IMG/VR virus record: IMGVR_UViG_3300035156_000038
Location: 1-21,725 of that record
Direction: 5' to 3' (one strand)
Source: a virus
Length of the DNA stretch: 21,725 nt
Part shown: positions 1 through 21,725 of the stretch, one piece after another
How positions within the stretch are numbered: position 1 is the first letter of the stretch
Layout of the letters: the number at the start of each line of letters is the position of its first letter
The notes under the pieces: model-generated
Seen by the model: only the letters and a program-made list of their open reading frames with translations
Database searches by the model: none
What the model was told of the DNA's origin: nothing
Program-made: the position numbers and the translations under genes

Positions 1-302
1 TACGCACGTTTGAAGCCAAGCCGGAGCAGACTTTCTATAAGATTGGCAAAGCTGGCGTACTGACCCTTAAGCAAGCCGCTAAGGCCCTTAACGACCATCA
101 CAATAACCACGGGGCCGGGTTCTATGTTGACTTCGCTAAAGGCGGTTGCGCACGCTGCTATATGGCTCGCGTTTCGTCCAATTGGCAAGGCGGCAGCTTC
201 CTAGAAGTTAAAGAAATTGGTAGTAATGGTACGTGGTACGCACTGGATACGGTTACAGATAAAGTCCGTAACGGCTTCGGTTCCGGCTATATCACCCTGT
301 AA
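1..302 (+). CDS. 3' part of a protein of unknown function
   Basis: The reading frame is open from the window edge (first complete codon at base 3) to TAA at 300-302, giving about 99 residues, so the start lies outside the window. The product is soluble and basic-aromatic, and has a CARC motif (Cys-Ala-Arg-Cys) in its middle and a Gly/Tyr-rich end. I do not recognise a family. The next gene starts 13 bases later, so the two are probably co-transcribed. The frame itself is convincing because it is free of stops and has the same codon style as its neighbours. The function is unknown. Confidence 0.6.
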   Translation, partial: RTFEAKPEQTFYKIGKAGVLTLKQAAKALNDHHNNHGAGFYVDFAKGGCARCYMARVSSNWQGGSFLEVKEIGSNGTWYALDTVTDKVRNGFGSGYITL

Positions 303-315
303 GGATAAACCTATT

Positions 316-501
316 ATGAAAAAGAACGATTATATCAATACCCTGTTAGCCCATCATGCGGCCCTTTGCCCTAGCTGGGAACATGAGAAATACAGGGGCG
401 CTATTCTCTCTGTTGCGCATTTCTGTCAACAATCGGCAATGCCGATAGAAGAAGCTAAAACCCGGCTTGAAAAAGTAATTGAAGAACGCCGGAAACTGTA
501 A
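316..501 (+). CDS. small phage protein of unknown function, 61 aa
   Basis: I chose the ATG at 316 because an AAGGA ribosome-binding site lies just upstream (301-305) and the frame then starts with MKKNDYINTLLAH. A longer in-frame extension exists but overlaps the preceding gene without a ribosome-binding site. The protein is mostly helical by composition, with a charged C-terminal helix (EEAKTRLEKVIEERRKL) and two Cys and three His in its first half. There is no recognisable domain. It is the second gene of a four-gene rightward operon ending at the terminator at 1077. Confidence 0.65.
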   Translation: MKKNDYINTLLAHHAALCPSWEHEKYRGAILSVAHFCQQSAMPIEEAKTRLEKVIEERRKL

Positions 502-554
502 GCGTATTACCCCGTAATAACCCTTTATTAATAACAGCCCGAAAGGCTCTAATC

Positions 555-896
555 ATGACTCAGCCAAAGCGTATCGTAATGTCTTCCGGTAACACCATTG
601 CAACCCCGGCCCGTATCATTACCCGGTATTGGTTTAATGGCGAAGTAGTGAAGACTAACGCAGGCTCTAACCTGTTCGAAGCTGGCCCCAATGTGCAACG
701 TAATTTGCAGATCAATAAATACGGGGCCACCTTTGCCGAAGTGCTGGACGCCGACACGGAACAGCTTTACTACAGCCAAAGCCGTAGTATTAGCGGCACG
801 ATTAGCAAGCCGCATTACGAATGGAACCCGGAAGACACAGCACGGAAGTACAGCGCCGGATTGCTGCTGCTGGGGGATAAGAAGGGGCGTAAGTAA
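555..896 (+). CDS. phage protein of unknown function, 113 aa
   Basis: The ATG at 555 is preceded by a GAAAGG ribosome-binding site at 541-546. The product is a 113-residue soluble protein, probably with beta-strands (RIITRYWFNGEVV, ATFAEVLD) and a basic C-terminus ending in DKKGRK. I see no catalytic motif or membrane segment. Its stop codon overlaps the start of the next gene (TAATG), which indicates translational coupling. Other frames over the same bases give shorter, less plausible proteins and are treated as shadows. Confidence 0.65.
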   Translation: MTQPKRIVMSSGNTIATPARIITRYWFNGEVVKTNAGSNLFEAGPNVQRNLQINKYGATFAEVLDADTEQLYYSQSRSISGTISKPHYEWNPEDTARKYSAGLLLLGDKKGRK

Positions 897-1072
897 TGCG
901 GATCATTGATAAGGATATAGACAGCTATACAGCCTTTACCGAACACCACGAAAGACGGCTAAGGCATTGCCACCCAGACGAAGAAGCTAGAGAGAAGGCC
1001 CTATTAGCAGCAGCACGGAAGGCCCTAGCAGCATTGGAAGAATACCGGGAAGTAATGGACGCACCCGCATAA
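896..1072 (+). CDS. small helical phage protein, 58 aa
   Basis: The ATG at 896 shares its A with the TAA of the preceding gene, so translation is probably re-initiated from it. The 58-residue product is charged and helical. Its second half, EKALLAAARKALAALEEYREVM, reads as an amphipathic helix or short coiled coil made of EKALLAAARKALAALEE plus a tail. No family is recognised. The gene ends five bases before a strong intrinsic terminator and is the last of the rightward operon. Confidence 0.65.
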   Translation: MRIIDKDIDSYTAFTEHHERRLRHCHPDEEAREKALLAAARKALAALEEYREVMDAPA

Positions 1073-1076
1073 GCAC

Positions 1077-1103
1077 AGGCCCCTAGAGATAGGGGCCTTT
1101 TCT
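1077..1103 (+). terminator. intrinsic terminator of the left-hand rightward operon
   Basis: A perfect 9-bp stem (AGGCCCCTA with TAGGGGCCT) is closed by a GAGA tetraloop and followed by a TTTCT tract. It lies directly downstream of the 58-aa gene and would stop transcription before the 1.1-kb non-coding region. Confidence 0.85.
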
Positions 1104-1112
1104 ATTGGGCGT

Positions 1113-1458
1113 CTACATAGGTAGGCCACATAGGCGACAGCCTACGCCAGCGAGCTAACGCTAGTTAGCGACCTTCCCCGGCTGGCCTTATACATAGATA
1201 GCCCCACATAGGCAGGCCCAATTAAGTAGCCCTATCCGCTACCCGACCCCCTACTTAAGCCCCTGCCCTAATTAATCATTCTCTAATCCGCTACCCCACC
1301 AAACAAGGTTATAGGCTAGGGCTACATAGGTAGCTACATAGGGTTACTAATTAGCCTTCCTATAACATAGGATCAAGTAGCTATAGGGAAGGCCCTACAT
1401 AGTAGACCCTACATAGGGTAGCCCCTACATAGTGGCCCCTATAGAGTAGCCCTACATA
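1113..1458 (+). repeat. dispersed CTACATAG iteron-like repeats
   Basis: Exact CTACATAG occurs at 1113-1120, 1322-1329, 1334-1341, 1395-1402, 1409-1416 and 1425-1432. Near copies (CCACATAG, ATACATAG, TAACATAG or truncated) occur at 1126, 1190, 1204, 1363 and 1452. All are in the same orientation, and most are preceded by C and followed by G or T. The three copies at 1395-1432 are 14 and 16 bases apart. This looks like iterons or a protein-binding array. The function is inferred only from the arrangement. Confidence 0.6.
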
Positions 1459-1924
1459 AGCTGTACTACATGGCTAGCCCAACGCGTATAAGAGGGGGCA
1501 GCACAGCCCCGCTAGGGGCTGGGCGTTGTCCCAGAGCATAAGCCGGGGAAGGGTCAACGTAATGCGACCGATAAGGGGAACAGGGGTTTTCTTACCCAAA
1601 CCATGCGGCCACTTATTGAGAGACAAAAAGAAGTTGCCAAACTCCACCCGGCCACGGTGGGAGGCCCTACGCACGCAGCCCTTCCCCATAGGGGAAGGCT
1701 ATAACCCAACCAAACACGATAGGAAAGCTACCCCGTTCAAAACTCTACACGTCCGTCTAGGCTTTTGACTGAGCCTCTATAGAGCGATTGTAGGCCCTTT
1801 CCCTGTTATGGCTACCCTGTGTCATCCTGCCCCGTGATCGCCCCGTGTAGGGCCTATACGCAAGCCGTAGCCCCATTCCCACCCTGTAGACCTACCCCAG
1901 ACCAGCCCAACCCCGGCTCCAAGT

Positions 1925-1981
1925 GATAATGAGAATGATTCGCATTCATATTTTGGAACGAGAATGAGAATGATTCGCATT
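1925..1981. promoter_or_regulatory. two Fur-box-like sites in tandem
   Basis: A 19-base sequence, AATGAGAATGATTCGCATT, is repeated exactly at 1928-1946 and 1963-1981, 35 bases apart. Extended to GATAATGAGAATGATTCGC at 1925-1943, it matches the classical 19-bp Fur consensus at 15 of 19 positions. Such sites normally control iron-uptake promoters in proteobacteria. No gene starts close by: the nearest are the leftward block ending at 2219 and the rightward operon ending at 1072. The target, if any, is therefore unclear. Confidence 0.6.
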
Positions 1982-2183
1982 ACGCTTCGGGCCATTAAGA
2001 ACACCACTCGACATTGCGAGATTTCCAACATAGGTAGTCGCCTCTGTCAACAACACCACTCGATACCCCATGTTTTACTACTGTTGTAATTGATGCAACA
2101 AAAGTTTCATATAATTTAGGTTTCTTCCTACACAAGCCGGGGAACATCGTGATTCCAAAATTTTATTTTTTAAATTTTAGCCA

Positions 2184-2214
2184 CAAAAGAAAAAGCCCCT
2201 ACCGAAGTAGGGGC
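2184..2214 (-). terminator. intrinsic terminator of the leftward gene block
   Basis: Read leftward, this is a perfect GCCCCTAC/GTAGGGGC 8-bp stem with a UUCG tetraloop, followed by TTTTTCTTTT. It sits 5 bases after the stop of the last leftward gene. Rightward it gives the same stem with a weaker CTCTTT tail, so it may also stop rightward transcripts. Confidence 0.9.
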
Positions 2215-2218
2215 CTCT

Positions 2219-2518
2219 TTAGTACGCAAGCACAGATTTCTTGCCAGCAGCCATACCGAACGGGCTATCTAAGTTCCTAGCGTACCGCTGCTTGTTCGGG
2301 GAGTATCTTTTACCTTTTCCCTCTGTCTTCCTAGCCCCGAACATAGTTTTACAACTTGTGCATTGGCTGTTAGCTACATAACGTGTAGTGATGTGGCCCC
2401 AGATGCAAGGTATCCCGGTGAAGAATGTTGTGACGCCAGCTTCCCTAGCTGCTTCCCTAAGCCGTTCAACTCTAGCTTCCTCAAGCACAGGTTCAGCTTC
2501 GTCAACAAACATACTCAT
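2219..2518 (-). CDS. small zinc-ribbon-like phage protein, 99 aa
   Basis: The last gene of the leftward block overlaps its upstream neighbour by ATGA. Residues 38-56 show C-x3-H-x10-C-x2-C (C38, H42, C53, C56) in the form PCIWGHITTRYVANSQCTSC, a small zinc-binding pattern often found in phage HNH-type proteins and stand-alone zinc ribbons. The HNH catalytic histidine and asparagine are not evident, so I do not call a nuclease. The N-terminus is an acidic helix and the C-terminus is basic (KTEGKGKRYSPNKQRYARN), which would suit nucleic-acid binding. That role is inferred. Confidence 0.65.
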   Translation of the reverse strand: MSMFVDEAEPVLEEARVERLREAAREAGVTTFFTGIPCIWGHITTRYVANSQCTSCKTMFGARKTEGKGKRYSPNKQRYARNLDSPFGMAAGKKSVLAY

Positions 2519-2841
2519 GCCAGCAGGGCTTTTACATCGGCCAGAGCGGCAGACAGCTTGGTAGCTGCTTGGGTAGCTGCTTCCAGCTTGGCTACAGCGG
2601 CAGACGAATCCACTTCGACAGTGATTGGAGCGCCTACGGTTTGTGGCTCAGCCAGTACCTTCACCACGCCCCGGTTAATGAGGTCGAGCAGGCTGTTTTC
2701 GCTTTGGTCGTTTTCGAACTTCTGACCAGTTGCAACAGCCACAAACGTTACGGCTTGAGGGCGAGTCCCTTTCGTCGCCACGTACACAGAGGTACAACCC
2801 CATTGGACGACCATCGGCAGAGTCACTTTAGTGCGTTTCAT
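2515..2841 (-). CDS. phage protein of unknown function with C-terminal helix, 108 aa
   Basis: The ATG is preceded by AAAGGAAA and overlaps the upstream stop by ATGA. The first half looks beta-rich (VVQWGCTSVYVATKG, VTFVAVATG). The last 35 residues are an Ala-rich amphipathic helix (SSAAVAKLEAATQAATKLSAAL) likely to form a coiled coil. No catalytic motif is visible and I do not recognise a family. It is co-transcribed and translationally coupled with both neighbours. Confidence 0.6.
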   Translation of the reverse strand: MKRTKVTLPMVVQWGCTSVYVATKGTRPQAVTFVAVATGQKFENDQSENSLLDLINRGVVKVLAEPQTVGAPITVEVDSSAAVAKLEAATQAATKLSAALADVKALLA

Positions 2842-3110
2842 TGTGTGTTTCCTTTCAGTTTGGTTAATTTTCCGTGTTTGTCATACACGGCATCGGCAGA
2901 TTCTATCCACCACTTGTTAGCTATCTGCTTACCTTCCTTGTCAAGCTCGTACTTGATGGACGGTACAGCCAGCTTAGCTAGCAACGCGTGTGCACGGGCC
3001 GTGGTTTCGGCGTAAATACGGTTCGCATCTTCCGGTCTTCCTTCTTCGATAGCCGTATGTAGCTGGCTTCCTTTAGCGGCGAAGGTACGCTTGTAGGCTA
3101 CGCCCTTCAC
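2838..3110 (-). CDS. phage protein of unknown function, 90 aa, GTG start
   Basis: Translation most likely starts at GTG 3110, which overlaps the upstream TGA as GTGA. The product is basic and helical at the N-terminus (MKGVAYKRTFAAKGSQLHTA), followed by an Ala-rich helix and a C-terminal KLTKLKGNTQ tail. There is no membrane segment and no recognised motif. The four-base overlaps on both sides place it firmly in the leftward operon. The function is unknown. Confidence 0.6.
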   Translation of the reverse strand: MKGVAYKRTFAAKGSQLHTAIEEGRPEDANRIYAETTARAHALLAKLAVPSIKYELDKEGKQIANKWWIESADAVYDKHGKLTKLKGNTQ

Positions 3111-3346
3111 GATTCAATTACGCTCTTTACCACGCCCACGATGCAGCCGAAGATAGCCAGCGCACAGAGGCAGAGGAAGGTTTTCACGAACGTTCCGGCG
3201 AACCAGAAGAACGCGATGATCGCCAGAAGTAGGATGACAGTCCACATGGTAGCGTACAGCCACTTACGCACGTCACGGTCGAGGCCGTTCCAAATGTCTT
3301 TGATCCACGCCAGTGACCATCCCCGGTTAGGTAGTTTTTCTTTCAT
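3107..3346 (-). CDS. small two-helix membrane protein, 79 aa
   Basis: After an amphipathic N-terminus (residues 1-28) there are two hydrophobic segments, roughly residues 30-50 (LYATMWTVILLLAIIAFFW) and 54-74 (FVKTFLCLCALAIFGCIVGV). The protein is predicted to sit in the inner membrane as a hairpin. It overlaps both neighbours by ATGA or GTGA. In phages such proteins can be lysis accessories, superinfection factors or membrane modifiers; nothing here decides between them. Confidence 0.65.
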   Translation of the reverse strand: MKEKLPNRGWSLAWIKDIWNGLDRDVRKWLYATMWTVILLLAIIAFFWFAGTFVKTFLCLCALAIFGCIVGVVKSVIES

Positions 3347-3894
3347 TTCTTTTCTCCTTTCAACGCCGCTACGGCGTCTTCATGTATTTGTTGGAACTTG
3401 GCTAGCTGTTCATCCCCGGCCAAGCGTTTAAGGGTCTGCCTGTGGAACTGTTCGTCAGGCAGGATGATGCGCAGGGCTTCCTTAACGTCAGAAGGCGTGC
3501 ACGCCATATCCACAATCACTTCGAACCGGAACGCAGCCAGAGCTTCCCCGTAGTAGTTAGCAGCACACGCCGAATAGATGTCGGTGATGTGGCTATCCAG
3601 CGTCTTCCAGTATTCGCTAGCTGGGGCGTCAGGGTCGATGGTATGACCACGGCCAGCCAGAACGTCTACCAAGATCAGCGAGTGCTTCTTTTCGTCATCG
3701 GCTACGTTTTCCAGAATGCGGCGGGTACGCAAGTCAGTGTCGTAGCTAATAAGGAAGGATTGGTAGTCATCATACCCGCCAATCTCCGTTCCGTAAAGCT
3801 TTTTCAGCCAAGCTAGCAGCTTACCTTCGTCCTTATTGACGCGTTCCCACCACGCTTGGGTGAATGCTACTTCTTCGTCAAGGGTGCGGATCAT
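3343..3894 (-). CDS. ferritin/rubrerythrin-like diiron protein, about 183 aa
   Basis: The protein is all-helical with two ExxH motifs, in ENVADDEKKHSLILVDVL (E68, H71 counted from the ATG) and in LPDEQFHRQTLKRLAG (E148, H151). A Glu lies in the intervening helix (E117 or E125) and a candidate Glu (E37) upstream. This E...ExxH...E...ExxH order is the diiron signature of the ferritin-like superfamily, and the first ExxH helix reads like rubrerythrin helix B. There is no rubredoxin domain. If active, it would bind two irons for oxidation or peroxide reduction, but a structural role is possible. The start is ATG 3894 (TGATG overlap); GTG 3897 is an in-frame alternative. Confidence 0.6.
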   Translation of the reverse strand: MIRTLDEEVAFTQAWWERVNKDEGKLLAWLKKLYGTEIGGYDDYQSFLISYDTDLRTRRILENVADDEKKHSLILVDVLAGRGHTIDPDAPASEYWKTLDSHITDIYSACAANYYGEALAAFRFEVIVDMACTPSDVKEALRIILPDEQFHRQTLKRLAGDEQLAKFQQIHEDAVAALKGEKK

Positions 3895-4082
3895 CACTTA
3901 CGCCCCAGAGTCTTGTAAATCTGGCTGGTAATCAGGGCAACCATAAGCACAACGATCACACCAAAGTATCCAGCAGGCCCCAGCGTGGTAAGAACCAGCT
4001 TAAAGAACAGCAGTACCAGACCGATACCGCCTACCACGCTTACCGCGATTGCAAAAGCCTTGAAAAGTCGTTCGAAATCCAT
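3894..4082 (-). CDS. small membrane protein, 62 aa
   Basis: Two hydrophobic segments (about residues 8-31, FKAFAIAVSVVGGIGLVLLF, and 37-55, GYFGVIVVLMVALITSQIY) make a predicted inner-membrane hairpin with a basic tail (KTLGRK). The ATG at 4082 has an AAGGAG ribosome-binding site that overlaps the stop region of the 35-aa gene upstream. It is coupled to the ferritin-like gene downstream. Its role is unknown. Confidence 0.65.
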   Translation of the reverse strand: MDFERLFKAFAIAVSVVGGIGLVLLFFKLVLTTLGPAGYFGVIVVLMVALITSQIYKTLGRK

Positions 4083-4091
4083 GTGTTCTCC

Positions 4092-4199
4092 TTAGTTAAG
4101 TAGGTAGTTAAGAATGAATGCAGCCACTATAGCATACCCGGCCAACGCCCACAACATTTCTTCGCGGGGGTCGGGTACAAAATCGTTAGTTAGGCCCAT
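4092..4199 (-). CDS. 35-aa single-pass membrane microprotein
   Basis: An ATG at 4199 lies inside the 3' end of the preceding gene and opens 35 codons to TAA at 4092-4094. The next gene's AAGGAG site follows at once. The product has an acidic N-terminus (MGLTNDFVPDPREE) and one hydrophobic segment of about 20 residues (MLWALAGYAIVAAFILNYLL). The tight overlap, the operon position and the clear transmembrane pattern support translation. It is the shortest gene I accept here, and its function is unknown. Confidence 0.5.
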   Translation of the reverse strand: MGLTNDFVPDPREEMLWALAGYAIVAAFILNYLLN

Positions 4200-4425
4200 G
4201 TTTCATCGCCTTCACCACAGCCGGGGGTAAATCATCCCAGCTTACCTTCGTATCAGCATCCCCGCGTGTTGCTGGCGGTAGCAGTTCCAGTGCTTCCGGC
4301 AGGATGTTACGGATGTAGTCGCCTTCGCCGTCGATCTTCGCCTTGTAGCACGCCTTGCGGGTGAAGCTATTCTGGTTGACAACGCTGCTGAAGATGCGGA
4401 TAGCAAGGTTGTGCGTGATCGTCAC
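4186..4425 (-). CDS. phage protein of unknown function, 79 aa from GTG
   Basis: The first usable start is GTG 4425, giving MTITHNLAIRIFSSVVNQ. The frame stays open upstream through a plausible coding stretch (IPGDRARIVAGEGSFAGKHV) with no ATG, GTG or TTG, overlapping the 3' end of the 59-aa gene. The true N-terminus is therefore uncertain, and a frameshift from the upstream gene is possible. The C-terminus overlaps the 35-aa microprotein. The G-D-R-x-R-I-V-x-G pattern recalls KOW-like beta domains, but this is only a resemblance. Confidence 0.5.
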   Translation of the reverse strand: MTITHNLAIRIFSSVVNQNSFTRKACYKAKIDGEGDYIRNILPEALELLPPATRGDADTKVSWDDLPPAVVKAMKHGPN

Positions 4426-4454
4426 GTGTTTCCCGGCAAAGCTTCCTTCCCCGG

Positions 4455-4634
4455 CTACGATTCGGGCACGGTCGCCCGGTATGGGATAGCTTCTACTGGA
4501 TGGTCTACGTCCATTTCCTTAGAACCACTGTTGGATGCGTAGATAGCCAGTGCAGCTACAGGCACGCCGTCTTGGTTGTGGCCTACACACTGGGAAATAG
4601 CTACGTTTCCCGAGCCGAATTCTAGTACGTTCAT
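4455..4634 (-). CDS. phage protein of unknown function, 59 aa
   Basis: The ATG at 4634 is preceded by AAGGAG with good spacing. The 59-residue product starts MNVLEFGSGNVAISQ and ends PYRATVPES. It is soluble, with no motif I recognise. Its 3' third overlaps, in another frame, an open stretch that continues into the next gene, so it may be either complete as written or the donor of a frameshifted product. Confidence 0.55.
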   Translation of the reverse strand: MNVLEFGSGNVAISQCVGHNQDGVPVAALAIYASNSGSKEMDVDHPVEAIPYRATVPES

Positions 4635-4660
4635 GTATTACTCCTTAAAATGGGTTGGTA

Positions 4661-5020
4661 TTACAACGCAGCCTTAATCAGCCTGTAGTCACTCTCGTTA
4701 AGCTCCACTTCGGAAGCTTTCCCGGCCATGCCTTCCAGTTGCTTGATAGCCGCTTCGGTTTGGTAGCCCGAGTTCATAATGTTCAGGTACGTGCTACCGT
4801 GGCCCCACATATCGCCGTCATCTTTCTTGAGTTCGGCTAGCGCCTCGGCTTCGCTAAGGAAGCGGGGAACACGGCCAAACTCGCGGAAGCTGAACCGGGT
4901 CTTAGCCATAGTGGCCTTGATTGCTTCCAGCAGCTTTTCGTTACGGTAGTTCTTGATCCATTGTAGGCGTTCGTGGCAAGCAGCCTTGACGCGGTAGCTA
5001 GGTAGTTTGATGGTAGCCAT
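4661..5020 (-). CDS. phage protein of unknown function, 119 aa
   Basis: The ATG at 5020 follows AAGGATAAAAC, which contains a usable ribosome-binding site. The product is basic and helical at the N-terminus (residues 1-45, many Lys/Arg, with paired aromatic residues), then acidic (EAEALAELKKDDGDMWGHG). There is no membrane segment or enzymatic signature. The gene follows the 167-aa gene after nine bases and probably shares its promoter at 5567-5595. Confidence 0.6.
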   Translation of the reverse strand: MATIKLPSYRVKAACHERLQWIKNYRNEKLLEAIKATMAKTRFSFREFGRVPRFLSEAEALAELKKDDGDMWGHGSTYLNIMNSGYQTEAAIKQLEGMAGKASEVELNESDYRLIKAAL

Positions 5021-5029
5021 GTTTTATCC

Positions 5030-5533
5030 TTAGTTTGGTTTGAGTTTGTCGGCAATACGGGTCAGAAGCTTAGCTTGCGCTTCCCCGGCCCCGTTAGGGT
5101 TGTCCAGTTTTACAACTTCAACTAGCAAGTCATACACTTCTTCCCCATCAGGCAGCAAAAACATCACGCCAGCCGTGGCAAGCTCGCCTTCGACAGACAG
5201 ACGTATGCTCTTTACCGTCTTAGAAAGCGACTGTTGACGCTTGCGCTCTGCATCACGCTTAGTACGTTCGGCTCTTTCGATCATCGTTTTGCTAATGTCG
5301 TACGTTACGTTAAAAGCTGGCGCATTAAGCGAATTATCCTTCGAATAACTGAGCTTTACGCCTGCGTCAATGTGCGGGGCCAACATAGGCTTAACAATAG
5401 CCTTCAACTCGTCAACGTTCTGGTAGGTTTCACCATCCCCAGTAGTCCAAGTCAAATCCATTCCTTCTACGATAGCCAGAGCATCGTAGTAAACACCGCG
5501 TAGGATTCGTTCAGCTTTAAGACTCAGTGCCAT
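5030..5533 (-). CDS. phage protein of unknown function, 167 aa
   Basis: This is the first gene behind the promoter at 5567-5595. The ATG at 5533 is preceded by AAGGAAAC. The middle of the protein holds a charged helix (TMIERAERTKRDAERKRQQ, about residues 83-101), flanked by beta-rich segments (SIRLSVEGELATAGVMFLL). No catalytic motif or family is recognised. Length and composition suggest a cytoplasmic protein. Confidence 0.6.
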   Translation of the reverse strand: MALSLKAERILRGVYYDALAIVEGMDLTWTTGDGETYQNVDELKAIVKPMLAPHIDAGVKLSYSKDNSLNAPAFNVTYDISKTMIERAERTKRDAERKRQQSLSKTVKSIRLSVEGELATAGVMFLLPDGEEVYDLLVEVVKLDNPNGAGEAQAKLLTRIADKLKPN

Positions 5534-5566
5534 GTTGTTTCCTTGGTTGGTTAGCAGTTAGGTAGT

Positions 5567-5595
5567 ATCTTACCTTCGTCCCTAGCTAGCGTCAA
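5567..5595 (-). promoter_or_regulatory. leftward sigma70-type promoter
   Basis: Read leftward, TTGACG (5590-5595) and TAAGAT (5567-5572) are separated by exactly 17 bases. The -35 box overlaps the stop codon of the HD-domain gene. It would drive the 5533-2219 gene block. Confidence 0.7.
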
Positions 5596-6158
5596 GTCTT
5601 AAAATAGTTTTTAACGAACCTGTCTGCTTTTTTCCACAGGGGCGGGTAAGCCCCGATAAGCCCGTGGTCGAGCAGATGACGTTTTTCACGCATGTACTTC
5701 ACGGCGAAGCCCGGATCGTGGTCGGTAATGTCAGCCGTGTTGTGTAGCAGATCGCACAGCTTGACCGTCTTGACGGACGAGCAGCAGCGGTCGATGCGTT
5801 GCACTTCCAGCGCCTTGCGTTCGGCACGGTTGAGGCCGGGGTAGCTGCGCTCTGTGAGGCCGTCCACCAGCAGGGCCACTTGTGGGCCGAAGTGGTGTTC
5901 GATTACGTCAAGGCTGTAGTTGTGCCAAGTCGTCGGCCACAGTTCCGGGTTGCCGACATCCTCTACAACATCGTGGAGCAAGGCCGCGTCAATCTCGGCG
6001 TTGTTGGCGTACGGGTAGTTCGCAATCAGAATTTCCGCCACAGCTTCCGGGTGCGTCCAGTAGGGATCACCTGTGTATTTGCGCTTCTGGTTGACGCTGT
6101 TGTGTGCCGCCACCATGAAGGCGTGTGCGGGGCGTTGTCGTAGTTGAATCAGGTTCAT
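5592..6158 (-). CDS. HD-domain protein, SpoT/MESH1-like alarmone hydrolase candidate, 188 aa
   Basis: The protein has the HD-fold residues of the (p)ppGpp hydrolase group in order: H36 in the PYWTHPEAVA context, H62-D63 in ALLHDVVED, E66-D67 just after, and D136 in VKLCDLLHNTADI. The N-terminal pattern, an AH segment then RKYTGDPYWTHP, resembles stand-alone hydrolases of the MESH1/SpoT-HD type. At about 190 residues it matches small alarmone hydrolases and has no synthetase domain. A likely reaction is removal of the 3' pyrophosphate from (p)ppGpp with Mn2+, which would relieve the stringent response in the infected host. Other nucleotide phosphohydrolase activities are possible. An AGGAG site precedes the ATG. 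Confidence 0.75.
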   Translation of the reverse strand: MNLIQLRQRPAHAFMVAAHNSVNQKRKYTGDPYWTHPEAVAEILIANYPYANNAEIDAALLHDVVEDVGNPELWPTTWHNYSLDVIEHHFGPQVALLVDGLTERSYPGLNRAERKALEVQRIDRCCSSVKTVKLCDLLHNTADITDHDPGFAVKYMREKRHLLDHGLIGAYPPLWKKADRFVKNYFKT

Positions 6159-6183
6159 TTTTAGCTCCTGTAGATAAAGAAAA

Positions 6184-6201
6184 GGCCGGGACTACCCGGC
6201 C
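6184..6201 (-). terminator. intrinsic terminator between recombinase operon and HD gene
   Basis: A perfect 7-bp GGCCGGG/CCCGGCC stem with a four-base loop is followed leftward by TTTTCTTT. It lies after the 116-aa gene. No separate promoter is visible before the HD gene, which may depend on read-through. A second small hairpin (CGCCG/CGGCG) lies at 6212-6225. Confidence 0.75.
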
Positions 6202-6226
6202 AATTTTTGCGCGCCGCCTTCGGCGT

Positions 6227-6577
6227 TTAGTCGTCGCCTAGTGCCGTGCGTAGAACGGCTCTTGCGAACCGTATTCCGTGAGGTAAGGAATCCTCCGTCA
6301 TGTGCGTCATAAACAACGCCTCAATATCGCCGTTCGATAACGACTTGCCCCGGCGTTCGCGTACACGTGCAGCCAAGTCGTCAACCGTGCCATGCGTGGG
6401 CATCTTGTACTCCACACACAGGGCAACCAATGCGTGCCACTGAGGCGACGAACGGCGTGCGTCCAACACATCCCCTACCGTCAAGTCCCATCCGGGGAAG
6501 CCCAGAATGACGGTTTCGCGGGGTTTATCGGCGTAGCCCGTAACTTCTAACGGGAAGTCGGCCAACTTGCTTTTCAT
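6227..6577 (-). CDS. phage protein of unknown function, 116 aa
   Basis: It starts at ATG 6577, overlapping the stop of the serine recombinase by ATGA, so the two are translated together. The sequence begins [19 protein letters not shown] and contains a basic helix ([21 protein letters not shown]). There is no DNA-binding or catalytic motif I can name. The coupling suggests a role alongside the recombinase, but that is only positional evidence. Confidence 0.6.
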
Positions 6578-7278
6578 GCTGCTGTCTCCATGCGTTCAAC
6601 AAGGTTAATTACAGTTTGTGTTCCCCACGCTTTGCCGCGTGCGGTTTTGATGCCCATGCGGTTCAATTCGGCTGCCGTAGCCTTGAACGTGAGTCCTTGG
6701 CCGCGAAGGTTCATGACGATTGAGCCGATTTTCTCTGCAAATTCGTCTGCCTTCTCCGCGTTGCGTGCCGCACCCTTTGCACGGGCTTCCACAATCGTGT
6801 TCGGGTCTTTGTGCAGGGCGTAGCCCAGCGTGACGCCCTGCGCTTTCAGTTCGTCCAGAGCGGCTTTAGTGCGTTCCCCAATCAGGGTGCGCTCTTTCTC
6901 CGCAAAGGTTGCATAAATGTGCATCATCATTGGGTCAACGTCTTCGCCCAGAGCTACGGCGATGAATTTCACCCGCTTCATGAAGCCTGCTACGAATTCC
7001 ACATCACGTGAAAGACGGTCAAGCTTACTTACCACCAGCGTTGCACCAACCCGGCCAGCCTTGGCTACAGCGGCGTGCAGCACCGGTCGATCTTCAAGCC
7101 CCAGCTTGCCGCTAGCGCGTTCTTCGACGTATTCCAGCACTTCGTAGCCGTTGTACTCTGCAAACTGCTTCACGGCTGCACGTTGGGCTTCAATACCCAG
7201 CCTAAGCGCGTCTTCGCCCCCGGCGTTCTTCTTATCTTCGGTCGAGACACGCAGATAGGCTATCAATTTCTTGGTCAT
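6574..7278 (-). CDS. serine recombinase of the resolvase/invertase family, 234 aa
   Basis: The N-terminal catalytic domain shows YLRVST with the nucleophile S12 and R10, followed by SKLDRLSRD at residues 84-92, the second signature of the resolvase family. The long helix after it ([23 protein letters not shown]) is the expected E-helix. The C-terminus (about 190-230, [18 protein letters not shown]) is a short helix-turn-helix-like DNA-binding part of the kind seen in resolvases, without the long extension of large serine integrases. Such enzymes join or invert DNA at short dyad sites. The target site here is unknown. The gene has its own promoter at 7315-7343. Confidence 0.85.
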
Positions 7279-7289
7279 GGCTGTCTTCC

Positions 7290-7343
7290 CCTGTTCGGTT
7301 ACTCAATGAACAGGAGTTTACAGTCAAAACTCTAGAAGGTCAA
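7290..7343 (-). promoter_or_regulatory. leftward promoter of the recombinase operon with operator-like dyad
   Basis: Leftward TTGACC (7338-7343), a 17-base spacer and TAAACT (7315-7320) form the promoter. Just downstream, a 7-bp inverted repeat CCTGTTC/GAACAGG (7290-7296 and 7308-7314) overlaps the start of the transcript and abuts the -10 box. It could be a repressor or recombinase binding site. Confidence 0.6.
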
Positions 7344-7348
7344 GCGGT

Positions 7349-7720
7349 TTATGCAACTTTCTGCTTGATGCGTGCAATCAGGGCGTCCAGAGCCGCTTCG
7401 ACTTCGAACGTGGTCAGTCCACGCGGGATGCTTGCCATAGTCCAGCCAGCAGCAGCGAGCATCTTGGCCTTCGCCGTGATACGCATACGGGTGTAACCCG
7501 CCTTCAGTTCCACGTAGAGCGCCTTCTGGGTAGTGTGCAGCTTACGCAGCTTGCTAGCCAGCTTGTCTGCTTTGTCGAACTGGTCAGCAGCGAAGGATAG
7601 TTCACCTTTAGCGCGCTGGCTACGGGCGTTGTCCACGTGCTGTTCCTTTTGCGCGTTCATGGCCGTAATACGTGCGGCGTTGGTAGCGATACGGGACTGG
7701 ATGTGTGCGGTTGCATTCAT
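7349..7720 (-). CDS. phage coiled-coil protein of unknown function, 123 aa
   Basis: The ATG at 7720 follows a GAAGGAG site. The first 80 residues are a nearly continuous charged helix with heptad-like spacing (ITAMNAQKEQHVDNARSQR, FDKADKLASKLRKL), so a coiled coil is likely. The C-terminal 40 residues contain a Gly-Trp turn and a second helix. No enzymatic motif is present. Transcription starts from the promoter inside the inverted repeat at 7764-7809. Confidence 0.6.
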   Translation of the reverse strand: MNATAHIQSRIATNAARITAMNAQKEQHVDNARSQRAKGELSFAADQFDKADKLASKLRKLHTTQKALYVELKAGYTRMRITAKAKMLAAAGWTMASIPRGLTTFEVEAALDALIARIKQKVA

Positions 7721-7763
7721 GGTAGTTCTCCTTCAGGTTGTTAGTTATATCGGATGTGAATGT

Positions 7764-7809
7764 GTTGCTGACAGGAATAACTATATCTGGATTAAATCCT
7801 GTCAGCAAC
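7764..7809 (-). promoter_or_regulatory. promoter enclosed by a perfect 13-bp inverted repeat
   Basis: GTTGCTGACAGGA (7764-7776) and its exact reverse complement (7797-7809) flank 20 bases. Read leftward, the right arm contains -35 TTGCTG (7803-7808) and the centre contains -10 TATAGT (7780-7785), 17 bases apart. The dyad therefore covers the promoter and looks like an operator for a dimeric repressor or activator. Confidence 0.65.
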
Positions 7810-7855
7810 TTTATTTAAATCAATATTTCATGCGTGTTGTAAACACACCACAGGG

Positions 7856-8152
7856 TCAATCATCCCCCACAACGCACGACAAATCGAGCTTGCCTTTCCC
7901 CCTTTGTGCACGTGCGTAGGCCATTCGTTCTGCTGGGGTCAGCTTTGGCCGGGATTGCACAGAATCAACTCTTGTTTTCAAAGCGTTAATTGTTGCATCA
8001 CTGCGAACCATCCCCACTGAATAAGCACCCCCGAACATGGCAACTTCGCCGGGGTCATCGTCTGCGATTGCCCACCCGTCAAGGGTCATTTCGAAAATCT
8101 CTGCCAGTAGGGCTTCTAGCGTGGGGTGGGATAGCTTTTTAATATCCTTCAT
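7856..8152 (-). CDS. phage protein of unknown function, 98 aa
   Basis: It overlaps the upstream gene by 14 bases, starting at ATG 8152. The product begins MKDIKKLSHPTLEALLAEIF and has an acidic loop (AIADDDPGEVAMFGGAYSVG), then a helical basic part (LTPAERMAYARAQRGKGKL). I recognise no family. It ends just before the 13-bp inverted repeat promoter region. Confidence 0.55.
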   Translation of the reverse strand: MKDIKKLSHPTLEALLAEIFEMTLDGWAIADDDPGEVAMFGGAYSVGMVRSDATINALKTRVDSVQSRPKLTPAERMAYARAQRGKGKLDLSCVVGDD

Positions 8153-8321
8153 CGCCTGCTGCCTTCCCGAAGCCCATCCACATAAACCCGTAACTGGTTA
8201 GCAAGCATCCCAGTCCACCAGCAATCGCTACCCAGTCGTTGATGCTCATGCCGTAGGTTACGAAAGCTGCCCCCACCACTACAAGCACCACAACCAAGCC
8301 CAGTTCCACCCATTTAAGCAT
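8139..8321 (-). CDS. small two-helix membrane protein, 60 aa
   Basis: I prefer ATG 8321, which overlaps the upstream TAA, over the in-frame GTG at 8330. Two hydrophobic segments (LGLVVVLVVVGAAFVTYG and VAIAGGLGCLLTSYGFMWM) span most of the protein, with the acidic tail KAAGDEGY. It is predicted to be an inner-membrane hairpin. No function can be assigned. It is the second gene from the promoter at 8514-8542. Confidence 0.6.
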   Translation of the reverse strand: MLKWVELGLVVVLVVVGAAFVTYGMSINDWVAIAGGLGCLLTSYGFMWMGFGKAAGDEGY

Positions 8322-8484
8322 CTTTACCACCTTGGATCAGGGCCACCACAGCCCCTTCGTAGCCCACCCGATTAGCAACCAAGCCTTCTTTCACGGCTAA
8401 GATTGCGTCCCTGTGGTCTTCTACCCCATCCACCTTCGTTACTGCCAGCTTCTTTGTTGCGCTGTCTTTGTAGTACACAAGCAT
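8314..8484 (-). CDS. small phage protein, first gene of the leftward block, 56 aa
   Basis: The ATG at 8484 has a consensus AAGGAG site nine bases upstream, so I choose it over an upstream in-frame ATG that lies inside the leader. The product, MLVYYKDSATKKLAVTKVDG onward, is soluble and probably alpha/beta. The 5' untranslated leader is about 25 bases from the promoter at 8514-8542. The function is unknown. Confidence 0.6.
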   Translation of the reverse strand: MLVYYKDSATKKLAVTKVDGVEDHRDAILAVKEGLVANRVGYEGAVVALIQGGKDA

Positions 8485-8513
8485 GTTAGCTCCTTTGTTC
8501 GTTTGATGCAAGC

Positions 8514-8542
8514 ATCTTACCTATTTTGTTTAGTTTGTGCAA
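8514..8542 (-). promoter_or_regulatory. main leftward promoter
   Basis: TTGCAC (8537-8542) and TAAGAT (8514-8519) are separated by 17 bases on the minus strand, immediately upstream of the first leftward gene. The -10 sequence is identical to that of the promoter at 5567. Confidence 0.7.
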
Positions 8543-8613
8543 GGATTATTTGATTCCTTGCTTCTTAAGTTAGGTAGACAGTGTACACCCTACGTAGCCG
8601 TGGGTCAAGAGGC

Positions 8614-8642
8614 TTGACAGCAAGCAATTCATCGTGTACACT
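8614..8642 (+). promoter_or_regulatory. rightward promoter in the divergent control region
   Basis: TTGACA (8614-8619), 17 bases, then TACACT (8637-8642) preceded by GTG. The sequence before it (TACGTAGCC ... GGCTTGACA) is repeated before the promoter at 8762, suggesting duplication. No gene begins before the second promoter. Confidence 0.65.
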
Positions 8643-8671
8643 CTGTTCGAACGAGCGCAGCGAGTGAAGAA

Positions 8672-8736
8672 CTACTTAAGTAGGGTTAAGTAAGTAGTAT
8701 ATATAAAGTAGTTTTATAAGTAGCCTACTTAAGTAG
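8672..8736. repeat. twin 12-bp palindromes flanking an AT-rich core
   Basis: The self-complementary sequence CTACTTAAGTAG occurs at 8672-8683 and 8725-8736, with centres 53 bases apart. The 41 bases between them are very AT-rich (TATATAAAG and related). The pair lies between the two rightward promoters and upstream of the leftward promoter, as expected for an operator pair. Confidence 0.65.
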
Positions 8737-8761
8737 TAACTACGTAGCCCGGTCGTGGGGC

Positions 8762-8790
8762 TTGACAAAATGCAAGTTTGCGTGTATCAT
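8762..8790 (+). promoter_or_regulatory. promoter of the 111-aa gene
   Basis: TTGACA (8762-8767), 17 bases, TATCAT (8785-8790) preceded by GTG. The start codon is 25 bases downstream. Confidence 0.75.
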
Positions 8791-8814
8791 ACGATCTTTC
8801 AAAGGAACGAAACA

Positions 8815-9150
8815 ATGAACGAAGGTGTTGTGACGATGGTGGAAGCGCCCATCTTCGTTAAGAAGACTCATGAACTGGCGGGGTTACTGAAGCGCGTTAA
8901 GTATGGATCGGCCAAGGCCGTTGACATCCTGATTGACACGATGGAAGACAAGAATACCGAGCCGAAGCTAAAAGTAGCGTGTGCGCAATCGCTAATTGAG
9001 TACGAAGTAAAGATTACAGACCAGATTAACAAAGACCAACTAGTAAGACAGGTGGCGGAAATTAAGGCTAAGGGCCTATCTACTCCGCTACGCCCTGAAG
9101 ATAAGGCGCTATCGCCAACGGTGGACTTTAGCCGTATTCAGGAAGTCTGA
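8815..9150 (+). CDS. terminase-small-subunit-like protein candidate, 111 aa
   Basis: The ATG at 8815 follows AAAGGAA with eight-base spacing; the longer frame from 8755 overlaps the promoter and is rejected. The central segment (SAKAVDILIDTMEDKNTEPKL, then KVACAQSLIEYEV) has the A-x2-L-x2-L-x-D...P-x-K-x2-A-A pattern common in small terminase subunits and related phage DNA-binding proteins. Opening the rightward region that ends with the large terminase is consistent with this, although the large subunit lies 10 kb away. There is no direct proof, and it could be another helical regulator. Confidence 0.4.
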   Translation: MNEGVVTMVEAPIFVKKTHELAGLLKRVKYGSAKAVDILIDTMEDKNTEPKLKVACAQSLIEYEVKITDQINKDQLVRQVAEIKAKGLSTPLRPEDKALSPTVDFSRIQEV

Positions 9151-9167
9151 TAGCTAGGTAGCAAGGC

Positions 9168-9196
9168 TTGACAAAACACGGATCGTCGCTTATACT
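9168..9196 (+). promoter_or_regulatory. promoter of the first tRNA segment
   Basis: TTGACA (9168-9173), 17 bases, TATACT (9191-9196). Transcription would start near 9203 and read the 9203-9373 leader, tRNA-Thr and tRNA-Phe. Confidence 0.8.
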
Positions 9197-9202
9197 GTGA
9201 CC

Positions 9203-9373
9203 ACATGGAGATATTGGGGTATTTGATTCTCTTTCGAAAGGTAGGTGATCCTGTATTTTGTTTGGCTTCATGTAAAGTGTTCTCCTTGGGTCAGATGTGT
9301 GTGAAGCTGGTTACTTCATTGGGGTGGTTCCCGAGACACGACATCGCCGCAAACTGTAAGCGGCCAGAACATT
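9203..9373 (+). ncRNA. structured leader with GTTACTTC box, tRNA-mimic candidate
   Basis: This 170-base stretch lies between a strong promoter and tRNA-Thr and has no gene with a ribosome-binding site. It contains the box GAAG-CTGGTTA-CTTC (GTTACTTC at 9310-9317), shared with three other elements near the TROVE gene. It also holds a 5-bp GCCGC/GCGGC hairpin and a CTTTCGAAAG self-complementary hairpin. It may encode a small RNA or simply be a long tRNA leader. Confidence 0.4.
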
Positions 9374-9460
9374 GCTCCTTTCCCATAGTGGTTGATTGGA
9401 CTTGCCTTGTAAGCAAGCGGCGAAAGCCCAGCGTCCGTTCGAATCGGACAGGGAGCACCA
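9374..9460 (+). tRNA. tRNA-Thr (anticodon TGT) with long variable arm
   Basis: The acceptor GCTCCTT pairs fully with AGGGAGC, and CCA is encoded. The anticodon stem CTTGC/GCAAG is perfect around loop CTTGTAA. The T-arm is GTCCG/CGGAC with TTCGAAT. The variable region is 15 bases and contains a GGC-GAAA-GCC hairpin, which is unusual for a threonine tRNA (normally about 5 bases). A73 is present. Confidence 0.85.
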
Positions 9461-9462
9461 AA

Positions 9463-9539
9463 CCTTCTCAAGCTAATCAGGTTGAAAGCGACGGATTGAA
9501 AACCCGTAGAGCGTGGATCGTTACCACGGTGAAGGGCCA
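9463..9539 (+). tRNA. tRNA-Phe (anticodon GAA)
   Basis: The acceptor CCTTCTC/GTGAAGG has one mismatch, and CCA is encoded. The anticodon loop TTGAAAA has an A31:C39 mismatch below it. The T-arm CGTGG/CCACG carries the unusual loop ATCGTTA (A54, T58). It lies two bases after tRNA-Thr. Confidence 0.85.
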
Positions 9540-9592
9540 AACAACTGTGCATTGTAACCAGTGCTAAGCTGTTTGACAATTTAGAGGTAGGT

Positions 9593-9997
9593 ATGAAGTC
9601 GTGTAGCTCATGCCAAGTTGAGTATGAGCCGTACGGCCAGAGATGCAGCTTGTGTAAGGAATGTCGGCGTGCGTATGATAGACAGTACCACGCTAAGAGA
9701 AGCACTGCTGCAAAGCAGCGAAAGTTGGATGTGCAGCGAGCAGCCCGGATACGGAATTCCCAGTTTGTGTACGATTACTTTAAAAGTAACCCGTGCGTCG
9801 GATGTGGAGAAACGCGTATCCCATGCCTACAGTTTGACCACGTAGGAGATAAATCCCACACTGTATCCGATATGGTTAAAGGCTACTCATTAGCCAACAT
9901 CAAAGAAGAAATTAGTAAGTGCAGGGTATTGTGTGCTAACTGCCACGCTGTCAGAACAGCAGAGCAGTTCGGATGGTACTCCAACGTAGCTAAGTAA
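9593..9997 (+). CDS. HNH endonuclease, free-standing, 134 aa
   Basis: The protein has an N-terminal zinc-binding part (C4-x2-C7, and C18-x2-C21-x2-C24) and a C-terminal HNH core. The core comprises C68-x2-C71, D82-H83 in LQFDHVGDKSH, then C110, and C114-A-N-C-H118. This is the zinc-containing HNH arrangement typical of phage homing endonucleases, which nick or cut DNA with a single metal ion. Its place between tRNA-Phe and tRNA-Pro fits a selfish insertion in the array. The ATG is preceded by GAGGTAGGT. No intron boundaries are seen. Confidence 0.85.
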   Translation: MKSCSSCQVEYEPYGQRCSLCKECRRAYDRQYHAKRSTAAKQRKLDVQRAARIRNSQFVYDYFKSNPCVGCGETRIPCLQFDHVGDKSHTVSDMVKGYSLANIKEEISKCRVLCANCHAVRTAEQFGWYSNVAK

Positions 9998-10003
9998 GAC
10001 AAT

Positions 10004-10090
10004 CTGTGTGTAGCCCCGTAATCAGGTAGCGGCCTCGTTTTGGAAACGAGTGGGAAACCCTTGGTGGATCGAAGCCACCCGCGCAGACCA
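10004..10090 (+). tRNA. tRNA-Pro (anticodon TGG) with extra variable-arm hairpin
   Basis: The acceptor CTGTGTG/CGCGCAG pairs throughout with G:U pairs, and CCA is encoded. The anticodon stem CTCGT/ACGAG is perfect around TTTGGAA. The T-arm GGTGG/CCACC has loop ATCGAAG (A54). The variable region (TGGGAAACCCTT) holds a GGG-AAA-CCC hairpin. The gene starts seven bases after the HNH gene's stop codon. Confidence 0.85.
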
Positions 10091-10110
10091 AGTATTTAAG
10101 TGAGAAAGAC

Positions 10111-10139
10111 TTGACAAAGATAGGAAGCTAGTGTATTAT
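10111..10139 (+). promoter_or_regulatory. promoter of the Ala-Gly-Cys-Leu tRNA segment
   Basis: TTGACA (10111-10116), 17 bases ending GTG, then TATTAT (10134-10139). tRNA-Ala begins 25 bases downstream. Confidence 0.8.
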
Positions 10140-10163
10140 TCAAGTCTAGGCAGTAAAGAATAT

Positions 10164-10243
10164 GGGGATAGGGACTGCTAGAAGTGGTCATTCGCCTTGC
10201 ACGCGGAATATCAGCCGGGTTTGAATCCTCGGTATCTCCACCA
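10164..10243 (+). tRNA. tRNA-Ala (anticodon TGC)
   Basis: The acceptor GGGGATA/TATCTCC pairs fully (one G:U), and CCA is encoded. The D-stem is GAC/GTC and the anticodon stem TTCGC/GCGGA surrounds CTTGCAC. The T-arm CCGGG with CTCGG carries one extra base on its 3' side. Confidence 0.85.
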
Positions 10244-10251
10244 AGTTTTAC

Positions 10252-10328
10252 GGGCGAGCACCGGAGTGATCCGGCCTTCTTTTGAAGGTACAGCTAAGCA
10301 GTGGTTAGATACCGCTCCTTGTCCACCA
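10252..10328 (+). tRNA. aberrant tRNA or tRNA-like element, anticodon unclear
   Basis: The acceptor GGGCGAG/CTTGTCC pairs (with G:U), CCA is encoded, and a compact D-like hairpin CCGG-AGTGAT-CCGG is present. The anticodon position forms CCTTC-TTTT-GAAGG, leaving only a four-base loop; TTT or TTG could be exposed if the stem opens. The T-arm position reads AGTGG-TTAGATA-CCGCT and lacks the usual T-loop. It may be a decayed tRNA or a mimic. Confidence 0.45.
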
Positions 10329-10454
10329 GAATCATCGCAGAAGCGGCGTGAGCTAATCTACACTCACTGAGGTCATTGTCCACCAAAAGTCAGAACGGAC
10401 GGTATTATTAACTAGGCAACATGCAGCCCCCGTAGGAAAGCATGTAAGAACAAA
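10329..10454 (+). other. structured spacer with a CCA-ended remnant
   Basis: No complete tRNA folds here. A 3' end ATTGTCCACCA at 10374-10384 resembles that of the preceding aberrant tRNA (TTGTCCACCA). A GTGAG/CTCAC hairpin precedes it, and an ACATGC/GCATGT 6-bp hairpin lies at 10419-10445. It is probably tRNA debris or a small structured RNA. Confidence 0.35.
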
Positions 10455-10528
10455 GCAGGTAATCATAAGGTGTGACGCAAGCCTTCCAAGCTTCGCTGAG
10501 TGGAGTTCGATTCTCCCTACCCGCTCCA
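10455..10528 (+). tRNA. tRNA-Gly (anticodon TCC)
   Basis: The acceptor GCAGGTA/TACCCGC has one A:C mismatch, and T73 and CCA are present, T73 being usual for glycine. The anticodon loop is CTTCCAA. The T-arm GGAG-TTCGATT-CTCC has four good pairs. Confidence 0.85.
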
Positions 10529-10534
10529 AACAGT

Positions 10535-10610
10535 ACACGTATGGCTGATCGGCTTAGGCCCCGGATTGCAAACCCGGTGTAGCTGGGTTCGATTCCCGGT
10601 ACGTGTTCCA
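10535..10610 (+). tRNA. tRNA-Cys (anticodon GCA)
   Basis: The acceptor ACACGTA/TACGTGT is perfect, with T73 and CCA. The anticodon arm CCGG-ATTGCAAAC-CCGG has an A31:C39 mismatch closing the loop, as in tRNA-Phe. The T-arm is canonical (GGG-TTCGATT-CCC). Confidence 0.9.
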
Positions 10611-10713
10611 AGATAGGCACTTATGCCTTGCGCAAGCGGAAAATAAGCTGGGGCTAGCATCATCTAGCCTTGCCTTCGCCGGGAAGGGACTACAAATAAC
10701 CGGAACGAATATT
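10611..10713 (+). other. structured tRNA spacer without a canonical tRNA
   Basis: The stretch has hairpins GGCA-CTTA-TGCC (10616-10627), CTTG-CG-CAAG, GGCTAG-CATCAT-CTAGCC and CCTTC-GCCGG-GAAGG in succession. There is no CCA end and no standard T-loop. It is either part of the precursor or an unassigned small RNA. Confidence 0.35.
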
Positions 10714-10795
10714 GGGCGAGTGGCTTATGGAAACGGTACACCTACCTGCCTTAGAAGCAGGGCTTTTGCTGGTTCGAATCCAGTCTTGCCTACCA
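10714..10795 (+). tRNA. tRNA-Leu (anticodon TAG) with short variable region
   Basis: The acceptor GGGCGAG/CTTGCCT pairs fully with G:U, and A73 and CCA are present. The anticodon stem CCTGC/GCAGG is perfect around CTTAGAA. The T-arm is GCTGG/CCAGT with TTCGAAT. Only six bases (GCTTTT) separate the anticodon stem from the T-stem, whereas bacterial leucine tRNAs normally have a long variable arm. Confidence 0.8.
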
Positions 10796-10800
10796 AGTTA

Positions 10801-10968
10801 CGCTGTGTTGATAGAATTCGGTTACTTCATACTTTGACTTTTAATCAAACCCATTGCCGAAAGGCAGTTACCGATTCGCCAGTTACCAGCAAATTTACGG
10901 CTTGCCGATATAAACCGATACTTCTTCGCTAATAGCCGATAACACCGAGGGGTGCGGCGTTTCTGTTT
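10801..10968 (+). ncRNA. tRNA-mimic / Y RNA candidate upstream of the TROVE gene (copy 1)
   Basis: The element contains TTACGC-T-GTGTTGAT and the box GAATTCGGTTACTTC (GTTACTTC at 10821-10828), shared with the next element. GAA(T)TCGG at 10814-10821 pairs with CCGATTC at 10871-10877, followed by GCCA. Inside are a 5-bp TTTGA/TCAAA arm with a 7-base loop CTTTTAA (anticodon-like TTT) and a TGCC-GAAA-GGCA hairpin where a T-arm would be. A GCCG...CGGC hairpin with GTTTCTGTTT (10935-10968) may terminate it. It is not a normal tRNA. Confidence 0.4.
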
Positions 10969-11084
10969 AGCCAGTTGCAGCCAGTTTTACGCAGTGTTGA
11001 TTGAAACAGTTACTTCTTACCTTTGCTAAAGAGAGTTCCGTTCGAATCGGATTAATCCACGGTGGACGACCATTTCTGTTTCGC

Positions 11085-11113
11085 TTGTTACCTGCTTATA
11101 TTTGTAGTAGAAT
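11085..11113 (+). promoter_or_regulatory. possible promoter of the TROVE gene
   Basis: TTGTTA (11085-11090), 17 bases, TAGAAT (11108-11113). The -10 is the same as that of the portal promoter. It abuts the terminator-like hairpin, so it could start a TROVE mRNA in which the hairpin's left arm is partly missing. Confidence 0.4.
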
Positions 11114-11168
11114 GCCCCTACCTCTGCCAGCTAGCCCAGAGCTAGTGAGCAAGTAGGGGCTTTTGTTT
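11114..11168 (+). terminator. intrinsic terminator before the TROVE gene
   Basis: GCCCCTAC (11114-11121) pairs perfectly with GTAGGGGC (11153-11160), enclosing a smaller CTCTG/CAGAG stem, and is followed by TTTTGTTTT. The same 8-bp stem sequence forms the terminator at 2195-2214. Confidence 0.75.
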
Positions 11169-11209
11169 TAACCACGCCCGTTAGGGTAAACCAACCAAGG
11201 AGATTGTAA

Positions 11210-12520
11210 ATGGCATCGACTAACAAAAAAGTAGCACAACCGCGTACCGCAACCACTCACGCTGGCCTAGCTGTTAAGCAGCTTGGGGCAAACGATAAGC
11301 TGGTGCGTCTGACGCTGGCACACATGCTGTTCGAAGGGCAGTTCTACGTGAACGGCCAAACATCGGCAACCCTGTTGCAATCAGCCGTGAAAGCCGCTGA
11401 CCCACGTTTCGTAGCTACGCTGGCAGAAACCGCCCGTACTGATTACAAACTGCGTCACGTGCCGCTCTACCTGATTCGTGAACTAATCCGCAATGGTGAC
11501 GCTACCGCTGCCGACATCGACAACGTGATTCGTCGCCCGGATGAAATGGGTGAACTGCTTTCGCTGTATAACAAGCCGAAGCGTCAACCGCTGTCGCATC
11601 AACTGAAGAAAGGTCTGCGTCAAGCATTTGGCCGCTTCAACGAATACTCGCTAGCCAAGTTCGACAAGAACTCCGCTGGTTACAGCATCCGTGATGTGAT
11701 GTTCATGGTACGCCCAAAGCCTGCCACGCCAGAACAGGAAGCCCTGTACAAGCGTATCGCAGACGGCACAATGGCAACCCCGGATACGTGGGAAACCGAA
11801 CTGTCGGCTGGTGCGGATAAGAAGGAAACGTTCGAACGCCTGATGGGCGAAAAGAAGTTGGGCGCTCTGGCGTTCCTGCGCAACCTGCGTAACATGGTGC
11901 AAGCTGGTATCTCCACTTCGGTGATTCGTGCTTACGCTGAAACGCTGGATGTCAAGAACGTCCTGCCATTCCGCTACATCGCCGCTGCACGTGTTGTACC
12001 GCAGTTCGAAGATATGCTGGAAGCTATGATGTTCCGTTCGCTGCAAGGCGTGGAGAAGATCAAGGGCAAGACGGTGTTGATGGTGGACGTTTCGGGTTCG
12101 ATGTTCGGTACGAAGGTATCGGCCAAGTCCGACCTTGACCGCTTCGATGCAGCAGCGGCCTTGGCTGTTCTGTGCCGTGAGATTTGCGAAGAAGTGGAAA
12201 TCTACTCCTTCAGCAATCAATCGAAGCTGGTAGCGCCTCGCCGTGGCTTTGCTCTGGTGGAAGCTATCCGTAACAGCCAGTCGCACGGCGGTACTGCGAT
12301 GGGACGTTCGTACGCTGAAATCTCGGCTAAGACTTCGTTTGACCGCATCATCTGCTTCACCGATGAGCAATCGAGCGACCGCCCAGCCAAGCCGAAGGGT
12401 AAAGGTTACATCATCAACGTTGCTAGCTACCAAAATGGCATCAACGAAGACGCATGGACTACCGTTACCGGGTTCTCGGAAGCGACTTTGGAATACATTA
12501 AGTTTGTCGAAAAGCTGTAA
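11210..12520 (+). CDS. rsr: TROVE-domain Ro60/Rsr orthologue, 436 aa
   Basis: This is a full-length Ro60-type protein. The N-terminal TROVE ring (about residues 15-270) contains the family-like stretches EYSLAKFDK (145-153), DVMFMVRPKP (162-171) and LGALAFLRNLRNM (217-229). The C-terminal von Willebrand A domain has a complete MIDAS: D293-x-S295-x-S297 in VDVSGSM, T362 in GGT, D385 in CFTDEQ. In animals and Deinococcus, Ro60 binds Y RNAs and misfolded RNA and, in bacteria, can be tethered by Y RNA to polynucleotide phosphorylase. Translation starts at ATG 11210 after AAGGAG. It sits between tRNA-Leu(TAG) and tRNA-Leu(CAA), with candidate Y RNAs on both sides. A role in tRNA or host RNA quality control is inferred. 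Confidence 0.92.
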   Translation: MASTNKKVAQPRTATTHAGLAVKQLGANDKLVRLTLAHMLFEGQFYVNGQTSATLLQSAVKAADPRFVATLAETARTDYKLRHVPLYLIRELIRNGDATAADIDNVIRRPDEMGELLSLYNKPKRQPLSHQLKKGLRQAFGRFNEYSLAKFDKNSAGYSIRDVMFMVRPKPATPEQEALYKRIADGTMATPDTWETELSAGADKKETFERLMGEKKLGALAFLRNLRNMVQAGISTSVIRAYAETLDVKNVLPFRYIAAARVVPQFEDMLEAMMFRSLQGVEKIKGKTVLMVDVSGSMFGTKVSAKSDLDRFDAAAALAVLCREICEEVEIYSFSNQSKLVAPRRGFALVEAIRNSQSHGGTAMGRSYAEISAKTSFDRIICFTDEQSSDRPAKPKGKGYIINVASYQNGINEDAWTTVTGFSEATLEYIKFVEKL

Positions 12521-12526
12521 AGCCTC

Positions 12527-12555
12527 TTGACAAGCAAGCTAGCTAGGTGTATAAT
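12527..12555 (+). promoter_or_regulatory. perfect consensus promoter after the TROVE gene
   Basis: TTGACA (12527-12532), exactly 17 bases ending GTG, then TATAAT (12550-12555). Both boxes match the sigma70 consensus at every base. It drives the 12562-12680 element and the following tRNAs. Confidence 0.9.
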
Positions 12556-12561
12556 CACTCC

Positions 12562-12680
12562 ACTTAGCTAGCAAAGACCTTACAAAAGGTCTTAACTATA
12601 ACTCTGGTGTTAGAATCGGTTACTTCTTCAACTGGTGAAAACAAAGCTCCGATTCGCCTTTTCCGGGTTATAGTTAAGAT
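12562..12680 (+). ncRNA. structured RNA bounded by a 12-bp inverted repeat, Y RNA candidate (copy 3)
   Basis: It begins at the expected start of the consensus promoter. A hairpin AAGACCTT-ACAA-AAGGTCTT (12575-12594) overlaps the start of a perfect 12-bp terminal stem, CTTAACTATAAC (near 12591-12602) with GTTATAGTTAAG (near 12667-12678). Inside, GAATCGG pairs perfectly with CCGATTC, and GAATCGGTTACTTC (box at 12619-12626) gives the shared D-arm-like hairpin. The closed rod with an internal tRNA-like box resembles Y RNA architecture. There is no coding potential. Confidence 0.5.
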
Positions 12681-12685
12681 TTTAT

Positions 12686-12768
12686 GTGCGTGTGGCTTAG
12701 GTAAATTGGCACAGCCACCCGGCTCAAAACCGGGGCTTTTGCTGGTTCGAATCCAGTCACGCATACCA
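12686..12768 (+). tRNA. tRNA-Leu (anticodon CAA) with short variable region
   Basis: The acceptor GTGCGTG/CACGCAT pairs fully (first pair G:U), and A73 and CCA are present. The anticodon stem CCCGG/CCGGG surrounds CTCAAAA. The variable region and T-arm (GCTTTT then GCTGG-TTCGAAT-CCAGT) are identical to those of tRNA-Leu(TAG), so the pair arose by duplication or recombination. Confidence 0.8.
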
Positions 12769-12776
12769 AGAACAAT

Positions 12777-12862
12777 TGCGAGGTAGAGAGTAGGGGTAGC
12801 TCGTCAGGCTCATAACCTGAACCTTAATTGGCTCGGCGGTTCGATTCCGCCCTTCGCAACCA
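12777..12862 (+). tRNA. tRNA-Met (anticodon CAT)
   Basis: The acceptor TGCGAGG/CTTCGCA pairs fully with one G:U, and A73 and CCA are present. The D-stem is GAG/CTC and the anticodon stem TCAGG/CCTGA surrounds CTCATAA. The T-arm GGCGG/CCGCC is perfect with TTCGATT. The variable region is 14 bases (ACCTTAATTGGCTC), unusually long. A lysidine-type Ile tRNA cannot be excluded by anticodon alone. Confidence 0.85.
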
Positions 12863-12867
12863 GAATT

Positions 12868-13257
12868 ATGCATACTAAAACTAAAGGAGACATCGCAGAG
12901 GCGATGGTAGCCGCACGGCTCCTACAAACAGGTGCGGCTGTACTAAAGCCGATGGGCGACAACCTGCGATACGATCTTGTAATTGACCGCGACGGGAAGT
13001 TCTACCGGGTTCAGTGCAAGATGGGTAAGTTGAAAGCTGGTAGTGTTCATTTCAGCACTTGTAGTAGTACCGCTAAGGAAAGCTACGAAGGGCAGATTGA
13101 ATACTTCGGCGTGTACTGCCCAGATAATGACGAATCCTACCTAATCCCGATTGAGGATTGCAAGGTAGGCCGTCAAAAGAGTTTGCGAGTGCAGGAAGCT
13201 AAGAACGGCCAAACAGCGGGTGTCACTTTAGCAGGGAAGTACAAACTGGGTCTATAA
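12868..13257 (+). CDS. PD-(D/E)XK homing endonuclease, I-Ssp6803I-like, 129 aa
   Basis: The N-terminus TKGDIAEAMVAARLLQTGA followed by NLRYDLVIDRDGKFYRVQCK is the restriction-fold homing-endonuclease pattern: E11, D36, and Q49-x-K51. This matches, as I recall it, the active-site layout of I-Ssp6803I, which is encoded in a group I intron of a cyanobacterial tRNA-fMet gene. Here the gene starts five bases after the CCA of tRNA-Met, with no ribosome-binding site and no visible intron. Its last ten bases are the first bases of tRNA-Lys. It is therefore likely a free-standing homing gene that uses the tRNA-Met locus. Confidence 0.8.
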   Translation: MHTKTKGDIAEAMVAARLLQTGAAVLKPMGDNLRYDLVIDRDGKFYRVQCKMGKLKAGSVHFSTCSSTAKESYEGQIEYFGVYCPDNDESYLIPIEDCKVGRQKSLRVQEAKNGQTAGVTLAGKYKLGL

Positions 13258-13323
13258 CTTAACTGGTTAAAGTAGGTGGCTTTTAACCATCAAATCGGGG
13301 TTCAAGTCCCTGTGGACTCACCA
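13248..13323 (+). tRNA. tRNA-Lys (anticodon TTT), overlapping the endonuclease gene
   Basis: The acceptor GGGTCTA/TGGACTC pairs fully (with G:U), and A73 and CCA are present. The anticodon stem GGTGG/CCATC surrounds CTTTTAA and the T-arm is CGGGG/CCCTG with TTCAAGT. The first ten bases are also the last three codons and stop codon of the preceding gene, so cutting out this tRNA would remove the end of that mRNA. Confidence 0.9.
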
Positions 13324-13332
13324 AGATTCAAT

Positions 13333-13411
13333 TCCGCAGAACCCGAGCATGGCGCATGGGCGTGACTGTTAATCACTGACTAGGCTGGATCGTTACCAGC
13401 GTGCGGAGCCA
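13333..13411 (+). tRNA. tRNA-Asn (anticodon GTT)
   Basis: The acceptor TCCGCAG/GTGCGGA has one mismatch, and G73 and CCA are present. The anticodon loop CTGTTAA has four stem pairs. The T-arm GCTGG/CCAGC carries the unusual loop ATCGTTA (A54, T58). Confidence 0.85.
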
Positions 13412-13418
13412 GAACAAT

Positions 13419-13494
13419 ATTGCGTTAGTATAAAGGTCAGTACGGGGGACTTTCAATCCCTAGATGTTCGGTTCAAGTCCGACACGCAATACCA
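13419..13494 (+). tRNA. tRNA-Glu (anticodon TTC)
   Basis: The acceptor ATTGCGT/ACGCAAT is perfect, with A73 and CCA. The D-arm is GTAT/GTAC and the anticodon arm GGGGA-CTTTCAA-TCCCT. The T-loop is TTCAAGT. Confidence 0.9.
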
Positions 13495-13503
13495 TTACAA
13501 TTT

Positions 13504-13631
13504 ATTTACGCATACGTTGGTTCCTAGTACGGGGGTTCGAATCCCAATGGTAACGGAAGTGGAGCCAAGCTACCGCAGCTTAATTACCTGCGAAATGCGC
13601 CACGTAGCGAGTGAGCGGCGTATGCGTAAAT
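13504..13631 (+). ncRNA. structured element bounded by a perfect 13-bp inverted repeat, Y RNA candidate (copy 4)
   Basis: ATTTACGCATACG (13504-13516) and its exact reverse complement (13619-13631) enclose 102 bases with no tRNA or gene. Inside are a T-arm-like hairpin GGGG-TTCGAAT-CCC and, before it, TTGGTTCCTAG, which resembles a D-loop. A long terminal stem plus a tRNA-elbow-like module is the architecture of bacterial Y RNAs. It sits between tRNA-Glu and tRNA-Val and ends five bases before tRNA-Val. Confidence 0.45.
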
Positions 13632-13636
13632 ATATT

Positions 13637-13711
13637 GGTCGATTAGCTCAGCGGTAGAGCGGAGTCTTTACACGGCTTTGGTCGGCGGTTCAATCCCGTC
13701 ATCGACTACCA
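13637..13711 (+). tRNA. tRNA-Val (anticodon TAC)
   Basis: The acceptor GGTCGAT/ATCGACT pairs fully, and A73 and CCA are present. The D-arm GCTC/GAGC is standard. The anticodon loop is TTTACAC and the T-arm GGCGG/CCGTC with TTCAATC. Confidence 0.9.
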
Positions 13712-13721
13712 AGATTACAAC

Positions 13722-13814
13722 GCATACAAGTTAGATATTGGTTAAGCTAACCGGGACTGTAACCCCCGAGAGCCGCTAGACGGCGTGGACGTTCGATTCG
13801 TTCTGTATGCACCA
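13722..13814 (+). tRNA. tRNA-Tyr (anticodon GTA)
   Basis: The acceptor GCATACA/TGTATGC is perfect, with A73 and CCA. It has a long variable arm with GCCG-CTAGA-CGGC, as expected for bacterial tyrosine tRNA. The anticodon arm CGGG-ACTGTAAC-CCCG has four pairs and an eight-base loop, one base short of standard. Confidence 0.88.
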
Positions 13815-13820
13815 AACAAA

Positions 13821-13896
13821 GCATCATTAGCTCAATTGGGAGAGCGTCTGCCTGTCGAGCAGAGGGTAAGCGGATCGAAACCGCTATGGTGCGCCA
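13821..13896 (+). tRNA. tRNA-Asp (anticodon GTC)
   Basis: The acceptor GCATCAT/ATGGTGC pairs (one G:U), and G73 and CCA are present. The anticodon stem TCTGC/GCAGA surrounds CTGTCGA. The T-arm AGCGG/CCGCT has loop ATCGAAA with A54. Confidence 0.9.
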
Positions 13897-13902
13897 AACA
13901 TT

Positions 13903-13976
13903 ATCACGCCCGGTGGATTCCCGGCTCAGCGGCTACGAACCGCAGATACAAGGTTCGACTCCTTGGCGTGGTTCCA
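13903..13976 (+). tRNA. tRNA-Arg (anticodon ACG)
   Basis: The acceptor ATCACGC/GCGTGGT pairs fully (one G:U), and T73 and CCA are present. The anticodon arm GCGG-CTACGAA-CCGC and the T-arm CAAGG/CCTTG are clear. A34 would need deamination to inosine to read CGC/CGA. The D-loop is short. Confidence 0.85.
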
Positions 13977-13984
13977 GATACAGT

Positions 13985-14058
13985 GGTGAAGATAGTGTAA
14001 TGGGAGCATAACTGTCTGTGAAACAGTTGGAACGGGATCGAAACCCAGCTTCACACCA
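13985..14058 (+). tRNA. tRNA-His (anticodon GTG)
   Basis: The acceptor GTGAAGA/GCTTCAC has one mismatch. A G precedes it as the usual G-1, although position 73 reads A rather than C. The anticodon stem ACTGT/ACAGT surrounds CTGTGAA. The T-loop is ATCGAAA with A54, and the T-arm is one base short. Confidence 0.82.
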
Positions 14059-14071
14059 AGAATAGGTTGGC

Positions 14072-14121
14072 CGTACATTGGTCTTAATTGGCTAAGAACG
14101 GCGTGATCGTACTAATGTACG
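14072..14121 (+). ncRNA. 50-nt anticodonless tRNA-like hairpin structure
   Basis: CGTACATT (14072-14079) pairs perfectly with AATGTACG (14114-14121), extended inward by three pairs including G:U. Inside is a clear D-arm-like hairpin TCTT-AATTGGC-TAAGA containing the GG pair typical of D-loops, then 16 bases. There is no anticodon arm and no CCA. It may be a tRNA fragment or a minimal mimic. Confidence 0.4.
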
Positions 14122-14160
14122 TGGCTTCGCTGGGGTGGAAAGATAAAACCCTAGCCCGAT

Positions 14161-14234
14161 AGTGGGTTAGCTCAAAGGCAGAGCACACGCTTGATAAGCG
14201 TTAGACGTTGGATCGTTACCATCACTCACTACCA
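14161..14234 (+). tRNA. tRNA-Ile (anticodon GAT)
   Basis: The acceptor AGTGGGT/ACTCACT pairs (one G:U), and A73 and CCA are present. The D-arm GCTC/GAGC is standard. The anticodon loop TTGATAA has four stem pairs. The T-loop is the unusual ATCGTTA, as in tRNA-Phe and tRNA-Asn. Confidence 0.88.
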
Positions 14235-14242
14235 AGAACAAT

Positions 14243-14318
14243 TGCAGCGTAGCTCAACTGGTAGAGCAGCAGACTTTGACTCTGTTGGTTGCAGGTTCAA
14301 ATCCTGCCGCTGTTGCCA
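14243..14318 (+). tRNA. tRNA-Gln (anticodon TTG)
   Basis: The acceptor TGCAGCG/CGCTGTT has an open first pair, as glutamine tRNAs often do, and G73 and CCA are present. The anticodon stem GCAGA/TCTGT surrounds CTTTGAC. The T-arm GCAGG/CCTGC with TTCAAAT is perfect. Confidence 0.9.
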
Positions 14319-14640
14319 GTAATACAGCAAGTACCGGGGGCATACACCCGGACGACCGCAGGATTCCACTAGGCTGTGCGCAGCCTATTGTAGACATTAC
14401 AGGTTGCCAAGCTAGATTGCTATGGGGGTGATGCCCCAGTCTAGCCCAGAAGTCCTAGTAGCTGTAGCTAGGCGCATACACGGAGAAGCCCGGATTGGGC
14501 CTCTTATGCCCGGTATGGCAAGAATGTGGGTGAGCAAACCCGGCTCTGACAGCGCGTAAACATCGCCCTGCTGGCTCGCTTTTGCAAGCCGGTTAAGGGA
14601 AGGTTTCGAACAACCGGATTCACTCACACACAGATTATAA
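14319..14640 (+). other. 320-nt block of nested hairpins without canonical tRNAs
   Basis: Between tRNA-Gln and tRNA-Trp there is no gene or standard tRNA, but pairing is dense. GTAAT/ATTAC (14319-14400) encloses CCGGG/CCCGG and TAGGCTG-TGCG-CAGCCTA hairpins and ends in TTGCCA. GCTAGA/TCTAGC (14410-14445) encloses TGGGG/CCCCA. CCTAG/CTAGG and GCATA/TATGC with GCCC/GGGC lie around 14453-14515. A 9-bp stem TGTGGGTGA/TCACTCACA (14525-14628) encloses CTGGCT/AGCCGG and a GGTT-TCGAAC-AACC arm. These could be tRNA remnants or several small RNAs. Confidence 0.45.
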
Positions 14641-14646
14641 CACAAT

Positions 14647-14723
14647 ATATCCGAATGTCCCAAGGTGGCGAACGTGGCTCCAAACCATGTTGCGGCGGGT
14701 TCGATTCCGTGCCGGATATGCCA
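14647..14723 (+). tRNA. tRNA-Trp (anticodon CCA)
   Basis: The acceptor ATATCCG/CGGATAT is perfect, with G73 and CCA. The anticodon loop is CTCCAAA. The T-loop is TTCGATT, with a bulged base in the T-stem. Confidence 0.88.
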
Positions 14724-14731
14724 AATTAGTT

Positions 14732-14766
14732 AGCCGCTCCCGCCTCGTCGCTGGGGCGGCTTTTTA
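14732..14766 (+). terminator. intrinsic terminator closing the main tRNA array
   Basis: AGCCGC-T-CCC pairs with GGG-GCGGCT around a short loop and is followed by TTTTT. It separates tRNA-Trp from the structural genes. No new promoter is obvious before 14796, so some read-through is likely. Confidence 0.8.
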
Positions 14767-14795
14767 CGTTGTACCCTTCCATTTTAAGGAAAATT

Positions 14796-15239
14796 ATGTC
14801 TAAAAGCAATACATTCGAAAATGACCTGATGCTGTGCATTTTCAACAACGCCAACATGGCCCTTATCGGTGACGCCACGGGTATCCGTGGCAGCACTGCT
14901 GTTGGCAACCTGTACATTTCGCTGCACACTGGCGATCCGGGTGAAGCAGGCAATCAAGCCACTAGCGAAGCAGCCTACACAGGTTACGTCCGTATGGCCC
15001 TTCCTCGCACTGCTGCTGCGTTCAACGTGGTAGCTAATGCTGTTAATCTGGTGGCTAACCTTGAGTTTGGAGCTTGCACGGCTAGTCCGGGTGCAGCCCT
15101 TACCCACTTTGCTATCGGCACAGACGCAGCAGGCGCAGGTAAGGTTCTTTACAAGGGAACGCTAACCCCTAACGTAACTATGGCCGTTGGTGTCGTGCCT
15201 CGCATCACTACCGCTGCTAACCTTGTAACTGAGGATTAA
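14796..15239 (+). CDS. phage structural protein, Gp80-like tail/fibre-associated family, 147 aa
   Basis: The ATG at 14796 has AAGGA six bases upstream. The longer frame from 14769 lacks a ribosome-binding site. The protein reads SNTFENDLMLCIFN at the start, then NLYISLHTGDPGEAGNQATS, EAAYTGYVRM and, later, THFAIGTDAAGAGKVLYKGTL. This is a very common phage virion-associated family seen next to tail-fibre and head-completion genes. Its exact role is unknown. It opens a five-gene structural cassette inserted between tRNA groups. Confidence 0.7.
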   Translation: MSKSNTFENDLMLCIFNNANMALIGDATGIRGSTAVGNLYISLHTGDPGEAGNQATSEAAYTGYVRMALPRTAAAFNVVANAVNLVANLEFGACTASPGAALTHFAIGTDAAGAGKVLYKGTLTPNVTMAVGVVPRITTAANLVTED

Positions 15240-15243
15240 TCCA

Positions 15244-15648
15244 ATGGCAATCACTAAAGAAGAAGTTGTAGCAAAGGTTTCTGCTGAACTGATTGCCAGC
15301 CGTGATTGCCAAGCAATTGCAGCGGCAGCTAGTGTTGGACGAAAACGTTCCACCAAGCGTGAAATTGGTTACGGCACAATCCTAGAAACAGTGGGATTCG
15401 TGGCGGGTAATGCCGTATGTGATGAAATTAATAACAACCCTATGTACCGCTACGTAAAACCGTTGGTGGAGCAGGGTCGCATGTTAATTGGTTCCCCTAT
15501 GGTGGCAGCAGCCCTGCAAGCTATGGTTCCAGCAGTCATCCCACAAGCAGTGGCGGATAAGCTAAAAGCGTTGGGCCTAGAAGACGACCCTGTAACAGCC
15601 CAGGATGTCGCAATTGCCCTTTATAACCCGGACGGGAGTGACAAGTAA
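15244..15648 (+). CDS. phage protein of unknown function in the structural cassette, 134 aa
   Basis: It starts five bases after the preceding stop. The protein is helical, with an Ala-rich segment (SRDCQAIAAAASVGRKRSTKR, about residues 19-38) and a hydrophobic stretch (IGSPMVAAALQAMVPAVI) that could contact a membrane or another subunit. No catalytic motif is visible. The TAATG overlap with the next gene indicates coupled translation. Its association with structural genes is positional. Confidence 0.6.
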   Translation: MAITKEEVVAKVSAELIASRDCQAIAAAASVGRKRSTKREIGYGTILETVGFVAGNAVCDEINNNPMYRYVKPLVEQGRMLIGSPMVAAALQAMVPAVIPQAVADKLKALGLEDDPVTAQDVAIALYNPDGSDK

Positions 15649-16025
15649 TGCCAATTTCTAAAGCAGCATCAACAATTTTTGCAGCAAGCACGGCTGTTGC
15701 GGCAGGCACGCTTAAGTCAAGTCCAGTCGTAGGAAGCTCAGTTGATTGCCGCAGTTGCTACGGCGGCGAACTAACCTACAAGATTACAAACAACGCTGGC
15801 ACATTCACAGCAGCTTGTATTATCGTATTCCAAGTTTCCCATGACGGGGCTAACTGGTACGATTATTACCCTGTCTACGGCGATACAGCAGCCTCTAGCG
15901 TGAACAGTGGTGCACTACTCCTTGACCGCCCTGTTATGTATGTCCGTGCCATTGCGTTCGGTGTCACTGGAAGCGGGGCTTCTTCTACCGTGGAAGCGTC
16001 GGTACAGAATGTAACGGGGGTGTAA
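15648..16025 (+). CDS. phage virion-associated beta-rich protein, 125 aa
   Basis: The ATG overlaps the preceding stop. After an Ala/Ser-rich N-terminus the protein is beta-rich, with the segment IIVFQVSHDGANWYDYYPVYG and a C-terminal MYVRAIAFGVTGSGASSTV. This recalls small jelly-roll-like phage proteins (tail or baseplate accessory) in which a 'VSxDGxNWY' motif is frequent. A role in the virion is likely from context. The precise function is unknown. Confidence 0.6.
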   Translation: MPISKAASTIFAASTAVAAGTLKSSPVVGSSVDCRSCYGGELTYKITNNAGTFTAACIIVFQVSHDGANWYDYYPVYGDTAASSVNSGALLLDRPVMYVRAIAFGVTGSGASSTVEASVQNVTGV

Positions 16026-16026
16026 T

Positions 16027-17736
16027 ATGGCTCTAATGCGCTATCAGCCGTATGGATTGGTTAGACTGGGGGGCAATCGTGGCCTTCAACGCGGATTGGT
16101 AGCGTATGCCCGACTATCTGGCCGCAACACCATTGACCCTGTAGACGGGAAGCCTTGGGCGGTGAATGTAGGGGCGACCCCGCTAACATTTGACGGTACT
16201 CCAAGGGGCATGGGGATGAAGATGAAGGGGGAAACCCCCTCGTTCGTGTCAAGACTTGCCCCCTCCACGATTTCCCCCGGAACGTCACAGCCTGCAACAA
16301 TTCGCTTCAGGCTGTTCTTCCGCAATATGCCAATTCAAGGCTACTCTCTTATGTCTTGGGGAGATAGTCCTCAAGATGGCAACCCGCGACTGTACATTCG
16401 TGTTAACGGGGGAGGTCAAATCAACCTATACCGTGGGGGAGGATACAACTACAACTTTCAGTGCGTGGCAGGTAAGGAGTATATTATCACTTATGCCTGT
16501 GACGGTACGCTGTTCACTCTCTATGTCAATGGAGAGGTTGTAGGCGTTGCAGGGGGATCATGGGGTGGAAATACTTCCGCGTTCTACGTTGGAAGTGGGT
16601 ACGATGGATATAACTATTCCGCTGACTACATCATTTCAGACTTCGCAGTGTGGAACCGTGGGCTAACCAGTGCGGAAGTGGTGAGCGATTACCAGAACCC
16701 TTGGCAAATGTTCGCAACAGACCACGAAGAAGAAGAACCTATTGTAGTCGTAACGGCGGGATACGCTGATACGGCGGGTAGCTCAAGCGGAGCTTCCACA
16801 GTAACAGGCGTGGCGAGAGCCGTAGCACAAGCTTACGGGAGCAGTGCTGCACTGGCAGCGGCAGCAGCGGGAGCCCAAGCGGTAGCCCGTACAAGCGGAA
16901 GCTCCGTAGCGGCCTCTAGCACAGGCGCAACAGCGTACAGCGTATGGAACGTCAACGGAGCGTCACAAGGCTCTGCAACGGCCTCTGTGCCAGCCTTTAG
17001 CGTAGCCAACACTGCTGCGTCTGCTACAGGCGCATCATCGGCGGGTGGTACGGTAGTTTCGGTTGCGTGTGCTAACGGTAATTCGTCAGCATCGGCTACC
17101 GTAACAGGCAACGCAGCTTGCGTATGGCAGATTGTAGGTAACGCGTCGGGCGGGGCAACCGTCAACGCAGTATCCGCGTTTGGTAATAACGAACCGGGCA
17201 ACACGGTAGTCTACTGGGATGTCCAAGGCGCAAGCTACGGTAGTGCTTCAGCGTCGGCTACAGCGAGGGCAGTAACTAACTCGGCTGGTTCTTCTGGTGG
17301 TAACTCATTGGTGACGGCAAGCGCCCAAGCCCTGACAAGCGCAATTGGATCGGCCCTAGCCTCGGCTACGGCAGCAGGCACAGGCGCTATGGTTATCACT
17401 ACCACGGGTGCAGCAGTTGCGGCCAGTTCAGCAGCAGGTAATGCTAATGCGGTGGCTAGCACAAGCGGTAACACCGTTGGTGGAAGTTCTACACAAGCAG
17501 TCTGTCTGACCATCTACGAAAGCGTAGCAAACAGCCTAAGCACGAGTATTGTGCAGGCAGTTACACAATCTGTAGTTGAAGCCATTGGTAATGCTAACGG
17601 CTTTGCCAAGGTTTCGGGAACAACTGAGGGTGGTGTACATTACACGGCTTCCGGCGACAAGTTTAGCGTAACTGTCACGTTCTCCCCGTACAGAATCACG
17701 GTGGAAAGCAACCCATATACCGTAACATTTAATTAA
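16027..17736 (+). CDS. tail fibre/adhesin with LamG-like domain and Ala/Ser/Gly repeats, 569 aa
   Basis: Residues about 90-222 form a concanavalin/LamG-like fold: TIRFRLFFRN, then NLYRGGGYNYNF, the typical YITYACDGTLFTLYVNGE-type strand pair, and the closing WNRGLTSAEVVSDY. From about residue 240 to 525 the protein is a run of degenerate repeats of some 20 residues (patterns like GxSSAxAxxxGxAxAV) made almost only of Ala, Ser, Gly, Thr and Val. The C-terminus ends in a beta segment, ITVESNPYTVTFN. The LamG part is likely to bind host glycans, and the repeats probably form a long fibrous stalk. Receptor binding is inferred. Confidence 0.75.
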   Translation: MALMRYQPYGLVRLGGNRGLQRGLVAYARLSGRNTIDPVDGKPWAVNVGATPLTFDGTPRGMGMKMKGETPSFVSRLAPSTISPGTSQPATIRFRLFFRNMPIQGYSLMSWGDSPQDGNPRLYIRVNGGGQINLYRGGGYNYNFQCVAGKEYIITYACDGTLFTLYVNGEVVGVAGGSWGGNTSAFYVGSGYDGYNYSADYIISDFAVWNRGLTSAEVVSDYQNPWQMFATDHEEEEPIVVVTAGYADTAGSSSGASTVTGVARAVAQAYGSSAALAAAAAGAQAVARTSGSSVAASSTGATAYSVWNVNGASQGSATASVPAFSVANTAASATGASSAGGTVVSVACANGNSSASATVTGNAACVWQIVGNASGGATVNAVSAFGNNEPGNTVVYWDVQGASYGSASASATARAVTNSAGSSGGNSLVTASAQALTSAIGSALASATAAGTGAMVITTTGAAVAASSAAGNANAVASTSGNTVGGSSTQAVCLTIYESVANSLSTSIVQAVTQSVVEAIGNANGFAKVSGTTEGGVHYTASGDKFSVTVTFSPYRITVESNPYTVTFN

Positions 17737-17744
17737 GGAACATT

Positions 17745-18068
17745 ATGCAGATTGAACGCAGACGCGGGGATACTGGGCCGGATACTTGCACGGTATCTGC
17801 ACACGGCGATGCAGCAAACATTACTGGGTGCACATTCCTGATGACGCTAAGCCGGGTTCCAAACCCGGTTGACGCTTCCCAGCAAGTGTATCAAATTGAA
17901 GGAGTTATTATAGACGCGGCAGCCGGGGTGGTGGAATTCAGCCCCACTGCCGAGCAAGCTAATCAGGTAGGATACTTCTATTACGACATCCAAATGACGG
18001 ACTCGTACGGGAAAGTACATACCCCGATTACTGGCAACTACGTCTACAAGCAGGACATTACCAAATAA
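17745..18068 (+). CDS. BppU-like baseplate/receptor-binding N-domain protein, 107 aa
   Basis: The sequence pattern (DTCTVSAHGDAANITGCTFLM, then IIDAAAGVVEFSPTAEQANQ, then FYYDIQMTDSYGKVHT, ending YVYKQDIT) is that of the short beta-sandwich found in BppU-type baseplate upper proteins and many stand-alone phage tail proteins. It has only this domain. It probably assembles with the neighbouring adhesin. The ATG at 17745 has AAGGA upstream. A six-pair AACGCC/GGCGTT hairpin follows the stop codon but lacks a T-run. Confidence 0.7.
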   Translation: MQIERRRGDTGPDTCTVSAHGDAANITGCTFLMTLSRVPNPVDASQQVYQIEGVIIDAAAGVVEFSPTAEQANQVGYFYYDIQMTDSYGKVHTPITGNYVYKQDITK

Positions 18069-18086
18069 CGCCCTCGGGCGTTGCTA

Positions 18087-18115
18087 TTGACAAAGCTAGC
18101 TAGGTAGTGTATTAT
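18087..18115 (+). promoter_or_regulatory. promoter of the Ser-Ser-Arg tRNA group
   Basis: TTGACA (18087-18092), 17 bases containing GCTAGCTAGG and ending GTG, then TATTAT (18110-18115). tRNA-Ser starts nine bases later. The spacer closely resembles that of the promoter at 12527. Confidence 0.85.
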
Positions 18116-18123
18116 GCAGGCAT

Positions 18124-18212
18124 GGAAGATTAACCAGCCGGGGCGCTGGCGGTGATTGCTAATCACTTGGTACGCACCCGCGTATGGCAGTCGGGATGTC
18201 AGTCTTCCGCCA
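18124..18212 (+). tRNA. tRNA-Ser (anticodon GCT)
   Basis: The acceptor GGAAGAT/GTCTTCC pairs fully (one G:U), and G73 and CCA are present. The anticodon arm GGTGA-TTGCTAA-TCACT and a long variable arm are as expected for serine. Confidence 0.9.
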
Positions 18213-18220
18213 AGAACAAT

Positions 18221-18306
18221 GGAGAGTAGCGTACAGGGTACAAAGCAGCCTTGAAAACTGTGCCAGTCTTGATCGGCTGATGGTTCGATTCCTTTATTCT
18301 CCGCCA
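18221..18306 (+). tRNA. tRNA-Ser (anticodon TGA)
   Basis: The acceptor GGAGAGT/ATTCTCC pairs fully (one G:U), and G73 and CCA are present. The anticodon loop is CTTGAAA with a C31:A39 mismatch. A long variable arm is present, and the T-loop is TTCGATT. Confidence 0.88.
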
Positions 18307-18311
18307 TATTC

Positions 18312-18387
18312 GCGTCCTTAGCTTAATGGATAAAGCAGGGAACTTCTACTTCCCGTGATGGGGGTTCAAGTCCTCTAGGACGCTCCA
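18312..18387 (+). tRNA. tRNA-Arg (anticodon TCT)
   Basis: The acceptor GCGTCCT/AGGACGC is perfect, with T73 and CCA. The anticodon stem GGGAA/TTCCC surrounds CTTCTAC. The T-loop is TTCAAGT. Confidence 0.92.
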
Positions 18388-18688
18388 AGACACTTTGCAA
18401 GAGTGTACCCGCTACATGCGGAAAATCCCGACAAGGAATTGCGAAACAGGGGGCCACGTCCTGCTTAGAACGTAGTGGCTACGAATTCCCCCGCTAGGTA
18501 CGCCGAACCGGGAGATAGACAGTGTGGCCCTTTTAGACCTAATTCGTCACGGGAGTAGCCTACTGTCGGTGTGGAGAGGGGTTTATAACTGGAACCCAAG
18601 TTACTGTGCAGGCAGCGTGGCAGGTAGCAACTATTTTGGCCCTGCGTTCTTATTGGACGCGGGGCTTTTTCGTATTTGGAGAATAATA
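18388..18688 (+). other. 300-nt structured leader before the large terminase
   Basis: No gene or standard tRNA is seen. Hairpins include ACACT-TTGCAAG-AGTGT (an anticodon-loop-like 5+7 arm), CCGC-TACAT-GCGG, a GGGGG/CCCCC stem enclosing GCCAC/GTGGC (about 18450-18495), and GGGTT/AACCC (about 18578-18597). It ends in the terminator at 18639. An open frame runs from 18524 into the terminase but crosses the terminator and has no ribosome-binding site. Confidence 0.5.
18639..18670 (+). terminator. intrinsic terminator upstream of the large terminase
   Basis: GCCCTGCGT (18639-18647) pairs with ACGCGGGGC (18657-18665), nine pairs with one G:U, followed by TTTTT. It ends 18 bases before the terminase start, so terminase expression depends on read-through or an unseen promoter. 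Confidence 0.8.
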
Positions 18689-20134
18689 ATGTCAACAAAG
18701 GCTTCAACGAAGCAGAAAATCTACGGGCCTTGTTCGCGTAAGCAGCAGTTGGTTCTAATGGATAACGAAGTAGACGTGCTGCTAACCGGGGGTGGTGCAG
18801 GTTCGGGTAAGACCCACACTTGCATCGTCAAGGCGCTTAAGTACGCCGAAGACCCTGAAGCGCGTATTGTCATCCTGCGTCTCACCTACCCAATGCTTAT
18901 GTCCATCGGCGGTATCGTAGAAGAAGCTAACAAGGTATTTGCCGACTTCAATACCATCTACAAGGTTCAGGCTAAAGAGCATCACTTCCCGAACGGGGCT
19001 ATGGTGAAGTTCGTGGCGATGCCAACCAACCTAAAAGAAGTTCAGGGTTGGCAACCTACCCACGTTATCATTGACGAAGGGGCCGAATTCACACTGGCCG
19101 ACATCCTAGCTCTGCAAGCGCGTATTCGTAGTACCACGTACACGAAGTACAAGCTAAGCATGACGATTACGTGTAACCCGGATCGTGCTTCATGGCTGTA
19201 CGACTGGGTAGAATACTCACTAGACCCCGACACAGGTATTCCGAAGCCGGGTACAGAAGATATTATCCGCTGGTACGTCATCCTGTCCGGTAAGATTCAC
19301 TGGGGAACGTCAGCAGAGCAGCTATACAAGGATCATGGCGAAGGTTATACCTACGGGGATGACTTTATGCCTATGAGCTTCCGCTTTATCCCGATGACGA
19401 TTGAAGATAACCCCGTCATCCTGAAGCATAACCCGCGATACAAAGCTAACCTGCTATCACAAAGCCGCGTTTCGCAGCTACGCTACCTGTACGGATCGTG
19501 GACAGCCGTGCCAGAAGGCAGCAGCGTCTTCAACCGGGAATGGGTCAAGATCATCGACTACGCCCCACCTGAAGTTGCTAACCGCGTTCGATCATGGGAC
19601 TTGGCCTACTCCATCCCTTCCGAAACCTATCCGAACCCGGACTGGACGGTTGGTGTAAAGATGTCACGCACCCGAGAAGGCCGCTACGTCATCGAAGATG
19701 TGGTGCGCTTCAGAAAGCTAACAGACGGCGTGCTAAAGACCATTATAGACACTTCCGACTGTGACGGCAAGAACCAGCTTGTTACCTACCCACGAGACAA
19801 CGGCGGCGGTAAGGCTAACAGTGTGCACATGGCTAGGTTGTTCTCTGAGAACGGTATGTACACCCGTGGTATCCCAATCTCAGCCCACTCTAGCAAGATG
19901 CAACGCTTCCTGCCTTTCTGTTCATTGGCTGAATCTGGCTCTGTAGATATGGTACGTGGGCCGTGGAATGAAGAATTCCTGTCGGAGCTAGAGCGGTTCG
20001 TGGGCGACAAGAAAATGAAAGACGACCAAGTTGACGCCACAAGTGATGCTTTTAACATCTTAGCAAAACAGACGTTGATGCCGACTTTCAGCATCCCGGA
20101 TATGACGCAAGCTAGCCCAATCCCGTCAATTTGA
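18689..20134 (+). CDS. terL: terminase large subunit, 481 aa
   Basis: This is the DNA-packaging motor. The ATPase domain has Walker A GGGAGSGKT at residues 34-42 and Walker B HVIIDE at 125-130. The C-terminal nuclease has the RNase H-like signatures SWDLAYS (first catalytic Asp, near residue 345) and DDQVDATSDAF (near residue 450). The length is normal for the family. I choose ATG 18689 (MSTKASTKQ), which follows GGAGAA, over an upstream frame that crosses a terminator. The portal gene follows, as usual. It acts with the portal and a small subunit to cut and pump DNA into the prohead. Confidence 0.95.
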   Translation: MSTKASTKQKIYGPCSRKQQLVLMDNEVDVLLTGGGAGSGKTHTCIVKALKYAEDPEARIVILRLTYPMLMSIGGIVEEANKVFADFNTIYKVQAKEHHFPNGAMVKFVAMPTNLKEVQGWQPTHVIIDEGAEFTLADILALQARIRSTTYTKYKLSMTITCNPDRASWLYDWVEYSLDPDTGIPKPGTEDIIRWYVILSGKIHWGTSAEQLYKDHGEGYTYGDDFMPMSFRFIPMTIEDNPVILKHNPRYKANLLSQSRVSQLRYLYGSWTAVPEGSSVFNREWVKIIDYAPPEVANRVRSWDLAYSIPSETYPNPDWTVGVKMSRTREGRYVIEDVVRFRKLTDGVLKTIIDTSDCDGKNQLVTYPRDNGGGKANSVHMARLFSENGMYTRGIPISAHSSKMQRFLPFCSLAESGSVDMVRGPWNEEFLSELERFVGDKKMKDDQVDATSDAFNILAKQTLMPTFSIPDMTQASPIPSI

Positions 20135-20173
20135 TTACTAGCACGCTTCCTACCTACCTGTCAAGCTAAACAC

Positions 20174-20202
20174 TTGACATTTTAGGGGAAGTGTGTTAGA
20201 AT
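20174..20202 (+). promoter_or_regulatory. promoter of the portal gene
   Basis: TTGACA (20174-20179), 17 bases, TAGAAT (20197-20202). The start codon lies 29 bases downstream after an AAGGAG site. The 96 bases between terminase and portal hold nothing else. Confidence 0.8.
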
Positions 20203-20230
20203 CGCTTCATTAAATCAACAAGGAGTTTGT

Positions 20231-21725
20231 ATGGCAGCTAGAAAGCCTAAACAAGAAGGCGCAGGCTTGCAATCGGACTCTGGTGCAGTAATTCCACGCG
20301 TCAGCCTTGGCGAGTCGGGGTTTATCGGCCTTCGTACTTCGAACGGTCAAATTCTGGAAGAAGCAAACAGGGCGTTTCGATTCCCGGCCTTCCTGAAGAC
20401 AGTAAATGAAATGCGCAACGATCCAACGATTGCAGCCGCACTAAACGTTTACCGTATGATGATTAACCGCGTTGACTGGAAGGTAGAGCCGCCAGTGGAT
20501 GCAACTGAAACAGAAAAGCAACGAGCAGACTTTGTAGCTTCCTGCATGGGAGATATGGAAGGAACTTGGGGCCAGTTCATTTCGGAGACAGTGACGTATA
20601 TCGAATACGGCTTCTCCGTGCAAGAAAAAGTTTATCGCCGTCGCCTTACTCGCAACGGTAGCAAGTTTAATGATGGGCTGGTTGGCCTTCGCAAGATCGC
20701 TACACGATCACAAGATACTATTCGCCACTGGAATTTCAGTGAAGACGGACGTGACCTTGTAAGCATCGGCCAAAGCCTAGTCAACCTTGAGAACGGATCA
20801 CGGTACATCGCTAACACGTCTGCTAAAGACGGCGTTATCACTATCCCCCGTTCCAAGTTTATGCTTTTCAGCGTTGATAGCGTGAAAGGCAACCCGGAAG
20901 GTAAATCGCTGCTTAAGAATGTGTACCTGCCTTACAAGCAGCTTACCATGCTAAAAGATCAGCTACTTCTAGGTGTCGCAAAAGATATGGCCGCTGTGCC
21001 TATCGTGTATCTGCCACCTGACCTGATGGACGCTAACGCCCCACCAGAGAAGAAAGCAGCCTACCAAGCTTATCAACGTCTTGTAGACAACGTTGCCGCT
21101 GGTACTCAGAAGGGGATGATTCTCCCGATGATGTACGACGAACAGGGCAAGCCGATGTTTGAATTCAAGCTTATGGAAGCTAAGGCTAACAGCAAGTTTG
21201 ACATCCCCGGAATCATCGAACAGCTTCAGCAAGACATTTTCGTTGCCCTGAACTGTGACGTAATCAAGACCAGCGGCGAAGGTAACTTCGCGGTAGGCGA
21301 GTCTAAGACTAACCTGCTAGCACTGGCTATTGAACACCGTCTTAACGAGATTCGGGACGTGCTGAATAACGATCTTATCCCGCAATTGTACGCCTTGAAC
21401 GGTTGGAGTCTAGACAGGCTTCCTACCTTTGAATACGGTGACATTCTGGATATTGATTCGGAAGCGTTCTCTAAGTTCGTACAGCGCGTGGGTGCAGTCG
21501 GCATGATGGAAATTGATCGCCAGTGGTTGAATAAGATTCGTGAAGTTGGCGGTATTGAGCCGCTTCCGCCTGATGCCCCAGTAGACAAGGAAAACTTGAC
21601 TGGTGCACCGCCAGCAGGAGCCGGGGCCGGAATGGCACCGGGAACAACTGGTGAAGGTACTGCCAAGGTTGGCGGTAAGTCTAAGAAAACCGATAAGTCG
21701 GCAGGCAACTCCGATAACGCTGCAT
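20231..21725 (+). CDS. portal protein, 3'-truncated by the window, at least 498 aa
   Basis: The ATG at 20231 follows AAGGAG, and the frame stays open to the window edge. It resembles the DUF935/Mu gp29-like portal group: an N-terminal FLKTVNEMRNDPTIAAALNV followed by VDWKVEPP, the wing/stem region SKFMLFSVDSVKGNPEGKSL, and KMILPMM-type and Gln-rich helical parts near IIEQLQQDIFVALN. The end is Gly/Ala/Lys-rich (GAGAGMAPG, GGKSKKTDK). Portals form a dodecamer at the capsid vertex through which DNA passes. The position directly after the large terminase supports the call. Confidence 0.85.
   Translation, partial: MAARKPKQEGAGLQSDSGAVIPRVSLGESGFIGLRTSNGQILEEANRAFRFPAFLKTVNEMRNDPTIAAALNVYRMMINRVDWKVEPPVDATETEKQRADFVASCMGDMEGTWGQFISETVTYIEYGFSVQEKVYRRRLTRNGSKFNDGLVGLRKIATRSQDTIRHWNFSEDGRDLVSIGQSLVNLENGSRYIANTSAKDGVITIPRSKFMLFSVDSVKGNPEGKSLLKNVYLPYKQLTMLKDQLLLGVAKDMAAVPIVYLPPDLMDANAPPEKKAAYQAYQRLVDNVAAGTQKGMILPMMYDEQGKPMFEFKLMEAKANSKFDIPGIIEQLQQDIFVALNCDVIKTSGEGNFAVGESKTNLLALAIEHRLNEIRDVLNNDLIPQLYALNGWSLDRLPTFEYGDILDIDSEAFSKFVQRVGAVGMMEIDRQWLNKIREVGGIEPLPPDAPVDKENLTGAPPAGAGAGMAPGTTGEGTAKVGGKSKKTDKSAGNSDNAA

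What the first reader, a model, noticed from the sequence alone, without database searches (positions are those of the whole stretch)
9374..18387. tRNA set covering all 20 amino acids
I fold tRNAs for Thr, Phe, Pro, Ala, Gly, Cys, Leu (2), Met, Lys, Asn, Glu, Val, Tyr, Asp, Arg (2), His, Ile, Gln, Trp and Ser (2): 23 recognisable tRNAs and all 20 amino acids within 9 kb. Such completeness would let the phage translate if host tRNAs are destroyed, for example by anticodon nucleases. That use is inference.
Basis: partly seen in the sequence, partly recalled or inferred. Interest (0 to 1): 0.7.

Follow-up and report, generated by a model that had tools for sequence, protein, structure and literature searches.

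The report
Phage's minimal, odd-shaped tRNA set
This bacterial virus really carries 23 tRNA genes, exactly one for each block of codons in the genetic code, and several of them have an unusual 'elbow' loop that I found over and over in viruses but essentially never in cells, which suggests viruses have reshaped these universal molecules.

Summary
All 23 tRNAs are present at the stated place, cover 20 amino acids, and each of the 23 codon boxes is served exactly once. ARAGORN finds 13 and Rfam adds Phe. The other 9 are supported by cloverleafs with an encoded CCA that shuffled sequence does not give, and by orthologues in two related phages with 205 compensatory pair changes against 26 broken pairs.

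Complete phage tRNA sets are already known (XacN1, T5-like Sugarlandvirus). The replacement-pool reading is partly supported. The set is complete by amino acid but not by codon (no decoder for UUA or AUA). Those codons are rare in this phage, and late genes shift towards the codons its U34 tRNAs read best. Host codon bias is not excluded, and no host is known.

The unexpected part is structural. Seven of 23 tRNAs have non-canonical T-loops. The ATCGTTA type (A54/U58/A60 instead of U54/A58/Y60) recurs in at least 120 viral contigs. In 84,980 prokaryote genomes the strict form gave two true tRNAs, both in virus-like arrays. Positions 54 and 58 covary (no U54/U58 among 2,709 tRNAs). I found no report of it in the searchable literature. 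Its function is untested.

The parts
9374..9460 (+). tRNA-Thr (UGU), long 15-nt variable arm
   Evidence: ARAGORN; Rfam
9463..9539 (+). tRNA-Phe (GAA), T-loop ATCGTTA
   Evidence: Rfam; orthologue
9593..9997 (+). free-standing HNH endonuclease ORF inside the array
   Evidence: PHROG 2255 E=4.8e-26
10004..10090 (+). tRNA-Pro (UGG), 12-nt variable arm, T-loop ATCGAAG
   Evidence: covariation
10164..10243 (+). tRNA-Ala (UGC), T-stem with a bulge
   Evidence: orthologues
10455..10528 (+). tRNA-Gly (UCC)
   Evidence: covariation
10535..10610 (+). tRNA-Cys (GCA)
10714..10795 (+). tRNA-Leu (UAG)
11210..12520 (+). Ro60/Rsr-like TROVE protein with vWA domain (DxSGS motif)
   Evidence: Pfam TROVE E=9.8e-12; PHROG 850; PDB 9l5y
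12686..12768 (+). tRNA-Leu (CAA)
   Evidence: Rfam 25.4 bits; covariation
12777..12862 (+). tRNA-Met (CAU), initiator-like (U1-A72, A11-U24), 14-nt variable arm
12868..13257 (+). PD-(D/E)XK (PDDEXK_5) endonuclease ORF; its end overlaps tRNA-Lys by 10 nt
   Evidence: Pfam PF11645 E=6e-36
13248..13323 (+). tRNA-Lys (UUU)
13333..13411 (+). tRNA-Asn (GUU), T-loop ATCGTTA
   Evidence: covariation
13419..13494 (+). tRNA-Glu (UUC)
13498..13637 (+). structured RNA: ~25-bp closing stem around a T-arm-like hairpin; Y-RNA-like architecture (its last base is the first base of tRNA-Val)
   Evidence: folding z=-3.4; syntenic RNAs with different but pairing stems in L022 and L009
13637..13711 (+). tRNA-Val (UAC)
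13722..13814 (+). tRNA-Tyr (GUA)
   Evidence: covariation
13821..13896 (+). tRNA-Asp (GUC), T-loop ATCGAAA
13903..13976 (+). tRNA-Arg (ACG)
13985..14058 (+). tRNA-His (GUG), T-loop ATCGAAA, encoded G-1
   Evidence: orthologues
14161..14234 (+). tRNA-Ile (GAU), T-loop ATCGTTA
14243..14318 (+). tRNA-Gln (UUG)
14647..14723 (+). tRNA-Trp (CCA), bulged T-stem conserved in three phages
18124..18212 (+). tRNA-Ser (GCU), T-loop GTCGGGA (the same loop in three other relatives)
18221..18306 (+). tRNA-Ser (UGA)
   Evidence: Rfam tRNA-Sec-like 29 bits; orthologues
18312..18387 (+). tRNA-Arg (UCU)
9168..9196 (+). sigma-70 promoter-like site, 11/12 match
10111..10139 (+). sigma-70 promoter-like site, 11/12 match
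12527..12555 (+). sigma-70 promoter-like site, 12/12 match
18087..18115 (+). sigma-70 promoter-like site, 11/12 match

Best explanation
The phage carries a non-redundant minimal tRNA set, one tRNA per codon box as in mitochondria, preceded by four strong host-type promoter sites and kept functional by selection (shown by sequence and covariation). It serves as a substitute tRNA pool for translation during infection, mostly of late genes, when host tRNAs become limiting because of infection or host tRNA-cleaving defences (inferred). The departures from the canonical elbow (A54/U58/A60 T-loops, A54/A58 loops, T-stem bulges, variable arms on class I tRNAs) are maintained variants, not decay. They most likely make the phage tRNAs poor substrates for host enzymes or nucleases that recognise the elbow or variable loop (inferred, not tested). 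Ro60 and an RNA ligase encoded by the phage may handle damaged or misfolded tRNAs (inferred; both are optional in relatives).
For: 23 real tRNAs, each box once; no duplicated anticodons among the tRNAs found in six related contigs. Four promoter sites at 11-12 of 12 consensus positions. UUA is 2% of Leu while CUA is 17%, and AUA is 2% of Ile; relative to other families UUA:UUG is -1.35 and AUA:AUC -2.88 log units here, against mostly higher values in phages that carry tRNA-Leu(UAA) or tRNA-Ile(UAU). Late genes gain A-ending codons in U34 boxes (+0.87 log units, permutation p=0.0005) while UUA and AUA do not follow (p=0.03). Odd T-loops are conserved by isotype across relatives (Asp ATCGAAA, Ser GTCGGGA, Ile ATCGTTA). 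54 and 58 covary: U-A 2356, A-U 266, U-U 0. Precedent: retron-Eco7 and Septu cut the tRNA-Tyr variable loop, and the T5 tRNA-Tyr resists through its variable loop (PMC13096335, PMC11555353); anticodon-loop evasion is proposed in PMC10264068.
Against: UUA, AUA and CGG are still used, so host tRNAs are needed. GC content differs between the phages compared, and host codon bias could cause the same avoidance; the host is unknown. No evidence of host tRNA loss, of charging, or of nuclease resistance. Ro60 is found in only one of six related records tested, and the RNA ligase is missing from the closest one.
Confidence: 0.55

Rival explanations
1. Codon compensation only: the tRNAs top up host tRNAs for codons that the phage uses more than its host, with no destruction of host tRNAs.
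For: Late genes use A-ending codons that match the phage's U34 tRNAs; XacN1 shows this trend against its host (PMC5852040).
Against: A compensating set should be biased to a few anticodons; here every box is covered exactly once, including boxes likely to be well served by any host, and relatives show no duplication.
Confidence: 0.25
2. Selfish or neutral accumulation: tRNA genes gathered through recombination and homing endonucleases, now drifting, which explains the odd structures.
For: HNH and PDDEXK endonuclease ORFs lie between tRNAs; gene order differs from L022 by inserted head genes.
Against: Exactly-once coverage, 205 compensatory against 26 broken pairs, strong 54-58 covariation and isotype-specific conservation are not drift.
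Confidence: 0.08
3. Decoys or sensors: some tRNAs, above all those with non-canonical elbows, act as baits for host tRNA nucleases or as regulatory RNAs rather than as translators.
For: Variable-loop changes sit where known defences cut (PMC13096335).
Against: Anticodon stems and loops and CCA ends are retained; the Asn, Ile and Phe boxes have only the odd tRNA in this phage.
Confidence: 0.07

Closest known systems
Xanthomonas phage XacN1 tRNA set (56 genes in two repeats, 26 canonical per copy)
   Same: all 20 amino acids; class I tRNAs with long variable arms occur there too (Lys, Gly, Thr)
   Different: redundant set in a 385-kb jumbo phage; the 14 tRNAs read here all have canonical T-loops; with tRNA-processing enzymes (PMC5852040)
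T5-like Sugarlandvirus (Klebsiella phage K32PH164C1) tRNA clusters
   Same: tRNAs for all 20 amino acids with an HNH endonuclease inside; its tRNA-Ile carries the same ATCGTTA loop
   Different: some isotypes duplicated; only one odd T-loop among 23 tRNAs found
Mycobacteriophage C1 tRNA clusters (36 tRNAs in Rizal) proposed to evade anticodon nucleases (PMC10264068)
   Same: large tRNA cluster, proposed escape from tRNA cleavage
   Different: proposal concerns the anticodon loop; here the departures are in the T-loop, T-stem and variable arm
Eukaryotic initiator tRNA T-loop (A54, A58)
   Same: A54 with A58, as in the window's Asp and His tRNAs
   Different: initiator only and A54-A58 (PMC7912444); the phage class A54/U58/A60 occurs in elongator tRNAs of many isotypes
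Bacterial Ro60 (Rsr) with YrlA Y RNA
   Same: TROVE+vWA protein and, about 1 kb away, an RNA with a long closing stem and a T-arm-like hairpin
   Different: no Rfam match for the RNA; Rsr equivalog cut-off of NCBIfam not reached

Membership tests
Complete phage tRNA set | tRNAs for all 20 amino acids on one phage contig | tested here: met
   23 tRNAs
Complete phage tRNA set | decoder for every sense codon | tested here: not met
   no UAA, UAU or second CAU (Ile2) anticodon found; so not self-sufficient by codon
Canonical bacterial tRNA | T-loop U54, U55, C56, R57, A58 | tested here: not met
   7 of 23 depart (Phe, Asn, Ile, Asp, His, Pro, Ser-GCU); the rest keep U54 and A58
Canonical bacterial tRNA | cloverleaf maintained by compensatory change | tested here: met
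   205 compensatory, 32 one-sided, 26 broken pairs
Anticodon-nuclease-evading phage tRNA (PMC10264068) | changes in the anticodon loop relative to host at cleavage sites | not tested
   host unknown, no host tRNAs to compare
Ro60/Rsr | TROVE domain and vWA domain | tested here: met
   PF05731 45.2 bits over cut-off 23; the vWA_Ro60 model (22.2) is below its cut-off 27.7; PDB TROVE chains E=6.8e-19 over residues 42-432
YrlA-type Y RNA | closing stem of the 5' and 3' ends plus tRNA-like module, bound by Ro60 | tested here: inconclusive
   stem and T-arm-like hairpin present and syntenic in L022, stem in L009; no Rfam hit; binding not testable; similar long-stem elements also occur in arrays without Ro60 in the slice
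RNA ligase DRB0094 family | TIGR02306 score above cut-off | tested here: met
   161.2 bits against 151.15

The most novel reading that the evidence does not exclude
Phages have evolved a virus-only class of tRNAs in which the universal U54-A58 T-loop pair is replaced by A54-U58 (with A60). The rebuilt elbow lets the tRNA work on the ribosome while escaping a host enzyme that recognises the normal T-loop, either a tRNA-cleaving defence nuclease or the T-loop modification and quality-control system.
Probability: 0.35. Interest if true: 0.85.

Novelty: new variant of a known kind. Interest (0 to 1): 0.6.

Why it matters
U54 of the T-loop is called universally conserved, with a U54-A58 pair in cellular elongator tRNAs (PMC7912444). 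A tRNA class that breaks this rule consistently, covaries at 54-58, spans many isotypes, and is widespread in viruses but essentially absent from cells points to a virus-specific selection on the tRNA elbow. It makes a direct prediction: host nucleases or modifying enzymes that read the T-loop should miss these tRNAs. A cultured phage (Klebsiella phage K32PH164C1) already carries one, so this can be tested. The minimal one-per-box set also gives a clean natural case for how far a virus can replace a host tRNA pool.

Tried and rejected
Pseudogene or decay reading: rejected by covariation and isotype-specific conservation of the odd loops. Chance cloverleafs: rejected by shuffles. tmRNA in this array: none found by ARAGORN or Rfam in the window, although related phages have permuted tmRNAs. 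Near DNA relatives among isolated phages: none, so no host. A bare 14-base T-loop pattern in viral contigs is partly chance by count; only hits inside a cloverleaf were used. Long inverted repeats as a Ro60-specific Y RNA signature: they are enriched in arrays but also occur in arrays with no Ro60 in the slice, so the Y RNA claim is kept weak. Codon test across phages is confounded by GC content; kept only as supporting. BLAST of a common viral tRNA-Asp (ATCGTTA loop) against isolated phages gave nothing.

Full report
What was checked. The window is the first 21.7 kb of an 85.7-kb virus contig. It carries a T4-type terminase, a Mu-type portal protein and head proteins next to the array, so it is a tailed phage. 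The claim was 23 tRNAs for 20 amino acids in 9 kb.

Are the tRNAs real? ARAGORN and Rfam 13, one of them (Phe) new, at the curated threshold. A cloverleaf search gives the remaining anticodons except Trp, with an encoded CCA. Shuffled sequence gives 0.07 such hits per 9.4 kb at the loosest score used and none at score 44. Trp was recovered by an anticodon-anchored search in the window and in two related phages, L009 and L022: the acceptor stems are ATATCCG/CGGATAT, AGGTCCG/CGGGCCT and GCCCCCG/CGGGGGT, and all three share a T-stem with one bulged base. Over the tRNAs with an orthologue, 205 stem pairs changed on both sides and still pair, 32 changed on one side, 26 are broken. These genes are under selection to fold as tRNAs.

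The set. The 23 anticodons cover each of the 23 codon boxes once (eight four-codon boxes, fifteen others). Among the tRNAs found in related contigs no anticodon is repeated. This is the minimal set in the sense of mitochondria. It lacks a UUA decoder (the second Leu tRNA is CAA) and an AUA decoder, and it has one CAU tRNA, which looks initiator-like (U1-A72, A11-U24, read from the sequence). Whether this tRNA also elongates, as in mitochondria, is inference.

Expression and context. Four sites match the sigma-70 consensus at 11 or 12 of 12 positions with a 17-base spacer, at 9168, 10111, 12527 and 18087, each ahead of a tRNA sub-cluster. Inside the array lie an HNH endonuclease and a PDDEXK_5 endonuclease, a Ro60-like TROVE protein, and a 140-nt RNA at 13498-13637 with a 25-base closing stem around a T-arm-like hairpin. 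At the same place L022 and L009 have RNAs whose closing stems have different sequence but still pair. This is the architecture of Ro60-binding YrlA RNAs (from general knowledge), but Rfam does not recognise it, and long-stem elements are frequent in tRNA arrays generally. Elsewhere the contig encodes a DRB0094-type RNA ligase. Among the related records tested, Ro60 occurs in one of six and the ligase in four of seven, so both are optional.

Codon usage. In 74 ORFs UUA makes up 31 of 1,486 Leu codons although CUA makes up 257 and UUG 242, and AUA 22 of 954 Ile codons. Compared with other families in the same genome, UUA:UUG is 1.35 and AUA:AUC 2.88 log units low; the nearest relative, also lacking those tRNAs, behaves the same, while phages with tRNA-Leu(UAA) or tRNA-Ile(UAU) are mostly higher. 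Late genes carry more A-ending codons in the U34 boxes than early genes (permutation p=0.0005), and UUA and AUA do not follow (p=0.03). This fits late translation leaning on the phage tRNAs. It is not proof: GC content differs between the phages, gene calls are simple ORFs, 'late' and 'early' are assigned from position and strand, and the host is unknown.

The unexpected finding. Seven of the 23 T-loops are non-canonical: ATCGTTA in Phe, Asn and Ile; ATCGAAA in Asp and His; ATCGAAG in Pro; GTCGGGA in Ser-GCU. The odd loops are conserved by isotype in relatives. A scan for T-arms GGGGATCGTTACCCC followed at the right distance by CCA gave at least 120 rows in viral contigs, where the scan stopped; 78 of the 81 hits held at that time sit in proper cloverleafs, 72 of them Asp. 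The same scan of 84,980 bacterial and archaeal genomes gave six hits, about the chance number; two are tRNAs, one on a 3-kb MAG contig with scattered tRNAs and one in a sparse 11-tRNA array, both virus-like in layout. In 398 genomes of one phylum the canonical pattern occurs in 397 genomes, typically about a dozen times each; the odd pattern occurs once in each of 11 genomes (backwards control 3), and apart from the array just named and one poor match none is a cloverleaf. Among 2,709 distinct viral tRNAs positions 54 and 58 are U-A 2,356, A-U 266, A-A 43, C-A 16, G-G 13, C-G 9 and U-U 0. Leaving out every tRNA matching the search pattern, 75 A-U tRNAs remain in 57 loci and 19 anticodons. The A-U class has A60 in 245 of 266, where canonical tRNAs have a pyrimidine in 2,282 of 2,356, and the usual 15-48 pair is mostly lost. 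Stems are about as well paired as in canonical ones (68% against 62% without mismatch). The counts are biased because most loci were fetched by the pattern, but the lack of U-U and the cell-virus contrast do not depend on that. Two cultured phages carry the loop: Klebsiella phage K32PH164C1 (tRNA-Ile) and Xanthomonas phage X1 (tRNA-Lys). A review calls U54 universally conserved except in eukaryotic initiators, which have A54-A58 (PMC7912444). Nine searches of the held paper library found no mention of the viral class; papers outside that library were not seen.

Other structural departures. Class I tRNAs with variable arms of 10 nt or more occur here (Thr, Pro, Met) and in 62 of 199 viral loci; XacN1 has them too.

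How it probably works. Shown: real genes, kept paired by selection, one per box, odd loops conserved, strong promoter matches. Inferred: substitute pool for late translation; odd elbows and variable arms keep phage tRNAs from host enzymes. The precedent is direct for the variable loop: retron-Eco7 and Septu cut tRNA-Tyr there, and the T5 tRNA-Tyr resists through its different variable loop (PMC13096335, PMC11555353). For the T-loop no defence nuclease was found in the library searched.

Verdict. The set itself is a new member of a known kind (XacN1: PMC5852040; Sugarlandvirus). The virus-specific T-loop class raises it to a new variant.

Noticed in passing
window 9463-9539, 13333-13411, 14161-14234; loci L028-L107, L181-L233: Virus-specific tRNA T-loop class with A54/U58/A60 in place of U54/A58/Y60, in many isotypes and many phages, essentially absent from cells.
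   Followed up: yes
window 13498-13637; L022 1740-1889; L009 10408-10597: Syntenic structured RNA with a 20-25 bp closing stem of changing sequence and (window, L022) a T-arm-like hairpin, near a Ro60 gene in two of the three phages; possible phage Y RNA not in Rfam.
   Followed up: partly
tRNA arrays of G000-G010 and L031, L104, L186, L262: Inverted repeats of 18 bp or more enclosing 55-230 nt are about 7 times denser inside tRNA arrays of the Ro60 phages than outside; possible family of array-borne non-coding RNAs.
   Followed up: partly
L012 4366-4457, L020 1119-1213: tRNA-Ile(UAU) with a long variable arm (22-25 nt); 35 of 150 viral tRNA-Ile had a long arm.
   Followed up: no
L022 3367-3456: tRNA with Gln anticodon UUG on what looks like a tRNA-Leu body with a 17-nt variable arm; which synthetase charges it is unclear.
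   Followed up: no
L010 10448-10596, L011 9593-9846, L154 5960-6398: Permuted tmRNA genes in tRNA arrays of related Ro60 phages.
   Followed up: no
L020 5539-5625, L165 17235-17314: Putative amber suppressor tRNAs (CUA anticodon) in related arrays.
   Followed up: no
L025 1971-7398 (contig about 43.7-49.1 kb): NAMPT-like, PRPP-synthetase-like and NADAR genes close together, possibly an NAD+ salvage module against NAD-depleting defences.
   Followed up: no
window 14769-18068: Five ORFs (one a head protein family) separate Trp from the Ser-Ser-Arg tRNAs here, while in L022 these tRNAs are adjacent to Trp.
   Followed up: no
L021 (607,744-nt contig G011): Jumbo viral contig with 56 tRNA matches and a Ro60 relative.
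   Followed up: no

What the first reader, a model, noticed from the sequence alone, without database searches (positions are those of the whole stretch)
10801..12680. Phage Ro60 (TROVE) system with repeated tRNA-mimic RNA candidates
Seen: a full-length TROVE protein with complete MIDAS residues lies inside a tRNA array. Four non-tRNA elements carry GAA-N(5-6)-GTTACTTC (GTTACTTC at 9310, 10821, 11009 and 12619), three of them immediately flanking the TROVE gene. Copies at 10801 and 10985 also share TTACGC-N-GTGTTGAT. In each copy GAA and TTC can close a small hairpin whose loop holds (C/T)(G/A)GTTA, like a tRNA D-arm. Known: bacterial and phage Ro60 genes are often accompanied by Y RNAs with a tRNA-like domain. 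Inference: this phage encodes a Ro60-Y RNA particle with several RNAs, possibly acting in phage tRNA maturation, host RNA decay or protection of RNA during infection.
Basis: partly seen in the sequence, partly recalled or inferred. Interest (0 to 1): 0.88.

Follow-up and report, generated by a model that had tools for sequence, protein, structure and literature searches.

The report
Phage Ro60 gene with four Y RNAs

Summary
The window holds a full-length phage Ro60 (TROVE) gene, 11210-12520, flanked by four Y RNA genes: YA 10799-10894, YB 10896-10986, YC 10988-11099 and YD 12591-12678. Covariance models built only from relatives find all four and nothing else in the 85.7-kb virus record apart from tRNA pieces and one weak, non-significant hit. 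Ro60 loci of diverse phages, and one archaeal virus, carry the same RNA: a terminal stem, a conserved internal loop, then a second stem ending in GTTACTTC, with strong compensatory change.

It was wrong about the fold: the bases before GTTACTTC pair far downstream, not within a small D-arm-like hairpin. It also missed YB, and the copy at 9310 is a different structured element.

Phage Ro60 with Y RNAs is published, so this is a new member of a known kind. Its own features are four short Y RNAs inside a tRNA array, one with a perfect promoter, and a decayed tRNA-like domain: only YC keeps a T-arm, while a close relative keeps the T- and D-arms. The role in infection is inferred.

The most novel observation lies outside the window: in crAss001 and other Ro60 phages, some Y RNAs are unpermuted tRNAs with the Ro60-type hairpin in the anticodon arm.

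The parts
11210..12520 (+). Ro60/TROVE protein, 436 aa (HEAT-type ring plus vWA domain)
   Evidence: Pfam TROVE PF05731 9.8e-12; 69-26% identity to 20 phage/virus Ro60 proteins; AlphaFold model pLDDT 80.5; best folds 9kop, 9l5y (Ro60 of Thermus phage phiLo), 1yvp, 2i91, 2nvo
10799..10894 (+). Y RNA 'YA': outer stem GCTG 10802-10805 / CAGC 10887-10890; inner stem GAATTCGG 10814-10821 / CCGATTC 10871-10877; TTACTTC 10822-10828
   Evidence: model R2, 26.1 bits, E 8.9e-8 in 2.2 kb, filters off; positional orthologue L001 3582-3673 with GGCG/CGCC and GAAGCAG/CTGCTTC
10896..10986 (+). Y RNA 'YB', degenerate: outer stem GGCT 10899-10902 / AGCC 10979-10982; inner stem TAAACCG 10911-10917 / CTGTTTA 10963-10969; ATACTTC 10918-10924
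10988..11099 (+). Y RNA 'YC': outer stem GCAG 10991-10994 / CTGC 11092-11095; inner stem GAAACAG 11003-11009 / CTGTTTC 11076-11082; T-arm TCCG-TTCGAAT-CGGA 11037-11051; D-arm and acceptor lost
   Evidence: model R2, 41.5 bits, E 3.7e-11 over 85.7 kb; orthologue L001 3810-3954 keeps T- and D-arm and matches Rfam YrlA at 2.4e-6
12591..12678 (+). Y RNA 'YD', short class: outer stem 12591-12604 / 12665-12678 (14 bp); inner stem GAATCGG 12613-12619 / CCGATTC 12649-12655; no tRNA-like domain
   Evidence: folding z -5.45; model R1 37 bits, E 4.6e-8; 14 of 21 pairs with two-sided change in 6 orthologues, 0 of 500 shuffles
12527..12555 (+). sigma-70-type promoter TTGACA-17-TATAAT just upstream of YD
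   Evidence: 12 of 12 consensus bases; a similar sequence lies upstream of the L001 YD
11114..11169 (+). terminator-like hairpin GCCCCTAC...GTAGGGGC plus TTTTGTTTT between the Y RNA cluster and the Ro60 gene
   Evidence: folding z -3.84; sequence

Best explanation
The region encodes a phage Ro60 ribonucleoprotein: one Ro60 ring protein and four Y RNAs. Shown by sequence comparison: each Y RNA has an outer stem, a conserved asymmetric internal loop (in relatives GGUGNNGUAG on one side, CGNYUGUUCC on the other), an inner stem ending in UUACUUC, and a variable cap. The cap of YC holds the remains of a tRNA-like domain. Inferred from known Ro60 particles: the conserved loop and stems bind the outer face of the Ro60 ring and control which RNA ends enter it, while the cap recruits partners. 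Inferred, with less certainty: during infection the particle handles damaged or structured RNA, most likely tRNA. It lies within the phage's own tRNA array, and the genome also encodes an RNA ligase. The PNPase-tethering role shown in Deinococcus is possible, but this phage has lost most of the tRNA-like module that is reported to bind PNPase.
For: Ro60 fold. Models built without window sequences find the four RNAs and no further Y RNA in the 85.7-kb record. Covariation over 40 relatives' cores: score 0.874 against 0.224 shuffled and at most 0.291 slid. Selection-controlled test: 30 of 62 motifs near Ro60 form both stems at score 30 or more, against 1.3% after shuffling; 62 motifs on the coding strand against 3 on the other; 1.85 per kb near Ro60 against 0.21 beyond 700 bases. 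YrlA hits in all six relatives scanned. R2 finds Y RNAs in the other Ro60 loci searched, crAss phages and an unseen 65% relative (L043) included. RNA ligase in the genome.
Against: No transcript, binding or infection data. Rfam YrlA does not hit the window at E 5 or below, and relatives score 32-43 bits, under the gathering score of 69. YB and YC do not fold well on their own. The search that filled the relatives' alignments required pairing, so the counts are inflated; one search is the control. RNA ligase was found in only one of four related virus records tested, so a fixed link with RNA repair is not supported.
Confidence: 0.85

Rival explanations
1. The elements are decayed tRNA genes or processing spacers in the tRNA array and not Y RNAs; the Ro60 neighbourhood is a coincidence.
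For: They lie in a tRNA array; YC holds a T-arm; parts of relatives' Y RNAs are annotated or predicted as tRNAs.
Against: Outer and inner stems, not the tRNA parts, carry the conservation and covariation; the motif tracks Ro60 and not tRNAs; YD has no tRNA part yet gives a strong match.
Confidence: 0.04
2. The RNAs are Y RNAs but serve as decoys or competitive inhibitors of host anticodon nucleases or of tRNA-modifying enzymes, sparing phage tRNAs.
For: tRNA-like domain in relatives; phage tRNA array and RNA ligase; a competitive-inhibitor role for YrlA has been suggested (PMC7790460).
Against: In this phage none of the four RNAs keeps a complete tRNA-like body, and the short class has none, so decoy action cannot be the common function.
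Confidence: 0.15
3. The Y RNA cluster upstream of the gene acts in cis, as a leader that Ro60 binds to regulate its own expression.
For: YA-YC lie just before the gene and are followed by a terminator-like hairpin.
Against: YD lies downstream with its own promoter; in crAss001 the copies found lie downstream of the gene; relatives place copies on either side.
Confidence: 0.08

Closest known systems
Bacterial Y RNA YrlA (Rfam RF02553; crystal structure 6CU1) with Rsr/Ro60
   Same: Y RNA beside a Ro60 gene; 5' and 3' ends form a long stem; tRNA-like cap in relatives (T-arm, closed acceptor, D-arm, circularly permuted); two classes, with and without the cap
   Different: In the window the cap is reduced to a T-arm in one of four copies; scores are below the Rfam cut-off; several tandem short copies lie in a tRNA array; no rtcBA operon alongside
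Deinococcus radiodurans Rsr-Y RNA-PNPase particle (RYPER)
   Same: Ro60 ring plus Y RNA
   Different: PNPase contact was not tested here and the module reported to make it is mostly missing in this phage
Ro60 of Thermus phage phiLo (9l5y; 9kop is an unnamed TROVE structure)
   Same: Phage Ro60 of similar size and fold
   Different: About 22-24% identity; described as a dimer; its Y RNAs were not examined here
Salmonella rsr-yrlBA-rtcBA operon
   Same: Ro60 with more than one Y RNA; link with RNA repair proposed
   Different: Chromosomal, RtcR-controlled; the phage has an ATP-grasp-type RNA ligase instead, far from the Ro60 gene

Membership tests
Ro60/Rsr (TROVE) protein | TROVE ring domain | tested here: met
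   PF05731 45.2 bits against cut-off 23; Foldseek to Ro60 structures, E down to 4.1e-20
Ro60/Rsr (TROVE) protein | C-terminal vWA domain with metal-site residues | tested here: met
   D293, S295, S297, D385 invariant in 21 proteins. PF25045 itself is below its cut-off (22.2 against 27.7)
Ro60/Rsr (TROVE) protein | binds Y RNA | not testable with these tools
   needs biochemistry
Bacterial Y RNA (broad) | encoded next to Ro60 | tested here: met
   four copies within 420 bases of the gene
Bacterial Y RNA (broad) | 5' and 3' ends form a stem with a conserved Ro60-binding internal loop | tested here: met
   covariation; models R1 and R2 hit the window
YrlA (RF02553) | score over the Rfam gathering cut-off | tested here: not met
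   no hit in the window at E 5 or below; orthologues 32-43 bits against 69
YrlA (RF02553) | complete tRNA-like domain (D-arm, T-arm, acceptor) | tested here: not met
   YC keeps a T-arm only; D- and T-arms intact in L001. The window RNAs are therefore filed as Y RNAs, not as YrlA proper
RYPER | Y RNA tethers Ro60 to PNPase | not testable with these tools
   needs biochemistry

The most novel reading that the evidence does not exclude
Y RNAs are tRNAs re-used as Ro60 guides, and phages preserve the intermediate forms. In crAss001 (two copies), cr106_1, another crAss-like contig (L046) and two related non-crAss contigs (L010, L049), an RNA next to Ro60 has a complete, unpermuted tRNA body whose anticodon arm carries the Ro60-type Y hairpin. 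Circular permutation of such an RNA gives the known YrlA form, and loss of the tRNA body gives the short Y RNAs that dominate in this window. If the unpermuted form is new and is matured like a tRNA, Ro60 would be loaded on a real tRNA body with free acceptor ends.
Probability: 0.5. Interest if true: 0.72.

Novelty: new member of a known kind. Interest (0 to 1): 0.5.

Why it matters
Phage Ro60 genes are often annotated as hypothetical or merely RNA-binding, and their RNA partners are mostly unannotated or mislabelled as tRNAs. The alignment and models here show that several Y RNAs per phage are the rule, across hosts from Caulobacter to Bacteroides and in one archaeal virus. They split into a class with a tRNA-like cap and a short class. 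In this phage the tRNA-like cap has nearly gone, which makes it a natural test of whether that cap, reported to contact PNPase, is needed. The unpermuted tRNA-Y forms in the cultured phage crAss001 make the origin of Y RNAs testable at the bench.

Tried and rejected
Small D-arm-like hairpin as the fold of the three copies beside Ro60: rejected, the partner of the inner stem lies downstream.

The 9310 copy as a Y RNA, permuted or unpermuted: rejected. The reverse-order pairing TTGGCTTC/GAAGCTGG looked good in the window, but L001 shows a different conserved hairpin there, folding gives z 0.08, and R2 does not hit it.

Pattern search for relatives of the 9204-9375 element: 12 hits, of which only L031 (the L001 contig) is real.

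L042 hit to the YA pattern: no Ro60 found on the contig and no R2 match, taken as chance.

MAFFT on full-length short Y RNAs lost the 3' half, so cores were aligned instead.

The original papers on bacterial Y RNAs (Chen 2014, Sim and Wolin 2018 and 2020, Wang 2018) are not held. What I say of Chen 2014, Y RNAs near Ro60 in bacteria and phages, rests on citing papers and memory.

Full report
WHAT WAS CHECKED. GTTACTTC occurs four times in the window, at the stated places and all on the + strand, against 0.62 expected. The TROVE ORF at 11210-12520 lies in a tRNA array. It matches Pfam TROVE and has the vWA metal-site residues. An AlphaFold model (pLDDT 80.5) has only TROVE/Ro60 structures among its 13 best Foldseek matches, the first three including the Ro60 of Thermus phage phiLo, followed by the Xenopus, human and Deinococcus proteins. 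The window lies in an 85,725-base virus record; its large terminase is nearest to Pseudomonas phages, at about 41% identity.

WHAT THE RNAs ARE. Thirteen virus contigs with a related Ro60, eleven annotated phage records and one further contig (L043) were compared. Nearly all with enough flank carry the same element near the gene. It has an outer stem; a 5' loop of the type TGGTG(T/A)AG; an inner stem of 7-8 pairs; TTACTTC; a cap; the other inner strand; a 3' loop of the type CGCYTGTTCC; and the other outer strand. Across 40 cores from relatives the paired fraction is 86.5%, with a covariation score of 0.874 against 0.224 for shuffles and at most 0.291 for slid partners. Because the cores were chosen partly by pairing, a control was run that keeps each motif and shuffles what follows. 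At a pairing score of 30 or more, 30 of 62 real motifs near Ro60 pass, against 1.3% of shuffled ones. The motif is strand-specific (62 against 3) and nine times denser near Ro60 than further away. Rfam, an independent source, calls YrlA in six of six relatives scanned (best E 2.4e-6), though below its gathering score.

THE FOUR COPIES IN THE WINDOW. Models built only from relatives were used. R1 finds 12598-12671 (E 4.6e-8 over the record). R2 finds 10988-11099 (E 3.7e-11) and 12598-12672 (E 8.5e-8); its other hits over the record are tRNA fragments and one or two weak, non-significant hits, the best at E 0.41 in L026. With filters off around the gene, R2 also gives full-length matches at 10799-10894 (26.1 bits) and 10896-10986 (19.5 bits, the weakest). 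Orthologues of YD in five other contigs show 14 of 21 pairs with two-sided change. YD has a 12-of-12 sigma-70-type promoter 35 bases upstream and folds with z -5.45. YC contains a T-arm, but the D-arm and acceptor that its L001 orthologue would lead one to expect are missing. A terminator-like hairpin lies between YC and the gene.

The proposed GAA...TTC mini-hairpin is not the fold of the three copies beside the gene. The copy at 9310 belongs to a separate element, 9204-9375, with its own promoter. There the mini-hairpin does show a compensatory change in L001.

HOW IT PROBABLY WORKS. Shown: the anatomy, its conservation and its link with Ro60. From the literature (PMC8394870): the basal stem of YrlA holds the Ro60 homologue and the tRNA-like domain binds PNPase, biasing it to structured RNA. 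Inferred: in this phage the four RNAs are ligands and gates of the Ro60 ring, acting on tRNA or other structured RNA during infection. An RNA ligase elsewhere in the genome and the tRNA array fit an RNA-repair setting, proposed before for phage TROVE proteins (PMC7824862). But only one of four related records tested has such a ligase. In crAss001 the TROVE gene is among those expressed 0-10 min after infection (PMC8375218).

NOVELTY. Y RNAs in phages have been reported (PMC7765460), and the circular permutation of YrlA relative to tRNA is known (PMC11472068). The window is therefore a new member of a known kind; its own traits are four tandem or flanking copies and a nearly lost tRNA-like cap.

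OUTSIDE THE WINDOW. A search for the reverse arrangement, a tRNA acceptor stem enclosing a Y hairpin in the anticodon-arm position, gave six clear cases (L010, L019 twice, L023, L046, L049), one weaker hit in L004 without a D-arm motif, and none in 360 shuffled loci. Two of them match the Rfam tRNA model over its full length, at 46.6 and 49 bits against a cut-off of 29. Acceptor and T-arm pairs are kept in 100% of cells with many two-sided changes. They are unannotated in the crAss001 record. I found no mention of such forms in the papers I could read, but the key papers were not available.

Noticed in passing
L019 4657-4799 and 4912-5049 (crAss001); L023 4502-4642; L046 4077-4205; L010 2847-2993; L049 3211-3356: Unpermuted tRNA bodies with a Ro60-type Y hairpin in the anticodon arm, beside Ro60; two pass the Rfam tRNA cut-off, and acceptor and T-arm pairs covary. 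A further candidate lies at L049 7097-7225.
   Followed up: partly
window 9204-9375: Conserved structured element (about 170 nt) of unknown kind at the start of the tRNA array, with an 11-of-12 promoter upstream at 9168-9196; homologue in L001 2090-2260 with a compensatory change in the GAAG/CTTC hairpin. No Rfam match. Only one relative was found.
   Followed up: partly
L015 2828-2895, L017 2173-2240, L021 2811-2885: tRNA genes annotated next to phage Ro60 (Thr, Gln, Ser) lie inside predicted Y RNAs; they are probably the tRNA-like domain mislabelled.
   Followed up: partly
L022 2768-2865 (Halogranum tailed virus 1): An archaeal virus has a Y-like element, GGGAGTCGG-ATACTTC...CCGACTTCC, just upstream of its Ro60 gene.
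   Followed up: no
L007 2066-2195: A Y RNA whose cap holds a D-arm, an anticodon arm (GAA) and a T-arm in normal tRNA order but without a clear acceptor stem.
   Followed up: no
L028 12203-13378 (-); L027 1971-3602 (-) and 4466-5293 (-): The same genome encodes an RNA ligase (PF09414), and a nicotinamide phosphoribosyltransferase with a PRPP-synthetase-like protein, possibly an NAD-restoring pair.
   Followed up: no
window 12868-13257: A PD-(D/E)XK endonuclease (PF11645, E 6e-36) sits between tRNA genes in the array, possibly a mobile or homing-type insertion.
   Followed up: no
window 9463-9536 and 12698-12757: tRNA genes that ARAGORN does not report but Rfam does (35.9 and 25.4 bits; the second is below the cut-off), so the array is larger than ARAGORN shows.
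   Followed up: no
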